This document shows, piece by piece, positions 1 through 64,000 of a stretch of 64,000 nucleotides of DNA. The stretch is taken from NCBI RefSeq assembly GCF_000026045.1, contig NC_007426.1:992001-1056000 (forward strand). Direction: 5' to 3'. Position 1 is the first letter of the stretch; every line of letters starts with the position of its first letter. The position numbers were made by a program, and so were the translations under genes. The DNA comes from Natronomonas pharaonis DSM 2160 (GTDB lineage: Archaea; Halobacteriota; Halobacteria; Halobacteriales; Haloarculaceae). The notes beneath the pieces are model-generated. The model did no database searches and was not told the DNA's origin. It saw nothing but the letters and a program-made list of their open reading frames with translations.

Positions 1-455
1 TGGCTATCGTCGCGTTCGGCGCGGTGATGGTTGATGACGACCTCAACCGAATCTACTCGACGTATGCCTCCCGACTCTCCGGATGGCTGACGGGCAGTTT
101 CTCGACGCTCGATGCGGACCGACGGCCGCTCGCATCGGCGTTTTCGCTGGGGACGCTACTTGGCGTTATTTGGCTGCCCTGTGTCGGGCCGGTACTCGGG
201 GCGGTGCTTGCCTATGCGGCAACGACCGGCGCGGCAGCCGAAAGCGGCCTGCTGCTCTTCGTCTACGGGACGGGCTTTGCGGTGCCGCTTTTGGGCGTCG
301 CCTACGGTGGCAAAATCGCGGGGCGCTCCGTCGTTTCCCGCCTTGGGGCTGTCGGCGGCACGGAGACGCTCAGACGGATAGCCGGGGGCATTCTGCTGGT
401 GACCGGCGTTGCCCTGCTCTTCGACTTCGACCGCGTGCTGTTGTCGGCGCTGTGA
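1..455 (+). CDS. ccdA: CcdA-type thiol:disulfide membrane transporter, C-terminal part (5' end outside window)
   Basis: The frame is open from the left edge, so only the last ~150 residues are present. Three hydrophobic segments are visible, and the first carries the family signature WLPCVGPVLGA, the second redox-active Cys region of the CcdA/DsbD membrane domain. The family moves reducing equivalents across the cytoplasmic membrane to apocytochrome c. The GTG and ATG codons near base 24-27 are internal, because the reading frame and hydrophobic character continue upstream. The neighbouring CcmE-like, CcmC and CcmD genes support a cytochrome c maturation role. Confidence 0.8.
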   Translation, partial: AIVAFGAVMVDDDLNRIYSTYASRLSGWLTGSFSTLDADRRPLASAFSLGTLLGVIWLPCVGPVLGAVLAYAATTGAAAESGLLLFVYGTGFAVPLLGVAYGGKIAGRSVVSRLGAVGGTETLRRIAGGILLVTGVALLFDFDRVLLSAL

Positions 456-523
456 CCGTCGCCGTGTTCGTGTCGTGGTATCGAGCAAAGAGTTGATGTA
501 GAATCCAGCCGAACGTTCTGGCA

Positions 524-982
524 ATGGACCGGAGGACAAAAGCCGTCGTCGGCGGCGTCGGCATTGCCGTTTTGCTGGCGATACTGGCGACGACGACGAT
601 GGGGGCCGCGGCGGAGTTCGTCACGCCGACCGACCTCGAAGAAGACGACGACTATCAGAACGAACTCGTCAAGCTCGAAGGGCAGGTCACCGACCTTGAG
701 GAAGGCCCGCCCATTGCTTTCGCTGTCGACGACGGTAACTACACGAAGGCAGTCACCTACGACGGCGAGATGCCCGAAACGATGTCCGAAGGCCGCATCG
801 TCGTTGCGGAGGGACATTTCGACGGTGAGACACTCGTCGCCGACGACCTCACCGTTCGTGCCCACGAGGGCGAACACCCTGACGACCACCCCGGCGGTGT
901 CGACGCTGATGCCCACGACGAGAGTCACTTCGAGGGCGACAGCGACTACGACAACGGCGACTACGACAAAGACGACTACTGA
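524..982 (+). CDS. CcmE-like cytochrome c maturation haem chaperone
   Basis: This 152-residue protein has an N-terminal membrane anchor (residues ~7-29) followed by a CcmE-like OB fold (~45-112: LEGQVTD, FAVDDG, VTYDGEMPE, GRIVVAEGHF, LVADDL). CcmE carries haem covalently to apocytochrome c outside the membrane. At the position of the usual haem-binding His (or Cys)-x3-Tyr motif the sequence reads HEGEH, so His114 is kept but the Tyr is replaced by His118. The tail after residue 113 is acidic and His-rich. It lies 68 bases after CcdA on the same strand. The fold assignment is good; haem chemistry is inferred. Confidence 0.72.
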   Translation: MDRRTKAVVGGVGIAVLLAILATTTMGAAAEFVTPTDLEEDDDYQNELVKLEGQVTDLEEGPPIAFAVDDGNYTKAVTYDGEMPETMSEGRIVVAEGHFDGETLVADDLTVRAHEGEHPDDHPGGVDADAHDESHFEGDSDYDNGDYDKDDY

Positions 983-1076
983 CCCCGGAGCCGTTGCCCC
1001 GGCGTGTTCTCTCCAGCCGGTCCCGTTTTCGTGGACTGAAGCCGGCGTTTAATTGTCTCGCTGCGCTACTACCGGT

Positions 1077-2603
1077 ATGTCCGATTCAGACAGCGCCCGT
1101 TCCGACAACGGGTCGGCCATCGGCCGATACGGGATGGCCGCGATTGCGGTCGTCGCGGCGGGTGTCTCGACGGTTGCGACCTCGTTTGCCGTCTATGCGA
1201 CCGGGCGCGAATTTCTGGTGTCGTCGCTGAACCGGCACCTCCTCGAGTATCTTCCTGGCTGGTTCGTCTCCGGCGTCATCCAGCGGTTCGGCAACCTCGC
1301 GCTCGAACTGAGTATGGTGTTTTCCGGCGCTCTCCTCGCCGTCGTCTTCGGTATCGTCGCTGTCGGCGGCTACCGGCTCGGCGACCGGCTCTCGCCGACC
1401 CTGCCGCCGGTAGCGGGCTTTGTCGTCGCGACAGCGCTCGTCTTCGTCGTTTCCTACTCCGTCGTCGGCTCGGCAATGGCGGTTGTCGTTCCGGCTCTCG
1501 TTGGCGGCGTCGTCGTGACGTACTTCGAGACCCGCTCGCCGACTGAGATAGCGACCGACAGCGAGCGCCGCTCGGTGCTGCGGGCCGTTTCGGCGGTTGC
1601 GGCCTTCAACGTCGTCGCCCACGGCATCGGACTGGTGCGGCGGAGCCAGACCCAGCGGGCGGAACAGGAGCTTCAGGAGCGGGCCCTGCGGCTCGAAGCC
1701 GAGCACATGATTTCGGACGCACGGCAAAAGGAACTCGACGTCGAGGGGGTTCAGCCGCTTGTCACCGATATCGAGGACTTCTACAAAGTCGATATCAACC
1801 CGAGCCCGCCCGCTGTCGACCCCGACTCGTGGGCGCTTTCGATTACCGGCGCCGTCGAAGAGCCGGTCGACCTCGACTACGCGGAGATACAGCGTTTCCC
1901 CGTCGAACACCAGTACAAGGCGATTCGGTGTCTCAGCGACGACATCGAGGACGACAAGCTCGATACCGCCGTTTGGACTGGCTGCTCGATGGATGCGGTG
2001 CTCGATGCGGTCGACCTGCAGGGGTCACACGTCATGCTGTACGGTGCTGACGACTACTTCTACTCCATGTCGGTCGAGGACTTCCGGTCGTGTCTGCTCG
2101 CCTACGGCATGAACGGTCTCGAACTCCCGCAGGCCCACGGCTATCCGGTCCGGCTGCTGGTTCCCGACCGATGGGGGAAGCTCCACGTCAAATGGCTCAC
2201 CGAAATCGAGGTTATCGACGATTACTCGGGGGGCTACTGGGAAGAACAGGGCTGGCACGGGATGGGCGCGGTAAACGCCGTGACGAAAATCGACCGCATC
2301 AACCGCCCGGAAGGTCGCATCCAGATATGCGGCCATGCGTACGCCGGCGCTCGCGGCGTCGACAGAGTCGAAGTATCGATAGACGGCGGCGAGACGTGGA
2401 CCGCAGCGGCGCTCAGCGGCCAGCTAGACAATCCGGATACGATACGACAGTGGGTCTATGAAATCGACGACCCACAGCAGGACGAATACGAGGTCTACGC
2501 ACGGACTATCGACGGCACGGACACCATCCAGACAGAGGTCAGGACGGACCCGTTCCCCGACGGGGCGACCGGATGGGTCAACCGAACCATCCGGCGTGGG
2601 TAG
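1077..2603 (+). CDS. Membrane-anchored sulfite-oxidase-like molybdopterin oxidoreductase
   Basis: The 508-residue protein has four to five hydrophobic segments in residues ~15-195. A sulfite oxidase-type molybdopterin domain (~240-420) and a Mo-co dimerisation-like beta domain (~425-500, SIDGGETWTAA) follow. The conserved molybdenum-ligand cysteine is visible as IRCLSDD (Cys285), with YPVRLLVPDRWG further on, typical of the family. The ATG at 1077 was preferred over an in-frame TTG 24 bases upstream. The substrate is unknown; the membrane anchor and ccm neighbours suggest electron transfer to a membrane or c-type carrier, which is inference. Confidence 0.82.
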   Translation: MSDSDSARSDNGSAIGRYGMAAIAVVAAGVSTVATSFAVYATGREFLVSSLNRHLLEYLPGWFVSGVIQRFGNLALELSMVFSGALLAVVFGIVAVGGYRLGDRLSPTLPPVAGFVVATALVFVVSYSVVGSAMAVVVPALVGGVVVTYFETRSPTEIATDSERRSVLRAVSAVAAFNVVAHGIGLVRRSQTQRAEQELQERALRLEAEHMISDARQKELDVEGVQPLVTDIEDFYKVDINPSPPAVDPDSWALSITGAVEEPVDLDYAEIQRFPVEHQYKAIRCLSDDIEDDKLDTAVWTGCSMDAVLDAVDLQGSHVMLYGADDYFYSMSVEDFRSCLLAYGMNGLELPQAHGYPVRLLVPDRWGKLHVKWLTEIEVIDDYSGGYWEEQGWHGMGAVNAVTKIDRINRPEGRIQICGHAYAGARGVDRVEVSIDGGETWTAAALSGQLDNPDTIRQWVYEIDDPQQDEYEVYARTIDGTDTIQTEVRTDPFPDGATGWVNRTIRRG

Positions 2604-2735
2604 CTACTCTCCCCGTTCTGCCGAGAGGTCTTCGAGTCGGGATTCGAGGCGGTTGAGCCGGCTCCGCAGGTACAGCACGTACACTACGAGTGCCGCGAAG
2701 ATGGCCCCGTAGGACGCTCCGAGTAGGTACTCCAT
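2604..2735 (-). CDS. ccmD: CcmD-like haem exporter small subunit (43 aa)
   Basis: A 43-residue protein is encoded five bases after the ccmC stop on the same strand. It starts MEYLLGASYGAIFAALV, has a single transmembrane helix (~4-22), and then a charged amphipathic stretch LRSRLNRLESRLEDLSAE. Size, one helix plus short coiled-coil, and position right after ccmC are the hallmarks of CcmD, which helps release holo-CcmE from the CcmABC complex. Its stop abuts the stop of the convergent molybdoenzyme gene. It is easily missed because of its length. Confidence 0.75.
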   Translation of the reverse strand: MEYLLGASYGAIFAALVVYVLYLRSRLNRLESRLEDLSAERGE

Positions 2736-2740
2736 AGTTG

Positions 2741-3487
2741 TTAGTCACCACCCGTCGGTTTGTGCGTTTTCGTCCGCGTTCGGTCTTTCATCTCATCAAG
2801 GCGGCTCGTCAGTTCGTGGAGCCGGACCCGGTTGCCGAGCAGGTACACATAGAGGAAGAAGATAGCAAGGAGCGAAACAAACAGTACCGAGGCGGTGATG
2901 TTGGCCTCCGCGTCGGGATTGCCGATAGAGGGAGCGTGAAGCTGTGCCGTCCACAGCCGGGTCGAAGCGTACGATATCGGGACGGTGATGAACCCGACGA
3001 CGCCGTAGACCGACGCCAGCCGCGAGACGCGGCCGCCGTCGCCGGCCCCGGAGTAGATTATCAGATAGCCGGCGTAGATGAACCACACGAACAGGAAGGT
3101 GACAAGCCGGATGTCGGACCAGTCCCACCACGTGTTCCAGATGATGCGGCCCCAAGCGCTGCCGGTCACAAGCGTCAGCGTCGCGAAGATGAATCCGAGT
3201 TCGCCGGAGGCGTGGGCAAGCTGCTCCCAGAACCGCGTCGACGTGACGAGATAGAGCACACAGCCGACGAACGTGACTGTCAGTGCGAGGCCGCCGACGA
3301 TTGCCAGCGGCACGTGCCAGTAAGCGATGAGGTTGATGCCGTGGTCGACGCCGTACATCGATGCGGAGGCAAAGCCAAAGACCAACACGAGCGAGGCCAG
3401 CCCGAACCCCAGCGCCAGATAGCCCGGTACGGCGCTGTGGAACAGCCGCCTGAGAACGCGAACTGAGAGCCGCCGGTCGGTGTCCAT
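2741..3487 (-). CDS. ccmC: Cytochrome c maturation haem permease CcmC
   Basis: The protein has 248 residues and six predicted membrane helices. It carries the tryptophan-rich haem-handling motif of the CcmC/CcmF/CcsA family (WNTWWDWSDIRL) and conserved histidines in HVPLAI and LHAPSIGN. CcmC presents haem to CcmE. The frame is open far upstream, but ATG at 3487 was chosen because it gives the usual CcmC length and a T-rich TATA-like stretch lies about 27 bases upstream. It forms a two-gene minus-strand operon with ccmD. Confidence 0.87.
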   Translation of the reverse strand: MDTDRRLSVRVLRRLFHSAVPGYLALGFGLASLVLVFGFASASMYGVDHGINLIAYWHVPLAIVGGLALTVTFVGCVLYLVTSTRFWEQLAHASGELGFIFATLTLVTGSAWGRIIWNTWWDWSDIRLVTFLFVWFIYAGYLIIYSGAGDGGRVSRLASVYGVVGFITVPISYASTRLWTAQLHAPSIGNPDAEANITASVLFVSLLAIFFLYVYLLGNRVRLHELTSRLDEMKDRTRTKTHKPTGGD

Positions 3488-3649
3488 ACATCGGCGTTCG
3501 CAGCCGCAGACAAAAATGGTGCGCAACCTCCCATCGCCTCGGATGATACGGCGGCGCACCCGTGAAACCCAGCGCGCCATCGCTGAGGGGGCTCCAAGCC
3601 GTTGCCGCAAACGGGTAGCTTCTTGTCGCGCCGATGTAGTATTTGAACT

Positions 3650-4924
3650 ATGAACTACGAGCAGGTCCGCGAGGCCGACCCTGCAATCGCTGCTGCGCTT
3701 GCCGACGAGCGCGACCGCCAGGAAGACACGCTGGCGATGATTGCCTCCGAGAACCACGTCTCGGAGGCCGTCCTGCAGGCCCAGAGTTCGGAACTGACAA
3801 ACAAGTACGCCGAGGGCTACCCCGGCGAGCGGTATTACGCCGGCTGCGGTCCCGCAGACGACGTCGAAGAACTCGCCATCGAGCGCGCCGAGGAGCTGTG
3901 GGGTGCCGAACACATCAACGTACAGCCCCACTCCGGAACGCAGGCGAACATGGCTGTCTATCTCGCCATGCTGGAGCCCGGCGACCGGATTCTCTCCCTA
4001 GAACTGGAACACGGTGGCCACCTCAGCCACGGCCACCCGGCCAACTTCACCGGCCAGACCTACGAAGTCGAACAGTACGAGGTCGACCCCGAGACGGGCT
4101 ACATCGACTACGACGAACTCCACGAGCAGGCCGAGGCGTTCGAGCCGGACATCATCGTTTCCGGCTACTCCGCCTACCCCCGCGAGGTCGAATTCGAGCG
4201 GATTCAGGAGGCCGCCGATGCTGTCGACGCCTACCATCTTGCCGACATCGCCCACATCACCGGACTCGTCGCCGCCGGCGTCCATCAGTCGCCGGTCGGC
4301 GTCGCCGACTTCGTCACCGGCTCGACGCACAAGACCATCCGCGCCGGCCGCGGCGGTATCGTGATGTGTGACGAGGAGTACGCCGACGATATCGACGCTG
4401 CCGTCTTCCCCGGCGCACAGGGCGGTCCGCTGATGCACAACGTCGCCGGCAAGGCCGTCGGCTTCAAGGAGGCGCTCCAGCCCGAATTCGAGCAGTACGC
4501 CCAGCAGGTTATCGACAACGCCGAGGCGCTCGGCGAGCGGCTGCAGGAACACGGCTTCTCCCTTGTCTCCGGCGGCACCGACAACCACCTCGTGTTGGTC
4601 GACCTTCGGGAGTCCCATCCCGACACGAGCGGCACCGTCGCCGAGGAGGCCCTCGAAGCGGCCGGCATCGTTCTCAACAAAAACACCGTGCCCGGCGAGA
4701 CCCGGTCGGCGTTCAACCCCTCGGGCATCCGCGCCGGCACGCCGGCGCTGACGACCCGCGGCTTCGACGAACAGGCCTGCGAGCGCGTCGCCGACATCAT
4801 CGCCAACGTCATCGACAACCCTGACGACGAGGGGACCATCGACGAAGCCGCCGCGGAGGTCGACGCCCTCTGTGAGGAGTACCCGCTCTACCAGGGCGAA
4901 AGCGGCATCACCGACTTCGAGTAG
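3650..4924 (+). CDS. glyA: Serine hydroxymethyltransferase
   Basis: This 424-residue PLP enzyme interconverts serine and glycine while passing a one-carbon unit to a tetrahydrofolate-type carrier. Visible family marks are the N-terminal IASENHVSEAVLQAQ, the PLP lysine in STHKTIRAGRGG (Lys228), HSGTQANMAVY and the C-terminal GIRAGTPALTTRG. Length matches bacterial and haloarchaeal SHMT. folD lies two genes downstream on the same strand, giving a one-carbon gene group. Confidence 0.96.
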   Translation: MNYEQVREADPAIAAALADERDRQEDTLAMIASENHVSEAVLQAQSSELTNKYAEGYPGERYYAGCGPADDVEELAIERAEELWGAEHINVQPHSGTQANMAVYLAMLEPGDRILSLELEHGGHLSHGHPANFTGQTYEVEQYEVDPETGYIDYDELHEQAEAFEPDIIVSGYSAYPREVEFERIQEAADAVDAYHLADIAHITGLVAAGVHQSPVGVADFVTGSTHKTIRAGRGGIVMCDEEYADDIDAAVFPGAQGGPLMHNVAGKAVGFKEALQPEFEQYAQQVIDNAEALGERLQEHGFSLVSGGTDNHLVLVDLRESHPDTSGTVAEEALEAAGIVLNKNTVPGETRSAFNPSGIRAGTPALTTRGFDEQACERVADIIANVIDNPDDEGTIDEAAAEVDALCEEYPLYQGESGITDFE

Positions 4925-5017
4925 CGACCCGGCCAGCCTGCCGGTCGCTCCCGTATGGGCGTCGCCGTCGCCACGCCGCCCGTCGCTTTTATAGCCGGCG
5001 TCCGAATCGCCCGATAT

Positions 5018-6427
5018 ATGAGTACGTTTGTCGTCATCGGCGGCGACGCCGCCGGGATGTCGGCCGCGAGCAAGGCAAAGCGCGACACCCCGGACCTCGA
5101 TGTCGTCGTCTTCGAGAAGGGTGCGTGGGTCTCGTACGGAGCCTGCGGGCTCCCCTATTATATCAAAGGCGAGATACAGACGCTTGAGGACCTCGTCTCT
5201 GTGACCCCCGAGCAGTTCCGCGAGGAGCGGGACATCGACCTGCGAACCGGCCACGAGGTCGTCGATATCGACCCCGACGACCGGACGGTCACAGCCCGCG
5301 GCGACGGCGAGGAACTCGTCCAGCCGTACGATTCGCTGCTGATTGCGACCGGCGCTGCGGCAGTCGTCCCCGACATCGAGGGCGTCGACCGCGAGGGGGC
5401 CTACACCCTCGGGTCGATGACCGACGGCAAGGAACTTCGGGAGTTCGTCGCCCGGGCTCGCGAGGAGGGGCCGGCTGAACAGCCCGATAGCGGCCCAGCC
5501 TGTCAGCAGCTTGAAAACTGTAATGGCCCTGTCGGCGTCGTCGGCGGTGGGTATATCGGTATCGAGATGGCCGAGGCGCTGGCCGCCAACGACTTCGAGG
5601 TCCATCTCTTCCAGCGGAGCGACCGGGTTCTGAAGGCCTTCGCCCCGGAGACGAGCGCCGCCGTCGCCGACCACCTCGAATCCCAGTCCGTCTCGCTGTA
5701 TCTCGGCTCGGAGGTGCAGGCACTCGACGGCGACGACGGTGTCGAGGCCATCGTCACCGGTGACGGCGAGCGGGTTCCTGTCGAGATGGCGCTGCTCGGC
5801 GCCGGCGTCCGTCCGCGGACCGACCTCGCAGCGGCGGCGGGTATCGAACTGGGGCCAACGGGCGCAATCGCGACCGACGCCTACCGCGAAACGAACATCG
5901 ACGACGTCTACGCCGCCGGCGACTGCGCCGAGGCCGAACACGTCGTCACCGGCGAGCCGACCTACGTCCCGCTGGCGCTGACTGCGAACCGCCACGGCCG
6001 GGCTATCGGCCAGACCGTCGCGGGAACGCCGACGAAGGGTGGCGGCGTCGCCGGGACGGCAGCGGTCAAGGCCTTCGAGATGGAGGCTGCCCGAACCGGC
6101 CTCAGCCACGACGACGCCGCTGCGGCCGGGTTCGAGCCGGTCACCGAAACCATCGAGGCCAAATCCCGCGCCGGCTACTACCCGGGGGGCGGGACGGTGA
6201 CCGTGACGCTGACCGCCGACAGCGAGACCGGCCGTCTCCTCGGCGGCACGCTCCACAGCGAGTACGGTGAAGGGGCGGTCCACCGAAGCCACGGGCTCGT
6301 TGGGGCTGTCACCGAGGGCGTCACGCTGTCTGAGCTTTCGAACTACGATTTCGCTTACGCGCCGCCGTTCAACACGACGTGGGACCCGATACTCACCGCC
6401 GCGAAGGTCCTCGACGGCACGCTGTAG
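5018..6427 (+). CDS. FAD-dependent pyridine nucleotide-disulfide oxidoreductase (CoA-disulfide reductase / NADH oxidase type)
   Basis: This 469-residue class III flavoprotein disulfide reductase has an N-terminal FAD fold (VVIGGDAAGMSAAS). Its single redox cysteine sits in SYGACGLPYY at Cys43, as in CoA-disulfide reductase. The NAD(P)H-binding motif is VGVVGGGYIGIEMAEAL, an FAD motif VYAAGDCAEA follows, and a C-terminal dimerisation domain ends the protein. ATG at 5018 lies about 27 bases after the TATA-like CTTTTATAG, so the message is probably leaderless. Substrate (CoA disulfide, persulfide or O2) cannot be fixed from sequence. Confidence 0.87.
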   Translation: MSTFVVIGGDAAGMSAASKAKRDTPDLDVVVFEKGAWVSYGACGLPYYIKGEIQTLEDLVSVTPEQFREERDIDLRTGHEVVDIDPDDRTVTARGDGEELVQPYDSLLIATGAAAVVPDIEGVDREGAYTLGSMTDGKELREFVARAREEGPAEQPDSGPACQQLENCNGPVGVVGGGYIGIEMAEALAANDFEVHLFQRSDRVLKAFAPETSAAVADHLESQSVSLYLGSEVQALDGDDGVEAIVTGDGERVPVEMALLGAGVRPRTDLAAAAGIELGPTGAIATDAYRETNIDDVYAAGDCAEAEHVVTGEPTYVPLALTANRHGRAIGQTVAGTPTKGGGVAGTAAVKAFEMEAARTGLSHDDAAAAGFEPVTETIEAKSRAGYYPGGGTVTVTLTADSETGRLLGGTLHSEYGEGAVHRSHGLVGAVTEGVTLSELSNYDFAYAPPFNTTWDPILTAAKVLDGTL

Positions 6428-6503
6428 CGGACGAACACGCCGCGTTCGGCCGTGCTGGCGGCTTCCGGGGCATTGATACGTCCGGCGCGCCCCGACTCGG
6501 GTA

Positions 6504-7397
6504 ATGACAGAGGTCATCGACGGCAACGCCGTCGCGAGCGACATTCGCGACGACCTGACCGACGCGATAGCAACACTCGCCGACGCCGGCGCACGGCCGG
6601 GGCTGGCGACGGTGCTGATGGGCGACGACCCCGCCAGCGAAACCTACGTGAACATGAAACAGCGGGACTGCGAGGAGGTCGGCATCGAGAGCTACCACGT
6701 CGATGTCGATGGCGACGCGCCGCCGGAGACGCTGTACGACGAGATAGCCGCGCTGAACCAAAACGACGATGTCCACGGCTACATCGTCCAAGCCCCGGTC
6801 CCGGACCACGTCGACTACCGCGAGGTCATCCGCCGTGTCGACCCACAGAAGGATGTCGACGGCTTCCACCCGGAAAACGTCGGGCGGCTGGTCGCCGGTG
6901 ACGCCCGGTTCCGTCCCTGTACACCCCACGGCGTCCAGAAGCTGCTTGAAGCCGCCGACATTGACACCGAGGGCAAGGACGTGACCATCGTCGGCCGTTC
7001 GGATATCGTCGGCAAGCCGCTGGCGAACCTCCTGATACAGAAGGCCGACGACGGGAACGCGACGGTGACGGTCTGTCACTCCCGCACCGAGAATCTCGCT
7101 GCAAAGACCCGACGTGCCGACATCGTCGTTGCCGCTGCGGGTGCGCCGGAACTCGTCGACGGCTCGATGATTGGGGAAGGGTCAGTCGTCATCGACGTTG
7201 GTGTCAACCGCGTCGACGCGGACAACGAGAAGGGCTATGAACTCGTCGGCGATGTCGAATACGAGAGCGCAACGCAAAACGCCAGTGCAATTACCCCGGT
7301 TCCCGGCGGCGTCGGCCCGATGACCCGGGCGATGCTACTGTACAACACGGTCAAGGCCGCGAGCCTGCAGGAAGACATCGACGTCGCGCTCCCCTGA
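6504..7397 (+). CDS. folD: Bifunctional methylenetetrahydrofolate dehydrogenase / methenyltetrahydrofolate cyclohydrolase
   Basis: The 297-residue FolD oxidises methylene-THF to methenyl-THF and hydrolyses it to formyl-THF. The signatures present are ASETYVNMKQRDCEEVGI (substrate site with the catalytic-Lys region), PQKDVDGFHPENVG, the Rossmann turn VGRSDIVGKPLANLL, and the C-terminal PVPGGVGPMTRAMLL. It acts downstream of GlyA in the one-carbon pathway. The NUDIX gene starts four bases after its stop, so the two are probably cotranscribed. Confidence 0.95.
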   Translation: MTEVIDGNAVASDIRDDLTDAIATLADAGARPGLATVLMGDDPASETYVNMKQRDCEEVGIESYHVDVDGDAPPETLYDEIAALNQNDDVHGYIVQAPVPDHVDYREVIRRVDPQKDVDGFHPENVGRLVAGDARFRPCTPHGVQKLLEAADIDTEGKDVTIVGRSDIVGKPLANLLIQKADDGNATVTVCHSRTENLAAKTRRADIVVAAAGAPELVDGSMIGEGSVVIDVGVNRVDADNEKGYELVGDVEYESATQNASAITPVPGGVGPMTRAMLLYNTVKAASLQEDIDVALP

Positions 7398-7401
7398 GTC
7401 A

Positions 7402-7935
7402 ATGCCGTCGCCGTCCGCGCTACTGGACCGCTACGAGAGCCCGATTCACAAGCGGGACACCATCGAGCTGTCGGCAGACCGCTACGAAGCCGGTATCGAG
7501 CGCGGTGACGACGGCGCGTGGGGCGTCGGTGCGCTGGTCGTCTCGGCCGGCCGAGTGCTCTTTGTCCGGGAAGGCGAGACGTGGCTTCTGCCGGGCGGTA
7601 AGCTCCACGCCGACGAGTCTGTAGAGGCCGGCGCTCGGCGCGAAGTTCGCGAGGAGACGGGCATCGACATCGAACTATCGACGCTCGGGGCGGTCGCAGA
7701 ACAGACCTTCCGGCATCCGGAGCGGGACGATTCCTACCAGTTCTATTTCGCCACGTTCGTCGCCGAGCCACGACCGCCGGAACCAGAGCCGACGGCGGCC
7801 GCCGAGGCTGTCGACGAGGCGGCATGGCTCCAGTCGGTCCCGGAATCGACCTTCGACCGCGAGTTGGTCGTTCGGCTGGTCGAACGTTACAGCGGTAGCG
7901 AGGCGAAAGCCCACCCCTTTCAGGGGTGTGGATGA
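7402..7935 (+). CDS. NUDIX hydrolase with a transposon-derived C-terminal tail
   Basis: The 177-residue protein contains a complete NUDIX box at residues 66-88 (GKLHADE ... REVREETGI), matching Gx5Ex7REUxEExGU. Such enzymes hydrolyse nucleoside diphosphates linked to another group; the substrate is unknown. The last ~10 residues and the stop codon fall in the left hairpin of the mobile-element relic starting near 7900. The native C-terminus has therefore probably been replaced, while the catalytic part remains intact. Confidence 0.85.
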   Translation: MPSPSALLDRYESPIHKRDTIELSADRYEAGIERGDDGAWGVGALVVSAGRVLFVREGETWLLPGGKLHADESVEAGARREVREETGIDIELSTLGAVAEQTFRHPERDDSYQFYFATFVAEPRPPEPEPTAAAEAVDEAAWLQSVPESTFDRELVVRLVERYSGSEAKAHPFQGCG

Positions 7936-8270
7936 AGCCGACAACTGAGAATCTCTCCACGGGATTGAGCCATCCCAGAGTTTTTATTCAATCGGAACGT
8001 AAGCATGACCACGCCGAGGCGGGTTCACCGCCCTGTTAAACGGATAATATCGGGATTCGGGCCACACCACGTCTGAAGGAATCCCCTTCGGACCGCTGGT
8101 TGTGGATTCCGACACACGGTAACTCTGAATCCCATGCCGGGATAGGAGTAACGGCGGTTTGGCCCCGCCGGCAGTCTGGTCATGCCGACGAGACTGCAAA
8201 CCTGAAACTCCCAACCAAGCGGTGCGGTGCCGTGGGAATCCCACCCCGTTCACGGGTGGGAGGAGGTCAA
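7900..8270. mobile_element. IS200/IS605 (IS1341)-type element relic without a transposase, MITE-like
   Basis: The segment starts with a hairpin-forming stretch (AGCCCACCCCTTTCAGGGGT, ~7909-7928). It ends with a second hairpin (CCCACC ... GGTGGG, ~8240-8260) followed by AGGAGGTCAA at 8261-8270, the kind of right end seen on haloarchaeal tnpB elements. The stretch before the right hairpin (8190-8235, GACTGCAAACCTGAAACTCC then GTGCCGTGGGAATCCCACC) resembles the 3' omega-RNA region of such elements. No tnpA or tnpB frame is present, only ~370 bases. A GTTTTTATTC TATA-like box sits near 7980. Boundaries are approximate. Confidence 0.6.
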
Positions 8271-11200
8271 GGTTGCGGCAGTTGACGGAACGCCCACCAT
8301 CGAAATTGAGGACGGTACTGATGAAACAGATGCGGTCGGCATTTCGGTTCCCGGCGATGATGTGACCATCCGAGATATCGAACTCGACGGCAGCGGCGGC
8401 AACGGTGACATCGACACCGGCATCAAGACGACCGCGCCCGACACTGTCGTCGAGGATGTGACTATCACAAACGCCGCCGACGGCATCAGCGTCGAGGGTG
8501 ACATCGCGCTAGATGGCAGCGACAGCCGAATCGAGGGGGCAACCGTCGAAAACGCCGACCGCGGTGTCGTGGTGACCGGCTCCGCTGACACTATCGAAGC
8601 CACCAGCATCGGCCTCACGGACGACGACGCTGTCGGTCTCGTGGTGCAGGACGGCGGCGGGATAGCGACCCTTGACGAGTTCTCGGTCAAACGGGACAGC
8701 GGGACCGGTGGAACAGGTATCGAACTCCACGGAAGCGACGGCATCGACGGCCACGGCGTGACCTTCGAGAACCTCGATACTGCGTTCGTCGTCGACGACG
8801 GTACGGCAGACGTCGCGCTCACGGGTGTCGATGCAAACCCTACAGCGACCGTTGAGTTCGGCGATGTCGCCCCGGCGGCAAACAGCATCGAAATCAGCCA
8901 CGATGACGGCCCACCCGTTACGGTCGGCGGCCGGGAGGCGACACTTGAACGCGACGACGACGCCCCGAACGACCCCGAAGACCTGTTCGGCATCGGTGCC
9001 GACCTCAGCCTCGAAAGCGACGGTGAGGACTCGGAACTCGACCTCACAATCAGTTACGACGGCCACGCCGCCGGCATCGTCGACGAGACGCTGGCGCTCT
9101 ACCGACACGACGACGGCAACGGTGACTGGACAGACGTCGGTGACTCGACTGTCGACACGGACGAGCGCGTCGTCGAGGCGACCGTCACCGACTTCTCGAC
9201 GTTCGAGGTCTACGGCGAAGGTGGGGTAATCGTCGAGGACGCGACGCTTCCGGACCGGACTGCGACCGGGGCGACGGTGAACGTTGAGGCGACAATCAAA
9301 AACCAGGGTGATTCCGAGCGGACCGGAACGGTCGAGTATCAGTTCGACGGCGATGGTGTCGACAATACCACGGTGTCGCTCGACAGCGAGGCGTCTACTG
9401 CCGTCGCCTTCGCCTACACTGTCCCCGACGATGTCGATGCCGGCGACACGTCCCACGGCATCGTCACCGAAGACGACGACACCCAGCGTGGCGATATCAC
9501 CGTCACCGACGAGGCCTTCTTCGAGGTGACTGACATCGATGCGCCGGCAAGCGTCGAGCCCGACAGCCAAATGACCGTCTCGGCGCTGGTGACGAACCAC
9601 GGCGAAACGGAAGGGGACCAAGACATCGAACTGCGCTTCGGGAGCGACCTCGAAGACAGCGACGATTACGAAACACTGGAAACAGAGAGTAAGGTCTCGC
9701 TCGACCCCGACGACGACTCTCGGGTTGAACTCACCGGTACCGTCCCCGATGATAACGGAAACGGTCTCAGCGACCTTGACCTCAGCGTTGGCGACGATGC
9801 CAAGGTTGGGGTGTTCTCCGATAACGATGACGACAGAACGACGACGCGCATTGCCGAAACAGTCCACACGATTTCCGGGACTGTAGAGGACAGTCAACTT
9901 GGCGAGACGCTCGAAGACATCGACATAGCGGCCGTTTCTGACGGCGATGACTTCGAAACGGCGACCGGCGAGGACGGCGAGTATGAACTCGCCGTCCCGG
10001 CCGATACGTACGACGTGACCGCTGCCGACGCCAGCGAGCGCTACGGCGCTGAAACCGAGGACAATGTCGACGCCTCCGACGGAGACGTCGCGGATGTCGA
10101 CTTCGACCTCCGGCTACGTGACGGCACCCTCGTCGGAACGGTCACCGACGCGGGCACCGGCGACGCGCTTGAGGGCGCGACCGTCGCCACGACCGCCGAC
10201 GGCGAGGACCGGGAGACAGAGACCGACGCCAACGGGGCGTACGAGCTGTCGCTGCCGCCCAGCGACTACGAAGGGGCGTACACGGTGACTGTCGACGCCG
10301 ATGGATTCGAAGAGCGGGCCATCGACACGGTCGACGGCGCGTCGATTGAAATCGAGCCGAACGAGGAGACAACGCTCGATGTCGCTCTCGATGCCGACCC
10401 CGGAACTGTCAGCGGAACCGTCCTTGACGACGAAACTGACGACCCAATCGAGAACGCGACGGTGACTGCTGACGGCGAATCGACAGCGACCGACGAGGCT
10501 GGCGACTACGAACTCACCGTCCCCCGCGGCGACCACGATATCACAGCGAGCGCGGCCGGCTACGCGGATGCTACGGAGACTGTGTCCGTCGGTCCCGGCG
10601 AAGACGTCTCCGGCGTCGACTTCCGGCTCGACCGGATACCGGTGCTTACTTTCGAGACAGTTACCGTCCCCGAGTCGGTTGAACAGGGCGGGACGCTCTC
10701 AGCCGACGTAACCGTCGAAAACGAGGGACTGGCTGCCGGTACGGCAACCATATCGCTCGATATCGATGCGCTCAACCTCAGCAACGAGGGTGACGTTGAC
10801 CTCGGTGCCGGCGAGAGCACCGACCGCTCCCTGTCGGTGTCGATACCCTCGGATGCCGACACCGGCGACTACGACGCGACGCTGTCGGTCGGCGACGAAA
10901 CCGAAACCCGGACTTTCGAAGTCGAAGCGGCAACGACCGGTAACGGCGGCGGTGGTGGCGGTGGTGGCGGTGGTGGCGGCGCAGTTGGCGGCGGTGGTGG
11001 CGGCGGTGGCGGCCCGTCAACGAGCATGTCCACGGCTATCGAAGACAGCGCGCCCGGGCAGCCGGGGATTACCATCCAGACTGGCCGCATCGACGACCTC
11101 GATTCGATAACGCTGTTCGATGAGACTGCCACGGGGAGCGTCCGCGTCAACGGCTACGGTGACCGTCTGCCACCCCGTTCGCCGTCGATGGGGACACAGC

Positions 11201-11670
11201 CGGTCATTTCCGCCGTCGAAGTCATTGTGCCGGATGCGTACGCCGACTCCCCCGGCTCGCTCCGGTTTACCATCCATAACCGACAACTGCTGCACGCAGA
11301 CACCGAGCCGGAGGAGCTTCGAGTACTCCGGGCGGTCCCGGGCGGCTACCAGCAGCTTGACACAGAGGTCGTCGGGTCTACGAACGCCGATGTGACCATT
11401 GAAGCCGAGACGCCGGGCTTTTCGGTGTTTGTCGTGTCGAACGACGGAACCGATGCGCTCGTTGATGACGAGCCGCCGGCTGTCGAGGAAGACACTCCTG
11501 ATGAAGCTGACGAACCAGATACGCCCGATACGCCGACGGAGACGGACGATGACGTCCCTGAAGACGTTCCCGACGACCAGCCGGGACTCGGTGTTCTCGC
11601 AGCACTACTGGCGCTTGCTGTGGCACTTGGAGGGCGAGTCCTGCTTGCGACATGCCGCAGCGAGGCCTAG
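8227..11670 (+). CDS. Large cell-surface beta-helix / CARDB / carboxypeptidase-regulatory-like protein, 5'-truncated by an element
   Basis: The 1147-codon frame begins at a GTG inside the right hairpin of the adjacent relic, so its first ~14 residues are transposon sequence and no signal peptide exists. Parallel beta-helix-like repeats (~20-230) are followed by CARDB-like modules (~340-540). Three carboxypeptidase-regulatory-like repeats follow (~545-800: GTVEDSQLGETL, GTLVGTVTDAGTGDAL, GTVSGTVLDDETDDP), then another CARDB-like module and a poly-Gly linker. Last come a PGF-pre-PGF-like domain (PGFSVFVVSN), an acidic Pro/Thr spacer and a C-terminal PGLGVLAALLALAVAL helix resembling a PGF-CTERM sorting signal. 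Either a pseudogene or a gene that lost its secretion signal. Confidence 0.75.
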   Translation: MPWESHPVHGWEEVKVAAVDGTPTIEIEDGTDETDAVGISVPGDDVTIRDIELDGSGGNGDIDTGIKTTAPDTVVEDVTITNAADGISVEGDIALDGSDSRIEGATVENADRGVVVTGSADTIEATSIGLTDDDAVGLVVQDGGGIATLDEFSVKRDSGTGGTGIELHGSDGIDGHGVTFENLDTAFVVDDGTADVALTGVDANPTATVEFGDVAPAANSIEISHDDGPPVTVGGREATLERDDDAPNDPEDLFGIGADLSLESDGEDSELDLTISYDGHAAGIVDETLALYRHDDGNGDWTDVGDSTVDTDERVVEATVTDFSTFEVYGEGGVIVEDATLPDRTATGATVNVEATIKNQGDSERTGTVEYQFDGDGVDNTTVSLDSEASTAVAFAYTVPDDVDAGDTSHGIVTEDDDTQRGDITVTDEAFFEVTDIDAPASVEPDSQMTVSALVTNHGETEGDQDIELRFGSDLEDSDDYETLETESKVSLDPDDDSRVELTGTVPDDNGNGLSDLDLSVGDDAKVGVFSDNDDDRTTTRIAETVHTISGTVEDSQLGETLEDIDIAAVSDGDDFETATGEDGEYELAVPADTYDVTAADASERYGAETEDNVDASDGDVADVDFDLRLRDGTLVGTVTDAGTGDALEGATVATTADGEDRETETDANGAYELSLPPSDYEGAYTVTVDADGFEERAIDTVDGASIEIEPNEETTLDVALDADPGTVSGTVLDDETDDPIENATVTADGESTATDEAGDYELTVPRGDHDITASAAGYADATETVSVGPGEDVSGVDFRLDRIPVLTFETVTVPESVEQGGTLSADVTVENEGLAAGTATISLDIDALNLSNEGDVDLGAGESTDRSLSVSIPSDADTGDYDATLSVGDETETRTFEVEAATTGNGGGGGGGGGGGGAVGGGGGGGGGPSTSMSTAIEDSAPGQPGITIQTGRIDDLDSITLFDETATGSVRVNGYGDRLPPRSPSMGTQPVISAVEVIVPDAYADSPGSLRFTIHNRQLLHADTEPEELRVLRAVPGGYQQLDTEVVGSTNADVTIEAETPGFSVFVVSNDGTDALVDDEPPAVEEDTPDEADEPDTPDTPTETDDDVPEDVPDDQPGLGVLAALLALAVALGGRVLLATCRSEA

Positions 11671-11729
11671 CCGCTATCTCCAAACGGAACCTACGACGCT
11701 CTTGAAGCCGATAGCCAGCCAGTGTTGGC

Positions 11730-12362
11730 TCAGTCGCCGCTTGGTTCGGCGACGACCGCGAGGTGGTCTTCGTGGAACCGTTCGAGCGACCGCGTCTCGA
11801 CGATGTCGTATCCCGTTGTGAGTTCCTCGAGCACGTCGTCGAACACCGCGTCCGGGTCGGCGGTCACGTCCTCGCTTCGGGCTTTGATAGCCAGCAGGAG
11901 GCGGCCGTCGTCGCGAAGGAACCGCCGGTTCGCGAGGGCGACCTTCGCCTGGCCGCGGGTGGCGACATCCTGTATCAGCACGTCGACCGGCTCGACGACG
12001 TGGGTGTAGGTATCGGGCTTGCGGGCGTCTTTCAGCAGCGGGATGAGGTTGGGCCGTGGCTCGGCCGCCGTCAGCAGGTCCCGGGCCGGCCGCGCCGCGA
12101 ACTCGACGGCGTAGGTCGGCCCCGCGAAGTCGGCGACGTGGCTGACGGTCGTCCCTGCAGCAGCGCCGAGATATAGGACGGTTTCGCCGCCCACGAGCCC
12201 GGTGTCGATGTCGGTTTCGAGCATTGCGCCGAGCTTCGAGCGCCGCGGGTCCCACTGTCGCCAGCCGTCGGCCGTCGGCTCGCCGTAGACCGGTGGTCCC
12301 TCGGTCGCCAGCCGCTCGCCGTCACCGAAGTCACGCCGCTGGACGCCCTTGGGCAGGCTCAT
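11730..12362 (-). CDS. flpA: Fibrillarin-like rRNA/tRNA 2'-O-methyltransferase
   Basis: The 210-residue fibrillarin is the SAM-dependent catalytic subunit of archaeal C/D box sRNPs. Visible are the N-terminal YGEP ... WDPRRSKLGAML, the SAM motif VLYLGAAAGTTVSHVAD, DARKPDTY and VDVLIQDVATRGQ, and the late catalytic-Lys segment LAIKARSED. Its start overlaps the nop5 stop by four bases, giving the expected nop5-flpA operon. Confidence 0.95.
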   Translation of the reverse strand: MSLPKGVQRRDFGDGERLATEGPPVYGEPTADGWRQWDPRRSKLGAMLETDIDTGLVGGETVLYLGAAAGTTVSHVADFAGPTYAVEFAARPARDLLTAAEPRPNLIPLLKDARKPDTYTHVVEPVDVLIQDVATRGQAKVALANRRFLRDDGRLLLAIKARSEDVTADPDAVFDDVLEELTTGYDIVETRSLERFHEDHLAVVAEPSGD

Positions 12363-13201
12363 TCGGCATCACGCGCCTGAATGCGCTCGATACGGTCCCG
12401 GAGGTCGGCCTCCAACTCGGGGTTTCGCTCCCCGGAGTAGTGGTCGATGCGCGCTGCGATGGTGAGCTTCCCCGCCAGCGCCCGTGCGGCCGACCCGCGG
12501 TGGGCGGGTGCGGTTCCCTGAATGGCTTCGTGGGTGTAGATGACGCCGTGTTTCGGCGACGGGGCACGGCCGCGGAGGTGGGCAAAGAGCGCCTCCTCGG
12601 CGCCGAGTACCTGTACCGTTCCGGCCGGCTTGCGGGCGAGCTGTTTCAGACCGCCGGCGAGCGCGATGAGGCGGGCGGCAAGCACCGGTCCCGCCAGCCG
12701 CGCGAGGTTCGGGGCGATTTCGGGGGTGACACGCTCGACGTGGCTCCGGAGGTCGTCGGCTTCCGCCGCGAGGTCGCGGATGCGCTCGGCGAGCGAGCGA
12801 AGCTGTGGGTCGTCGAGGTCGTCGGCGTCGGCCAACGAGGCGGCGTATTCGACGCCGGTTCCATCGGCGTCATACCGGTCGCCGGCCCACTCGGTGACCC
12901 GCTCGGCCAGCTCGTTTGCGACGCGTTCGGTGTCGTCCATCGCCCGAACGGCATGGATGAGCTGCTGGTCGTCGGCCGTCTCGGCCTCATGGACGGCCGC
13001 CCGAGTCGCCGCGACGGCGGCCTCGTGAAGCTGCTCGTAGTAGTCGTCCTCGTCGGCAGCAACGCCCGACTCGACGGCCAGCGACGGCCACTCGCCGACG
13101 GTGGCGGCGGAGCCATCGCGTATCGCCGCCGCGGCCGCCTCGACGTCGCCCGGCGGGACGTCGGCGAACCAGCCGTCCTCGACGGCGCGTTCGTCTGTCA
13201 T
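12359..13201 (-). CDS. Nop5/Nop56-type C/D box sRNP scaffold protein
   Basis: This 280-residue protein has a Nop domain (RLAGPVLAARLIALAGGL, then KPAGTVQVLGAEEALFAHL and APSPKHGVIYTHEAI), which binds C/D box RNA with L7Ae. Upstream is a helical coiled-coil region (~95-150) that contacts fibrillarin. The open frame extends 25 codons further, but ATG 13201 has ATATA-like sequence about 28 bases before it. It is shorter than eukaryotic Nop56 because the Lys-rich tail is lacking, as usual in haloarchaea. Confidence 0.92.
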   Translation of the reverse strand: MTDERAVEDGWFADVPPGDVEAAAAAIRDGSAATVGEWPSLAVESGVAADEDDYYEQLHEAAVAATRAAVHEAETADDQQLIHAVRAMDDTERVANELAERVTEWAGDRYDADGTGVEYAASLADADDLDDPQLRSLAERIRDLAAEADDLRSHVERVTPEIAPNLARLAGPVLAARLIALAGGLKQLARKPAGTVQVLGAEEALFAHLRGRAPSPKHGVIYTHEAIQGTAPAHRGSAARALAGKLTIAARIDHYSGERNPELEADLRDRIERIQARDAE

Positions 13202-13276
13202 ACGCCGTGCTACTGGGCGGGCACGTATATCTGTTCTCGATTCGCCGGTCCGGAACCCAGCGTCTGCGCTCCGCAA

Positions 13277-13507
13277 TCAGGCGTCGCCCGGCCGCAGCGC
13301 CAGCCGGAGCGCGTGGCCGGCGAAGCCGACGAGCGGCGGCACGAAAACCAGCGCGTGGACCCACGCGTCGTAGGTGATGTCGGCGGGCTTTGTCACGAGA
13401 AACAGCGCGTACAGAACCGTCATGACGAGCAACCAGATGACCGTAATCGCGAGAAACGGGGCTGTCCCCACAACCGCATCGCGTACCGCAGTCTTCGTAT
13501 CAGCCAT
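13277..13507 (-). CDS. Small two-helix membrane protein, unknown function
   Basis: The 76-residue protein has two hydrophobic helices (~13-40 and ~48-70) separated by the polar loop KPADITYDAW. I recognise no family. It lies upstream of nop5 on the same strand with a 75-base gap, and divergently from the glutaredoxin gene, with ~100 bases between the two starts for promoters. Codon use fits a real haloarchaeal gene. Confidence 0.62.
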   Translation of the reverse strand: MADTKTAVRDAVVGTAPFLAITVIWLLVMTVLYALFLVTKPADITYDAWVHALVFVPPLVGFAGHALRLALRPGDA

Positions 13508-13607
13508 GAGTTATTTGCCGCCCGCCACTCCTAAAAGCGTTCGGCGTTCCGTCGGCGGTGCTGCCGTCTGCACAACTGTTTTGCCCGTCGATGCCGAACA
13601 CGTTCCC

Positions 13608-14015
13608 ATGACGTTCGACCCCAACGCCGACGCCGCAGACCCCGAGAACGTACAGGAACGTGTCGACACGCTCATCGAGGACAACGAGGTTGTCCTCTTC
13701 ATGAAGGGCAACGAACTGATGCCCCAGTGTGGCTACTCGAAGAAGGCCCTCCAGCTGCTGACGAAGTATCGCGACGACGTCGTTACCGAGGACGTTCTCG
13801 ATGCGCTCGATGCGTACCGAGCTGCGCTGGAGTCTCACAGCGGCTGGGAGACGATTCCGCAGACGTTCGTCGACGGCGAATTCATCGGCGGCAGCGACAT
13901 TCTCGAAGAACTCGACAACCGCGGCGAACTCCACGACGAACTCGGCGTCGACGCTGACGATGTTGATGCCGACGACGCTGGTACTGACGACGCTGGTGCC
14001 GAAGCCCCCTTCTGA
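13608..14015 (+). CDS. Monothiol glutaredoxin (Grx4/GrxD type)
   Basis: The 135-residue thioredoxin-fold protein contains the monothiol active site MPQCGYSKKALQLL (Cys41), a variant of the usual CGFS. It also carries the upstream KGN Lys and the GSH-site segments WETIPQTFVDGEFIGGSDIL. CGFS glutaredoxins carry or deliver 2Fe-2S clusters. The last ~20 residues form an Asp/Ala-rich tail. The open frame runs upstream, but ATG 13608 places the domain correctly and matches the family length. Confidence 0.9.
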   Translation: MTFDPNADAADPENVQERVDTLIEDNEVVLFMKGNELMPQCGYSKKALQLLTKYRDDVVTEDVLDALDAYRAALESHSGWETIPQTFVDGEFIGGSDILEELDNRGELHDELGVDADDVDADDAGTDDAGAEAPF

Positions 14016-14089
14016 GCCGTTCTGCGTTTCCGTAGCCGAGCCAGATAGCCGACAGCGTTTTGTCGATGGTGGCTGTGGGTCGGGGTGAG

Positions 14090-14233
14090 ATGACATCCCG
14101 AGACGAGGCTGTTGACGTCGAGGTCGCCTTCGAGGAGGGGACGCTGCTGCAGGTCGATATGCTCCGCCAGCAGCCGGGCTATGAGACCCGCTCCGATGTC
14201 GTTGCCGCCGCCATCGAAGCCGCAAGCGACTGA
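14090..14233 (+). CDS. 47-residue ribbon-helix-helix-like protein
   Basis: A short frame preceded by GGGGTGAG encodes a 47-residue acidic protein. It has one beta-like strand (VDVEVAFEEG), a helix (TLLQVDMLRQQPGY) and a second helix after RSDVVAAAIEAA. The ending resembles the 'SxxVVxxAIxA' second helix of CopG/MetJ-type DNA-binding proteins. It sits between the glutaredoxin and rqcH genes on the same strand. Function unknown; the fold assignment is weak but the coding character and RBS are good. Confidence 0.5.
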   Translation: MTSRDEAVDVEVAFEEGTLLQVDMLRQQPGYETRSDVVAAAIEAASD

Positions 14234-14332
14234 TACTGCTGGAGTTCCCGTTCGATCCGCGTCCGAACCACAGGCGACGCCCCGGCGCGAGCGACCCGTC
14301 AGGCATTTCTCCGGCCCGGACGACGGACGTGT

Positions 14333-16432
14333 ATGGACCGAAAGCGGGCGATGACGAGCGTCGACTTGGCGGCGCTGGTCGGCGAGTTACGCGATTACAC
14401 GGGTGCCGTCGTCGACAAGGCCTACCTCTACGGCGACGACTTCGTCCGGCTGAAGATGCGCGATTACGACCGCGGCCGCATTGAGCTGCTCATCGAGGTC
14501 GGCGACCCCAAGCGCGCCCACGTGGCGGTGCCGGAACACGTTCCCGACGCGCCGGGGCGACCGCCGAACTTCGCGATGATGCTGCGGAACCGCATCGCCG
14601 GCGCGAACTTCGAGGGCGTCGAACAGTACGGCTTCGACCGGATTCTCACCTTCCGGTTCGAACGCGAAGACCAAACGACACTCATCGTCGCCGAGCTGTT
14701 CGGCGACGGCAATATCGCCGTTCTCAACGAGGACCACGAGGTCATCGATTGTCTCGATACGGTGCGGCTGAGCGCTCGGACGGTTGCGCCCGGCGCACAG
14801 TACGGCTACCCTGACGAGCGGTTTAGCCCGCTGGACTGTTCGTATGCGGCCTTCGCCGCGAAGATGGACGAGTCCGACAGCGACCTCGTGCGGACGCTTG
14901 CGACCCAGCTCAACTTCGGCGGTCTTTACGCCGAGGAGCTGTGTCGGCGCGCCGGCGTCGAGAAGACGACCGACATCGACGAGGCGACCGATGATGACTA
15001 CGAGGCGCTGTTCGGCGCGCTCGAACGGCTTCGGGAGCCGATCCTCGAGGGTCGGACCGACCCACGGCTGTACGAGGACGACGGACAGGTCGTCGATGCG
15101 ACGCCGCTGCCGCTCGAAGAGCACACGGCCGAGGGCTACGATGCGACCGCCTTCGAACATTTCAACGGCGCTATCGACGCCTACTTCCACCGACTCCAGG
15201 CCGAAGCCGAGACGGAAACTGACACCGGCGACGACAAGCCGGATTTCGAGTCGGAAATCGCCAAGTTCGAACGCATTATCGAACAACAGCAGGGGGCCAT
15301 CGAGGAGTACGAAAAACAGGCCGAGGTCGAACAGCAGAAGGCAGAGCTGCTGTACGGCAACTACGACCTCGTCGACGAAATCTGCTCGACGGTGCAGTCA
15401 GCCCGCGAGGAGGGGGTCCCGTGGGACGAAATCGAGACGACCTTCGAGGAGGGTGCCGAGCGGGGCATCGACGCCGCCGCGGCTGTCGTCGGCGTCGATG
15501 CCGCCGAAGGGACCGTCACCATCGACCTCGACGACAAGGAAATCGACCTCGACCCCACGATGGGCGTCGAGAAGAACGCCGACCGGCTCTATCAGGAGGC
15601 AAAGCGCGTCCGCGGCAAAAAGGAGGGCGCACAGGCGGCCATCGAAGACACCCGCGAGGACCTCGAAGACGTCAAAGAACGCCGCAGACAGTGGGAGGCC
15701 GACGACGACGAGGACGATGATGCCGACGAGGAGTCGCCGGACCGCGATTACCTCTCGATGGCGTCGGTGCCGGTCCGGTACGACGAGAAGTGGTACGAAC
15801 AGTTCCGGTGGTTCCGGACCAGCGACGACTTCCTCGTTATCGGCGGCCGCGACGCCGACCAAAACGAGGCGCTCGTCAAGAAGTACATGGACCCCTCGGA
15901 CCGCTTTTTCCACGCGCAGGCCCACGGCGGTCCCGTGACCATTCTCAAGGCCACCGCCCCCGACGAGCCGGCACGCGAGGTCGATATCCCCGACACCAGC
16001 AAGCGGGAGGCCGCTCAGTTCGCAGTGTCGTATTCGTCGGTCTGGAAGGACGGCAAGTTCGAGGGTGATGTCTACGAGGTCGACCCCGACCAGGTCTCGA
16101 AGACGCCGGAAAGCGGCGAATACATCGAGAAAGGCGGCTTCGTGATTCGTGGCGACCGCAACTACTACCGGGACATGCAGGTCGGCGTCGCCGTCGGCAT
16201 CAAATGCGAGCCCGACACTCGCGTCATCGGTGGGCCGCCATCGGCCATCGAGCCCGTCGCCGAAACGTCGGTGCGGCTCCAGCCCGGCCAGTTCGCCCAA
16301 AACGACATCGCAAAGCGGCTCTACCGGACCTTCCGGGAGCGATTCAACGACACGAGCTTCGTTCGAAAAATAGCCAGCGCTGACCGAATACAGGAGTTTT
16401 GCCCGCCGGGCGGCAGCGAGCGCGTTGAATAG
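14333..16432 (+). CDS. rqcH: RqcH/NEMF/Rqc2-family ribosome quality control protein
   Basis: The 699-residue protein has the NFACT-N domain (MTSVDLAALVGELRDY, then APGRPPNFAMMLRNRI), a helix-hairpin-helix region with GGLYAEELCRRAGV, and a long coiled coil (~300-470). The C-terminal NFACT-R region is also present (WYEQFRWFRTSDDFLVIGGR). The family binds obstructed large ribosomal subunits carrying peptidyl-tRNA; archaeal members are implicated in C-terminal Ala tailing. An acidic insert (DDDEDDDADEE) follows the coiled coil. A second ATG at 14351 would also fit the domain start. Confidence 0.92.
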   Translation: MDRKRAMTSVDLAALVGELRDYTGAVVDKAYLYGDDFVRLKMRDYDRGRIELLIEVGDPKRAHVAVPEHVPDAPGRPPNFAMMLRNRIAGANFEGVEQYGFDRILTFRFEREDQTTLIVAELFGDGNIAVLNEDHEVIDCLDTVRLSARTVAPGAQYGYPDERFSPLDCSYAAFAAKMDESDSDLVRTLATQLNFGGLYAEELCRRAGVEKTTDIDEATDDDYEALFGALERLREPILEGRTDPRLYEDDGQVVDATPLPLEEHTAEGYDATAFEHFNGAIDAYFHRLQAEAETETDTGDDKPDFESEIAKFERIIEQQQGAIEEYEKQAEVEQQKAELLYGNYDLVDEICSTVQSAREEGVPWDEIETTFEEGAERGIDAAAAVVGVDAAEGTVTIDLDDKEIDLDPTMGVEKNADRLYQEAKRVRGKKEGAQAAIEDTREDLEDVKERRRQWEADDDEDDDADEESPDRDYLSMASVPVRYDEKWYEQFRWFRTSDDFLVIGGRDADQNEALVKKYMDPSDRFFHAQAHGGPVTILKATAPDEPAREVDIPDTSKREAAQFAVSYSSVWKDGKFEGDVYEVDPDQVSKTPESGEYIEKGGFVIRGDRNYYRDMQVGVAVGIKCEPDTRVIGGPPSAIEPVAETSVRLQPGQFAQNDIAKRLYRTFRERFNDTSFVRKIASADRIQEFCPPGGSERVE

Positions 16433-16470
16433 CAGGTCGGCGGCTCAGCCGCCGGCTGTCGGTCGGGATT

Positions 16471-16968
16471 TCAGGTGTCGGCGAGTTCGATATCCAGCCG
16501 CTCTTCGAGTGCGCTGATGAGCGAGCCGCCGACGTTGGCGCGGGCGGCCCGGCCCTGCTCGACAGCGACGACATCGTCCTCGTCAGCGCCGACCTCGCGT
16601 GCGAGTTCGTCTATCTGTAGCCCTTCGGCCTGTCGGGCCTGCTCGACCAAGGTTCCGTAGTCGCTGACGAGATACGGCAGGGGGTCTTCTTCGTATTCGG
16701 TGTCTTCCTGCCAGTCGGTGTCGACCTTGCGGGCGTCGTCCAGCCGGGCGACGTTCTGTGCCGCTTTCTTGCGGCGCTTGCGTTCCTGTGTTCGGTCCTC
16801 GGTGTCGGTCTGGCCGGCGTCGCCGTCGCCGTGCTTTAGGCACTGGTCGCAGACGTTGAGCTCGGCTCCGGCAACGGTCGCCGTCTCAAGCGACCGGTCT
16901 TCGGCCCCACAGAGTTCGCAGGCACCGCTTTCGTCGCCGCCGACGCCGCCGGTCGAATACTTCGCCAT
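16471..16968 (-). CDS. MBF1-like protein: N-terminal zinc ribbon plus XRE-type HTH
   Basis: This 165-residue protein has an N-terminal two-CxxC zinc ribbon (CELCGAED ... CDQCLK), a basic segment RKRRKKAAQN, and a C-terminal XRE helix-turn-helix (YGTLVEQARQAEGLQIDELA). The architecture is that of archaeal multiprotein bridging factor 1, which bridges TBP/TFE or contacts the ribosome. A second protein of the same layout (47186-47731) matches classical MBF1 better, so this is a divergent paralogue. Start 16968 was chosen over an upstream Met because MAKYS leads into the ribbon. Confidence 0.75.
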   Translation of the reverse strand: MAKYSTGGVGGDESGACELCGAEDRSLETATVAGAELNVCDQCLKHGDGDAGQTDTEDRTQERKRRKKAAQNVARLDDARKVDTDWQEDTEYEEDPLPYLVSDYGTLVEQARQAEGLQIDELAREVGADEDDVVAVEQGRAARANVGGSLISALEERLDIELADT

Positions 16969-17154
16969 ACCAGCCACGTCTTCGGGAACACACTTCAACT
17001 TCGCGCTCTGTCGGCTCTCCGGTTGCGCGACCGGCAGCGACCGCCTGTCGCCCCGCCCGCTGTCGAAACCGTGCGAGGGGTTGCCGGCCCGGGCCGAAAG
17101 GAAAGCCCTTTTATTGTGCCCATTGCTACAGGAGAGTGCAGACAGATACGACGT

Positions 17155-17239
17155 GCGTGGGTAGCCAAGCTAGGCCAACGGCGCAGCGTTGAGGGCGCTG
17201 TCCTGTAGAGGTCCGCCGGTTCAAATCCGGTCCCACGCA
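17155..17239 (+). tRNA. tRNA-Leu, anticodon GAG
   Basis: The cloverleaf closes cleanly: acceptor GCGTGGG with CCCACGC, D stem GCC/GGC, anticodon stem CAGCG/CGCTG around loop TTGAGGG (anticodon GAG, reading CUC/CUU), a long variable arm TCCTGTAGAGGTCC as in class II tRNAs, T arm GCCGG-TTCAAAT-CCGGT, and discriminator A. No intron and no encoded CCA (CTG follows). A TATA-like CTTTTATT lies about 45 bases upstream, consistent with a short 5' leader. Confidence 0.95.
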
Positions 17240-17401
17240 CTGCTGGCGGCCCACAGCCGCCCACACAGTGCGGGTGCTCGAAGACAGCACCCACGCAAAC
17301 TTCTCACCGACGCTTCACCGAACAACAGCGGTGCTACCGCTTGCTGGTACTGGCGTCGAGAATGTTGATACGTGACAGATAGCGTGTTCCTATCCGCATG
17401 G

Positions 17402-17451
17402 TTTAGGCTTACCTAAAATATTTACCCTCGGCCGCTTTAGGCCAACCTAAA
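17402..17451 (+). promoter_or_regulatory. Promoter with two DtxR/IdeR-type operator palindromes flanking the TATA box
   Basis: TTTAGGCTTACCTAAA (17402-17417) and TTTAGGCCAACCTAAA (17436-17451) are each perfect 6-4-6 inverted repeats. They carry the TTAGG/CCTAA half-sites of DtxR-family metal-dependent repressors. The AT-rich AAAATATTTA between them (17415-17424) is a good TATA box, 27-35 bases before the ATG at 17451, so the message is probably leaderless. Operator 2 covers the expected transcription start and the A of the start codon; operator 1 abuts the TATA. Centres are 34 bases apart. Confidence 0.8.
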
Positions 17452-17753
17452 TGAACGAACGAATGCTCCGCGCCCTCCGGCGGCACATTGAATCACTGGC
17501 CGACCCCGACGGGACCTACGTTGTTTGCTCGCGAACGGGCGAGCGGCCGGTTCCGGCCGATGGACTCCGGTTTCGGGACTGTCTGACCGCCCGCGAGGCT
17601 GCCCGACTCGCAGCACAGTATCGCACTCGCCTGCGGCGGTACGACCGTCGGCTGCCACGGTACGACCTCACCGTGCGGCAGTCCCCCGGTGACAGCCCGC
17701 TGGCGACGACCGACAGCGATGCCGACCGACCTGCAGTGACGACGAAGGCCTAA
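17451..17753 (+). CDS. Conserved haloarchaeal protein of unknown function, predicted metal-regulated
   Basis: The 100-residue soluble protein is Arg-rich. N-terminal helix MLRALRRHIESLAD is followed by a compact segment TYVVCSRTGERPVPADG and a Tyr/Arg-rich helix (RTRLRRYDRRLPRYDL). The single Cys is at residue ~26. I do not recognise a functional family. Its start codon lies at the edge of a DtxR-type operator and the next gene begins two bases after its stop, so both probably respond to iron or manganese. Confidence 0.65.
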   Translation: MNERMLRALRRHIESLADPDGTYVVCSRTGERPVPADGLRFRDCLTAREAARLAAQYRTRLRRYDRRLPRYDLTVRQSPGDSPLATTDSDADRPAVTTKA

Positions 17754-17754
17754 C

Positions 17755-18549
17755 ATGGCACTCACAAACCACCTCGACCGGGCCACCGGCCGCGTTGCCG
17801 ACGAGCAGGACGTGATTGCCGACGAGCGGCGCGCCTACGAGCGGTTTCGAACGACTGTCGAGACGACGGCGACTGACGCCCACTCCACGACATCGGCGGC
17901 GTCCACCGGCGCTGGAGCCGCAGCCGTCGGTCTCCAACGCCGTAGCCGACCGGACCGCGGCTGTAGCGAAATCAGAGCGGCCTTTGCCGAGACGGTTCGA
18001 CCCTACAGCACGGACGACATCGACCGCGAGGAGTCGGTCATCGAGACGCTCGGTGCGGAACTCGGTGACTCTATCGCCGCCGCGCTGTCCCCGGAGACGA
18101 CACACGAGTTCACGCCGCAGCTCAAGACCGCGATTCTCGCCGCCGTTGATGACCGCCACGCTGAGCTTGCGGTAATGGAACGGGCGCTGACGCGGGAGGC
18201 CGAGTCGCTCCAGACTGCGGTCGAGGCCTACGACGACATCACCGACCGTTTGCTGGAGCGCAACGAGACATCGCTTTTCGAGTTCGGCTTTCCCGGACTG
18301 CGACAGCGCCACGAGGCGCTGGCCGCAGACCGCGAGACCTGCGAGCGGCTGCTCGAGCGCCGCCAAGAACTGTTGGCGAGTACGACCAGCCGCGGCGGTG
18401 ATGCCGGCATCAACCACCGGACGCTTGTCCGATATCTCTATCAGTCACAGCCGGCCACCTATCCGGCGCTTTCGACGCTCGTTCAACTCGATTCGACGCT
18501 GGCAGACTGCCAGCGGACGCTCCGGGACCACCTCACCCGGCGGGTCTGA
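17755..18549 (+). CDS. Conserved haloarchaeal helical protein of unknown function, second gene of the metal-regulated operon
   Basis: The 264-residue protein is almost wholly helical, with long Glu/Arg-rich amphipathic stretches, e.g. EQDVIADERRAYERF and RHEALAADRETCERLLERRQ. No signal peptide, membrane helix or catalytic motif is visible. It starts two bases after the preceding stop, so it is coregulated from the double DtxR-box promoter at 17402. A coiled-coil or transducer-like shape is possible, but function is not recognised. Confidence 0.65.
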   Translation: MALTNHLDRATGRVADEQDVIADERRAYERFRTTVETTATDAHSTTSAASTGAGAAAVGLQRRSRPDRGCSEIRAAFAETVRPYSTDDIDREESVIETLGAELGDSIAAALSPETTHEFTPQLKTAILAAVDDRHAELAVMERALTREAESLQTAVEAYDDITDRLLERNETSLFEFGFPGLRQRHEALAADRETCERLLERRQELLASTTSRGGDAGINHRTLVRYLYQSQPATYPALSTLVQLDSTLADCQRTLRDHLTRRV

Positions 18550-18597
18550 GCCAGCCGTCCCAAAGAGCCATTTGGTCCCCGGCCGTCGGCTCTATCT

Positions 18598-19092
18598 ATG
18601 GGTGAATTTGACACACCGACGACGGGCGAAGCGACCGAAGCGGCGGCGTTCGAGTTCCTCGATACGCTCTCGTATGTCCGCATCGACGGCGACGCGACCG
18701 ACGGCCAGCGGGCCGTCGTCGAGATGCGGCTCCGCGAGGGCCATGCGCCGCCGATGCACATCCACCGGGAGGCCACCGAGACGATTCACGTCCTTGATGG
18801 CGAAATCGACGTTCACACGCCGGATTCGGTCACATCGCTCGATACGGGTGCGTCAGCAGTGTTGCCCAACGGCGAGCCACACAGCCTCCACGCCGTCACA
18901 CAGGCGACGATTCTCGCTTCGACATCGCCGGCCGGCTTCGAGCAGTTTATCGAGGCCGTCGGCAAGCCGGCCGCGACGGAGACTGTCCCGACGACGCCGC
19001 CGTCCGAGGACGCCATCGGACGGGTGTCAGAGCTCGCACCGGCACACGATATCGAAATCGTCGGCCCGCCGCCGGTCGAGCCACCGGAGTAA
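18598..19092 (+). CDS. Cupin-domain protein
   Basis: This 164-residue protein has one cupin barrel at ~35-120. Motif 1 (APPMHIHREATETIHVLDGE) supplies the usual His-His-Glu/His metal ligands and motif 2 (LPNGEPHSLHA) adds another His. The C-terminal 50 residues are Pro/Glu-rich. Many cupins are small metalloenzymes or sensors; the substrate is unknown. It starts 48 bases after the metal-regulated operon, so readthrough is possible but not shown. Confidence 0.75.
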   Translation: MGEFDTPTTGEATEAAAFEFLDTLSYVRIDGDATDGQRAVVEMRLREGHAPPMHIHREATETIHVLDGEIDVHTPDSVTSLDTGASAVLPNGEPHSLHAVTQATILASTSPAGFEQFIEAVGKPAATETVPTTPPSEDAIGRVSELAPAHDIEIVGPPPVEPPE

Positions 19093-19105
19093 GCAGGCAT
19101 CGCCG

Positions 19106-19708
19106 TCAGTCCCGCTGTGCGTGTCCCGCTGTGCCGGCACCGCCGGCACCGCCCAGCAGGGCATCGACGACCCGCCGAAGCAGTCGCCCGACAACGAAGG
19201 CGGCGACGGCTATCGGGAGGCCGAACCAGACAGCGACGCCGAGGCCGTCGCCAACCGCCTGCGGCAACGAGACGACCTGTGTCTGTCCCAACACCGCATA
19301 CTGGGTTCCGTAGGTGGTCACACCGGCACCGAACAGCGGCCCACCGACAAGCGCCAGCGTCGGCAGGAGGCCCGCACCAAGCGCGGCGGCGACGGCGCCC
19401 ACCGCCAGCAGGCCGCCGGCCGCGATAAACAGCGGCGGATGCGGCGATTCGCCGGTCCACGTTTCGACGACACGCTCGGCTAGTACTGCGGTCCCAACCG
19501 TCGTCTGGATGAATGCGGCGCTGGCGACGGCCAAAAGAAGGCCCGAAAGCACCGCGACAAGCGACATCGGCCGACGGCCGAACAGGGCGGTTTTGAATGG
19601 GCCACAGAGCCACGCGCGAGCGGCGTCGACAACGCGGCGGCCAGCGGTCGAGAGCAGCACACACAGCCGAAACAGTCCCGATTCGGCTCGGTCTGGTATG
19701 GAGGGCAT
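19106..19708 (-). CDS. Predicted multi-pass membrane protein, unknown function
   Basis: About 200 residues with four to five hydrophobic helices (e.g. PMSLVAVLSGLLLAVASAAF, LFIAAGGLLAVGAVAAALG, FGLPIAVAAFVVGRLL). A conserved loop TYGTQYAVLGQTQV and a Gly-rich tail are visible. No family recognised. ATG 19708 follows an in-frame GTG at 19711. It is convergent with the cupin gene and downstream of the ribbon-helix-helix gene on its own strand. Confidence 0.6.
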   Translation of the reverse strand: MPSIPDRAESGLFRLCVLLSTAGRRVVDAARAWLCGPFKTALFGRRPMSLVAVLSGLLLAVASAAFIQTTVGTAVLAERVVETWTGESPHPPLFIAAGGLLAVGAVAAALGAGLLPTLALVGGPLFGAGVTTYGTQYAVLGQTQVVSLPQAVGDGLGVAVWFGLPIAVAAFVVGRLLRRVVDALLGGAGGAGTAGHAQRD

Positions 19709-19767
19709 CACGCGTGGATGTACTCACTCCCACAGTAATAACGTTGGCTGACAGGCTACAGAAAGAA

Positions 19768-20043
19768 TTACCAGTAGAGAGCGTCGTCGATATTCTCTTC
19801 GTCGGTTTCGATGCCCGAGGCGATTTGGCCCGTATTGAATTGCTGGATAGCCGTCTCGCTCAGGCTCCGGTCTGTCTTTCGGAACGAATCGACGACCTCC
19901 GAGCGGGAATCGATTGCCGACCCGACCAGCTTGCTGAGAATCGCTTGCTGTGTGACCTTCGACCCTGTTTTACGCCGGATATCAGCCTGCAGCTCTTCGA
20001 GCTTCGATTTTGTCTCGTCGTCTATCTTCACCGCTGTCGCCAT
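19768..20043 (-). CDS. Ribbon-helix-helix (CopG/Arc-like) DNA-binding protein, no adjacent toxin
   Basis: The 91-residue protein begins MATAVKIDDETKSKLEELQ, a classic ribbon-helix-helix start. The second helix VTQQAILSKLVGSAID follows, then an acidic C-terminal tail (ETDEENIDDALYW). This resembles haloarchaeal antitoxin-type regulators, in which the tail binds a PIN toxin. No PIN or RelE gene flanks it: the next gene on this strand is a membrane protein. It could be an orphan antitoxin or a stand-alone repressor of the divergent archaellin promoter region. Confidence 0.7.
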   Translation of the reverse strand: MATAVKIDDETKSKLEELQADIRRKTGSKVTQQAILSKLVGSAIDSRSEVVDSFRKTDRSLSETAIQQFNTGQIASGIETDEENIDDALYW

Positions 20044-20475
20044 ATACTGTGAGTGCATCCCACACGTCGTTAATATTTCCACTGGCGATTTCACCGGCGG
20101 TCACTCTATTGCTGAACGTCCGGCTGCCACATCGTACGACCAGCGCGCGGGTTCACGTAACGACTGCTCCGGGCTCCGCGGGGTCGAGGCGCTCGATACT
20201 GGACACGCACGTGTGCGCTCGCTGTGAAGAACAACGTCCTCTTTCCGGCCGCCGAGGACCTGTTGGCCGCCGAGCCGGTCCGAGATTGACAGTCTACCAA
20301 GCGCGTCTGCCGTCTTATAGCTTTTCCCTCTATTACTCCCCAATTCGAGTGCGGATACGAGCACGAAATTGCGTGTCGCTTTTAGGAGTATGTAGGGAGT
20401 ACCACCGGGTAACGTCCGAGGCGAACCCCTGCGGCCGCACGGCCCAGGGGTCCCGGCGGGCGTGCATACCAAAGC
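20044..20475 (+). promoter_or_regulatory. Archaellin upstream region with leader hairpin
   Basis: This 432-base gap has no convincing gene. It holds AT-rich TATA-like stretches TCTTATAGC (~20312) and CGCTTTTAGG (~20378). Close to the start is a leader hairpin: CCCCTG (20426-20431) pairs with CAGGGG (20445-20450), 25 bases before the ATG. A long 5' untranslated leader for the archaellin mRNA is therefore likely, unlike the leaderless pattern elsewhere in the window. The exact promoter is not resolved. Confidence 0.45.
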
Positions 20476-21123
20476 ATGTTCGAAACACTAACAGAAACGA
20501 AGGAACGCGGTCAGGTTGGAATCGGTACCCTGATCGTTTTCATCGCGCTGGTCCTTGTGGCGGCCATCGCGGCAGGGGTGCTTATCAACACCGCCGGGTT
20601 CCTCCAAACGCAAGCACAGGCAACCGGAGAAGAAAGTACAGAACAGGTCTCAACCAACCTCGTCTACCTCAGCACCACCGGTGAAGTTGTGGAAGATGGT
20701 ACTGGCAGCCTCGTTGGAATCGACCAGTTCGAAACGACGGTACAGTTGGGTCCGGGTTCGAGTGCGATTGACCTGAACGACACGACAATCTCGGTCTTCA
20801 CTGACGACGGTGAATCCGAGGAGTTCGATGGGGTTGATGAGGGTGACTCCCTCACTGATGATGGAATTGAATTCGATGACACCGACCGTGACTCATCGGT
20901 ACTCAGCACTGACGCAACTGATGACGATGCAACCGCGACCATCGTGTTCGGCCTGGATGATGCAAGCGATGGAATCAACCCTGAGGACGACCGGTTTGAC
21001 GAAGGCACGACGGTTGATATTGTGATAACGACGGCTGAGGGGACGCAGGCTGAAAACAGCTTCATCATTGAAGATCCGCTTGACCCGCAGCTTGATGACG
21101 AGGACGAGATCCGGCTTGATTAG
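20476..21123 (+). CDS. flgA1: Archaellin (archaeal flagellin) 1
   Basis: This 215-residue prearchaellin has a class III signal peptide cut after Gly in [13 protein letters not shown], then the hydrophobic assembly helix (~14-35). The conserved [20 protein letters not shown] segment and an acidic beta-rich outer domain follow, ending EIRLD. An N-glycosylation sequon NDT is present. It forms the archaellum filament after processing by the prepilin peptidase PibD/ArlK (not in this window). Eight bases separate its stop from the next archaellin. Confidence 0.95.
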
Positions 21124-21131
21124 ATAAGACA

Positions 21132-21755
21132 ATGTTTGAACAATTCACAGAGAGTGAGGAGCGCGGTCAGGTTGGCATTGGTACCCTGATTGTGTTCATC
21201 GCGCTGGTCCTCGTGGCGGCCATCGCGGCAGGGGTGCTTATCAACACCGCCGGGTTCCTCCAAACGCAAGCACAGGCAACCGGAGAAGAAAGCACAGAAC
21301 AGGTCTCAACCAACCTCGTCTTCCTCAGCACCACCGGCACTGTCTCCGACGCTGAAGATGGAATTGACTCGTTCAATACGACGGTGCAGTTGGGTCCAGG
21401 TTCGAGTGCGATTGACCTGAACGACACGACAATCTCGGTGTTCACCGACGATGGCCAATCGCAAGAGTTCAGTGGGGTTGATGAAGACACTGACAACAAC
21501 GACGGCGGAATCGAATTCGAAGATGACAGCCGTGATTCGTCGGTGTTGAGTACGGACTCCACTGATGACGACGCAACCGCAACCATCGAGTTCGATATAG
21601 GCGATGCTAATGAACTGAGTGAGCCTTTCGAAGAGGGGACGACGGTTGATATTGTGATTACGACGTCGGAGGGCACACAGGCAGAAAACAGCTTCATCAT
21701 CGAAGACCCGCTTGACCCACAGCTTGAGGGCGGCGACGAAATCCGGCTTGATTAG
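21132..21755 (+). CDS. flgA2: Archaellin 2
   Basis: At 207 residues this paralogue has the same signal peptide and N-terminal helix as its neighbours. It differs in the middle loop ([31 protein letters not shown]), which is the surface-exposed part. Sequons NTT and NDT are visible. Its first ~215 bases differ from archaellin 3 at only about three positions. The same TAG-ATAAGACA-ATG junction precedes it and archaellin 3. Confidence 0.95.
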
Positions 21756-21763
21756 ATAAGACA

Positions 21764-22396
21764 ATGTTTGAGCAATTCACAGAGAGTGAGGAGCGCGGTC
21801 AGGTTGGTATTGGTACCCTGATTGTGTTCATCGCGCTGGTCCTCGTGGCGGCCATCGCGGCAGGGGTGCTTATCAACACCGCCGGGTTCCTCCAAACGCA
21901 AGCACAGGCAACCGGAGAAGAAAGCACAGAACAGGTCTCAACCAACCTCGTCTACCTCAGCACCACCGGCACTGTCTCCAATAGTGAAGATGGAATTAAC
22001 CAGTTTGAGACGACGGTACAGTTGGGTCCGGGTTCGAGTGCGATTGACCTGAACGACACGACAATCTCGGTCTTCACTGACGACGGTGAATCCGAGGAGT
22101 TTGACAGCCTTGCGGAAGACGGAATCGAACTTGAGGACCGGTCTGATGACGAGGCAGTTCTCAGTACCGCCTCCAGTGATGACGATGCAACCGCGACCAT
22201 CGTGTTCGACCTGACTGATGGCGACGGGATCGACCCTGAAGACGGCCAATTTGACGAAGGGACAACGGTTGATATTGTGATTACGACGGCAGAGGGAACA
22301 CAGGCAGAAAACAGCTTCATCATCGAAGACCCCCTCGACCCACAGCTTGATGGCAACACCGACCCCGACCAGGCCGACGAAATCCGCCTCGGCTAA
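21764..22396 (+). CDS. flgA3: Archaellin 3
   Basis: This 210-residue archaellin has the N-terminal region of archaellin 2 and a variable segment ([25 protein letters not shown]) closer in places to archaellin 1. The C-terminus extends to [19 protein letters not shown]. It is the last gene of the tandem; a T-rich stretch lies just after the stop. Whether it is a major or minor filament subunit cannot be told from sequence. Confidence 0.95.
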
Positions 22397-22407
22397 CGCG
22401 GATACCA

Positions 22408-22428
22408 CCTAATTCCTTCCTTTTATTA
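22408..22428 (+). terminator. T-rich stretch after the archaellin genes
   Basis: AATTCCTTCCTTTTATTA, 12-30 bases after the archaellin 3 stop, is the only T-rich tract in the neighbourhood. Archaeal RNA polymerase commonly stops at such tracts. No strong hairpin precedes it. Confidence 0.4.
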
Positions 22429-22518
22429 CCCAACCCACCAGCCGCAGCACTCACCGCCGAACTCGGCGCGTGAAACACCGACCCTCCTTATACGTCCACA
22501 TCCACTTTGCTCGTGTAT

Positions 22519-23079
22519 ATGCACCGACGGACGTTCGTTTCGGGGGTCGCGGCCGGCGCGGTCGCCGGGCTGGCTGGCTGTCTCGGCGGCGACGACGATG
22601 CGCCGACGACTGACGAGGGACACATCGAGGCGCTGCGGGCGGAGATTACCGACCGCGGCGTCGAGGTCGATTCGGTCGAACTCGAAGACCGTATCGTGAG
22701 CGTCGAGCACGGCTTTGATGAGGACCCCAACGACGCGATTGCCAACGTGGCGATGGCGTTCGTCGAGCGGATTATCGATGAGTGGGATGTCGAGCGGCTA
22801 GAAGGCCACCTCCACGACGAGGGCAACGACTGGTCGTGGCACGCCGAAACGGAGTGGGCACAGGAGTACGCCGACGAGGAAATCGGCCCCGAGGAGTACG
22901 GCCAGCGCATCAGCGAGACGATGGCGATGGTTATCGACGAGGACGGAGCAAGCGAAACCGACACCGATGAAGACGACGACGCGGGCGACGACGGCGGCGA
23001 GAACGCCGACGACGGGTCGGACGGCGGCGACGCCGACGGAGACGCCGATAGCGACGACGAACCGACCGACGACGAGTAG
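22519..23079 (+). CDS. Twin-arginine lipoprotein in the archaellin locus, unknown function
   Basis: The 186-residue protein starts MHRRTFVSGVAAGAVAGLAG-C: a twin-Arg signal with a lipobox Cys, so it should be Tat-exported and lipid-anchored. A ~110-residue domain with VERIIDEWDVERLEGHL and ETEWAQEYADEEIGPEEYGQ follows, then a very acidic Asp/Gly tail (~150-186). ATG 22519 was chosen since the upstream frame start gives no Tat context. Its place between the archaellins and arlF suggests a cell-surface role in motility, but no family is recognised. Confidence 0.75.
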   Translation: MHRRTFVSGVAAGAVAGLAGCLGGDDDAPTTDEGHIEALRAEITDRGVEVDSVELEDRIVSVEHGFDEDPNDAIANVAMAFVERIIDEWDVERLEGHLHDEGNDWSWHAETEWAQEYADEEIGPEEYGQRISETMAMVIDEDGASETDTDEDDDAGDDGGENADDGSDGGDADGDADSDDEPTDDE

Positions 23080-23303
23080 CCGCCCGCCGCGCACGCACGA
23101 ATCACATCTTGTTTCGGGCGGTGAAACGGAGGACTGGCTTTAGTGTCAGACGCGGGTATCCGTAGACGAGCACCGACTCGGCGGCCGCGGTATGGGGCAT
23201 CGGTTCCGCGGCCGCCGAGCAGCCCCACTATGAACACTGCGAACGGCATTCAGCGGCACCGCGGGCCCAGCGACGCGGGCAGCCGTTGGTCCGGCCCGAA
23301 GAC

Positions 23304-23312
23304 GGGGGTGAG
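23304..23312 (+). promoter_or_regulatory. Shine-Dalgarno site of arlF
   Basis: GGGGGTGAG ends six bases before the arlF ATG at 23318 and matches the 3' end of haloarchaeal 16S rRNA (GGTGA core). The same sequence, GGGGTGAG at 24361-24368, precedes the second arlG gene at a similar spacing. These are notable because most genes in the window look leaderless. Confidence 0.65.
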
Positions 23313-23317
23313 CGTCG

Positions 23318-23773
23318 ATGGGCTTTAGCGTCAGCGGCTCGGCGGTCATCGTCTTCATCGGGCTGGTTGTCGCTGCTGGCATCGCCGTCCCGCCGCTGAT
23401 GGGGAGTGTTGGCAACCTCGCCAGCGCACAGGGTACCCAAATCGACCAGGGGACAGAGCGGCTCAACACCGACGTTGAAATCGCGGCGGCGACCTACGAC
23501 GACGATGCTGAGGAACTCGACATCGAGCTTGAGAACACCGGTACGACGTCGCTTTCGGTGGCCGACACCGACCTGCTCGTCGACGGGGCGATGCAGACCG
23601 ACGCCGATAACCTAGCAACGACAGTCGAAGGCGACGCTGACGCCGAACTGTGGCTGCCCGCGGAGACGCTGACGATGACGGTGGGTGCGACCACGGAACC
23701 CGACCGAGTGAAGGTCGTCACGGAGAACGGTATCGAACGAGCGACCAACGATATCACCGACGGTGAGACATGA
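23318..23773 (+). CDS. arlF: Archaellum stator protein ArlF (FlaF)
   Basis: The 151-residue protein opens with MGFSVSGSAVIVFIGLVVAA, the characteristic ArlF start and single N-terminal membrane helix. A beta-sandwich ectodomain with conserved LENTGTTSL and ADTDLLVDG follows. ArlF binds the S-layer and, with ArlG, anchors the motor outside the membrane. The next gene's ATG overlaps its stop by four bases. Confidence 0.88.
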   Translation: MGFSVSGSAVIVFIGLVVAAGIAVPPLMGSVGNLASAQGTQIDQGTERLNTDVEIAAATYDDDAEELDIELENTGTTSLSVADTDLLVDGAMQTDADNLATTVEGDADAELWLPAETLTMTVGATTEPDRVKVVTENGIERATNDITDGET

Positions 23774-24270
23774 GTGGGATTTCCGCCTCGACGCTGATTA
23801 TTTTCATCGCCAGCATCCTCGTGGCGGCGGGCGTGGCCGGAACGCTCGTGACGACTGTCGGTGACATCTCCACCTCCGCCGAATCGCAGGGTGATGCCAT
23901 CAGTGAGTCAATAAACACCGATATAGAGATACTCAACGACGGCCGTGGGTCCAGCTTTTATCAGGAGGATGTCGAGAACAACGACGGGGAGACTGTGGAT
24001 GCACTGATTACGCTGTATGCCAGAAACGCCGGCTCGACCTCCTTACATCAGGACCCGGATAGGATTAACGTCCTTGTCAATGGGCAACTCATCACATCGG
24101 AGAATCTCAATCTGGAGTCGCCCAACGGCGGCGACGACGAGGTCTGGGCCGAAGACGAAGTCCTCGAGTTCGAGATAACGCTCGATGAGGAGCTGGATGG
24201 CAGCGGCAACCGAGTGTCGATCTCGGTCGATGGCTCCGAGCGAGCCATCGAGTTCCCCGCGGAGGCGTAA
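23770..24270 (+). CDS. arlG: Archaellum stator protein ArlG (FlaG), copy 1
   Basis: At 166 residues, it has an N-terminal helix SASTLIIFIASILVAAGVAG resembling pilin/ArlG, a helical linker (SESINTDIEILND), and a beta-rich ectodomain with NAGSTSLHQDPDRINVLVNG. ArlG forms filaments capped by ArlF in the stator. It overlaps arlF by ATGA, implying translational coupling. Confidence 0.85.
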   Translation: MSGISASTLIIFIASILVAAGVAGTLVTTVGDISTSAESQGDAISESINTDIEILNDGRGSSFYQEDVENNDGETVDALITLYARNAGSTSLHQDPDRINVLVNGQLITSENLNLESPNGGDDEVWAEDEVLEFEITLDEELDGSGNRVSISVDGSERAIEFPAEA

Positions 24271-24276
24271 TATACC

Positions 24277-24381
24277 ATGATACGACAACCAACACAGGCG
24301 CTCGAATCGATGCGGTGCTGTTGCCGCTGTGGCGGTCGCAGTGCTGCCGGGGCCGTGGCGGGGGTGAGAAGCGATGGGTAG
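24277..24381 (+). CDS. Possible 34-residue Cys-rich micro-ORF between the two arlG genes
   Basis: A frame starting seven bases after arlG1 reads MIRQPTQALESMRCCCRCGG and then a basic Gly/Ala tail, ending eight bases inside arlG2. The CCCxC cluster might bind metal, but third-position bias is weak and no RBS is seen. The segment may simply be a spacer carrying the arlG2 RBS. Its position would couple the two genes if it were translated. Confidence 0.2.
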   Translation: MIRQPTQALESMRCCCRCGGRSAAGAVAGVRSDG

Positions 24382-24835
24382 TGTCTCGGCGTCGCACCTG
24401 ATAATCTTCATCGCCAGTCTCGTCGTCGCCGCTGGTGTCGCCGGTACGCTCGTTACCGAGGTCGACCGGGTGAGCCAGTCGATAACCGAACAAAGCGACG
24501 GGATGAGCGAGAGCATCGAGACGGATATCCAGATTATCAGCGACACCGGCGCAGACGGAATCTACGACGATGGCAGCGACGAGGTCACGCTATTGGTCAA
24601 GAACGTCGGCGCAGTGGAGTTACCGGCCGAACCGGAGCGTATCGACCTGCTGATCGAGGGACAATTTATCAACCCGGATGCCGTAGAAGCGGAGGTAGTC
24701 GGTGACGACGAGGTATGGACACCGGGGGCTGTGGTTCGCATCGAGGCCGACACGGACGATGTCGACATCGACGGCGAAACGCGGGTCTCGGTCAGCGTCA
24801 ACGAAAACGAGGCCACCATCCAGTTCAGAGCCTAA
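24374..24835 (+). CDS. ArlG (FlaG)-like protein, copy 2
   Basis: The 153-residue paralogue is homologous to the preceding ArlG along its whole length: SASHLIIFIASLVVAAGVAG matches copy 1, SESIETDIQIISD matches its linker, and VKNVGAVELPAEPERIDLLI aligns with its ectodomain. It is 104 bases after copy 1 and has its own strong Shine-Dalgarno. Two ArlG proteins could form a heteromeric stator filament; that is inference. Confidence 0.82.
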   Translation: MGSVSASHLIIFIASLVVAAGVAGTLVTEVDRVSQSITEQSDGMSESIETDIQIISDTGADGIYDDGSDEVTLLVKNVGAVELPAEPERIDLLIEGQFINPDAVEAEVVGDDEVWTPGAVVRIEADTDDVDIDGETRVSVSVNENEATIQFRA

Positions 24836-24844
24836 CCCAGAACG

Positions 24845-25537
24845 ATGCCTGACGACATCCCACCGGAGTTCCCCGACGATGACGGCGACGACAGTGACGA
24901 CGACTACGTCGACCCGGACGTACCAAACGAGAAGGGCGGCGGTGATGGCGGGAAGGTGTTGTCGCCGGACGAGCTCGACCTCTCGGACAGCGAGTACGTC
25001 GAGGAACTCGACGACCAGGGTCGGTACGTCGTCTCGCCGGGCAGCGGACCGCCGAACGTTCCCGACCGCGGCTCCGAAGACGACCGCCAGGGACGGCGCG
25101 AGCGGCGGGACCGCGGCGGCCCCCAGCACCGCGAGGAGCGGCCCCAACAGGACCGCGGCGGCCGGCAACGGGAGCCAGCCCCCAACAGCACACCAGTTAG
25201 CCCCGAGGCCGCGCGGTCGCTCTTGGCCGACGAGTTGGAGCGCACCGACTCCCGGTACGGGCTGGATATCGTCGCCCGCTTTGACGGTACGACTGTCCGA
25301 CACCGGACGGCCTCAGACGACGTTATCGCGACGTTCGAAAACCTCGTCCAGTGGTACGCCCAGCACGTTACCGATGACACGCCCGCCGACGAGGTCATCG
25401 ACATTCTGCTTCGGGAATCGGCGCTGGCCTCGACGGAGACGCCCAACCTGGCGAAGCTGCTCCGGAAGCACGACCTCGATACGTCCGATTCGATTGCGGA
25501 GCTTGTCGACGCCATCCGGGACGAAGCCCAGCAGTGA
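24845..25537 (+). CDS. Conserved archaellum-cluster protein of unknown function
   Basis: The 230-residue protein has three parts. An acidic disordered N-terminus (IPPEFPDDDGDDSDDDYVDP) leads to a LSPDELDLSDSEYVEELDD segment. A basic Arg/Gln-rich low-complexity stretch (~70-115, RRERRDRGGPQ) and a folded C-terminal helical domain (~120-230, LLADELERTDSRYGLDIV, TPNLAKLLRKHDLDTSD) follow. Halophiles carry homologues next to fla/che genes; function unknown to me. The charge switch suggests an RNA- or protein-docking linker. It begins ten bases after arlG2 and precedes cheY. Confidence 0.68.
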   Translation: MPDDIPPEFPDDDGDDSDDDYVDPDVPNEKGGGDGGKVLSPDELDLSDSEYVEELDDQGRYVVSPGSGPPNVPDRGSEDDRQGRRERRDRGGPQHREERPQQDRGGRQREPAPNSTPVSPEAARSLLADELERTDSRYGLDIVARFDGTTVRHRTASDDVIATFENLVQWYAQHVTDDTPADEVIDILLRESALASTETPNLAKLLRKHDLDTSDSIAELVDAIRDEAQQ

Positions 25538-25631
25538 CGTCCATGTCACGCCACTGCTTCGGCTCCCGTCGTTTCGAGCGATGAGGATGAAGGTAGTTTC
25601 ACATAGTTGGTCCTAGTAGAGGTGCCTAGAG

Positions 25632-25988
25632 ATGGACGTCTTGATCGCAGACGACTCCGAGTTTATGCGCAGCCTCCTCCGTGAGATTCTCGAAGAGGAG
25701 TACAACATCGTCGGCGAGGCCGAAAACGGCGTCGAGGCCATCGAGCTCTACCAGGAGCATAGCCCCGACCTCGTGATGATGGACATCGTCATGCCGATTC
25801 GTGATGGTATCGAGGCGACAGACGAGATCACCGACAGCGACCCCTCGGCGAAGGTCATCATGTGTACCAGCGTCGGGCAGGAACAGAAGATGAAAAGCGC
25901 GATTCAGGCCGGCGCGGAAGGATATATCACCAAACCGTTCCAGAAACCGAGCGTGCTTGACGAAATCGAGAACGTCGTGGGCGGCTGA
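25632..25988 (+). CDS. cheY: Chemotaxis response regulator CheY
   Basis: A 118-residue single receiver domain. The acidic pocket is Asp7/Asp8 (LIADDSE), the phosphoacceptor is Asp51 (VMMDIVMP), the Thr/Ser switch is at CTS (79-80), and the conserved Lys101 lies in YITKPF. Phosphorylated by CheA, it signals to the archaellum through CheF and ArlCE. It follows an A/T-poor 94-base gap containing GAGGTGCC near the start. cheC begins one base after the stop. Confidence 0.96.
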   Translation: MDVLIADDSEFMRSLLREILEEEYNIVGEAENGVEAIELYQEHSPDLVMMDIVMPIRDGIEATDEITDSDPSAKVIMCTSVGQEQKMKSAIQAGAEGYITKPFQKPSVLDEIENVVGG

Positions 25989-25989
25989 C

Positions 25990-27186
25990 ATGCAGATCGA
26001 CATCGACTCGCTGGAGACGTACAACACGCTCGCCCGCGACGGTGCACAGTCGGCCGCCCAATCGCTGTCGCAGTTGACCGGCATCGACACCCACGTCGAG
26101 GTGACAAACGTCTCGTTGATGGACCCGTCGGACCTCGAATACGAGTACATCGGCGGTGAGTTCTCCGGTGTCGAAATTGGACTCGAAGGTGCACTCTCCG
26201 GTGAGACGGTACTAACCTTCGACGAGGCCGCACAGGAGACCATTACGAACGTTCTCGCGCCCGGTGCCGACGAGGCGATGCGCCGCAGTTCGATAAAAGA
26301 AGTCGGCAACATCATGACAAGCGGCTTCATCGACGGCTGGGCTGACCACCTCGACGCACAGATAGACATTTCGACGCCGACGTATCTGGAAGGGACTGGC
26401 TCCGACGTACTGCCCGCGTCGGCCGCCGACAGCGACGAGCAGGTGTTCGTCTTCCGAAGCCGTGTCGAAGCCGTCTCCGAGGCCGTCGATTTCCATATCT
26501 TGCTGGTTCCCGAGCGGGACACGCTCGTTGACGCGCTCGACCCCGACGAGGACGATAGCATCCCCTTCGAGAAGTTCGAAGTGTTCAACGAGATGACGAT
26601 GCACGGCGCCGAAAAGGCTGCCGAGAACATCACCACGATGACCGGCCTCACGACGGATGTCGAAGTAAACCGAATGACGTTCGTCCCCATCGACGACGTG
26701 CCGGCCGAGGTCGGCGACAGGCGCTACGTCGGAACGGTCATGGAGTACGAGGGCACGCCGAGTGGCTACCTCGTCATCCTCTTCGACCAGTCATCGGCGT
26801 CTTCGGTCGTTGACGCGCTCGTGCCGGTTGAAACCGACGGCGATTGGGGTGAGATGGAACAAAGCGCGATGAAGGAACTCGGCAATATCATGACGAGCGG
26901 CTTTATCGACGGGTGGGCAAACGTTCTACAGACGTCCATCGACCACTCGCCGCCGACGTTTGTCGCCGACATGGGGTCGTCGATAATGAGTCCCATCGTC
27001 GGACGCATGGCCCGCACCCAAGAGCACGCTTTCATGCTCGATTCGGTCATCAACACCGACGGCGACGGTGTCTTCCGGTGTGAGATGTTCGCCCTTCCTG
27101 ATGAGGCAGAGTTGACCGATGTGCTTGACGACTTACTCGTTGAGCGGGCCGACGAAACCGAGGTCGAACCTGACGAGGTGTTCTGA
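25990..27186 (+). CDS. cheC: CheC-type CheY-P phosphatase with two complete CheC lobes
   Basis: The 398-residue protein is a tandem duplication of the CheC domain, roughly residues 1-195 and 200-385. Both lobes carry the phosphatase signature SxxxExxN: SSIKEVGNIMTSGFIDGWAD in the first and SAMKELGNIMTSGFIDGWAN in the second. A normal CheC (~205 residues) has two signatures within one fold, so this is a doubled form. CheC dephosphorylates CheY-P and partners CheD, encoded immediately downstream. Confidence 0.9.
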   Translation: MQIDIDSLETYNTLARDGAQSAAQSLSQLTGIDTHVEVTNVSLMDPSDLEYEYIGGEFSGVEIGLEGALSGETVLTFDEAAQETITNVLAPGADEAMRRSSIKEVGNIMTSGFIDGWADHLDAQIDISTPTYLEGTGSDVLPASAADSDEQVFVFRSRVEAVSEAVDFHILLVPERDTLVDALDPDEDDSIPFEKFEVFNEMTMHGAEKAAENITTMTGLTTDVEVNRMTFVPIDDVPAEVGDRRYVGTVMEYEGTPSGYLVILFDQSSASSVVDALVPVETDGDWGEMEQSAMKELGNIMTSGFIDGWANVLQTSIDHSPPTFVADMGSSIMSPIVGRMARTQEHAFMLDSVINTDGDGVFRCEMFALPDEAELTDVLDDLLVERADETEVEPDEVF

Positions 27187-27189
27187 CCG

Positions 27190-27693
27190 GTGGCTGCACT
27201 TCCGGCCGAATCCGACACAAGCGAACGAATCAAAGTCTCGATAGCCGACTACGCGGTCGCGGAAGCGGGCACTATCTCGACAAGCGGCCTCGGGTCGTGT
27301 CTCGGCCTCGCCATCTACGACCCGGAGGCCGGCGTCAGCGCGCTCGTCCATCCGATGTTGCCACGGCGGGACGGCAACGACGACCGGCCGCCGGAACGAT
27401 TTGTCGACTCCGGCATCGATGTCGTCGTTGATGCGCTGCTTGAGCACGGTGCATCGAAGGCGTCGCTGCGGGCAAAGATAGCCGGCGGTGCAGCCGTTGT
27501 CGATTTCGGTTCCGACGACGGCGACTCGATTGGCGACCGCAACATCGAGGTCGCACGCGAAGAGCTCTCCGACCGCGGCATCGAGTTGGTCGGCGAGGAG
27601 GTCGGCGGCGACTGCGGCCGGACGGTCAAAGTCGACGCCGCGACCGGCGATGTCAACGTCTCCCGGACGGACGGCGAAGAGACGACGCTGTAG
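27190..27693 (+). CDS. cheD: Chemoreceptor glutamine deamidase CheD
   Basis: The 167-residue enzyme deamidates Gln side chains in transducers. The catalytic Cys37 is in SGLGSCLGLAIYD and His54 in LVHPMLPRR. A GTG start four bases after cheC is the only fitting start. It forms the expected cheY-cheC-cheD run, and its TAG stop abuts the stop of the convergent membrane protein gene with no spacer. Confidence 0.93.
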   Translation: MAALPAESDTSERIKVSIADYAVAEAGTISTSGLGSCLGLAIYDPEAGVSALVHPMLPRRDGNDDRPPERFVDSGIDVVVDALLEHGASKASLRAKIAGGAAVVDFGSDDGDSIGDRNIEVAREELSDRGIELVGEEVGGDCGRTVKVDAATGDVNVSRTDGEETTL

Positions 27694-29193
27694 TCACACG
27701 AGCCCGGCGACGCTCGGGCTGATAAAGCCCTCAATGAAGCCGGCTACAGCCAGTACGACGCCGATACCGACAAGCACCCAGAAGCTTCTCTCGATGCGGT
27801 CGGCCAGTTCGGCATCCGAACACCGTCCACGGAGCCGCCGCCAGCCGGCGACGCCGAGCCACAGCCCAGCCGCGCCCGCCGCGATGATGGCCGGAATCTC
27901 AAGGACACCGTGTGGAGCGACAAACGCAGCGAGCGCTTCGGGGTCGGCCTCAAGCCGGCCGTACACGCCGAAGACGACGCCGTTAAACACCAGCGACGCC
28001 GCTGCGGGCACCGCCAGTGTAAGCCCCGAAAGGGCCGTCCCCACCGCGACGGTCCAGTTGTTGGCAGCGAAAAAGACCGCCGCCGTCGGCGCGAAGTGGT
28101 CCTCCAGCCGCGCCTCGATAGAGGCTGTTACGAGGCCCTCATAGGGGGCCGCGAGCATCCACCCGAGTCCAAACCCGCCGAGGATGAGCCCCGTCGCAAC
28201 GGCGTGGGTCCCCGGCGTTGCCCGAACGAACGCCCCGAGCTCGGCAAGGCCGCGCCGGAGCCCGGAACTGAGCTGTGCCGCCGCCGACCGCTCGGGTACG
28301 GCCGGCGGCGCGATGGCATCGACCGTCCCCGCATACAGCGCCGTCTTCAGCACAGCCAGCGCGGGCGAGACGACCACAAAGCCCGCGACAGCGGCAGCCC
28401 GGGCACCGGCCTCGCCACCGCCGCTCAACACGCCGACGACGCCGAGTAGGCCGAGAGCCAGCAGATAGTAGCCGACGGCGTCACCAGCGTTGCGCCGGAT
28501 GTAGCCACCAGCGCGCCGGAGCCCATCCCCGGCACCGACGCCGTCTTCGACGACGGCCACCGGAGCGAAGGCGAAAAGCGCCCGGATGCAGACGACGGCG
28601 GCGAGCCACGCGAGCGTGACCACCAACGCAACGGCGACAAAGAGAATGCCTGGGAGCAGCAGCGCCGCCATCGCGCCGGCCACGCCCGCGACGGCCGTCG
28701 CGAGCACCCACAGGAAGACCTCGAAGACGACGAGCACGACCATCGCTCCCGTGTGCCTGCGTGCGCCCGCGAGCGCGGCCGTCGTTCCCCGTCGGTCACG
28801 AAGCGTCGCCACGGACGCCGAAAGCTGTGCCGCGAGTGCGACACCGTACAGCGCGACGAACAACACGACGGCGACAAGCGCTGTCACTGCCAGCAGCCCG
28901 ACTACTGCAGGGGGCAAGAGCACCTCGAAGACCGGGACCAGCTCTTCGAGCCACGCTTCAAACGCCGGGTCCTCCGGCGATGGTGGGTCGAGTTCGCGGT
29001 CTGCGAGCGCTGACTGGAACCGTTCGAGCCGCCCCGTTGTCGCCAAGTACAGATAGGACAGCGCGAAGCCGCCGAGCCCGACGACCTGTACGACAGCGGA
29101 GATAGCTGGGGTCAAAAAGAACGCCGGGAGGAGGTCGCTTGCTCGGCCGCGAAACACCGCGATGACGGCACGGAGCGCAGGGGCAATGGCCAT
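27694..29193 (-). CDS. Large membrane protein with C-terminal SpoIIM-like domain
   Basis: About 499 residues and nine to ten membrane helices. The C-terminal ~170 residues match the stage II sporulation protein M family (FFAANNWTVAVGTALSG, SLVFNGVVFGVYG, FVAPHGVLEIPAIIAAGAAG). The N-terminal part resembles haloarchaeal multi-pass proteins with repeated glycerophosphoryl-type membrane blocks (RRAGGYIRRNAGDAVGYYLL). ATG 29193 has TTTTAATA about 26 bases upstream; an upstream TTG frame start is less likely. Haloarchaea do not sporulate, so the role is probably membrane organisation or transport. Confidence 0.75.
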   Translation of the reverse strand: MAIAPALRAVIAVFRGRASDLLPAFFLTPAISAVVQVVGLGGFALSYLYLATTGRLERFQSALADRELDPPSPEDPAFEAWLEELVPVFEVLLPPAVVGLLAVTALVAVVLFVALYGVALAAQLSASVATLRDRRGTTAALAGARRHTGAMVVLVVFEVFLWVLATAVAGVAGAMAALLLPGILFVAVALVVTLAWLAAVVCIRALFAFAPVAVVEDGVGAGDGLRRAGGYIRRNAGDAVGYYLLALGLLGVVGVLSGGGEAGARAAAVAGFVVVSPALAVLKTALYAGTVDAIAPPAVPERSAAAQLSSGLRRGLAELGAFVRATPGTHAVATGLILGGFGLGWMLAAPYEGLVTASIEARLEDHFAPTAAVFFAANNWTVAVGTALSGLTLAVPAAASLVFNGVVFGVYGRLEADPEALAAFVAPHGVLEIPAIIAAGAAGLWLGVAGWRRLRGRCSDAELADRIERSFWVLVGIGVVLAVAGFIEGFISPSVAGLV

Positions 29194-29387
29194 GGCAGGG
29201 GCCACGGGCGCGCCGATATTAAAACCGGGAGACAAGTGGAAACTGTTGTTTAGTTTTCTTTTGTTTTATTGGCTGTAGCGGCTCTCTACGTCGACTTTCT
29301 GATTTGCAAACGTTGCCCTATTTTCGACTATATCTACCACAGATTTATTTACTATGAAAGACAATCCACGATAGAGACCGATTCGCA

Positions 29388-31964
29388 ATGGTGGGGGCTA
29401 TACGCAAAGCGTTGGCAGATATCCGTGGACAGTCGAACGTCGTCGGGTCGATACTACTGGTCGCGATTGTACTGGTGGTCGTGGTCGGCTTCGGCGCGGC
29501 GACGTTTCCGAACTACGCGACAGACAACAGCGACCCGAACGTTGATATCGAAGTGGCCGATGTCACCGCAAATGAGGTCGAAATCGCACACACCCAGGGT
29601 GATTCGCTGAACGCCGATGAGGTCGAGGTTAGAGTAGATAGTGGGTCGTCGTATGTGTCCGACAGCGAACGCTACGACGACACTGATAGCTTTGACCAAG
29701 GCGATTCCGTGTTTAGAACGCACTTCGTTGATGAAGGCGACACGGTTGAAGTGATGGTCATCGATGAGGTGACGAATACAGTGCTGTTGGATACAGAGGA
29801 GCTGGTTCCGGAAGCGGAGCCGTCGGCACTCAGCGTGAGCATCGACTCCGTCTCCGAAGAGGTCTACATTGATGAAGACGCGGTCGAAGACGACAACGAA
29901 CTGGTCGGTATTGACCACATCGGAGACGAAGCAGAGCTTGAATACACGGTGAAAAACGAGGGCGGGCAGCCGGTGACCATAGAAAGTGAGGACCTCCGGC
30001 TGGAAGTCGGCACCGGTGGCTACGAGGCATACACCAACATCAACGACCCCACCACGCTCGAAGGCTACACTGAATCCGGCGACGCACACGTCGAATCTGA
30101 CATCATAGACGATTGGGACCTCACCGGCGCACAGCAGCAAGGGGTTGCCAACACCGACGAGACAAACGTCGCATTGTTCGCCAACGGCGTCTCTGACGAC
30201 GCCGAAATCACCGTCTACGGTGGCCCCCACTTCGACCCAGAAATCCAGAATACCACCGAGACGATAAACGCCACTGAGACGTTCGAATTCGAGGCAAACG
30301 TCACGAACGACGGCGACCTGCCCGACACCCAGACGATTAACGCAACGCTGTACGACCTCGACAACCAAACGGTGGTCGACAGTGTGCTCAATGAAAAGAC
30401 CCTCTCGTTGGACCCTGAAGAGCACGATACAGCCGACTTCGAAAACGATGATGGCCTCGAAATCCCTGAATACGGCCACGACACGCGCCTCCAGGTCAAC
30501 GTCACGACACACAACGCCGAGGTGGAAGACGGCTACGAAACGGAGACAATCGATGTCAACGCTCCGCCGAGCTTCACTGTCGACCTCAATGACGCCCCCG
30601 AAGCTATCGAAGTCGATGAGGTGGCGACGATGAATGCCACCATCGAAAACATCGGCGACAACCCCGGCGAGCAGACAGTTTCACTCGATGTCCCTGACGC
30701 AGACCCCGAAACCGCCGAGGAGGAAACGATAGAGCTTGCCGCTGGCGAAGAGACCGATGTCAGTCTCGATGTCGTATTCACCTCCGAGGATGTCGGCACC
30801 GTCGACATCGCCGTCCAAAGCGAAGACAGCAGCGAGCAGGCACGTAGCGTCACCGTCTACGAGCCGATGGAGGTCGAGCTCGAAGAGCCCGCTCCGGTCT
30901 TCGCCGAAGAGGAAGCGACCATCACAGCGACCGTAACAAACCCGAACGAACACGCTGCACAGTCAGAGGAACTGACACTGTGGCTCGGTGACGACGACGA
31001 AGAAAACGACCCCGCCGAGGTCTGGAGCGGAACGGTTGAGGTTGATGCCGGCGGGGAGACGACAGTAAGCGAAGAACACATCCCCGGCAAAGAGGAGGTC
31101 CGTGACGTGCCGGTTGACGCCGAACTTGAACGTGGCGGCGAAGACAGCACGGAAATCCACGTTGAGAACCTCTATGTTGGATTCGACGGTATCTCCGACA
31201 CGGAGACCAGCGGCCTCCTCTCCGGTGATGGTGCTCGCGTCGAAGCTCCCGTTGTCTACGACTCCACTATCAGTGTTACAGTAGAAGAAGTTCGAATCGA
31301 CAATGTCGAACACGCCGACCCGCTCCGGGTCAGCCAGCATAGCTTCGACGGCGGCGCGACCCTCAAGTTCGGCGACCAAGAGGTGATGGAACGCGATTGG
31401 TTCGACGAAGGAATCTACGTCGGTGAAACTGTGGAGATAACGAATTTCGACCTCCCTGCCGTAGAGAATGAACTCGCCGATAGTATCGTCTTCAACCGGT
31501 TCGCCGACGAGCCCGGGGGAATCACGGGTATCGTCGACGTCTGGGTGGCCCACGACATGCGCGGTGCGAATTACGACTTTACCCTCATCGGCGAATCAGA
31601 AGACCTGACTGACGTCGATGGGGACCCCCGCGACATTGAACGGTCGATTACCGTTAACGTTCCCGCCGGGGACGAAGTGCCCACGGAAGACGAACTCGAA
31701 GAGCATGCTGAAGACCTCGAAGCGGCTTACGAGACCGTCAGCGAAGACGCCGACGAGTTAGACGACGACCAGCAGGAAGCCGTCGATGAAGTCGGTGACT
31801 ACGTCGAGGGGGTCGACAGCGATATTGACGCGACTGAGAACGAAAACGACCGCATCGGTGTCCAAAACGACATCAATGCCAACTACGCCGTGCTCGAAGA
31901 GGCCTATGACGACATCGACTGCGACTGGCACCAAGTCTTGGGCTGGACCTGCGGCGACCTCTGA
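29388..31964 (+). CDS. Giant type IV pilin-like surface protein (858 aa)
   Basis: The N-terminus IRGQSNVVGSILLVAIVLV has the archaeal type IV pilin signature: charged leader, cleavage after Gly (RG|QS) and an assembly helix. Instead of the ~150 residues usual for pilins, ~820 residues follow. They include several CARDB-like beta-sandwich modules (~280-610: EFEANVTNDGDLPDTQTINA, MNATIENIGDNPGEQ, ITATVTNPNEHAAQ), a further beta domain, and a helical acidic C-terminus with two Cys (DCDWHQVLGWTCGDL). Many NxT sequons occur. Upstream DNA (29240-29370) is unusually A/T-rich. Confidence 0.8.
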   Translation: MVGAIRKALADIRGQSNVVGSILLVAIVLVVVVGFGAATFPNYATDNSDPNVDIEVADVTANEVEIAHTQGDSLNADEVEVRVDSGSSYVSDSERYDDTDSFDQGDSVFRTHFVDEGDTVEVMVIDEVTNTVLLDTEELVPEAEPSALSVSIDSVSEEVYIDEDAVEDDNELVGIDHIGDEAELEYTVKNEGGQPVTIESEDLRLEVGTGGYEAYTNINDPTTLEGYTESGDAHVESDIIDDWDLTGAQQQGVANTDETNVALFANGVSDDAEITVYGGPHFDPEIQNTTETINATETFEFEANVTNDGDLPDTQTINATLYDLDNQTVVDSVLNEKTLSLDPEEHDTADFENDDGLEIPEYGHDTRLQVNVTTHNAEVEDGYETETIDVNAPPSFTVDLNDAPEAIEVDEVATMNATIENIGDNPGEQTVSLDVPDADPETAEEETIELAAGEETDVSLDVVFTSEDVGTVDIAVQSEDSSEQARSVTVYEPMEVELEEPAPVFAEEEATITATVTNPNEHAAQSEELTLWLGDDDEENDPAEVWSGTVEVDAGGETTVSEEHIPGKEEVRDVPVDAELERGGEDSTEIHVENLYVGFDGISDTETSGLLSGDGARVEAPVVYDSTISVTVEEVRIDNVEHADPLRVSQHSFDGGATLKFGDQEVMERDWFDEGIYVGETVEITNFDLPAVENELADSIVFNRFADEPGGITGIVDVWVAHDMRGANYDFTLIGESEDLTDVDGDPRDIERSITVNVPAGDEVPTEDELEEHAEDLEAAYETVSEDADELDDDQQEAVDEVGDYVEGVDSDIDATENENDRIGVQNDINANYAVLEEAYDDIDCDWHQVLGWTCGDL

Positions 31965-32004
31965 CCCCGTCGCTATTTTATAACTCCCCGCCAAACCGCT
32001 CTGT

Positions 32005-33036
32005 ATGTCCCTGCTCATCTACGGTGCCTACGGCTACACCGGCGAACTCATTGCTGAAGAAGCAGTCGACCGTGACCTCGATGTCGTCGTCGCTGGCCGC
32101 GACAAACGGAAGGTCCGTGACCTCGCCGCCCGGCTGAACTGCAAGGGCCGCCGCTTCGACCTCGATGCCGCTGCCGACAACCTCGACGATATCGAAGCAG
32201 TTCTCAACTGCGCCGGACCGTTCGTTGAAACCTATGAACCGCTCGTCGAGGCGTGTCTGGAGACCGGCACCCACTATCTGGATATCACCGGCGAGCTTTC
32301 GGTCTTCGAAGCCATCGCGGAGCGGGACCGAGAGGCCGAGAAGGCCGGCGTCTGCCTGTTGCCGGGCGTGGGCTTTGACGTGGTGCCAACCGACTGTCTG
32401 GCCGGTCACCTCCACGATATGCATCCGTCGGCCGACGAACTGCGGTTGGGCTTTGACCCCTCGGGGACCATCTCGAAGGGGACGCTCGCGTCGGTCATCG
32501 AACATCTCGACGAGGGAGGCAAGGTTCGCCGAGACGGTCGCCTCGTCGACGTGCCGCCGGCACACAAGCGCCGATATATTGATTTCGGCCGCGGCGAGCG
32601 GTCGGCGGCGACGATTCCGTGGGGTGATGTCTCGACGGCCTACTACACGACCGGCATCGAAAACATCGAGGTCTACACGGCGATGCCGAGCGAGGCCGCT
32701 ATCGCGCTGAAATACGGCAGCGGTATCGTCAGTCCAGTGCTGGGTGCCGAGCCGGTCAAAGGCGCGCTACAGACGCTCGCAAAGACGGTCGTCTCCGGCC
32801 CCTCCGAAAAACAGCGACGCGAGGGCGTCTGTTACGTCTGGGGTGAGGCGACCGACGGCGAGCGAACGGTCACCGCACGACTGAAGACCCCAGAGACGTA
32901 CGCGCTGACGGTCGACGCCGCCACAACGGCGGCAGCGCGTATCCTCGACGACGCGCCAGCCGGCTTCGAGACGCCGGCAGCAGCATTCACACCGGAGTTC
33001 GTTCTTGCCCTCGATGGCGTCGAGGGCTTCTTCTGA
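32005..33036 (+). CDS. Saccharopine dehydrogenase-like NAD(P)-binding oxidoreductase
   Basis: This 343-residue protein has an N-terminal Rossmann fold (LLIYGAYGYTGELIAEEAV) and AGPFVETYEPLVEACLETGT, both typical of saccharopine dehydrogenase-like proteins and 'trans-acting enoyl reductases'. GVGFDVVPTDCLAGHL marks the second domain. The substrate is not evident; haloarchaeal members may act on isoprenoid or lipid intermediates, but that is conjecture. Its start is 40 bases after the giant pilin gene. Confidence 0.82.
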   Translation: MSLLIYGAYGYTGELIAEEAVDRDLDVVVAGRDKRKVRDLAARLNCKGRRFDLDAAADNLDDIEAVLNCAGPFVETYEPLVEACLETGTHYLDITGELSVFEAIAERDREAEKAGVCLLPGVGFDVVPTDCLAGHLHDMHPSADELRLGFDPSGTISKGTLASVIEHLDEGGKVRRDGRLVDVPPAHKRRYIDFGRGERSAATIPWGDVSTAYYTTGIENIEVYTAMPSEAAIALKYGSGIVSPVLGAEPVKGALQTLAKTVVSGPSEKQRREGVCYVWGEATDGERTVTARLKTPETYALTVDAATTAAARILDDAPAGFETPAAAFTPEFVLALDGVEGFF

Positions 33037-33107
33037 GCTGTTTTCGCTCCGAACCCTTTCGACGCCTGCGACAAAAGGCATACATGGCCCCGTAGCTGAC
33101 TGCGGAT

Positions 33108-33752
33108 ATGGACCGCCAGCACGTCGCCGTTCTCGTGGCTGTCTGCATGGCGCTTGCGCTCGTGCCGGCGGGCGTCGCCGCCGCCGAGGAGCCGGCTGAA
33201 GCCGTCGCTGCCGCGACCGGCCCGACCGTTGACGCAACGGTTACCGACCGTTACCGGGCGGGCGCGTCGGCGGGGCTGTCGCGGGTCGATACAGACGGCG
33301 TCCTCGAACAGCCGACTCGGGCGACGATATACGAAGCCATCGACGAGTCGCCGGGTATCGACCTCGCCGGACTGGCGGCGGCGGCTGACGTGACGAAGTC
33401 GACGGCACGGTATCACGTCGACGTGCTACGCGATGCCGGCCTCGTTGCGGGTGTCGAAGTCGCCGGTGCGTTACGCTTTGCGCCCGCGGAGCTCGACGCG
33501 GAGGTCGCCGGCGTGCTTGAGACGGACGCGCCGGGCACCGTGCTGACGGCGGTCGCCGACCACGAGCCGGCCTCGGTACGAACGCTGGCGGAGGCGACCG
33601 ACCGCGCACCATCGACAGTCTCACACCACCTCTCGGAACTCGAAGCTCGCGGGCTCGTCGAGCGCGAACGCCGCGGTGAGGCCGTCCTCACATCGCTTGC
33701 CCCGCCGGCACGGGACGCCCTCGGGGCACCACCGGCAACAGCCGACGACTGA
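33108..33752 (+). CDS. Signal-peptide-bearing protein with two winged-HTH domains
   Basis: The 214-residue protein begins with a hydrophobic leader (HVAVLVAVCMALALVPAGVA-AA), a potential signal peptide or anchor. Two winged helix-turn-helix domains follow: ~70-125 (RATIYEAIDESPGIDLAGLA, STARYHVDVLRDAGLV) and ~140-205 (SVRTLAEATDRAPSTVSHHL, LEARGLVERERRGE). The leader would normally direct export, so it is more likely a membrane-tethered regulator with the HTH in the cytoplasm. The family is ArsR/MarR-like. Confidence 0.75.
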   Translation: MDRQHVAVLVAVCMALALVPAGVAAAEEPAEAVAAATGPTVDATVTDRYRAGASAGLSRVDTDGVLEQPTRATIYEAIDESPGIDLAGLAAAADVTKSTARYHVDVLRDAGLVAGVEVAGALRFAPAELDAEVAGVLETDAPGTVLTAVADHEPASVRTLAEATDRAPSTVSHHLSELEARGLVERERRGEAVLTSLAPPARDALGAPPATADD

Positions 33753-33791
33753 CGAAGGGTTTCTTTTGTCCGCCGGGACAACCGCCGCTGT

Positions 33792-34148
33792 ATGGATTTC
33801 AGTGTCGCAACCACCGACGACATCGACAGCGTCGTTCCGGACGAATACGGCGGCATGTGGTTCTTCCGTGAGCCGTTGGACTGTGCGGCGCTCGGCATCT
33901 CGCTGCTGGAGTTGGAGCCGGAGGGCCGCGGAAAGCCCCACGACCATGCCGACGACGGCCAAGAGGAGGTGTATCTCGTCGTCGATGGCGAGTTGACCAT
34001 CGCACTCGGCGGCGGCGACGACGAGCCACCGGCCGAAGAACGGACACTGACCACCGGCGAGGCGATGCGTGTCGGCCCGGGGACGTGGCGGGCGCTCTCG
34101 AACCGCGGCGACGAGCCGGTCCGGGTCGTCGTTGCCGGCGCGCCCTGA
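33792..34148 (+). CDS. Small cupin protein
   Basis: A 118-residue single cupin: KPHDHADDGQEEVYLVVDGE provides the first metal motif (His, His, Glu) and MRVGPGTWRALSNRG the second, in which the usual His is replaced by Trp/Arg. It may therefore bind metal weakly or serve as a sensor. It starts 39 bases after the HTH gene on the same strand. Confidence 0.78.
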   Translation: MDFSVATTDDIDSVVPDEYGGMWFFREPLDCAALGISLLELEPEGRGKPHDHADDGQEEVYLVVDGELTIALGGGDDEPPAEERTLTTGEAMRVGPGTWRALSNRGDEPVRVVVAGAP

Positions 34149-34248
34149 CCGGCCGCTGTGCCGTCGGCCCGACCTGCAGGTATTTTGTCCCGGGGGCTGA
34201 ACGCCCGGATATGGTAGGGAAACGCCCCGTGTTCCGCTGCCGACAGCC

Positions 34249-35799
34249 ATGAGAGGATTCCATACGCGGCTGCTTGAGGTCACGGTCAAGCTCCTCCCGT
34301 TTGCGTTTGCCTTCCTCCGTGACCGCCGACGGTGGCTACTCGTCGGCGGCTCGCGGCGGGTTTCTGATGAGGTCCACAGCGCGCGCGCCGAACGGCTCGT
34401 TGCAACGCTGCTGTCGCTTGGCCCCGCGTTCATCAAGGCCGGGCAGGTGCTTTCGACGCGGCCGGACCTCGTGCCACCGGTGTATGCGGAGGCGCTTTCG
34501 TCGCTACAGGACGAGATTCCCGAATCGGAGGGCCAAGACCCGAAAGCGGTCGTCGAAGCCGAACTTGGCGATGCCGTCGACACGGAGACGCTGTCGCCCG
34601 TCGCCGGCGGGTCGCTCGCGTACGTCTATACGGCCGATGTCGATGGCAGACGGCAGGCCCTGAAAGTCAGGCGGCCGGGGCTGAAACCGAAAATCGAACG
34701 CGACCTCGAAGTCATTCGGCGGCTGATTCCGGTTGTCGGCCTCATCGCCGACGAAAACCAGCGGTACTCGATTGCGAACATCGCCGACGACTTCGAGCGC
34801 ATCATCCTGGAGGAACTCGACTTCGAGCGCGAAGGGCGGATGATGCGCCGCATTGGCGAGAACTTTGCCGACGATGACCGGGTGTACATCCCCGATGTCG
34901 ACGAGGAGCGAACCACCGAACAGGTGCTCGTGATGGAGTATGTCGAGGGGAGCAAGATAACCGACGAGGCGGCGCTGGCCGACCGCGGTATCGATGCCCA
35001 GGAGATGGCTGACCGCATCGCCGATATTTACTTGACGATGGGGTTGGAACACGGCGTCTTCCACGCCGACCCGCATCCGGGCAACCTCGCAGTTACTGAT
35101 GACGGGACACTGCTCATCTACGATTACGGGATGAGCGAACAGCTCACCCCGGAGACACAGCGGCTGATAACCGACCTCTACCGGTCGCTCGCCCGCCGCG
35201 ATGTCGACGGTATCATCGACGCGCTGGTCGGCCTTGACGTGCTCGCGCCGACCGCCGACCGCGCCGACGTCAGGCGGGTCGTCGAACTCGCGATGAAGAA
35301 CCTCGAAGGCCGCTCCGATATCGACTGGCGAGACATTACATCAGAGCTTTTCGGGATGCTCCATGACTTCCCGTTCCGCATCCCCCCGAACGTGATGCTT
35401 CTGGTCCGGGTTGGAACCGTCGCGGAGGGCGTCTGCAGACAGCTCGACCCCGAGTTCGACTTCGTGGCGTTCGTCCGCGAGTTCCTGCTCGAACGCGGGC
35501 TCTTCGAAGACGAGCTTCGGTCGTCGGTAGCGGCGGCGTCGGCCGACCTCCAGCAGTCCCTCCCGGCCCTGGCCGGGCTGCCGGCCAGAACCGACCGCCT
35601 CTTCGACCGGCTCGAACGCGGACAGTTGACCGTCAAGACTGAACGCGCCGGCCCGACCGAGTCGGCGCTGGGGTATGCGGTGCTGGCGGGAGCGCTCGCG
35701 GTCGCCGCGGCCGTCCTCGTCTTCCACGAACAGCCCTACGAACTCCTCGCCGCCGTCGCCGCGCTCGGCTGTCTGGTGCAGTTTCTCCGCCGTGCCTGA
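34249..35799 (+). CDS. ABC1/AarF/UbiB/COQ8-family atypical kinase
   Basis: The 516-residue protein carries the KxGQ signature (AFIKAGQVLSTRPDLVPP), the nucleotide loop VAGGSLAYVY replacing the Gly-rich loop, ALKVRRPG (catalytic Lys), EELDFEREG, FHADPHPGNLAV (catalytic loop) and IYDYGM (DFG equivalent). Two C-terminal hydrophobic helices (ALGYAVLAGALAVAAAVLVF and AAVAALGCLVQF) anchor it to the membrane. Relatives support quinone or isoprenoid lipid metabolism. Confidence 0.9.
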   Translation: MRGFHTRLLEVTVKLLPFAFAFLRDRRRWLLVGGSRRVSDEVHSARAERLVATLLSLGPAFIKAGQVLSTRPDLVPPVYAEALSSLQDEIPESEGQDPKAVVEAELGDAVDTETLSPVAGGSLAYVYTADVDGRRQALKVRRPGLKPKIERDLEVIRRLIPVVGLIADENQRYSIANIADDFERIILEELDFEREGRMMRRIGENFADDDRVYIPDVDEERTTEQVLVMEYVEGSKITDEAALADRGIDAQEMADRIADIYLTMGLEHGVFHADPHPGNLAVTDDGTLLIYDYGMSEQLTPETQRLITDLYRSLARRDVDGIIDALVGLDVLAPTADRADVRRVVELAMKNLEGRSDIDWRDITSELFGMLHDFPFRIPPNVMLLVRVGTVAEGVCRQLDPEFDFVAFVREFLLERGLFEDELRSSVAAASADLQQSLPALAGLPARTDRLFDRLERGQLTVKTERAGPTESALGYAVLAGALAVAAAVLVFHEQPYELLAAVAALGCLVQFLRRA

Positions 35800-35838
35800 A
35801 GCCGTACCTTCTTTTCGTCGCCGCTCTCACCTCCGGAC

Positions 35839-36630
35839 ATGTATCTCGGAGACGTATCGTGGCCCGAGGCCGGCACCCACCTCGATGCCACCGACGTTGC
35901 GCTCGTGCCCGTCGGCTCGACGGAACAGCACGGCCCCCACCTCCCGCTTTCGACCGACCACGTCATCGCGGAGGGGCTGGCCCGCGAGGCTGCCGACCGT
36001 GCGGGTGTCGTCTGTACCCCGACAATCACCGTCGGCGTCAGCCCGCATCACCGGCAGTTCCACGGGACGATGTCCGTCGAGGCCCCCGTCTTCCGCGACT
36101 ACGTCGAGTCGCTGTCCCGCAGCCTCGTCTACCAGGGCATCGACCGCATCGTCTACGTCAACGCCCACGGCGGCAACGTCGAACACCTCCGGGAGGTCGG
36201 CCGCCGGCTCCACGAGGACGGGGCCGCCTACGCCGTCGAGTGGATGTGGGACGAGTCTATCCCCGACCTCGTCGACGACCTTTTCGAACAGAACGGCCCC
36301 CACGCCGGCCCCAAGGAGACGTCGATGGTTTGGTATCTCGCTGACAACGTCCGCGAGGACGAACTCGCCGACGCCCGTGACGGCGGCTGCCCTGCCCTCG
36401 AAGATATTCGGACGACCTACAACGGCGCGCGGCTCTTCTACGACGCCATCGAAAACAGCGACAACGGAGCCTTCGGCGACCCGACTGACGCCACAGCGGC
36501 GAAAGGCGAGCGGCTCTTCGAGGCCGCAAGCGAGCAGCTTGCCGACCTTGCGGAGTGGCTCGCCGCCCAACCGTGGGAGACGCTTGCCCCGCGCGAGCAC
36601 GTTCGGTCCCGCGACGAGTCGAAGCGGTAA
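35839..36630 (+). CDS. Creatininase-family metal-dependent amidohydrolase
   Basis: At 263 residues, it shows the family's metal ligands: Glu and His in VGSTEQHGPHLPLSTD, Asp in the same segment, His in VNAHGGN, and HAGPKETSMVWYL. Family members hydrolyse cyclic or linear amides (creatinine, the riboflavin/F420 pathway formamide hydrolase ArfB, peptide-modifying MftE). Haloarchaea make F420, so ArfB-type activity is one possibility; sequence alone does not decide. Confidence 0.88.
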   Translation: MYLGDVSWPEAGTHLDATDVALVPVGSTEQHGPHLPLSTDHVIAEGLAREAADRAGVVCTPTITVGVSPHHRQFHGTMSVEAPVFRDYVESLSRSLVYQGIDRIVYVNAHGGNVEHLREVGRRLHEDGAAYAVEWMWDESIPDLVDDLFEQNGPHAGPKETSMVWYLADNVREDELADARDGGCPALEDIRTTYNGARLFYDAIENSDNGAFGDPTDATAAKGERLFEAASEQLADLAEWLAAQPWETLAPREHVRSRDESKR

Positions 36631-36661
36631 CCAAAAGTAACGGTGCGACGAAGCCAACGGC

Positions 36662-36820
36662 ATGAGCGACGATACCGATGCCGACGCCGACGACGCGGAG
36701 CCGCCGGAGCGTTCGACTGCTCCGCAAAGCGAGTACACAACGGGACAGGTGGCCTTCGGCTTCGTCGTCGCCCTCGTCGGCGTCGCCATCACGTTCGGGA
36801 TGCCGCTGGCGTTCCTGTAG
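36662..36820 (+). CDS. 52-residue membrane protein with acidic N-terminus
   Basis: The short protein is MSDDTDADADDAEPPERSTA, a polar stretch, then one transmembrane helix (GQVAFGFVVALVGVAITFGM). Small haloarchaeal proteins of this shape are conserved but uncharacterised. Its TAG stop is directly followed by the ATG of the next gene, which supports real coding and cotranscription. Confidence 0.65.
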   Translation: MSDDTDADADDAEPPERSTAPQSEYTTGQVAFGFVVALVGVAITFGMPLAFL

Positions 36821-37552
36821 ATGGCCGGCGAAGGGCTCGACATCGACATTGATATCACCGACATAGCGGCAGTCGCCGACGCCCGCGAGCAACTGCTCGC
36901 CGCCGTTGCCGACCACGCCGGCGAGATTGCCGCCGACATCGCCCGGCTCGACGGCGGCGACTACGGGAGCCGTTCGTTTTCGACCGACCGAGGGCAGTGG
37001 ACGCTCAAGCACGAACGCGGGACGCTCCAGTATCTCCGGTATGAGCCACAGGGCGGCGGCGAAACCTACGTCGTCTCGACACAGCGCCCTGCCGCCCCCG
37101 AGCCGCTCTCGGATGCGCTTGCCGACTACGACGCGTTCGTGACCGCCTACAACGACTACGTCGACCGCGTTGCGGGATTGCTTGACGATGTCGACGACGA
37201 GTTCCCGGCCGTCCGGTCGACAGCCGATGTCGCCGCCGAGCGCGACCGAATCGTCGACGGCATCGAACGCGCCTGCCATCGGATGGCGGAAGGGCTCTAC
37301 CGCTATGAGGGTACGGAGTACGGCACGTTCTCGGCCCGTGTCGACAGCACGCGCTGGGAGCTGAAACGTGAGACAGAACGCGTCTCGTATCTCCGCGTCG
37401 GCGGGTCGAACGGCATCTACCTGCTGTCACAGTACGGGCAGCCATCGGCGGCCGATGTCCGGTCGCACGCTCCCGAATTCGGCGGTTTTGTGGCCGCCTA
37501 CAACGACCATGTTGCCGAACTTGCAGCCGACCTCGAAACAATCGAGTTGTAA
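36821..37552 (+). CDS. Unknown protein with internal duplication
   Basis: The 243-residue protein contains two related ~80-residue units, ~47-130 and ~165-243. Each has a beta segment (YGSRSFSTDRGQWTLKHERG versus YGTFSARVDSTRWELKRETE), then TLQYLRYEP / VSYLRVGG, TYVVSTQ / IYLLSQY, and a helix (YDAFVTAYNDYVDRVAGLL versus FGGFVAAYNDHVAELAADL). A helical linker joins them. No signal peptide or catalytic motif. The paired units suggest a ligand-binding or dimer-like fold; family not recognised. Confidence 0.68.
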   Translation: MAGEGLDIDIDITDIAAVADAREQLLAAVADHAGEIAADIARLDGGDYGSRSFSTDRGQWTLKHERGTLQYLRYEPQGGGETYVVSTQRPAAPEPLSDALADYDAFVTAYNDYVDRVAGLLDDVDDEFPAVRSTADVAAERDRIVDGIERACHRMAEGLYRYEGTEYGTFSARVDSTRWELKRETERVSYLRVGGSNGIYLLSQYGQPSAADVRSHAPEFGGFVAAYNDHVAELAADLETIEL

Positions 37553-37990
37553 CTTCAGCATCTTTCGAGGCGGAGCCCCCGGCCGCAAGTCGTGCGGGAC
37601 CTTCGGTCCCGCTGACCATCCGAACGGGCCTGCGGCCCGTGAGGAGAGAGCGAGGGCTTCCGACCGGTCGGAAGCACGACGCGAGTAGGCCGGGGAGGGA
37701 GCCGACATGATGGGGAACGGACAATATGGCTTCTGCCATCTGACTCGCTACCCGATACACTTTTTCCGGGGGCCGCCGTACCAATACCCGGTGATACCGT
37801 CGCACACGTCGCCGGTATCACGGGCCGCAGTAGCCCGGCCCCCGAATGGTGGGGATGCCGACCCCCAAGGTCGTTCGGTACGGGCGAGGAACGACCTTCC
37901 TTCCCGGCGACAACAGAGGGCGAATCCCACATCAAAACCCCTCCCTCAACGAGCGAGGTCGCAAGACCGAGCGAAGTAGGGAGGGGTCGG
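37553..37990. other. Hairpin-rich intergenic region, candidate structured RNA(s)
   Basis: No convincing gene in these 438 bases. Perfect hairpins are dense: GCGGGACC/GGTCCCGC (37594-37612, TTC loop), ACGGGCC/GGCCCGT (37624-37640), a 20-base full palindrome GCTTCCGACCGGTCGGAAGC (37656-37675), GTGATACCG/CGGTATCAC (37791-37821) and AAGGTCGTTC/GAACGACCTT (37867-37898). The first three are enclosed by GTCGTG (37589-37594) and CACGAC (37675-37680), giving a multibranch fold. I found no match to RNase P, SRP or tmRNA signatures. Confidence 0.45.
37933..37987 (-). terminator. Hairpin terminator of the LolA-like gene
   Basis: On the minus strand ACCCCTCCCT pairs perfectly with AGGGAGGGGT (10 bp, 37978-37987 with 37937-37946), with an inner GGTC-TTGC-GACC hairpin. 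TTTT follows directly. It starts three bases after the stop of the minus-strand gene at 37991, so it probably ends that transcript. Confidence 0.6.
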
Positions 37991-38791
37991 TTACCCGCTT
38001 ATGTCGGTCACCATCGCGTCCTCCGGTGGCTCGAACGCGAACGCGTCGTCGCCGATGTCGCCGTTGAACGTCACTGACTCGAAGCGCTCCGTGTAGACGT
38101 GTCGCTCGTCGTCGTCTTCGATGAAGACGGCCTGCTCTTTGAGCGGATAGTCGTACTCGGCGTCAATCCACACCCGCGTCTCCACGACGAGGAGTTCGTC
38201 GTTCGGGTCGACAGAATCGAGTGCGAAGACGAACTCCCGGTCGCCGACGAGCAATTCGATACCGCGGGTTGCCGTTTCGTTGGCCGCAGCGACGTCAAGA
38301 ACGTGGGCCTCTCGGTCTGCGATTGTCTCGGTGCCGGCGTATTCGACCTCGACGAGGGCACGTCTCTCCTCGGCGTTTTCGCTCCGGGCGTCGCGTATCT
38401 CGGCGTCGGTAAACGGCTCCGCCGGACGGAAGTAGTCGGCGCTGTTGGTGGTGGGGTTGTACCACCAGTTCACGGTGGCGTTGGAGACGTACACCTCTCC
38501 CTCATCTCCGGGGAGCGGCGCCTCCAATACCGCCGTTCGGTAGTCCGTATAAGGCCGTTCCGCAACCGCGACCGTTCGTGTTCGCGTCTCGTTTCCGGTC
38601 TCGACAATCGTCGTTCGCTCGCCCTCGATGCTTTCGAGGGCTTCGCTGTAGACGAACGTCGCCTCCCACAGTGTGTCGGGGTCGGGGGCTTCGTTCTCGG
38701 CGTCCCCCGTCGGTGATTCGAGGACGGACGCGCCGGCCAAGAGCGCGCCGGCCAAGAGCCCGACAACGAGTAGCTCCCTGACAGTGGCCAT
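37991..38791 (-). CDS. Secreted or membrane-anchored LolA-like protein
   Basis: The 266-residue protein has an N-terminal hydrophobic helix (LLVVGLLAGALLAGASV). A beta-rich domain follows that resembles the half-barrel of LolA/RsfS-type lipoprotein carriers, with VNWWYNPTTNSADYF and TRVWIDAEYDYPLKEQAVF, typical of archaeal 'outer membrane lipoprotein-sorting' homologues. Halophiles have no outer membrane, so the name is structural only. It lies just after cetZ on the same strand (25-base gap). Confidence 0.7.
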   Translation of the reverse strand: MATVRELLVVGLLAGALLAGASVLESPTGDAENEAPDPDTLWEATFVYSEALESIEGERTTIVETGNETRTRTVAVAERPYTDYRTAVLEAPLPGDEGEVYVSNATVNWWYNPTTNSADYFRPAEPFTDAEIRDARSENAEERRALVEVEYAGTETIADREAHVLDVAAANETATRGIELLVGDREFVFALDSVDPNDELLVVETRVWIDAEYDYPLKEQAVFIEDDDERHVYTERFESVTFNGDIGDDAFAFEPPEDAMVTDISG

Positions 38792-38816
38792 CCGTTAACC
38801 ACTCTCAGACGTGGAG

Positions 38817-40007
38817 CTACGTATGTCCGTCGGTCGCACCGTCGCCGTCGCTGTCGTCGCCGTACTCGATGAGGTCCTGCATCGCGTCTTCGCTTTCGGC
38901 TTCGCTCGTCTCCGCTGTCTCGGCGTCGACCGCCTGTGACTGCATTCGGTCGATTCGCGGCACGTCGGTGACTCCCGAGAGCACGACAAGCGCCGCGACG
39001 CGGTCGGCGTCGGGCAGTGGGTAGTCGCCCGCCCGCACCTCCCGGCAGTCGATTTCGGATTCCAGCCAGCTACGGGCGTTGTCGATGCCCTTCCGTGAGA
39101 GATGCTCAGGTGGCCCGGCGACTATCAAAAGCGCCTTCGAGGTGCTGGCGAGGTTGCAGGGCAGCGTCAGCTTTCCGAGAGCGGCCCGCCGGACGAGCGC
39201 CGGAATCTGGACGACTGCATCCGAGCCGATCGAGTCATCGTCACTCCCGCCGAGAACGCGACCGAGCAGCCCGCCGTCGTCACCGGCGTCGTCCGGTAGC
39301 TCCTCGGAGGCGTAGCCGACACTCACGAGCCCTTCGAGCGTATTGATGATTTCGGAGGCATCGACGACCGACTCGGCGATGTCGTCGCCGAGGGCTTCGA
39401 GTTCGCCGGCCGAAAACAGCGTTCCGAACCGGGTGGCTATCTCCTCGTTGATTGCGCCATACCCCTCCGAGAGGGTTTCACCGCTGCTTTTGAACGCGTC
39501 GTTGTCGAAGACCAGCAGGCCGTCGGTCGCACCGACAAACGCCTGGAGGGAGTCGGCGGCGTTCCGGCTGTAGAGGCCGCCTTCGTCCGCCGTGGGCAGG
39601 ATGCCGAGTCCGTAGACGGGTTCGGCATAGACCGCCCGTAGCCGTTCGGCGATGACCGGGGCGGCACCGCTGCCGGTGCCGCCGCCGAGTCCGGCGATGA
39701 CGACGAACCCGTCGATGGAACTCGTGGGGGCGTGGTCGATCGCCGATTGGATTTCGCTTTCGGCCTCGCGGGCGCACTCGCGGCCTGTTTCGGGGTCGGT
39801 CCCCGTCCCGTGGCCGCCGACGGTCGATTGGCCGATGAGCAACCGGCTTTCCTCGGGAACTGCATCGAGCGCCTGCAGGTCCGGCTCTGCGGTGTTGACC
39901 GCGACAGCGTGGGCGAGGAACGTGCCGGGGTGGCGGGCGTCGTGTTCGAGCAGCCGGTCGAGGACTTTCCCGCCGGCCTGTCCCGCACCGATAGCAACGA
40001 GCTTCAT
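38817..40007 (-). CDS. cetZ: CetZ-family tubulin-like protein
   Basis: This 396-residue GTPase begins MKLVAIGAGQAGGKVLDRLL, the CetZ form of the FtsZ/tubulin N-terminus. It carries the tubulin signature GLGGGTGSGAAPV (~105), NAADSLQAFVGATDGLL and, in the C-terminal domain, KLTLPCNLASTSKALLIVAG. The tail is acidic. CetZ proteins control cell shape and rod formation for swimming in haloarchaea. ATG 40007 was chosen over upstream in-frame codons because it gives the canonical start. Confidence 0.93.
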   Translation of the reverse strand: MKLVAIGAGQAGGKVLDRLLEHDARHPGTFLAHAVAVNTAEPDLQALDAVPEESRLLIGQSTVGGHGTGTDPETGRECAREAESEIQSAIDHAPTSSIDGFVVIAGLGGGTGSGAAPVIAERLRAVYAEPVYGLGILPTADEGGLYSRNAADSLQAFVGATDGLLVFDNDAFKSSGETLSEGYGAINEEIATRFGTLFSAGELEALGDDIAESVVDASEIINTLEGLVSVGYASEELPDDAGDDGGLLGRVLGGSDDDSIGSDAVVQIPALVRRAALGKLTLPCNLASTSKALLIVAGPPEHLSRKGIDNARSWLESEIDCREVRAGDYPLPDADRVAALVVLSGVTDVPRIDRMQSQAVDAETAETSEAESEDAMQDLIEYGDDSDGDGATDGHT

Positions 40008-40159
40008 GGCCCCTCCGCACGTCGCGTAGTCGTTTCTGATGCCGAGAGCCAACTGGAGGGCTGCATATTCGATGGTCGCCCGTGATACTATTTATATTTG
40101 GGGTCCAGCGCTGCAAAAGCGGAGACGGCTGGCGGGTCGGCCTCACAGCGGATACAGCG

Positions 40160-41583
40160 CGGAAGCCCACCGGCTTTAGCCGTGGGAGGAAGCGCGTAAG
40201 CTCCATGCAACAATCCACCGACTACAACATTGCCGACTCCCTAACGCTATCAAACATATTAATAAAGAGTAGCTACTGCTGTGACGTACATGGCGTGGGA
40301 GGTAACTCGAACGGTTCGCGTCCGTCTCGACGTACCTGACGACCGCAAGAGTGACCTCCATGCCACCAACTCCAAATTCCAGTACTGCGCGAACCGTACC
40401 GCAGACTGGGCGTGGCGCTACCCCGACGAGAGCTGCGTAACCAGCAAGAGCGAAGCCGAAGCCGCCATCTACGACGACCTTCGTGAAGAAACAGACTACC
40501 TACACGCGAACCTTGTCCAGAAGGCCATCAAACGCGCCACCGACGACATTGGCAACTGCGTTGACCGGCTTGCAGACGGTGAGAACACCAGCAAGCCACA
40601 TTACGATACGTTCAGCATCGTCTACGACAAGCGAGCGGCCACTTACTACCGTGACAAAGTGAGTCTCGCCACAGTCAACGGGAGGGTCGAATGCGAATAC
40701 GACCTCTCCGACGACCCAGACGGCACACCACACGGCGAATACCTGCTGAACGACGATTATTCCTTTTCGACCAGCACCGTCCACTACGACTCAGAAACCG
40801 ACGAGTTCTACCTACACGCCGCGATGGAACGGAAACTCGACGTGAGCAGTCCTGAGAAAGCCGAGCATTCGAGAGTGCTTGGCGTGGACTGCAACGTTGA
40901 TGACCACATTGCCGTGACCTCGACGGGTGCGTTCGTCGGGAACGCCGACTACCTTAACCATCAACGCCGAGAGTTCGAGAAGCGACGTGCCAGCCTCCAA
41001 CAGACGGGGACACGGAGCGCCCATCTGACCTTCCAGCGCATTGGCGACACGTTCGGACGCTGGAGCGAAGACTATCTGCACCAGTGTTCCAAAGAAATCG
41101 TTGCCGAAGCCAAGCGCCACGGTTGTACGCACATCGCCTTCGAGAACTTGGAGCAGATTCGAGCGCGTATCAGCGACGACAAAAAATTCCAACAATGGGC
41201 GTTTCGCGCACTCCAAGAACAAACCGAACACAAGGCAGAAATGGCTGGTATCGTCGTCAAAACAGTCGAACCATCCTACACCAGCCAGCAATGCTCGAAG
41301 TGTGGCTGTACGCTCGAAGAGAATCGTGACGGTCAACAGTTCCAGTGTCTCGACTGTTCGTACACGGCAAACGCCGACTACAACGCAGCAAAAAACATCG
41401 CTCGGAAACTCGCACTCAAACTCCAGCGAGGGCAGAAGTCCCCCGCTGGAGGGGCGTTCTGTCAGTACGCCCTGAAGTCGGGGACAATGACCGTGAACGC
41501 TACTGAAGTGGCGTCCGATACCTACGTATCGGCTGAACGGGAGTCCACCGACAAGCCAACGGCTTCAGCCGTTGGTAGCTGAC
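40160..41583 (+). mobile_element. IS200/IS605-family tnpB-only (IS1341-type) element
   Basis: A single tnpB gene is framed by a left hairpin (CCCAC-CGGCTTTAGCCG-TGGG, 40166-40186) and a right perfect hairpin (CCAACGGCTTCAGCCGTTGG, 41556-41575) that lies inside the 3' end of tnpB. No tnpA (Y1 transposase) is present, so it is non-autonomous. Exact ends are inferred; the left boundary is the less certain. Confidence 0.72.
40290..41582 (+). CDS. tnpB: TnpB, RNA-guided RuvC-type nuclease
   Basis: About 430 residues. RuvC catalytic positions appear intact: Asp in VLGVDCNVDDHIAV, Glu in HIAFENLEQIR, Asp in ANADYNAAKNIARKL. The zinc ribbon CSKCG ... CLDC lies between the last two. TnpB uses an omega RNA from the element's right end to cut target DNA. 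ATG 40290 was preferred to GTG 40281; TATTAATA lies about 30 bases upstream. The C-terminus (ESTDKPTASAVGS) is encoded by the right-end hairpin. Confidence 0.92.
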   Translation: MAWEVTRTVRVRLDVPDDRKSDLHATNSKFQYCANRTADWAWRYPDESCVTSKSEAEAAIYDDLREETDYLHANLVQKAIKRATDDIGNCVDRLADGENTSKPHYDTFSIVYDKRAATYYRDKVSLATVNGRVECEYDLSDDPDGTPHGEYLLNDDYSFSTSTVHYDSETDEFYLHAAMERKLDVSSPEKAEHSRVLGVDCNVDDHIAVTSTGAFVGNADYLNHQRREFEKRRASLQQTGTRSAHLTFQRIGDTFGRWSEDYLHQCSKEIVAEAKRHGCTHIAFENLEQIRARISDDKKFQQWAFRALQEQTEHKAEMAGIVVKTVEPSYTSQQCSKCGCTLEENRDGQQFQCLDCSYTANADYNAAKNIARKLALKLQRGQKSPAGGAFCQYALKSGTMTVNATEVASDTYVSAERESTDKPTASAVGS

Positions 41584-41597
41584 GCGTGGACAGCGCT

Positions 41598-42323
41598 TTA
41601 CCCGAGCGTGAACGATTCGTCGCCGTCGAGAACGACCGCCTCGGCGTCGGCACCGGTCGCGTTGAGCGCGTCGACGAACTCGTCGGTGTCGATTTCGATG
41701 GGCGGGAACGTATCGTAGTGCATCGGCGCGGCGTAGTCGGCACCGAGCCAGTCGGCGGCGATGGCGGCCTGCTCCGGCCCCATCGTGAAGTGGTCGCCGG
41801 CCGGCAGCGCCGCGAAGTCGGGTTCGAGATACGGGCCGATGACCTCGCGCATCTCGACCATCAGGCTGGTGTCGCCGGCGTGGTAGAAGGCGGTGTTGGC
41901 GGCGTCGGAGGCTCGCTGCGGTTCCGACTCGGAGACGACGAAGCCGGCGGGCATCCCGGCGGAGGTTTCGTAGCCGGTTTCGATGCCGTTGGAGTGGTCG
42001 GCACGGGTCATCGTCACCCACGCATCGCCGCACTCGACGCTGCCGCCGAGGTTCATCCCCATTCCGCCGACGGCGTCTTCGAAGCCGAAGTTGTCCTCGG
42101 CGTAGCCGACGAGTTCGGGCGTCGCAACCAGCGTCGCGTCGCTGAACGCGCCGGCGTGGGCGACGTGGTCCTCGTGGCCGTGTGTGAGAAGCACGTAGTC
42201 CGGGCTGTCGAGGTCGGACGGTTCGAGGTCGGTTTTCGGGTTGCCGAAGAAGGGGTCGATAAGCAGGTCGGTGCTGCCAACGCTGACATGCCACGTCGAG
42301 TGGCCGTACCAAGTGAGCTCCAT
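41598..42323 (-). CDS. UPF0173-type metal-dependent hydrolase (metallo-beta-lactamase fold)
   Basis: The 241-residue protein carries the fold's metal motif [12 protein letters not shown], then [18 protein letters not shown] and the late [10 protein letters not shown] with conserved His. N-terminal [13 protein letters not shown] is typical of UPF0173. Substrate unknown. Upstream in-frame sequence is ignored because ATG 42323 gives the canonical start. It is convergent with the transposon just downstream. Confidence 0.9.
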
Positions 42324-42414
42324 TACAGCCGGCGGTACTCCCGCGTTCGTATTAATATTGGGGCCGAGGCCAGTACCGACTAGTATACCTCTCTGGAGAC
42401 CACCAGTGTCCGCC

Positions 42415-43677
42415 ATGGAGATACGACGCGCAGTGACAGAGCCGGCGCTGTCGGACGCCTTCGCCGTGCGACGGGCGGTCTTTGTCGACGAACAGGGCGT
42501 CGACGAGGACATCGAAATCGACGGCAACGACGGCGATGCACTGCAGTTTCTCGCGTACGACGACGGTGCGGCGGTCGGTACGGCCCGGCTCAGACGCCCG
42601 GCCCCGGCCATCGGCAAGGTAGAGCGGGTGGCCGTCCGCGAGCCGTACCGTGGCCGTGGCGTCGGCCGGGCGCTGATGGAAGCCGTCGAAGCCGCTGCCG
42701 CCCGGCTCGGCTGCCGTGAACTCCAGCTTCACGGTCAGACTCGGGTCGAGCCGTTCTATCGCCGCCTCGACTACGAGCCGGAAGGCGAGCCCTTCGACGA
42801 GGCGGGGATACCGCATCTGAAGTTCCGGAAGTCGGTCGACGGCAGCGGCGGCGACCCCACCGCAGCCGCCGCCGAGTCCCCGGCAGTTATGGCCGCTGGG
42901 GCCGACGGCACGCTCATGCGACAGGCACGATTCGAAGACCCGGACGGCGATGTTCGGTACGGTGAGCTGTTCGAGGACGGCACCGTTCGCGCGTACCCGA
43001 AACAGGAAAAGCGGTTGACTGCCGCCGAAGAACGCTTCGACCGGGACGACATCGAGCTGCTGGCTCCCTGCGACCCCTCGAAAATCGTCTGTGTCGGGCT
43101 CAACTACGCCGACCACGCCGACGAGCAGGGCAAGGCGGTCCCCGACCGTCCGCTGCTGTTTTTGAAGCCGCCAAACACGGTTGCGGCCCCTGAGGACACG
43201 CTGGAGCTGCTCGCTGACCGCCAGCTCGACTACGAGGCGGAACTTGGCGTCGTCATCGGCCAGCGGTGTCGCAACGTCGCCGAGGCCGATGCGATGGATG
43301 TCGTTGCGGGCTTTACCTGCGTCAACGATGTTTCCAACCGCGACGACCAGGCCGTCGAGACGAACTGGGTTCGCGGGAAAGCCTTCGATGATGCCGCCCC
43401 GCTCGGCCCGGCCATCGCAACGCCGGAGGCGGTTCCCGAGGACGCGGCGATTCGGTGTCGGGTCAACGGTGACCTCCGGCAGGACTCCTCGCGGGACCAG
43501 TTCATCTTCTCGGTGCCGGAACTCATCGCGGAGATAACCAGCTACATGACGCTTGAACCCGGCGACGTGGTTTCGACCGGGACCCCGGAAGGGGTCGGCC
43601 CGCTGGCCGACGGCGATACGGTCGAGGTCGAAATCGAAGGTATCGGCACGCTGAAAAACGACGTCCGGATTCCGTAG
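42415..43677 (+). CDS. GNAT acetyltransferase fused to fumarylacetoacetate hydrolase-family domain
   Basis: The 420-residue frame joins two domains. Residues 1-150 are a GNAT fold ([14 protein letters not shown], acetyl-CoA loop [15 protein letters not shown], ElaA-like). Residues ~167-420 are an FAH domain ([35 protein letters not shown]-like [44 protein letters not shown]). The linker is Ala/Gly/Asp-rich. An internal ATG at 42916 begins exactly where stand-alone FAH proteins start, so this may be two proteins in one frame or a true fusion. Confidence 0.82.
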
Positions 43678-43683
43678 GACGGG

Positions 43684-44142
43684 TTACAGAATCAGCGACG
43701 GCTCGCCGAGCAGGCCGGCCGTGACCAACAGCCCGACGGCGAAGACAGCACCGAGCAGGTAGAACGGGCGGGCGTTTCGAGCCGGCTCTCGAATCTTATC
43801 CTCCGCGAGGCCGCGATTGGCACGGGCGCTCCCGATTTCGACGACGGCGGCCAAAAGCAGCCACAGCGCGAGCATCGCGAGTACGACGTAGCCGGGGGTC
43901 GTGCCCGTGAGCCGCTCTGCTGTGTAGCGCGTCCCGGCGAGGTGGCCGCCGGTAGCGAGCAGTACGACAGCGCTGATTCGTGTTATCCATTGGAGCTTTG
44001 AGACGACGCTGGCGAACGCGCCGGGGTCGATTTTGGCGTTCATCGCCAGCGGTAGTACAGCAAGCACAACGAACAGTACCGACCCAGCCCACAGCGCCCC
44101 GAAGGCGGTGTGGAGGGTGTACATGACAGTGTCGACGACCAT
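43684..44142 (-). CDS. CopD-like four-helix membrane protein
   Basis: At 152 residues it has four transmembrane helices. N-terminal MYTLHTAFGALWAGSVLFVV and the WITRISAVVLLATG segment resemble the copper resistance D / haem-binding four-helix family, with a conserved His in helix 1 and a His in helix 2 (TGGHLAG). It may handle haem or copper, or act as an assembly factor. It is convergent with the GNAT-FAH gene, six bases between stops. Confidence 0.65.
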   Translation of the reverse strand: MVVDTVMYTLHTAFGALWAGSVLFVVLAVLPLAMNAKIDPGAFASVVSKLQWITRISAVVLLATGGHLAGTRYTAERLTGTTPGYVVLAMLALWLLLAAVVEIGSARANRGLAEDKIREPARNARPFYLLGAVFAVGLLVTAGLLGEPSLIL

Positions 44143-44204
44143 GCTATCGCTTCGTTCCCGTCCCGGTTACAAAATAGACGCGACTGCGGCAGGCGAGGGG
44201 CTGG

Positions 44205-44813
44205 CTACGACAGTCGCTCCCGCGCCCGTTCGAGGTCCTCGGGCGTGTCGACGCTCTCGAAGCTCCGCAGCGACCCGTGCTCGACGATGGCGTCTCGCTC
44301 GATGACGATGTGGTCGAGCGACGAAAGCGGCGTGATTATTCTGGCGTCCGCCGCTTCGAGCGCCTCGGCGCACGCTTCGGCCATCGGCTCCGGTCGGTAG
44401 ACCGCATGCAGCGGCTCGAACCATTCCTCGGGTCGTGGGACAGCGGCGTCGTGACTGTCGGCGCGCTCGAAGAGATACTCCAGCAGTTCCGGGTCGAGAT
44501 ACGGCATGTCAGCCGCGACGACGGCTGCATACGGGGTTTCAACGGTCGACAGCCCGGTCATGATGCCGGCTGTCGGTCCGCGGTCCGGAACCTCGTCGAC
44601 GGCAAACGTCGGTGACAGCCCCTCAAGCGCCGCCGCGAGCCGCTCTTGCTGGTCGCGCCGGCAGTTGACCACGAGATGGTCAACGACAGCCAGCAGTCGG
44701 TTGGCGACCCGCCGGACCAAGGGAACGCCGGCAACGTCTACGACGGTTTTGTCGACATCGCCCATCCGGGTCGATTGCCCGCCAGCGACGATGACGCCCG
44801 TCCGTTCTCCCAT
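44205..44813 (-). CDS. mobA: Molybdenum cofactor guanylyltransferase MobA
   Basis: The 202-residue nucleotidyltransferase carries the N-terminal GTP-binding signature GVIVAGGQSTRMGDVDKTVV and the metal-binding Asp in AAVVAADMPYLDP. It adds GMP to molybdopterin to give the bis-MGD form used by DMSO reductase-type enzymes. The sulfite-oxidase-like protein in this window uses a different cofactor form, so MobA serves other enzymes. Confidence 0.92.
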   Translation of the reverse strand: MGERTGVIVAGGQSTRMGDVDKTVVDVAGVPLVRRVANRLLAVVDHLVVNCRRDQQERLAAALEGLSPTFAVDEVPDRGPTAGIMTGLSTVETPYAAVVAADMPYLDPELLEYLFERADSHDAAVPRPEEWFEPLHAVYRPEPMAEACAEALEAADARIITPLSSLDHIVIERDAIVEHGSLRSFESVDTPEDLERARERLS

Positions 44814-44934
44814 CGGTCGACGTTCCGCCGCCGGCGCATATCAATCTGCCGCGTGTTCCCGCCATCGCCCAGCCGCTTGCGTCCCGTCGTCCGGGGTGGG
44901 CACGCTTAAGGCCCGCCGCCCGTTTCACCCGAGC

Positions 44935-46002
44935 ATGCAACCACGGGACCTCTCCCACCACGTCGCCTACGAGGCCGGGCGGGGAATCGAGGAAGTCGCC
45001 CGCGAGCTGGGCCTCGACCCCGACGACCTCGTGAAGCTCTCCTCGAACGAGAACCCGTTCGGGCCGTCGCCGAAGGCCGCTGAGGCCATCCGCGAGCACG
45101 CCGACCGGGTCAACTCCTATCCGAAAGCCGCCGCGACCGACCTCCGGGGCGAAATCGGTGACCTGCTCTCGGTCGACGCCGCACAGGTCTGGCTCGGCAA
45201 CGGCGGCGACGGCGCACTCGATTATCTTGCGCGAGCGATGCTCGACCCGGACGACGGGGTGCTTGTTCCCGACCCCGGCTTCGCCTACTACGGGATGAGC
45301 GCCCGCTACCACCACGGACAGGTCAACAGCTACCCCATCGAGAAGGACGACGATTTCGAGCAGTCACCGGACGCGATACTGGAAAGCTACGACGGCGAGC
45401 GAATCGTCTATCTCACGAGCCCGCACAACCCGACCGGCAGCGAGGTGTCGCTTTCGGATGTCGAAGCCGTCGCCGAGGGGACTGACGAGGAGACGCTTGT
45501 CGTCGTCGACGAGGCCTACGGCGAGTTTGCCGACTCGCCGTCCGCGGTCGCACTCGTCGAGGAACGCGACGACGTGGCCGTTCTACGGACGTTCTCGAAG
45601 GCCTACGGGCTGGCCGGCGTGCGGCTGGGGTACGCCGTTGTTCCCGGTGAGTGGGCTGATGCCTACGCCCGCGTCAACACGCCGTTTGCGGCCTCGGAAA
45701 TCGCTTGTCGAGCGGGGCTCGCGGCACTCGAAGACGACGCCCACGTCGAGAAAACCGTCGAGACGGCCCGGTGGGCCCGCGAGTATATCCGGTCGACGCT
45801 CGAGTGCCGGACCTACGAAAGCGCCGGCAACTTCGTCCTCTGTGCGGTCGGCGACGGTGGCGAGGTCGCAGAGGCTGCACAAAAGGAAGGCGTCATCGTC
45901 CGCGATACGACCTCCTTCGGGCTGCCGTCGTGTATCCGCATCACCTGCGGTACCCGCGAGGAGACCAAACGGGCTGTCGAAGTGGTGAACGACCTGCTAT
46001 GA
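44935..46002 (+). CDS. hisC: Histidinol-phosphate aminotransferase
   Basis: This 355-residue class I/II PLP aminotransferase has KLSSNENPFGPSPKA near the N-terminus, TSPHNPTGSEVSL, VVDEAYGEFAD, the PLP Lys in RTFSKAYGLAGVRLGY, and the C-terminal SCIRITCGTREET, all HisC features. ATG 44935 gives MQPRDLSHHVAYEAGRG, the haloarchaeal HisC start; the frame is open further upstream. Its stop overlaps the next ATG. Confidence 0.94.
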   Translation: MQPRDLSHHVAYEAGRGIEEVARELGLDPDDLVKLSSNENPFGPSPKAAEAIREHADRVNSYPKAAATDLRGEIGDLLSVDAAQVWLGNGGDGALDYLARAMLDPDDGVLVPDPGFAYYGMSARYHHGQVNSYPIEKDDDFEQSPDAILESYDGERIVYLTSPHNPTGSEVSLSDVEAVAEGTDEETLVVVDEAYGEFADSPSAVALVEERDDVAVLRTFSKAYGLAGVRLGYAVVPGEWADAYARVNTPFAASEIACRAGLAALEDDAHVEKTVETARWAREYIRSTLECRTYESAGNFVLCAVGDGGEVAEAAQKEGVIVRDTTSFGLPSCIRITCGTREETKRAVEVVNDLL

Positions 46003-46505
46003 GGGTGGCCGTCACCGGAACTCCCGGCACGGGCAAGACGACGGCCACGGAAGCGGTCGAGACGGCCCTCGACGTTATCCACCTCAATGAGCGAATCCGC
46101 GAGGAGGGCCTCGATGCCGGCCGCGACGAGGAGCGGGACAGCCTCGTTGCCGACCTCGACGCTGTGGAGGCAGCGCTGGCCGGCGAGGATGATGCCCTCA
46201 TCGAGTCGCATCTCGCACACCACGTCGACGCCGACCGTGTCGTCGTGCTCCGCTGCCGGCCCGACATACTCCAAGAGCGGCTCGTCGACCGCGGCGAGCC
46301 GGCTGCGAAGGCCGCCGAGAACGCCGAGGCGGAGGCGCTGGACGTGGTGCTCTCCGAGGCCGTCGCCGAGCACGGCCGCGAGTCGGTCTACGAAATCGAC
46401 ACGACGGAGGCGTCGCCGTCGGCAGTCGCCGAGGCTATCGAGGCCGTCATCGACGGCGAGCGTGCTCCCGCGGTCGGAACGGTTGATTTCACCGAACACC
46501 TATGA
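45999..46505 (+). CDS. Adenylate kinase of the Fap7/AK6 type
   Basis: The 168-residue P-loop protein has GTPGTGKTTATEAV (Walker A) and VVVLRCRPDILQERL. A LDVVLSEAVAEHG segment is typical of archaeal Fap7/AK6-like adenylate kinases, which act in small-subunit ribosome maturation as well as AMP phosphorylation. ATG 45999 overlaps the hisC TGA (ATGA), and its own stop overlaps the next start the same way. Confidence 0.87.
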   Translation: MRVAVTGTPGTGKTTATEAVETALDVIHLNERIREEGLDAGRDEERDSLVADLDAVEAALAGEDDALIESHLAHHVDADRVVVLRCRPDILQERLVDRGEPAAKAAENAEAEALDVVLSEAVAEHGRESVYEIDTTEASPSAVAEAIEAVIDGERAPAVGTVDFTEHL

Positions 46506-47131
46506 CGCTCGACAAACTCCGCCCGGTCGCTGAACGCGTCCTGAATCCGTTCGTTGCTGCGGCCGACCGCGTCGGTCTCACGCCGGACGGCGTCAGCGTC
46601 ATCGCCTTCGGATTCGCTGTCGCGGCAGCGGCGGCCTACACCGCCGCGGGCACTGCCGTCGTCGGTGTCGGGCCCGACCCGGCGCTGTACCTCCTCGGCG
46701 CGCTGTTCGTGCTCGGGAACGGCTGGATGGACCTCCTTGACGGCGCGTTAGCCCGCCGGCAGGGGACCGACTCGAAGGCCGGCGACCTCCTCGACCACGT
46801 CCTCGACCGGTATGCGGACATCGTCGTCGTTGCTGGCCTCGCTGCCGGTGCGGAATCGTATCTGCTCGGATTGCTTGCGGTCACCGGCGTCCTGATGACC
46901 TCCTATCTCGGCACGCAGGCGCAGGCGGTCGGCCTCGACCGCGTTTACGGCGGACTCGTCGGTCGTGCCGACCGGCTGGCAGTTATCGGCATCGTGACCG
47001 CCATCGCCGCCGGCTATCCGGAGCCGCTGTGGACGCTTTCGCTCGTCGAGTGGTTGCTCGTTTTCCTCGCGGTTGTCGGTCACCTCACCGCACTCCAGCG
47101 ATTCTACCACTCCATGCGGGCGCTATCGTAG
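46502..47131 (+). CDS. CDP-alcohol phosphatidyltransferase (archaetidylinositol phosphate synthase-like)
   Basis: The 209-residue membrane enzyme has six helices and the CDP-alcohol phosphotransferase motif split over residues ~78-102: LLDGALARRQ then GDLLDHVLDRYAD, with all four Asp and the Gly-Ala-Arg present. It attaches a head group to CDP-archaeol; the likely product class is archaetidylinositol phosphate, by analogy. It is translationally coupled to the adenylate kinase gene. Confidence 0.85.
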   Translation: MTLDKLRPVAERVLNPFVAAADRVGLTPDGVSVIAFGFAVAAAAAYTAAGTAVVGVGPDPALYLLGALFVLGNGWMDLLDGALARRQGTDSKAGDLLDHVLDRYADIVVVAGLAAGAESYLLGLLAVTGVLMTSYLGTQAQAVGLDRVYGGLVGRADRLAVIGIVTAIAAGYPEPLWTLSLVEWLLVFLAVVGHLTALQRFYHSMRALS

Positions 47132-47185
47132 CCGACGGGCGAAACAGGCAGAAAACCCTTTTGTACCGAGCCGATAAGGTCGGGT

Positions 47186-47731
47186 ATGGTCCAGTGTGAG
47201 ATGTGCGGCGCCGAGACGGGGTCGCCGAAGACGGTCAAAATCGAGGGCGCGGAACTCGATGTCTGCGACGACTGTGCCGACTTCGGCACCGAGGTCCAGA
47301 CCCAGGATACGTCGTCGACATCGACGAAGTACTCGACGTCCAGTTCGGGCTCGTCGTCCTCCGGGGGGTCCTCGGGGTCCTCGACCTCGTCCAGCACCGG
47401 CAGCGGGGGCGGAGGCGGTGGCGGCAGCCGCCGGGACATGTTCGACGAGATGGACGAGGTCGTCCAAGACTACGACGACCGCATCCGCGAGGCTCGCGAG
47501 GCGGCCAGCATGACACAGGAAGAGCTGGCGAACTCGCTCAACGAGAAGGCCAGCCTCATCCGCAAGTTGGAACGCGGCGAGGTGCTGCCGAGCGACAGCG
47601 TCCAACGGAAGCTCGAACGCGAACTCGACATCTCGCTTTCGACGGGCGGCGGCTCCGACGACAACGATTGGTCGGGTGGCAGTTCCACCGGCAAGACGAC
47701 GCTGGGCGATGTCGTAAAGCGAAAAGACTAG
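47186..47731 (+). CDS. Archaeal multiprotein bridging factor 1 (aMBF1)
   Basis: The 181-residue protein has an N-terminal zinc ribbon (MVQCEMCGAE ... VCDDCADFG), a Ser/Gly-rich flexible linker (~45-80), and an XRE-type HTH (DDRIREAREAASMTQEELAN, LIRKLERGEVLPSDSV). The C-terminus carries the MBF1 ending GKTTLGDVVKRKD. MBF1 contacts transcription factors and the small ribosomal subunit. A divergent paralogue is encoded at 16471-16968. Confidence 0.9.
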   Translation: MVQCEMCGAETGSPKTVKIEGAELDVCDDCADFGTEVQTQDTSSTSTKYSTSSSGSSSSGGSSGSSTSSSTGSGGGGGGGSRRDMFDEMDEVVQDYDDRIREAREAASMTQEELANSLNEKASLIRKLERGEVLPSDSVQRKLERELDISLSTGGGSDDNDWSGGSSTGKTTLGDVVKRKD

Positions 47732-47737
47732 TCCGGT

Positions 47738-47926
47738 CTACAGCGTCGACTCGAACAGTACGTCGTCCGTCTCGGGGTTGACGACAACTCGTTCTGTATC
47801 TTCGGTCGGCTCATCCAGTTCGACGGCCAAAAGCGGCGCGCCGGTTTTCGGTGCGTAGGTGTACTCGACGACTGTCCCCAGTCGTGGCTCGTCCTCGACC
47901 GGGACCCACACGCGGCGTCCATCCAT
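47738..47926 (-). CDS. 62-residue SH3-like small protein, unknown function
   Basis: The protein MDGRRVWVPVEDEPRLGTVV continues as a string of short beta strands (VEYTYAPKTGAPLLAVELDE, RVVVNPETDDVLFEST), which suggests a small SH3/KOW-like barrel. No family recognised. The frame is open upstream, but the charged, low-complexity extension looks like non-coding readthrough, so ATG 47926 is taken. It ends six bases after the convergent mbf1. Confidence 0.6.
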   Translation of the reverse strand: MDGRRVWVPVEDEPRLGTVVEYTYAPKTGAPLLAVELDEPTEDTERVVVNPETDDVLFESTL

Positions 47927-48073
47927 GTACGAACCCTGTGGCTCCGGCCCCGTGTATGCGTCGGTGCGGCCACGCGTCTTCACCGTCTGCACCGGCCGAT
48001 GGGGGCGCATCCGCCCCGTTCGGCGCTCGAAACGACCCGAACCCCTTTGAACTGAAGTCGAATACGGTCCAGC

Positions 48074-49018
48074 ATGGCAACGGGGTCGGCGGCCGGCGAC
48101 GAACCGACGCTTCTGGGACGGCTCCCGTCGGTTCGCACAGCCGGTCAAACGCTCCTCCGGTCGCTCGTGTTCGCCCCCGGCCGGAGCGCCGCCGTTCTGC
48201 TCGTCGCGCTGCCGTACCTGTGGCTGGGCTACTACGTCGTCGGCGTCGCGGCCGGGCGTGTCGGCGACCCGATTATCGCCGGCGACTGGCTGACGCTGAT
48301 GTTTACCTCGTATGCGCTCGTCTCGTCGCTGGCGCTCGCCCACCGTATCCTGCAAACCGGGCGTTTCGGGCTCTCGGAGTCGTATCTGGTTGATGTCGTC
48401 GTGCTGGTGTGGCTGACCACGTTCTATTTCGTGTGGATGCTCGCTCGGGAGGCAGTGTCGGCTACAACGACGGTCGTCGAACTGTACGCGCCGGTACTGC
48501 ACGGGGAGCCGACGGCTGTCGTGTGGGCAGCGGCGACGGTGCTTACGACTGCCGTCGCCGCTGGCGTTGTCGTCCATCCTCGCGAGGGGAGCAAGCTCTT
48601 TGCCGGCGAGTTCCGGACGGCGCTTGTGACGCTGCCGGCGACGGTGACCGCGCTGACGCTGCTCGTTCGCCCCGGTGGTGACTCGCTTCTGTGGCCGGTG
48701 CTTATCGGGCTGTTTCTCGGCACGCTGCTCGGCGGCCTAATCCGGATTCACATCGTCGCCAGCGCCGCCTCGAAGGGGGTCTTCGCCGCGCTTTCGCTTT
48801 TCGTCTGGGCGTTTGGAACGCTGCTGTGGGTCCTCATCCACCGTCGCCGGCCACCGAACTGGCGAGTCGTACTGACTCACGTCGCGTTCGGAACAACCGA
48901 CCGGAACGCCGACAGCACCGACCGTGACACAGACGGGACGATTGTACAGGAACGGCAGAACCGACCGGGCGACACCCCTGCTATGTCAAGCGACGGAGGT
49001 GACCCAACACGTGACTGA
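48074..49018 (+). CDS. Multi-pass membrane protein of unknown function
   Basis: At 314 residues it has about eight hydrophobic segments (e.g. SAAVLLVALPYLWLGYYVVG, LVDVVVLVWLTTFYFVWMLA, WPVLIGLFLGTLLGGLI) and an acidic Thr/Asp-rich cytoplasmic tail. No motif recognised. The GTG start of the next gene lies inside its stop region (GTGACTGA), so the two are coupled and this may be the first gene of the second archaellum operon. Confidence 0.65.
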   Translation: MATGSAAGDEPTLLGRLPSVRTAGQTLLRSLVFAPGRSAAVLLVALPYLWLGYYVVGVAAGRVGDPIIAGDWLTLMFTSYALVSSLALAHRILQTGRFGLSESYLVDVVVLVWLTTFYFVWMLAREAVSATTTVVELYAPVLHGEPTAVVWAAATVLTTAVAAGVVVHPREGSKLFAGEFRTALVTLPATVTALTLLVRPGGDSLLWPVLIGLFLGTLLGGLIRIHIVASAASKGVFAALSLFVWAFGTLLWVLIHRRRPPNWRVVLTHVAFGTTDRNADSTDRDTDGTIVQERQNRPGDTPAMSSDGGDPTRD

Positions 49019-49244
49019 CAACGGGTTCGACATCCATGCGAATCGCCATCGGCTCAAGCAGCTCAAAGACAGCGGCGACACGAAGCTCTTCGAGAACAGA
49101 GATGATGTCGAATGCCCCGCCTGCGGGGAGCCGTTCTCCCGGCTGTTTTCGACGAAGCAGCGGGCGACGTCGTTCCCGAAAAACGACGGCGCACGGTTCT
49201 GTCTCGTCCGCGACGGGGAGTTCGTCCATCTCTTCAGACACTGA
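49011..49244 (+). CDS. Small zinc-finger protein of the archaellum cluster
   Basis: This 77-residue protein, from a GTG at 49011, has one CxxC pair (DVECPACGEPFSRLF) and a later Cys/His set (ARFCLVRDGEFVHLFRH), consistent with a single zinc site. Similar haloarchaeal proteins are usually labelled 'flagella cluster protein'. It overlaps the preceding membrane protein gene by eight bases and is separated from arlCE by a 326-base promoter region. Confidence 0.7.
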   Translation: MTDNGFDIHANRHRLKQLKDSGDTKLFENRDDVECPACGEPFSRLFSTKQRATSFPKNDGARFCLVRDGEFVHLFRH

Positions 49245-49570
49245 GAGGGCAGTCGTCGTGAACAGCCGACAACACGCCTCTCGGAGTGCTCGCCGGGCAC
49301 GGACGACAGTGGTCCACGAGGCCCTACTTAAACGCCCGGAAATGGCGACGGCCGGCTGTCTGCGCAAACGACGATGAAACTGCATTACTCACGTCGGTTC
49401 GGCCGCCGAATCCAGCGGTGACACGAACGGTGAAATCCCCCAAACCTAATTAGGGCATCTAGACCAATCGTTGGGTAAGACGGCAGACGGTCTGTGTCCG
49501 GCGGACGCTGGCGCCGGGCACTGCTTTCCGACCCGACCGGCGACCAACCGGCAGACACGAGGAATCCACA
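49245..49570 (+). promoter_or_regulatory. Promoter region of the arlCE-arlH-arlI-arlJ-cheF operon
   Basis: No gene seen. A TATA-like CTACTTAAACG lies at ~49325 and a perfect ten-base palindrome CCTAATTAGG at 49445-49454 forms a second AT-rich candidate box, which would start the mRNA near 49475 with a ~95-base leader. GAGGAAT lies about ten bases before the ATG at 49571, a possible RBS. Confidence 0.4.
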
Positions 49571-51208
<1,638 letters not shown>

Positions 51209-51210
51209 TC

Positions 51211-51972
51211 ATGCAGAAGACACGCAACCTTCATTCACTCGGACTCGACGACCACGACCGGCTCAACAAGGAACTCGGGGGCGGCATCCCGAAGGGAAGC
51301 ATCGTCCTCGCGGAGGGTGACTACGGGGCCGGCAAGAGCGCCCTCTCCCAGCGGATGGCCTACGGCTTCTGCGAGGAGGGGACGACGGTCACTTTCCTGT
51401 CGACGGAACTGACAGTCAGTGGCTTCCTCGACCAGATGAATTCACTCTCCTACGACGTCGTCGACCACGTCCTCGATGAGCGGCTGCTGTTCCTCCATGC
51501 CGATATCGACACTGGCGGGGTCCTCTCCGGGGGCAGCGACGACGAGGAATCGCGAATGGACCTGCTGACCCGGTTGATGGAGGCAGAGACGATGTGGACC
51601 GCGGATGTCATCATCATCGATACCTTCGACGCCGTACTGCGAAACGACCCGACCTTCGAGGCGCTCATTCGGCAAAACGAGGAGCGACAGGCGGCCCTCG
51701 AGATTATCTCCTTCTTCCGTGACATGATTTCGGAAGGGAAGGTAATCGTTCTCACTGTCGACCCGTCGACGGTCGACGGCGACGCCATCGGGCCGTTCCG
51801 AGCCATCGCCGACGTGTTCCTCGAACTCGAAATGATAGAGGTCGGCAACGACGTCCGGCGGCAGATATCCGTCAAGCGATTCGCCGGGATGGGCGAACAG
51901 GTCGGTGACACCATCGGATTCTCCGTCCGGTCGGGAACTGGAATCGTCATCGAGAGCCGCAGTATCGCATAA
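51211..51972 (+). CDS. arlH: Archaellum motor ATP-binding protein ArlH (FlaH)
   Basis: The 253-residue RecA/KaiC-like protein has Walker [20 protein letters not shown] and Walker [14 protein letters not shown]. It assembles as a ring on ArlI and regulates its switch between assembly and rotation. In the family the Walker motifs bind ATP with little hydrolysis. Stop and arlI start are three bases apart. Confidence 0.95.
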
Positions 51973-51975
51973 ACG

Positions 51976-53649
51976 ATGACAGAACAGGGAACCGTCAAGC
52001 CGTCAGACGAGCTTCGGGAGGCAGCGTCACGTCGGCCGCACCTTCGCGAGCATCTCAAGAAGTTCAAGCAGATTACCGGCGAGTTCCCGCTGTTTGTCGA
52101 AGAAGCCGACAGCGAGTACGAGTCAAAACGCCCCAACATTCTCTACCCGGTTGGCGGCCCGATTTACTGTCACATCTACGGTGACGTCGGCCGTGACACG
52201 AAATACTACGCCATCGAGCCGACACTCACCGGCGAAGAACAGCATGTCTTCGAACAAATAAAGGATGAACTCCTCAGGCGGAGCGTCACAAAGCAAGCCC
52301 CGGAAAGCGAAGCCGAGTACGGCGACCGAATCGAGGAGCTGCTCTCGGAGGCGACCCGCATTACCGGCGAAGAGCCGGACAGCATCCTTGAGAACATCAA
52401 ATTCAAACTCGACCCCAACACGAAGGAGATAACCCAAGAGACCTTCGAGGACATTCGATACCGGCTCAACCGCGATATCGTCGGCCTCGGGCCGCTGGAA
52501 CCGGTCATGCGCGACCCGGCCAACGAGGACATTCACGTCATCGGCCCCGACGAGTGCTACGTCGACCACGGTGTCTTCGGGATGTTGAAGACGACTGTCG
52601 ACTTCGGGACCGACGAGGAGTTCGACAACTGGCTGCGGAACATGGGCGAGCGCATCGGCGACCCGCTTAGCGACTCCGACCCCATCGTCGACTCGACGCT
52701 GCCGGACGGCTCCCGTCTGAACGTTATCTACAGCGACGACGTGAGCCTGAAGGGTCCCAGCCTCACCATTCGACAGGGTGACGAAGTGCCGCTCTCGGTC
52801 AATCAGATTACCAACTGGGGTACGCTGTCGCCGGAGCTGGCCGCCTACCTGTGGCTCTGTCTGGAGAACGAACAGACCGTCTTCGTTGTCGGAGAGACCG
52901 CATCCGGCAAGACGACGACGCTAAACAGCATTATGTCGTTCATCCCTCGGGACTCGAAGATATACAGTGCCGAGGACACCGCCGAGGTGCTCCCGCCTCA
53001 CGACACGTGGCAACAGCTCCTGACCCGCGAGGGCGGCGGCGAGGACACCGAAGACGTCGACATGTTCAATCTCGTCGAGGCAGCACTGCGGTCCCGCCCG
53101 GAGTACATCATTGTGGGTGAGGTCCGTGGTGAGGAGGGTCGGATGGCCTTCCAGGCGGCCCAGACCGGCCACCCGGTGATGTTGACGTTCCACGCGTCCG
53201 ACATCGTCTCGATGATTCAGCGCTTTACGGGCGAACCCATCAACGTCCCCGAGACGTTCATGGACAACGCCGACGTGGCGCTGTTCCAGAACCGCGTCAA
53301 GCAGGGCGACGACGTGCTTCGCCGGGTCACAAGCGTCCAAGAAATCGAGGGCTACTCGAAGGAGATGGAAGGTGTAGTCACCCGACAGGTGTTCTACTGG
53401 GACCCCGTCGAGGACGAAATCGTCTTCCAGGGCCGAAACAACTCCTACGTGCTTGAAGACCAGATTGCGGAGCTTCTCGGCTACGCAGACACGAGGCAGA
53501 TATACAACGACCTCCAGTACCGTGCCGACATTATCGAGCGGATGATACAGGAGGATATTCTCGGCTATCACGAGGTCAACGAGGCAATCGCTTCCTTCCA
53601 GCGGGACGGCATCGAAGGGCTTCCGTTCACCGTCGCCCGGAGGGACTAG
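51976..53649 (+). CDS. arlI: Archaellum motor ATPase ArlI (FlaI)
   Basis: The 557-residue type II/IV secretion ATPase hydrolyses ATP for filament assembly and rotation. Motifs present are Walker A VVGETASGKTTTLNS, the Asp box YSAEDTAEVLPPH, Walker B YIIVGEVRGEEGRMAFQA, and the His box TGHPVMLTFHASD. An N-terminal domain with DIVGLGPLEPVMRDPANEDI precedes them. Length is typical for haloarchaea. Confidence 0.96.
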   Translation: MTEQGTVKPSDELREAASRRPHLREHLKKFKQITGEFPLFVEEADSEYESKRPNILYPVGGPIYCHIYGDVGRDTKYYAIEPTLTGEEQHVFEQIKDELLRRSVTKQAPESEAEYGDRIEELLSEATRITGEEPDSILENIKFKLDPNTKEITQETFEDIRYRLNRDIVGLGPLEPVMRDPANEDIHVIGPDECYVDHGVFGMLKTTVDFGTDEEFDNWLRNMGERIGDPLSDSDPIVDSTLPDGSRLNVIYSDDVSLKGPSLTIRQGDEVPLSVNQITNWGTLSPELAAYLWLCLENEQTVFVVGETASGKTTTLNSIMSFIPRDSKIYSAEDTAEVLPPHDTWQQLLTREGGGEDTEDVDMFNLVEAALRSRPEYIIVGEVRGEEGRMAFQAAQTGHPVMLTFHASDIVSMIQRFTGEPINVPETFMDNADVALFQNRVKQGDDVLRRVTSVQEIEGYSKEMEGVVTRQVFYWDPVEDEIVFQGRNNSYVLEDQIAELLGYADTRQIYNDLQYRADIIERMIQEDILGYHEVNEAIASFQRDGIEGLPFTVARRD

Positions 53650-53652
53650 CCA

Positions 53653-55383
53653 ATGGGCGTCGCCGAGCGCAGCGCCCAACTGACCGACCTCGTCGGCTCC
53701 ATCCTCGATGCGTACGACAGGATGGAGATGGACGCCAAGACCTACGTCTTGGCGGTGCTGTTGCCGACGACGGTGCTTTTTCTCGGCAGCATCGTGCTGG
53801 CGTTGGTCTGGCAGACGATACTGCTGGTGCGGCTGCTGTTTCCCCTCCTCGGGGCGGTCCTGCTCGGTGCTGGCGTCGCCTACCCGAAACTCGCGATGGA
53901 CCAGCGCCGCATCGAGATGGAAAACCGGTTCCACCTGCTCGTGACGCATATGACGGTGCTTTCGACGACGAACATCGACCGGATGGAGGTGTTCCGGAAG
54001 CTCTCGAAGGAAGAAGAATACGGAGAGCTGACAGTCGAGATGCGCCGCATCGTCCAGCTCGTCGATACGTGGAATCAGAGCCTCGACGACGCGCTCCGGC
54101 GACGGGCAAAAGAGGTCCCCAGCGACTCGCTGACTGATCTGTTCGACCGGCTGGCATACACCCTCGGAGCCGGCCAGGAAATGTCCGATTTCCTCTTCGA
54201 GGAACAGGGCGTGATGATAGAAAACTACAAGACCATCTACCAGCAGTCGCTGGAGAACCTCGACGTGATGAAGGACCTCTATCTGTCGATGGTGCTCTCG
54301 ATGACGTTTGCGCTGGTTTTTGCCGTCGTCCTGCCGATTCTGACGGCAACGAACCCGACGTGGACGGTCGCAGCCGTCATCGCGATGTTCGTCTTCGTAC
54401 AGGTCGGGTTCTTCCTCGTTATCCGTGCGCTCGTCCCGCACGACCCGCTGTGGTACATTGAGGAAGGCTACCGGACTCGCTCGAAACAGAAGCTCGTCGG
54501 CAGCTCAGTCCTAGCCGTCGTACTCTTTTTGCTCATCGTGCTCGTGATGACGGCCAGTTCGTTCGGCGTGGCACCGTTCGATTCGCTCGTGCCCATGGCC
54601 TCGATACCCACGCCGTTGTACCTCGCGATACCGACGCTGCCGTTTCTGATACCCGCCATCGTCTTCCGCCGACAGGAGAAAGCGATTATCGAGCGCGACG
54701 AGGAGTTCCCGAGTTTCATTCGGGCACTCGGGGCCAGCGAGAGCGCAAAGCAGTCGACGACCTCGACGGTGCTGAAGACGCTCCGAAAGAAGGACTTCGG
54801 CGCGTTGACGCCGAACGTCGACGACCTCTATCGGCGGCTGAACATGCGGATCAACACCGAGCGGGCGTGGCGATACTTCGCCGAGGACACTAACTCCTAT
54901 ATTATCCAGAAATTCAGCGAGATGTACCTCATCGGCCGCTCGATGGGTGGGAACCCGAAGATGCTCGGCGAGCTGATAAGCGAGAACATGAACGAGCTCT
55001 GCCAGCTCCGCGAACAGCGGCGGCAAGTAACTGTGACGCTCATCGGACTACTGTACGGTATCTCGGCGGCGTCCGCCTTCGCCTTCTTTACTGGGCTTGA
55101 AATCGCCATCATTATGGCCGGCTTCGACCTCGAGATGGGGACCGCCCAGTTCGACTTCGGCCAGTTGCTCCACACCGAGATGTACAACGTGCCGCTGCTC
55201 CGCTACCTGCTGTTGCTCGTTATTCTGTTCAATGCCGTTATGTCAGCACTGACGATACGGGTTGCTGACGGGGGCCACTACGGCAACGCCTTCCTACACT
55301 TCGTCGCGCTCGTGTGGGTTGGCTGTATGACCGCTTTCGCAACCGAATCGCTGATTAGCATGCTACTGGACATAGACCTATGA
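53653..55383 (+). CDS. arlJ: Archaellum membrane platform protein ArlJ (FlaJ)
   Basis: At 576 residues it has two T2SSF-type cytoplasmic helical bundles and about nine membrane helices: helix sets at ~30-90, ~220-265 and ~290-340, and a C-terminal cluster at ~465-575. It is the membrane platform into which archaellins are inserted and on which ArlI acts. Its stop overlaps the cheF ATG by four bases. Confidence 0.93.
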   Translation: MGVAERSAQLTDLVGSILDAYDRMEMDAKTYVLAVLLPTTVLFLGSIVLALVWQTILLVRLLFPLLGAVLLGAGVAYPKLAMDQRRIEMENRFHLLVTHMTVLSTTNIDRMEVFRKLSKEEEYGELTVEMRRIVQLVDTWNQSLDDALRRRAKEVPSDSLTDLFDRLAYTLGAGQEMSDFLFEEQGVMIENYKTIYQQSLENLDVMKDLYLSMVLSMTFALVFAVVLPILTATNPTWTVAAVIAMFVFVQVGFFLVIRALVPHDPLWYIEEGYRTRSKQKLVGSSVLAVVLFLLIVLVMTASSFGVAPFDSLVPMASIPTPLYLAIPTLPFLIPAIVFRRQEKAIIERDEEFPSFIRALGASESAKQSTTSTVLKTLRKKDFGALTPNVDDLYRRLNMRINTERAWRYFAEDTNSYIIQKFSEMYLIGRSMGGNPKMLGELISENMNELCQLREQRRQVTVTLIGLLYGISAASAFAFFTGLEIAIIMAGFDLEMGTAQFDFGQLLHTEMYNVPLLRYLLLLVILFNAVMSALTIRVADGGHYGNAFLHFVALVWVGCMTAFATESLISMLLDIDL

Positions 55384-56261
55384 AAGAAGAGGCCGTTGCT
55401 GACTTCGTCGGCCGGTTCGCCCGCAACCCCGAAGGCGGGGTACAGGGCGAGCCGCAGTCTTGCCGGGCGGTGATGAGCAAAAAACGGCTCGTCGTCGCCG
55501 GCGACGGCGACGAACGGATTACCGTGCCGTTGTCTCGAGTCGTCGATGTCGTCGTCGGGAACGTTCCGCCGAACCTCCGTGACCTCTTCGATGCAACGGT
55601 GACGGTTGGATACAAGACCGACGAGGGAACTGTCGAAACAGTTCTCATCGAGGGCGACGACAGCACGATGTCGAAGTTCCAGACGGTGCTTTTCAAGTGT
55701 CTACTCAACGGCACGAAGGCGCTGGTCAAACATCCGGCTCAACTCGGTGGCCGAGTGACCGACTCCCCCGTCAGAAAGGCAAAAATCTCCATCGAGTCCA
55801 AGCAGGTCCGGTTCAAGACATCCGGGGACAACTTCACTATCGATATCACCAACGTCATCGACTTCGAACGGACCGAACGGGCACCCGATGGCGAAAGCCG
55901 ACCGACACTTGTCGTCAAACACGCCGACGACGGACAGGTTGCGACATCGCTCGTGTCGCCGGCCTCCTCTCGGAAGCTCAATCTGCTCGGGCGCTACTTC
56001 CGTATCGAGTACAGCGAGCTGCTCAACGAAGTGGGGCAGATAGACCTCAGCGAGTCCGAAAAGCGTGTCCTCGTTACTATCTATGCGACCGGCGGCGACA
56101 TTGACTTCAAGAACGTCCTCGACGGCAGCGCCGCACAGGCGACAAACGTCGTCAACTCGCTGCGCGAGAAGGGGCTCATCGAGGAAGAACCGACCGGGCT
56201 CTCGCTTACCTCACACGGACAGGTCGTTGTCAGCCAGCGGCTCGAAGATGTCAACATCTGA
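55380..56261 (+). CDS. cheF: Archaellum-chemotaxis adaptor CheF
   Basis: The 293-residue CheF protein has a PH-like beta domain in the N-terminal two thirds (KKRLVVAGDGDERITVPLSR, TDSPVRKAKISIESKQVRF) and a winged-HTH-like C-terminus (LSESEKRVLVTIYATGGD, LREKGLIEEEPTG). CheF binds CheY-P and ArlCE and is the archaeal-specific link between chemotaxis and the motor. A second family member is encoded convergently at 56678-57541. Confidence 0.9.
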   Translation: MKEEAVADFVGRFARNPEGGVQGEPQSCRAVMSKKRLVVAGDGDERITVPLSRVVDVVVGNVPPNLRDLFDATVTVGYKTDEGTVETVLIEGDDSTMSKFQTVLFKCLLNGTKALVKHPAQLGGRVTDSPVRKAKISIESKQVRFKTSGDNFTIDITNVIDFERTERAPDGESRPTLVVKHADDGQVATSLVSPASSRKLNLLGRYFRIEYSELLNEVGQIDLSESEKRVLVTIYATGGDIDFKNVLDGSAAQATNVVNSLREKGLIEEEPTGLSLTSHGQVVVSQRLEDVNI

Positions 56262-56441
56262 GCAGCCGGCACAAGCGTTCGGCCTACCGTTGCCCCTCAC
56301 GTATGGCCGTTGTTCGCAAAAACAATAGCTCAGTTTCCTCCTGTTTACTTGATAACGGAACGATAATCAAAAAATCAATCTTACCAGTAGGGTTTTGTAT
56401 CTCCTCCGGGTATACTCAAGATACCGATACACGACACAGCG

Positions 56442-56666
56442 ATGATACGCCTCTTTGCGGCAGCTGGTTTCGTCGTCGGGTTCGCGCTGGTGTTAGCCGC
56501 CCCGATAGCGCTGTTACACGCGATGGCCGACTCGCGGGCCGTGACCGACCTGCCGACGTTGACACAAGGTGACGTGTACCTCATCGCCGGTGTGATGGGG
56601 CTTGGGCTGTTGCTCGCCGGATTCAGCGCAATCATGTGGCTAGCCAGCGACATCAGACCGACCTGA
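56442..56666 (+). CDS. Two-helix membrane protein between the cheF genes
   Basis: The 74-residue protein comprises two transmembrane helices (LFAAAGFVVGFALVLAAPIA and VYLIAGVMGLGLLLAGFSAI) linked by a short loop. No family recognised. A/T-rich DNA with AATCAAAAAATCAATC (56366-56381) upstream offers promoter sequence. It is convergent with cheF2, ending 12 bases before that gene's stop. Confidence 0.6.
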   Translation: MIRLFAAAGFVVGFALVLAAPIALLHAMADSRAVTDLPTLTQGDVYLIAGVMGLGLLLAGFSAIMWLASDIRPT

Positions 56667-56677
56667 GAAGAGTCCGC

Positions 56678-57541
56678 CTACTGGCTGTTCATCGATTCGC
56701 TGGCGATGTTCCGACCACGGGGCTTCAGCGCAACCTCGCGACGAATACGGACCTCTTGGAGGACATCGAGGTCAATGAGCCGCTCGTAGATTTCTTCGAC
56801 AGCATCGGGGTCCATGTCGAGAAACTCCGGTACCTCGAACGGCGAGACTCCGGAGTACAGCGCCATCAGAACCTCTTCCTCGTCCTTGCTGAGGTCGATG
56901 GAGGACGCGTTCTGTTCGGCACCGCGCTTCAGCACCGACTCGACGACCGAGCAGTGTTTTCGATTCCCCGAAAGGTACGTTTCGACGCTCGTTTCATCTT
57001 CCGTGTGCTCGGCCTCCAAAACGGGCCGTTCCTTCGATTTGACCTGCCGCTCGTTCCGCTCGACGGTCCCCACGTCGTCGATTTCTATCTGGACGAACGA
57101 GCCGTCCTCGACGGCGAGGTTGACTGCGTCCTCGTCGACTTTGATGCGGGCCTTCCGCCAGCTGACGTCCTGCACCACGCCGCCCTCGATGGCTGGGTGT
57201 TTGATGAGGACGATTTCGCCGTCCAGAATGGTCTTGTGGAGCGTCCGCTCGAAGCTCTCCGACTCCTTCGTCGAGACGAGGAAGACGTCCGTCCCAACGC
57301 GGATACTCACGTAGTCGGTAACCTGCGCTATGGTCCGGTTGACGTCGTACCGGCCCTCGATTTTGTCGACGTTCGTGAGCTTGATAGTCTGTTTACCGTC
57401 GGTGCCCGCGAGGACGAGCCGCCGATTGGAAAGCAGGATGCGCCCGTCAGTCCACGAGATGTCGTTGAGTTTCGTGCCGTCACGGACGACCTGTGTAAAC
57501 CGGCCCGTCGTGTCCAGTAGTTTGCGCTCCGATTTGCTCAT
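56678..57541 (-). CDS. Second CheF-family adaptor (CheF2)
   Basis: The 287-residue protein is homologous to CheF in layout: a PH-like beta domain with LNDISWTDGRILLSNRRLVL and VVQDVSWRKARIKVDEDAV, then a winged-HTH-like C-terminus (LSKDEEEVLMALYSGVS, LIDLDVLQEVRIRREVAL). It is the last gene of the minus-strand che operon, overlapping the HEAT gene stop by one base (TAATG). Two CheF paralogues per genome are known in haloarchaea. Confidence 0.85.
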   Translation of the reverse strand: MSKSERKLLDTTGRFTQVVRDGTKLNDISWTDGRILLSNRRLVLAGTDGKQTIKLTNVDKIEGRYDVNRTIAQVTDYVSIRVGTDVFLVSTKESESFERTLHKTILDGEIVLIKHPAIEGGVVQDVSWRKARIKVDEDAVNLAVEDGSFVQIEIDDVGTVERNERQVKSKERPVLEAEHTEDETSVETYLSGNRKHCSVVESVLKRGAEQNASSIDLSKDEEEVLMALYSGVSPFEVPEFLDMDPDAVEEIYERLIDLDVLQEVRIRREVALKPRGRNIASESMNSQ

Positions 57542-58860
57542 TAGATACCACCTGCGCCGATGCCTCCAAGTTTCGACAGCGCCGAGAAGGCCTGTTCGCG
57601 GAGTTCGTCACTCTCGGTCCGGTCGACGAACTCACCGAGTTCATCACGAGCCCGGTCGCCGCCCACCTTTCCGAGAACGAAAAGCGCCTTCGAGCGCGCG
57701 TCCTCGTCTCCAGTCTCGTCGCGGGCGAGCTCCAGCAGCTCTCGCTCTAGTCCCGGGTCATCAAGCTGTGTGAGACTGGTCGCAGCAAACTGGGCTGTCA
57801 TCCCGTCGTCGTCGCCGAGGGCCTCGATGAGCGCCTCACGGGCCATCTCCCGGTGTTGGTGGCCGACGACGCGTCCAAGTAGCCACGCCGCGTTGCGGCG
57901 CTGCGGTGACCCGGAGCTTTCGGTCAGAATCTCTGTCAGCGGCGGGATGACTTCGTCGGCCGTCGCTGATTCGAGCCGGTCGGCGGCGGCCTGTCTGACC
58001 TCGTGGCTCTGCTGCGGTGGGGCGTTCGAGAGGATTTCCACGAGCGAGAACATCGCCGTCCGGCGGACCATCTCGTGTTCGTCATCGAGGAACCCGACGA
58101 GCGTATCGACCGGTTCGACGCTGCCGAACTGGCCAAGCGAGTCGGCGACGACGCGCCTGACGGAGCCGCTGGGGTCTCCGGCCGCATCGAGCAGCACCGA
58201 TAGTGCCCCCTCTGTGCCGATGTCCCCGAGCGCTCTGGCGACTGCTTGTCGGACATCGATGTTCGAGTCGCTCGTTATCAACTCTTCGAGGGGACCGACG
58301 GCCCGCGGGTCTTCGATACGACCGCAGGCGACAGCCGACCGTGCCCGGACGCGGGGGTCCTCGTCGCTGAGCCGGTCGACAAGCGACGCCGTCACGCTCG
58401 GGTCGCCGACGCGGCCGAGTCCGGTCGCCGCTGCCATCCGTAGCTCCGGCTGGTCGGCCTCAAGCACGTCCGCAAAGGTCTTTGCGGCGACCCAGTCGGC
58501 GGCCGCATCGAGGTCCTTACCGGAGAGCTCAGCAACAACCCGTTCGAGGGCCTCTTGGCTGTGCTTGTCAAGCGCGTCGACGGCGGCCGCGCGGACGCCT
58601 TCGTTTTCGTCGTCCTTGACAGCCCGAACCAGTACGTCGATAACCGTCTCGCGGTCGGCTTCGGCTTCGAGTGCTTCGAGACCGAGGTCGTCGGTCTCGT
58701 CGGATTCGAGTACGAGGTCTGACTCCTCGACATCGCCGGTATCGAGGATATCACCGATGACCTCGGCGGCTCGCTTGCGAATCGAGGGGTTGTCGCTGTG
58801 CTGGAGCACTTCGACGAGGTCCTCGAGGTCGCGTTCCCGTTCGAGCTGATACAGCGACAT
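57541..58860 (-). CDS. HEAT-repeat (PBS-lyase type) protein of the che operon
   Basis: This 439-residue protein is built wholly of ~30-residue HEAT-like repeats, e.g. HSDNPSIRKRAAEVIGDI, DENEGVRAAAVDALDKH, DEDPRVRARSAVACGRI, SDSNIDVRQAVARALGDI, DPSGSVRRVVADSLGQF. It has no catalytic residues and probably acts as a scaffold. Haloarchaeal homologues sit beside CheF and ArlCE and interact with Che proteins in Halobacterium. Confidence 0.85.
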   Translation of the reverse strand: MSLYQLERERDLEDLVEVLQHSDNPSIRKRAAEVIGDILDTGDVEESDLVLESDETDDLGLEALEAEADRETVIDVLVRAVKDDENEGVRAAAVDALDKHSQEALERVVAELSGKDLDAAADWVAAKTFADVLEADQPELRMAAATGLGRVGDPSVTASLVDRLSDEDPRVRARSAVACGRIEDPRAVGPLEELITSDSNIDVRQAVARALGDIGTEGALSVLLDAAGDPSGSVRRVVADSLGQFGSVEPVDTLVGFLDDEHEMVRRTAMFSLVEILSNAPPQQSHEVRQAAADRLESATADEVIPPLTEILTESSGSPQRRNAAWLLGRVVGHQHREMAREALIEALGDDDGMTAQFAATSLTQLDDPGLERELLELARDETGDEDARSKALFVLGKVGGDRARDELGEFVDRTESDELREQAFSALSKLGGIGAGGI

Positions 58861-58861
58861 G

Positions 58862-59680
58862 TTATTTCCTCCGGTAGATGTGTTTCCCCCGGTCGTAGGG
58901 GTCGTAAGCGTCGCGGAACGACCGTGGTAGTGTCTCGGACTTGCCGATAGTTAAAAACCCGCCTTCACGCAGTGCGTCGGTGAGCGTCTCGAATATCGGT
59001 TCCTTGTACGACTTGTCGATGTAAATCAGGAGGTTGCGGCAGAGGACGAGGTCGTGGCCGCTCTTGGGGCGGCCGCTGATAAGGTCGTGTTTCTCGAAGG
59101 TGACCATCCGCTTTACGTCGTCTTTGACCGCAAACGAGGTCCCGTCGTCGGTAATCTCGACGTGGGCTTCGGGGTCGGATAGCGGTTCCAGTTGGCTGCC
59201 GATATCGGTCGTTCGCGTCGACTCGTAGACGCCCTCTCGTGCCTCAGCCAGCGCTTCGGCGTCGATGTCCGTCGCCGTAATTTCGACGGCACGCTCCCTG
59301 ATGTTGGGGTCATCGCGAGCCAACATCGCTATCGAGTACGGTTCCCGGCCGTCTGCGCAGGGAGCACTCCAGCAGTTGACCGTTCGGTGTTCCTCGGTCA
59401 GCATCGCGAGTACGTCCCGGAGCCGCTCCCAGACCGGCGGGTTGCGGAAGAAGCTCGTGACGTTGATGCTCAGTGCATCGAGCAGTGCCTCCTGTTCGTC
59501 CTCGCTGTCTGCGAGGATGTCGAGGTAGCCCTCGTAGTCGTCACAGTCGGTCCGGCGCATTCTGGCAGAGATTCGGCGGTCGAGATACGACTCGTTGTAG
59601 GAGTCAGGCTCGAAGGCCATATTGTCAGCGACGTATCTCACGACCGCCTCGAACCCGGTGTCCGTGTCCGTGCCTTTCAT
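58862..59680 (-). CDS. cheR: Chemotaxis protein methyltransferase CheR
   Basis: The 272-residue SAM-dependent methyltransferase acts on transducer glutamates. The N-terminal helical domain includes YLDRRISARMRRTDC; the SAM site is WSAPCADGREPYSIAML; ITATDIDAEALAEAREGVY and VLCRNLLIYIDKSYKEPIF are further family marks. The start overlaps the cheA stop by four bases (ATGA). Confidence 0.94.
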   Translation of the reverse strand: MKGTDTDTGFEAVVRYVADNMAFEPDSYNESYLDRRISARMRRTDCDDYEGYLDILADSEDEQEALLDALSINVTSFFRNPPVWERLRDVLAMLTEEHRTVNCWSAPCADGREPYSIAMLARDDPNIRERAVEITATDIDAEALAEAREGVYESTRTTDIGSQLEPLSDPEAHVEITDDGTSFAVKDDVKRMVTFEKHDLISGRPKSGHDLVLCRNLLIYIDKSYKEPIFETLTDALREGGFLTIGKSETLPRSFRDAYDPYDRGKHIYRRK

Positions 59681-61956
59681 TCCTCCAGACTCACCACGTC
59701 GAGAATTGGGACGATGTTTCCGTCGCCGAGAATGGCAGTCCCGCTGAGACCGGGGATACCGCTCAGCGACCCTTCCAGCGGCTTGACGACGACTTCCTCC
59801 TGGTCGCTAAAGGAATCACACCGTAGTGCGACCGGACGGACGGATTCTCTGATTCGGACCAGCATTCCCTCTTCGTCGCTCCGGCGAGCCATGTCACCCA
59901 GCTCGCCGCCGTCGGCAGCGACAGCGGATTCGCCGTCGACCGCGGCGGCGTCGGGGTCGATTTCCAACGCCGAATCGAGGTCGATAACCGGGTACACTTC
60001 GTCGTCGTGTCTGACGACCGGCTCGCCGTTGACCGTCTCGGTGTCGGAGGCCCGTGTCAGCTCGTCGATGTTCTTGATGGGGATGCCGTAGACCTGCTCG
60101 CCCACGTTAACGAAGAGGACGTTGACGATGGCGACAGAGACCGGCAGCCGGAGTTCGACTTTCGTCCCTTCGCCGAGCTCGCTTTCGACGTTGACGCTGC
60201 CATCAAGTTGCTCGACAGTGCTGTTGACAACGTCCATTCCGACACCGCGGCCACTGACGTCTGTCACTTCGTCCGCCGTCGAAAAGCCCGGATGGAAGAT
60301 GAGGTCGTAGGCGTCACTGTCGGAGAGCTCCTCGGCCTCGGATTCCGTGAGAATGCCCTCATTGACAGCCTTGTTCCGCATGATGTCCGGGTCGATGCCG
60401 CCGCCGTCGTCCTCGACGATGATGGTCACGTGGTCGCGCTGTCTGGACGCACGGAGCTCGACTTTCCCCTCGCGCGGTTTACCTGCTTCCTCTCGCTTGT
60501 CGGGGGCCTCGACACCGTGGTCGACAGCGTTTCTGAGGATATGGATGAGTGGGTCTTCGATTTCAGTCAGAATCGAGCGGTCTAGCTCGATGTCTTGGCC
60601 GTGCATCTCGAAGGAAATCTCCTTGCCCTGACTCCGGGCGACGTCACGGACGACCCGCGGCAGGTTGCTGACGACTCGCCGAAGCGGGATGAGCCGCATA
60701 TCCATGACGGTGTTTTGGAGCCTCGAGGTGACCTTGTCGAAGTCGTTGAGACTGGTTTGTGCCGTCTCCAGGTCCTCGTTTTCGATGGCCCGACGGATGG
60801 TGATGCGGCCGGTCACGAGCTGTTCGACGAGCCCGTGGAGCTCGTCCAGCCGGTCGACATCGACCCGCACCGAGGAGATGTCGCTCCCGCCGGAGCTCGT
60901 CGACGACGAACTCCCACTGGAACCGGAGCTGCTGTCGTCGCTGCTTTGGTCCGCATCGGCTTCGGTGTCGTCTTCAGCTGCTGGCTCCTCGTCGCTTTCG
61001 GTGTCGTCGGCTACCGCTTCGTCCGGCTGCTCTATGTCTTCTGTCGGCTCGTCGTCGGCTGCGTCCGCTTCAGCAGCCCCGTTCTCGGCCGCCGACTCGT
61101 CAGCCGGGGCCTCAGCCGCCTCGTCGACGCTTTCTTCGGTCGCCTCGGCGGCATCGGCTCCTTCAGCCCCATCAGCGCCGGCGATGGCTGCCGTCTCGAA
61201 GTCTTCGACGGCCCCGATGTCTGCCAGCGTCGACTCGATGTCGTCGGTCGATACGTCGGCGACGAAGGCGTCGAAGGTCCCATCGTAGTCGCCCTCCTCG
61301 ATTTCGTCCCGGCTCGGCGCGGTTTCAAGCCGCTCGAACCCGTCGGCGAGCGGTTCCAACGCGAGCATCGAATCGACACCGAGCATGCCGTCCGGGTCAA
61401 GTTCGACGCGGGCGTAGGCAATCGAGTCGGCGTCCTCGAACTCCGGCTCCTCGTCGGCGTGGGCGAAGGTCACGTCGTCGCTTTCGTCCGCGCTCTCGGT
61501 GTCTTCGCCGTCTTCGTCCGCCTCGTCGGCTGTGGCTTCGTCCGAGCCGTCCTGTGGCGCTGCGGCTGCTTCGCCCATCCCCTCTTCGATTGCGGCCCGA
61601 AGCCGCTCGATGGTCTCGTTGGGGTTGGTCTGTGAGTCACCGTCGGCCTCGATTTCGTCGACGATGGTTTCTATCCGGTCGACGCCATCGAAGGCGGCGT
61701 CCATAATTTCGGGCGTTACGTCGATTTCCCCGTCCCGTATCTCGTCGAGGAGGTCTTCGAGTACGTGGGCGAGTTCGCTAGCGTTCGAAAAGCCCATCGC
61801 GCCGAAGTTCCCCTTCAGCGTGTGGGCGGTCCGGAACACTGATTCGATAGCCTCGTTGTCTGTCGGATCGTCCTCAAGCGCGAGCAGCGCATTGTTGAGG
61901 TCGGTTATGCTCTCTCTACACTCGGAGACGAACGCATGCATGTGGTCTTCGTTCAT
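59677..61956 (-). CDS. cheA: Chemotaxis histidine kinase CheA
   Basis: About 759 residues with all CheA parts: P1 Hpt with FRTAHTLKGNFGAMGF (phospho-His ~46); P2-like region ~175-280 (IAYARVELDPDGMLG); a long acidic linker (~280-360); P3 dimerisation (MDMRLIPLRRVVSNLPR nearby); P4 ATPase (HILRNAVDHGVEAPDKR, EDDGGGIDPD, SGRGVGMDVVNS); and P5 CheW-like (LFVNVGEQVYGIPIKNI). ATG 61956 was chosen; GTG 61965, overlapping the cheB stop, is an alternative. Confidence 0.95.
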   Translation of the reverse strand: MNEDHMHAFVSECRESITDLNNALLALEDDPTDNEAIESVFRTAHTLKGNFGAMGFSNASELAHVLEDLLDEIRDGEIDVTPEIMDAAFDGVDRIETIVDEIEADGDSQTNPNETIERLRAAIEEGMGEAAAAPQDGSDEATADEADEDGEDTESADESDDVTFAHADEEPEFEDADSIAYARVELDPDGMLGVDSMLALEPLADGFERLETAPSRDEIEEGDYDGTFDAFVADVSTDDIESTLADIGAVEDFETAAIAGADGAEGADAAEATEESVDEAAEAPADESAAENGAAEADAADDEPTEDIEQPDEAVADDTESDEEPAAEDDTEADADQSSDDSSSGSSGSSSSTSSGGSDISSVRVDVDRLDELHGLVEQLVTGRITIRRAIENEDLETAQTSLNDFDKVTSRLQNTVMDMRLIPLRRVVSNLPRVVRDVARSQGKEISFEMHGQDIELDRSILTEIEDPLIHILRNAVDHGVEAPDKREEAGKPREGKVELRASRQRDHVTIIVEDDGGGIDPDIMRNKAVNEGILTESEAEELSDSDAYDLIFHPGFSTADEVTDVSGRGVGMDVVNSTVEQLDGSVNVESELGEGTKVELRLPVSVAIVNVLFVNVGEQVYGIPIKNIDELTRASDTETVNGEPVVRHDDEVYPVIDLDSALEIDPDAAAVDGESAVAADGGELGDMARRSDEEGMLVRIRESVRPVALRCDSFSDQEEVVVKPLEGSLSGIPGLSGTAILGDGNIVPILDVVSLEE

Positions 61957-61961
61957 CGGTA

Positions 61962-63029
61962 TCACTCCCTCATGATGGTGTCGAGCACGCCGTCAGCGAG
62001 TTCGTTTCGCGGGCGGACGTCGTCGACGACGCCCGTCTCGATGGCTCGCTGTGGCATACCGAACACCGCTGATGTTTCCTCGTCCTGTGCGACGACGCTG
62101 CCGCCGGCGGCGCTGACGGATTCGACACCGTCGGCACCGTCTGCTCCCATCCCCGTCAGAATAGCTGCCGTTAGCGGGCCGTCGACCTGCTCGGCGGCCG
62201 TCTGCAGCGTCACGTCGACGGCCGGTCGGACGTTGTTGACCGGCTCGTCTTCGGTGAGTGTCACCCGGAGCCGGCCGCCGCCGTAGCCTGACACTTCGAG
62301 GTGGTAGCCACCCTGTGCGACGAGGGCCTCGCCGCCGCCGATACGCTCGCCGCCAGTCGCCTCGCTGACGCTGTATTCGCTGGCTCCGTCCAGCCGCTTT
62401 GCGAACCGACCGGTAAACCCGTCCGGCATGTGCTGGACGACCAGTATTCGCAGGTCGGCATCCAGCGGCAGCTCGCTGAGCAGCTGTTCGACGACCGTCG
62501 GTCCACCGGTCGACGAGCCGATAACGAGCGTCGGCTTGTCGACGTACTCCGACGCCGACCGGCTCGTAGTGGTCGATGTGGCCGTCGATGTCGTCCGTTC
62601 CGCAGCAGCCTCAGTCGCCGAAACGTCGGCACCAGCGACGGAGCGAACTTTTTCGACAAGTTCATCCTGCTGTTGTTTAATGCCGACCGAGACTTCGCCG
62701 CTGGGCTTTTTGAAGAAATCGACGGCACCTTCATCCATCGCCTCGAAGGTTAGCTCCGCACCGTCGTCGGCGTGTGCCGAAAGGACAAGCACCGGTGTCG
62801 GACACTCGTCCATTATCCGGCCGGTCGCCTCGATGCCATCCATCCCCGGCATCTTCAGGTCCATCGTCACCACGTCCGGCTCGTGGGTTCGGACCGCTTC
62901 GACACCGCTTTCGCCGTTGGAGGCTGTCGCGACGACAGTGATGCCGGCGTCGTCAAGCATATCGCTGATGACGGTCCGCATGAACTGCGAGTCATCGACG
63001 ACGACGGCTGCAATCCCGTTGTTGCTCAT
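61962..63029 (-). CDS. cheB: Chemotaxis methylesterase/deamidase CheB
   Basis: At 355 residues it has an N-terminal receiver (VVDDSQFMRTVI, phospho-Asp57 in TMDLKMPGMDG), a Ser/Thr-rich linker, and a methylesterase domain. The catalytic Ser is in IGSSTGGPT, the His in QHMPDGFTGRFA and the Asp in GMGADGADG. First gene of the operon cheB-cheA-cheR-HEAT-cheF2. ATG 63029 gives the canonical MSNNGIAAVVVDDS start. Confidence 0.95.
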   Translation of the reverse strand: MSNNGIAAVVVDDSQFMRTVISDMLDDAGITVVATASNGESGVEAVRTHEPDVVTMDLKMPGMDGIEATGRIMDECPTPVLVLSAHADDGAELTFEAMDEGAVDFFKKPSGEVSVGIKQQQDELVEKVRSVAGADVSATEAAAERTTSTATSTTTSRSASEYVDKPTLVIGSSTGGPTVVEQLLSELPLDADLRILVVQHMPDGFTGRFAKRLDGASEYSVSEATGGERIGGGEALVAQGGYHLEVSGYGGGRLRVTLTEDEPVNNVRPAVDVTLQTAAEQVDGPLTAAILTGMGADGADGVESVSAAGGSVVAQDEETSAVFGMPQRAIETGVVDDVRPRNELADGVLDTIMRE

Positions 63030-63384
63030 TGTTTCAGTGGCGCACTCCCCGGCCGACACAACGACTCATCACCGGCTGGCGGCCGACCGACCCGCCTGCC
63101 GTCTCCGCGGCAACGACGCGCTGACGCTACGCTCATATCAGAACGTTTCCTGCGACACATATCAATACTAGTCCGGACTCACTGCTCGTCATACAGCGAC
63201 GTACCCGAGAGAAAAACGCTCTTGTCGTCTTAAAAGACGTTTTAGCTGCTAAGGAGTCGTATAACGAAGGCGATGGGGGTATTCGGACAGCCACCGGTGT
63301 ATCCGTCGCTTCATGACATTCGACGGTGGTTTCGAGACGCAAAACGCACCGGGGCTACTTTTTATGACAGTACGAGCACCATCC
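63030..63384. promoter_or_regulatory. Divergent promoter region between cheB and the transducer gene
   Basis: No gene seen in 355 bases. On the minus strand, AGTATTGATATG (~63157-63168) is a TATA-like box about 130 bases before cheB. A gapped palindrome CGTCTT-AA-AAGACG lies at 63226-63239. On the plus strand, CTACTTTTTATG (~63355-63365) sits about 25 bases before the ATG at 63385. Confidence 0.4.
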
Positions 63385-64000
63385 ATGAGCGTCCGGAGTG
63401 CGGCAGCCAGAATCGTCCCCGACAGAATACGGCAGAGCTATCTGCTCAAATTCGCCGTCGCTGTCGTCCTCGTGCTCGCAGTGACCCTCGGTGCTGGTAT
63501 CGTTATCCAGCAGGCTGTCGCTGACGACCTCGAAGACGACATCCACGACGAGATGGAGACGATAGCGATGCTCGAAGCCGACAAGATGGAGGCGTGGTTC
63601 GAAGAGCGTTCATCGTCGGCACGGGTACTCTCGGCAAACGACGACTTCGGAACAGAGGGTCCGGCCGGCAATGAAGCGCTTCTGACGGCGCTCGACCGGA
63701 CGCCAGCCGACGTCGAGTCGGTCCACGTTCTCGACCTCGACGCCGATGAGATAACCGATAGTACTGACCCCAACGCTGAAGGACAGGCTGTCTCCGAACG
63801 GATTCCGGAGTGGTGGGTCGAAGGGCAACATCCGACTGCGCTTGCGCCCTCCGAGGCAACGATGTCCGAAGATTACGAGGTCGGCGACACCGAGTACATC
63901 GCGTTCGTTAGCCCCCTCGGGGCGGACGAGGAAACTGGGCTCGGCTCTAATACTGTTCTCGCGCTCGAAGTCAACGCCGACGTGCGGGCCGAGACCTTCC
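63385..64000 (+). CDS. Haloarchaeal transducer (Htr) N-terminal part, runs off the right edge
   Basis: About 205 residues are visible: a basic N-terminus (RIVPDRIRQSYLLK), a first membrane helix (FAVAVVLVLAVTLGAGIVI), and the start of an extracytoplasmic sensory domain (MLEADKMEAWFEERSSSARV, VESVHVLDLDADEITDS) resembling dCache domains of methyl-accepting transducers. The signalling domain lies beyond the window. ATG 63385 fits a leaderless start; an in-frame ATG at 63364 would add seven residues. Its place beside cheB supports a chemoreceptor; the ligand is unknown. Confidence 0.78.
   Translation, partial: MSVRSAAARIVPDRIRQSYLLKFAVAVVLVLAVTLGAGIVIQQAVADDLEDDIHDEMETIAMLEADKMEAWFEERSSSARVLSANDDFGTEGPAGNEALLTALDRTPADVESVHVLDLDADEITDSTDPNAEGQAVSERIPEWWVEGQHPTALAPSEATMSEDYEVGDTEYIAFVSPLGADEETGLGSNTVLALEVNADVRAETF

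Follow-up and report, generated by a model that had tools for sequence, protein, structure and literature searches.

Paired DtxR-type palindromes around the promoter of a haloarchaeal DUF7552-DUF7260 operon point to control by iron

A two-gene operon of Natronomonas pharaonis, encoding a DUF7552 and a DUF7260 protein, is probably a target of an iron-sensing repressor of the DtxR/IdeR type, and its products would be accessory proteins of iron handling. This reading is built from sequence comparison: two perfect palindromes lie around the TATA box of the operon, the same sites are found at two other loci of the genome, and the arrangement recurs in many haloarchaeal genera. The operon lies in a window of 64,000 nucleotides (C1:992001-1056000), by which we mean the whole stretch of DNA that was analysed; positions refer to this window unless a contig or locus is named. 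The genome searched comprises 2,749,696 bases, including contigs of 2,595,221 and 130,989 bases.

Results

Architecture of the promoter

The first palindrome, TTTAGGCTTACCTAAA (TTTAGG-CTTA-CCTAAA, positions 17402 to 17417), is a putative operator that precedes the TATA box, on its BRE side, a position that is kept in relatives. The second putative operator, TTTAGGCCAACCTAAA (TTTAGG-CCAA-CCTAAA, positions 17436 to 17451), covers the presumed transcription start, and its last base doubles as the A of the ORF1 start codon at 17451. Both are perfect 6-4-6 palindromes, neither being assigned to a strand, and their centres (17409.5 and 17443.5) are 34 bp apart, exactly as the original prediction had it. 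Its claim that they bracket the TATA box held as well: the TATA-like sequence AATATTTA (positions 17417 to 17424, + strand), recognized from the sequence and by comparison with the promoters of relatives, sits between the palindromes, about 27-34 bp 5' of the start codon. From this spacing, transcription of the operon would start at a leaderless promoter. Overlap with the ATG, or abutment to it, by the second operator was also observed in relatives. With one palindrome on the BRE side of the TATA box and the other over the start, the arrangement fits repression.

The two proteins

ORF1 (positions 17451 to 17753, + strand) encodes 100 aa and is followed, after a gap of 1 nt, by ORF2 (positions 17755 to 18549, + strand), which encodes 264 aa. 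The choice of the ATG at 17451 is supported by the alignment, in which the proteins of relatives begin at the same column. Both proteins had been described as lacking a recognised function, which was right, with the addition that they belong to named Pfam families: in profile searches ORF1 matched DUF7552 (PF24422) with 106 bits (cut-off 27) and ORF2 matched DUF7260 (PF23921) with 230.9 bits, over the cut-off. NCBIfam and PADLOC gave no match for either of them. In most relatives the counterpart of ORF1 has about 300 aa and consists of DUF7552 followed by DUF7551; Haloferax volcanii, for instance, encodes DUF7552, DUF7551 and DUF7260. ORF1 is not such a fusion, DUF7551 being absent from the whole genome, and part of the ancestral function may thus be gone. 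ORFs with DUF7552 only are also present 5' of DUF7260 in Halolamina, Halococcus, Halopenitus, Natribaculum and one Halorubrum; in another Natronomonas (locus L117), the paired operators with their ATG overlap are kept, and a 33-codon ORF stands instead of DUF7552 and is followed by DUF7260. These variants indicate that DUF7260 is the part most often retained.

In the predicted model (mean pLDDT 79), DUF7260 forms a long bundle of helices. A fold search with this model returned generic helical bundles only (spectrin repeats, designed bundles), with Z scores of up to 10 that are in the chance range for bundles. When the DUF7552-DUF7551 proteins of relatives were used, the H-NOX/TRAPP/XylR-N-like class came out on top at low Z scores of 5.5-6.8, which profile comparison did not support. 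A PDB sequence search gave no significant match for DUF7260 or DUF7552-DUF7551, and in all these searches no fold or sequence match indicated a biochemical function. For the predicted fold of DUF7551 (L060:7979-8890, residues 112-289), H-NOX, TRAPP and MopR-type ligand-binding domains ranked first, likewise at low Z scores and with no backing from profiles.

As to the surroundings, a tRNA-Leu (GAG) called by ARAGORN lies just 5' of the operon (positions 17155 to 17240); it is below the Rfam gathering score, and an Rfam search of positions 16800 to 19300 gave no match. The cupin gene at positions 18598 to 19092 was considered as a third member of the operon and rejected, since no relative of this cupin adjoins DUF7552 or DUF7260 elsewhere. 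Positions 20476 to 22396 hold a tandem array of three closely similar, archaellin-like genes (215, 207 and 210 aa) whose N-terminal halves are almost identical.

Sites elsewhere in the genome

Base composition predicts 0.034 occurrences of the 16-mer per genome; three were observed in the 2.75-Mb genome, two of them at this operon. The looser pattern TTWGG-N4-CCWAA was found 8 times compared with a composition-only expectation of about 4 per genome, so that its clustering at iron loci is telling and not the number of sites. All 8 perfect sites are confined to three loci. Besides the two of the present operon, three lie at locus L015, 5' of a gene for an iron-type extracellular solute-binding protein that is followed by a two-domain permease gene, and two of these three are also 34 bp apart. 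The remaining three form one cluster and are located 5' of an ABC ATPase gene with a TOBE domain, a DUF7547 gene and dpsA (ferritin-like). The original prediction had proposed to define the regulon by a genome scan and had staked its case on enrichment of the palindrome near other iron genes; the scan delimits a putative regulon of these three loci, and the enrichment was found. Sites of the same pattern occur at other metal uptake and storage genes, as in a DtxR/IdeR-type regulon. The DUF7547 gene (L014:9964-10647) shares one operator, at about 10698-10713, with a divergent 46-aa ORF, and DUF7547 is probably a further iron-regulated family.

Only perfect sites were used in the pattern searches that define the regulon, since sites with one or two mismatches were not above the reversed control in this genome and are therefore at background level. 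The pattern TTAGG-N6-CCTAA, which has the wrong spacer, gave no matches.

Conservation across haloarchaea

All 37 genomes examined in the family contain matches to the palindrome, and none contains the backwards-read control pattern. In a set of 40 wide DUF7552 loci, drawn from many haloarchaeal genera, nearly all have perfect sites. With a DUF7260 alignment, we collected 65 named haloarchaeal loci of the iron-linked DUF7260 type (555 kb in total). Sites were present in 60 of them; they numbered 124, and the reversed pattern gave 0. Pairs 31-37 bp apart occurred at 40 of the 65 loci. The spacings observed were 31 (1), 34 (3), 35 (9), 36 (28) and 37 bp (2), that is, 34-37 bp for all pairs but one. 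The spacer within a palindrome is strict: exact TTAGG/CCTAA half-sites were separated by 4 nucleotides in 114 of 114 cases and by no other spacer from 0 to 15. The order palindrome-TATA-palindrome-ATG, closely like that of the present operon, is common to Halopiger, Halobiforma, Salinadaptatus, Halopenitus, Natronolimnohabitans and another Natronomonas. Elsewhere, the pair is further 5' of the gene, or 5' of a siderophore-binding-protein gene heading a longer cluster. Paired operators of the same kind also precede large proteins, near position 4681 of L065 and at L083:5507-7939; the latter protein carries DUF5059 and a plastocyanin-like domain, and its family is probably iron-regulated too.

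The DUF7260 protein of the window is 35-46% identical to operator-linked relatives, compared with about 26-32% between the two DUF7260 types, and is thus of the iron-linked type. The second-type paralogues in the genus (about 26-32% identical) have no perfect sites, which speaks for a link of the site to the iron-linked type, as opposed to DUF7260 genes at large. A different common promoter sequence, around CCAATTATAACcggytat, is present 5' of the second-type genes of L101, L102, L104-L108 and L115, hinting at another regulon in Natronomonas.

These data bear on the simplest objection, that the palindromes arose by chance in an AT-rich promoter. In such promoters a genome-wide expectation does understate the local chance of a match; however, the same pair stands at the same positions in many genera, control patterns gave nothing and a single spacer is permitted. 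For practical purposes, conservation rules out the chance reading, to which we attach a negligible probability.

Gene neighbourhoods

An iron-linked gene of at least one of the listed types was present within 4 kb at 34 of the 65 loci, while at 31 no recognised iron neighbour was found within that distance. The types were siderophore-type binding protein (17 loci), FecE-like ATPase (9), FecCD permease (6), thioredoxin-reductase-like FAD oxidoreductase (12), small DtxR-like regulator (20) and iron permease (1), the control for these counts being a small one of six window segments, which gave no matches. NifU-like genes were found at 10 of the 65 loci. In Halobellus limi, the gene row consists of an FAD oxidoreductase, an iron permease, an ATPase, two binding proteins, an FAD protein, DUF7552-DUF7551 and DUF7260. 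The Halostagnicola larsenii locus contains binding proteins, FAD oxidoreductases, DUF7260, a metal-dependent regulator and dpsA, and in Halobacterium hubeiense the DUF7552/DUF7260 pair is divergent from a siderophore cluster.

Candidate regulators

The three strongest PF01325 matches of the genome are at C1:1386698, C1:726168 and C1:2311616. The proteins at C1:1386698 and C1:2311616 have PF01325, PF02742 and FeoA domains, and both keep the motifs H-x3-E and H-x3-D-x2-E-H, in which Asp stands in place of the Cys of DtxR; we take these residues to be the DtxR metal ligands. The genome thus encodes the kind of regulator, with PF01325, PF02742 and metal-binding residues, that a DtxR/IdeR-type regulon calls for. 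In the 145-aa protein at 726168, the metal-site residues are not all kept. The C1:1386698 protein (219-222 aa) resembles IdeR, SloR/ScaR and DtxR of known structure, its PDB relatives also including MntR, and appears to be the best candidate for the repressor of the operon.

Small DtxR-like genes (about 130 aa) whose metal-binding residues are replaced were observed directly 3' of DUF7260 at the 20 loci counted above, for example at L059:9048-9446, L053:5800-6219, L065:9336-9716, L186:8730-9140 and L187:6570-6974. Such a gene next to DUF7260 is annotated in Haloferax larsenii and Halostagnicola. The encoded proteins may be metal-blind regulators.

Discussion

In our proposal, a metal-dependent repressor of the DtxR/IdeR type, most likely one sensing Fe2+, uses both palindromes as operators. 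Iron-loaded dimers bound to them, on either side of the TATA box, would bar TBP/TFB from the leaderless promoter and block its start site; iron shortage would free the promoter, and the operon would be induced in parallel with the iron-type ABC transporter and dpsA. The near-constant spacing of 34-37 bp with the TATA box in the middle fits such dual-site blocking and is by itself no proof that the dimers cooperate. Judged on its promoter, the operon is most likely part of the response to iron shortage. An undescribed iron- or manganese-response module had been predicted; the regulation does appear to be iron-linked, with sites at iron loci, and of the two metals iron is the better supported, from the neighbours. 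As for the products, the role that we consider most likely for DUF7552 and the helical DUF7260 is that of cytosolic accessory proteins of ferric-siderophore or iron uptake, with DUF7260 as the retained core. The DUF7260 bundle has no telling structural match, so that this functional step is taken from the gene neighbourhood only, and we put the chances of an accessory role at about even.

The main rival accepts the same operator control and sees in DUF7260 not an uptake accessory but a co-regulator that tunes the iron response together with the small DtxR-like protein. The 20 loci at which such a gene directly follows DUF7260 speak for it, as does the loss of the metal ligands, unlike in both full-length DtxR proteins of the genome. 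However, no DtxR gene adjoins DUF7260 in the window genome, the pairing is absent at most loci, and the DUF7260 searches gave no fold hint of a regulator; we regard this reading as rather unlikely, though deserving of attention. An extension of it would have DUF7260, with either the DUF7552-DUF7551 protein or the metal-blind small DtxR paralogue, form an archaeal sensing or anti-repressor module, so far undescribed, through which the status of ferric siderophores or haem would feed into the iron regulon; DUF7551 would serve as its ligand-binding domain, with a fold of the H-NOX/TRAPP class, and the window genome would keep a reduced version. This is a speculation that we hold to be improbable.

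Manganese instead of iron as the signal, through a repressor of the SirR/MntR type, is equally improbable in our view. The DtxR-family proteins found here do have Asp, and not the Cys of DtxR, in their primary metal site, MntR and SloR/ScaR are among the PDB relatives, and the SirR of Halobacterium has been reported to be Mn-dependent (PMC3600143), but the sites stand at ferric/siderophore-type transporters, FAD oxidoreductases, NifU and dpsA, and no Mn transporter was found beside sites in the neighbourhoods examined. Still less probable, and in our opinion very unlikely, is that the palindromes serve an unrelated transcription factor, or activate instead of repressing. The DtxR-type factor is a candidate taken from sequence comparison, and a dual action of the Corynebacterium glutamicum DtxR is reported (PMC1382209); against this, the half-sites correspond to those of DtxR boxes, with a perfect TTWGGN4CCWAA at the beginning of the irp1 box TTAGGTTAGCCAAACCTTT, and positions over TATA/BRE and the start fit repression.

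If iron-dependent repression is the correct reading, three uncharacterised haloarchaeal families (DUF7552, DUF7551 and DUF7260) are tied to iron starvation by a conserved and testable promoter signature. TTAGG-N4-CCTAA, a clean haloarchaeal operator that often comes in pairs spaced about 35 bp around the TATA box, would be a tool for defining iron regulons in halophilic archaea, and the DtxR-like proteins without metal ligands that are encoded beside DUF7260 provide a smaller second lead. No mention of DUF7260, DUF7551 or DUF7552 was found in the literature searched, within which the link of the three families to iron looks undescribed; the operon may already be listed in the primary haloarchaeal regulon papers.

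DtxR-family iron regulons are known in haloarchaea, with Idr1, Idr2 and SirR in Halobacterium and Idr, SirR and TroR in Haloferax volcanii, and the siderophore genes of Haloferax are iron-regulated, according to PMC11349517 (citing PMC7407949 for the latter). The present case resembles these regulons in the regulator family and in the kinds of target (iron uptake, siderophore transport, iron storage), so that the operon looks like a member of an already known regulon type, the link of its families to iron being the part that looks new. It shares gene order and operators with the DUF7552-DUF7551/DUF7260 pair of haloarchaeal siderophore clusters, whereas in the window ORF1 is DUF7552 alone and the pair lies apart from any transporter genes. 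The corynebacterial DtxR/IdeR box has similar TTAGG...CCTAA half-sites but is 19 bp long with its outer half-sites 9 apart, and no case with a spacer of 9, as in this canonical box, was found here; the haloarchaeal unit is 14-16 bp long with a spacer of strictly 4, and is often paired at 34-36 bp. Since the irp1 box begins with a perfect 14-bp match to TTWGGN4CCWAA (PMC524172), the haloarchaeal operator resembles a shortened version of the corynebacterial one.

Follow-up and report, generated by a model that had tools for sequence, protein, structure and literature searches.

A large Natronomonas pharaonis protein that probably joins a complete type IV pilin to CARDB and Ig-like modules

On balance, one open reading frame of Natronomonas pharaonis DSM 2160 appears to encode a modular, presumably minor, pilin, in which a complete type IV pilin (residues 1-143) carries a large C-terminal graft. 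The frame occupies 29388-31964 (+) of the window (the whole 64,000-nucleotide stretch of DNA analysed), starts with ATG, has no internal stop and specifies 858 amino acids. The giant pilin-like protein of the sequence-only reading is real yet no lone oddity: its class recurs in haloarchaea, and this is an extreme member of it. The features of the gene and its upstream region are:

29236..29387, +, A/T-rich intergenic region, 38.8% GC over 152 bp
29344-29349, TATA-like TTTATT about 40 nt before the ATG, as read from the sequence
29388..29429, +, prepilin leader, residues 1-14, predicted to be cut after the RG of RG/QS (TIGR02537, Pilin_N, motif in alignments)
29430..29519, +, hydrophobic alpha-1 helix, residues 15-44 (the only hydrophobic segment; helix 2-44 in the model)
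29520..29816, +, globular beta domain of the pilin, residues 45-143 (alignment, ends of short pilins, fold match to 8fj5)
29817..30230, +, linker or domain, residues 144-281 (no Pfam match; pLDDT below 50 at 141-266)
30231..30563, +, Ig-like module 1, residues 282-392 (modelled as beta strands, pLDDT mostly 75-96)
30564..30857, +, CARDB module, residues 393-490 (CARDB over cut-off; modelled strands)
30858..31088, +, CARDB-like module 3, residues 491-567 (CARDB 18.2 bits, below the cut-off of 22.7; strands)
31089..31670, +, residues 568-761, mostly beta or loop (no Pfam match over cut-off)
31671..31964, +, helical bundle, residues 762-858, with Cys845 and Cys855, then the stop (model; Cys positions)

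That the protein begins as a prepilin, as first proposed, holds: Pilin_N scores 33 bits in the 858-aa protein against a cut-off of 25.2 (Pfam), and TIGR02537, the archaellin/pilin N-terminal domain of NCBIfam, 20.3 against 20. Residues 1-143 align with 24 segments of other haloarchaeal pilin-like proteins, both short and long, with G20, H68 and G71 invariant (the alignment used for folding omitted the coiled-coil matches L065 and L069). Thirteen short relatives whose match extends to about residue 133-142 terminate within the following 1-10 residues, and residues 45-143 end in the last pilin strand. Modelled alone with the alignment, the pilin module has a mean pLDDT of 83.2, a helix at 2-44 and six strands within 52-139, and the best-matching solved structure is 8fj5, the type IV pilus subunit of Haloferax volcanii (Foldseek E 7.5e-6). 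The VIA comparison with 8fj5 gave Z 10.5 and rmsd 3.6 over 121 aligned residues at 17% identity, the target having 133 residues; the row after it stands at Z 8.9. As modelled, then, residues 1-143 are a complete small pilin fold, beyond a membrane anchor, sharing predicted fold and size with this PilA adhesion pilin. An ordinary membrane anchor, the alternative raised for the N-terminus, is disfavoured because the globular domain is complete by alignment and predicted fold. There are two differences from PilA: the start is RG/QSN, not the RAVSPVIG of the two canonical PilA-type pilins of the same genome, and relative to haloarchaeal PilA adhesion pilins there are about 715 extra residues.

Those extra residues, initially put at some 820 of adhesin-like beta structure, number about 715 since residues 1-143 are the whole pilin, and they are clearly Ig/CARDB only at about 282-565. 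The proposed CARDB modules themselves stand, with CARDB at 30.4 bits in the whole protein (Pfam cut-off 22.7). When segments were run alone in Pfam, 393-491 again gave CARDB over cut-off, 491-596 gave it at 18.2 bits, under cut-off, and 281-393 gave no family over cut-off; the modelled strands support three tandem modules at about 282-565, one of them also by Pfam over cut-off. The first module (282-392) holds six of the seven N-glycosylation sequons, all of which lie at residues 288-416. Confidence is uneven in the whole-protein model (mean pLDDT 62.0), with most of 569-761 below 50, and the C-terminal third of the graft matches no recognised Pfam family. The helical, Cys-containing C-terminus seen in the sequence-only reading is borne out by modelled helices at 767-786, 793-815 and 819-850 (block pLDDT across 767-850 mostly 87-94, 61 at the end) and by the presence of only two cysteines in the protein, at 845 and 855. 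Among 482 Foldseek matches of the whole model at E<=0.001, the 50 listed all have a TMq of 0.19 or less; they are largely proteins with Ig-like domains and are taken to indicate 'tandem Ig' alone. The mature product would be strongly acidic, with 229 acidic versus 21 basic residues.

No full-length relatives of the protein were found, and no close relatives of the whole protein in genome contigs, viral contigs, plasmids or PHROGs. The C-terminal third, compared with 391 haloarchaeal genomes, matched its own genome and had no relatives at E<0.001 in the 390 others; seven weak matches (E 0.0017-0.0098) were not accepted as relatives. Searching solved structures by sequence gave a single match, of the helical end to an M-protein with E 0.87. 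Within the genus, no similar gene was seen beside 12 orthologues of the flanking saccharopine-dehydrogenase gene or 10 of the flanking SpoIIM gene, in flanks of at most about 1.5 kb each, and in one genome (G018) both flanking orthologues are present, separated by 7.7 kb that contains other genes. At its locus the gene seems species-specific, as judged mostly from these short flanks.

Though its graft appears singular, the arrangement is not. Twelve genomes of the genus yielded 101 Pilin_N matches, 13 with open frames above 400 aa, and the longest of all the frames is that of the 858-aa protein (868, frames being counted stop to stop and hence longer than genes). In 17 genomes drawn from the class there were also 101 matches, 13 of them above 400 aa, and here the protein is second to a frame of 986 that scores below the family cut-off; its own genome is in both samples. 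Among 27 other listed matches with frames above 400 aa, two are clearly longer (1123 and 1284) and one is about equal (862). The genome itself has seven Pilin_N genes, of which one other is long (527 aa). Twenty-three long proteins were inspected, namely 22 of the 27 listed (G403, G302, G353, G256 and G279 being left out) plus L053 of the same genome; picked for length, they illustrate the make-up of long pilins and not their frequency. A QS-type pilin start is present in 22 of the 23, the exception, L113, having a different pilin-like start. Many have a final strand like VxVVHDPSNTVLYD before the graft, and some have linkers of Thr/Pro or Gly. Pfam was run on 20 of the proteins (all but L111, L112 and L113); 19 reach the Pilin_N cut-off and L110 falls just below it. 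A further domain is over its cut-off in 12 of the 20 (none in the other eight), as follows:

L095, L097: Laminin_G_3 (ConA-like lectin)
L096: PA14 and PKD
L099: malectin and PKD
L100, L103: PKD
L105: Big_7
L104, L108: CarboxypepD_reg and CARDB
L114: CarboxypepD_reg (CARDB below its cut-off)
L052: CARDB
L110: fn3

Long frames occur, among other named species, in Halorhabdus salina, H. amylolytica, Haloferax denitrificans (a modular pilin of roughly 630 aa), H. prahovense and H. gibbonsii. L104, L108, L114 and L052 (from Haloferax denitrificans, H. prahovense, Halorhabdus salina and H. amylolytica) have the same order of parts and a like junction, and L104, L108 and L052 resemble the 858-aa protein also in having CARDB over its cut-off; their graft sequences differ, and none matches it full length. 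As a separate observation, made by eye, pilin-like genes adjoin an apparent HMG-CoA synthase gene in three genomes (L050, L051 and L052), and this neighbourhood is recurrent, with other large frames having pilin-like starts or ends nearby.

The closest parallels in design are bacterial. In a modular pilin a linker connects an N-terminal pilin module to a functional module, and such proteins are widespread in bacteria, where the motif IPR012902 retrieved more than 1,200 of them, with 264 architectures (PMC8179133, in excerpt). Streptococcus sanguinis PilB, with vWA, and PilC, with a lectin module modelled at the tip in the available portion of PMC9934059, likewise have a bulky C-terminal graft on a pilin. 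Types of graft are shared between bacterial modular pilins and haloarchaeal long pilins, i.e. the PF13385 lectin, PF13620 and PA14, so far as the same two partial texts go (PMC8179133, PMC9934059). The 858-aa protein, with its Pilin_N, CARDB and modelled Ig strands, is of the same design, but no place in the bacterial lineage is claimed for it: it has archaeal Pilin_N instead of the IPR012902 motif (which was the search handle of the census, not a definition), no bacterial pilin-methylation family at E<=1 (Pfam), and, compared with the S. sanguinis proteins, a CARDB/Ig array and helical end with no vWA or lectin match. A beta-propeller of the PilY1/PilC tip adhesin kind (IPR008707) is also absent at E<=1, and in the model the protein ends in helices. 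The excerpted census has no mention of archaea (PMC8179133), and in the literature on modular pilins and archaea, again in partial texts (including PMC9934059 and PMC10191384), archaeal modular pilins were not found described. A limited search found no paper on haloarchaeal pilins with laminin G, PA14, malectin or PKD, which is no proof of novelty. Large size has precedent, the predicted prepilin-like proteins of archaea being anything from less than 150 to far more than 1000 aa long (excerpt of PMC4371748, citing Szabo 2007). CARDB modules are shared with archaeal surface proteins, surveyed as 914 CARDB proteins in 489 architectures, whose description in the part available contains no pilin start, whereas here the anchor is a pilin (PMC8416519).

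The modular pilin favoured here, a reading that draws on the different modules carried after the pilin by other long Pilin_N proteins, would be exported as a prepilin and cleaved by prepilin peptidase after Gly14, where the motif stands. The hydrophobic helix and the pilin domain, whose fold is predicted, would then enter a type IV pilus at low copy via one of the PilB/PilC-type pairs of the genome. By analogy with bacterial modular pilins, the bulk of the graft may restrict the protein to the tip or to rare positions. The predicted Ig modules, three or more with CARDB, could form a stalk holding the C-terminal domain off the S-layer, where that domain might bind a surface or another cell. A role as tip adhesin is plausible by the same bacterial analogy.

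A broader reading, more tentative than that of the single protein and a little short of an even chance, is that haloarchaeal minor pilins with a QS start take interchangeable adhesive modules at one junction, replacing a PilY1-like tip adhesin, with the 858-aa protein as an extreme, species-specific instance. The modules, equally tentatively, would be ConA-like lectin, PA14, malectin, PKD and CARDB, and the junction would lie after the last pilin strand. The possibility that the 858-aa protein itself combines an Ig stalk with a new C-terminal binding domain is put at much the same strength.

An alternative of lower probability, though the strongest competitor, is a surface protein that is anchored by a pilin-type signal and helix and is never built into a filament, its Ig array spanning the S-layer and its C-terminal domain lying at the surface. 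Such a protein would fit a gene that stands alone, a single, N-terminal hydrophobic segment and a graft some five times the size of the pilin module, and it would fit an interrupted gene for a pilus motor. Several genes for PilB-like ATPases and one for a PilC-like protein are present in the genome, a point in favour of the modular pilin; the PilB3-like ATPase gene is interrupted by an in-frame stop (L143:6745-8580, about 1,399,744-1,401,579 of genome C1), with nine relatives in the genus, at 79-82% identity, having open frames of 605-679 aa. The stop reflects either a motor broken in this strain or an assembly error; it may have disabled the most obvious motor for an adhesion pilus, which counts against the modular-pilin reading. 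Beside same-start relatives in the blasted loci no pilB was seen, which says little because four of the seven ORFs used as T2SSE queries were taken from the wrong strand. The genome has another two PilB-like ATPase genes (L144 and L145, T2SSE over cut-off), each followed by several small genes with, by eye, pilin-like starts. What speaks against a protein that is only anchored is that the whole globular domain of the pilin is kept and predicted to fold, for which a bare anchor would have no need.

The setting of the gene has a bearing on the readings that remain. Its neighbours, and the clusters of motility genes on either side, are:

20476-24835, archaellin genes
27694-29235, -, SpoIIM-family gene, neighbour of the 858-aa gene
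32005-33036, +, saccharopine-dehydrogenase-like gene, neighbour of the 858-aa gene
49571-55383, arlC/DE, H, I and J

The description 'in the motility locus' is loose: the gene does lie between the two arl clusters, but it is in neither. The clusters are some 24 kb apart, with other genes in that interval; the gene itself is solitary, its neighbours are metabolic, and no pilus machinery genes adjoin it. The A/T-rich upstream region that had been remarked on is there, its 38.8% GC comparing with 57-73% in eight other upstream stretches of the window, and the TATA-like TTTATT within it is a putative promoter element. The separate origin suggested from codon bias is another matter: the GC3 of the frame (0.70) is indeed lower than in most neighbours (0.72-0.86), but three archaellins deviate more, and because theirs is still lower (0.60-0.64) the codon argument for foreign origin is weak. 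Elsewhere in the window, the six archaellin-family genes (207-215 aa in three, 151-166 aa in the other three) form two groups with an opposite-strand ORF in between. Between the archaellin and arl clusters lies a TnpB-like gene (40281-41582; Cas12f1-like TNB domain, 76.8 bits), and one frame at 42241-43677 combines GNAT acetyltransferase (81-198) and FAA-hydrolase (281-476) domains, representing an unusual fusion or an over-long start.

Very improbable is a subunit of a bindosome-like structure or pseudopilus serving uptake or secretion, not adhesion; Sulfolobales do use large prepilin-like proteins as substrate binders (PMC4371748, in the part available), but no substrate-binding protein domain is present at E<=1. 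Just as improbable, despite archaellins and arl genes in the same 64 kb, is a component of the archaellum, be it a minor archaellin or part of the base or cap, and the incorporation into its base once proposed is unsupported, given that Arch_flagellin is absent at E<=1 with Pilin_N instead (the six archaellin genes of the window do match it) and that the gene lies outside the arl operons among its metabolic neighbours.

How archaeal pili recognize surfaces and other cells is largely open, and extra modules joined at a fixed junction would be a simple and testable answer. Named species of both Haloferax and Halorhabdus have long pilins of the same design. Should the modules be adhesive, the specificity of archaeal pili could be read from the grafts, and tested by means of them; as in some bacteria, the pili of archaea may bear exchangeable adhesive modules at their tips.
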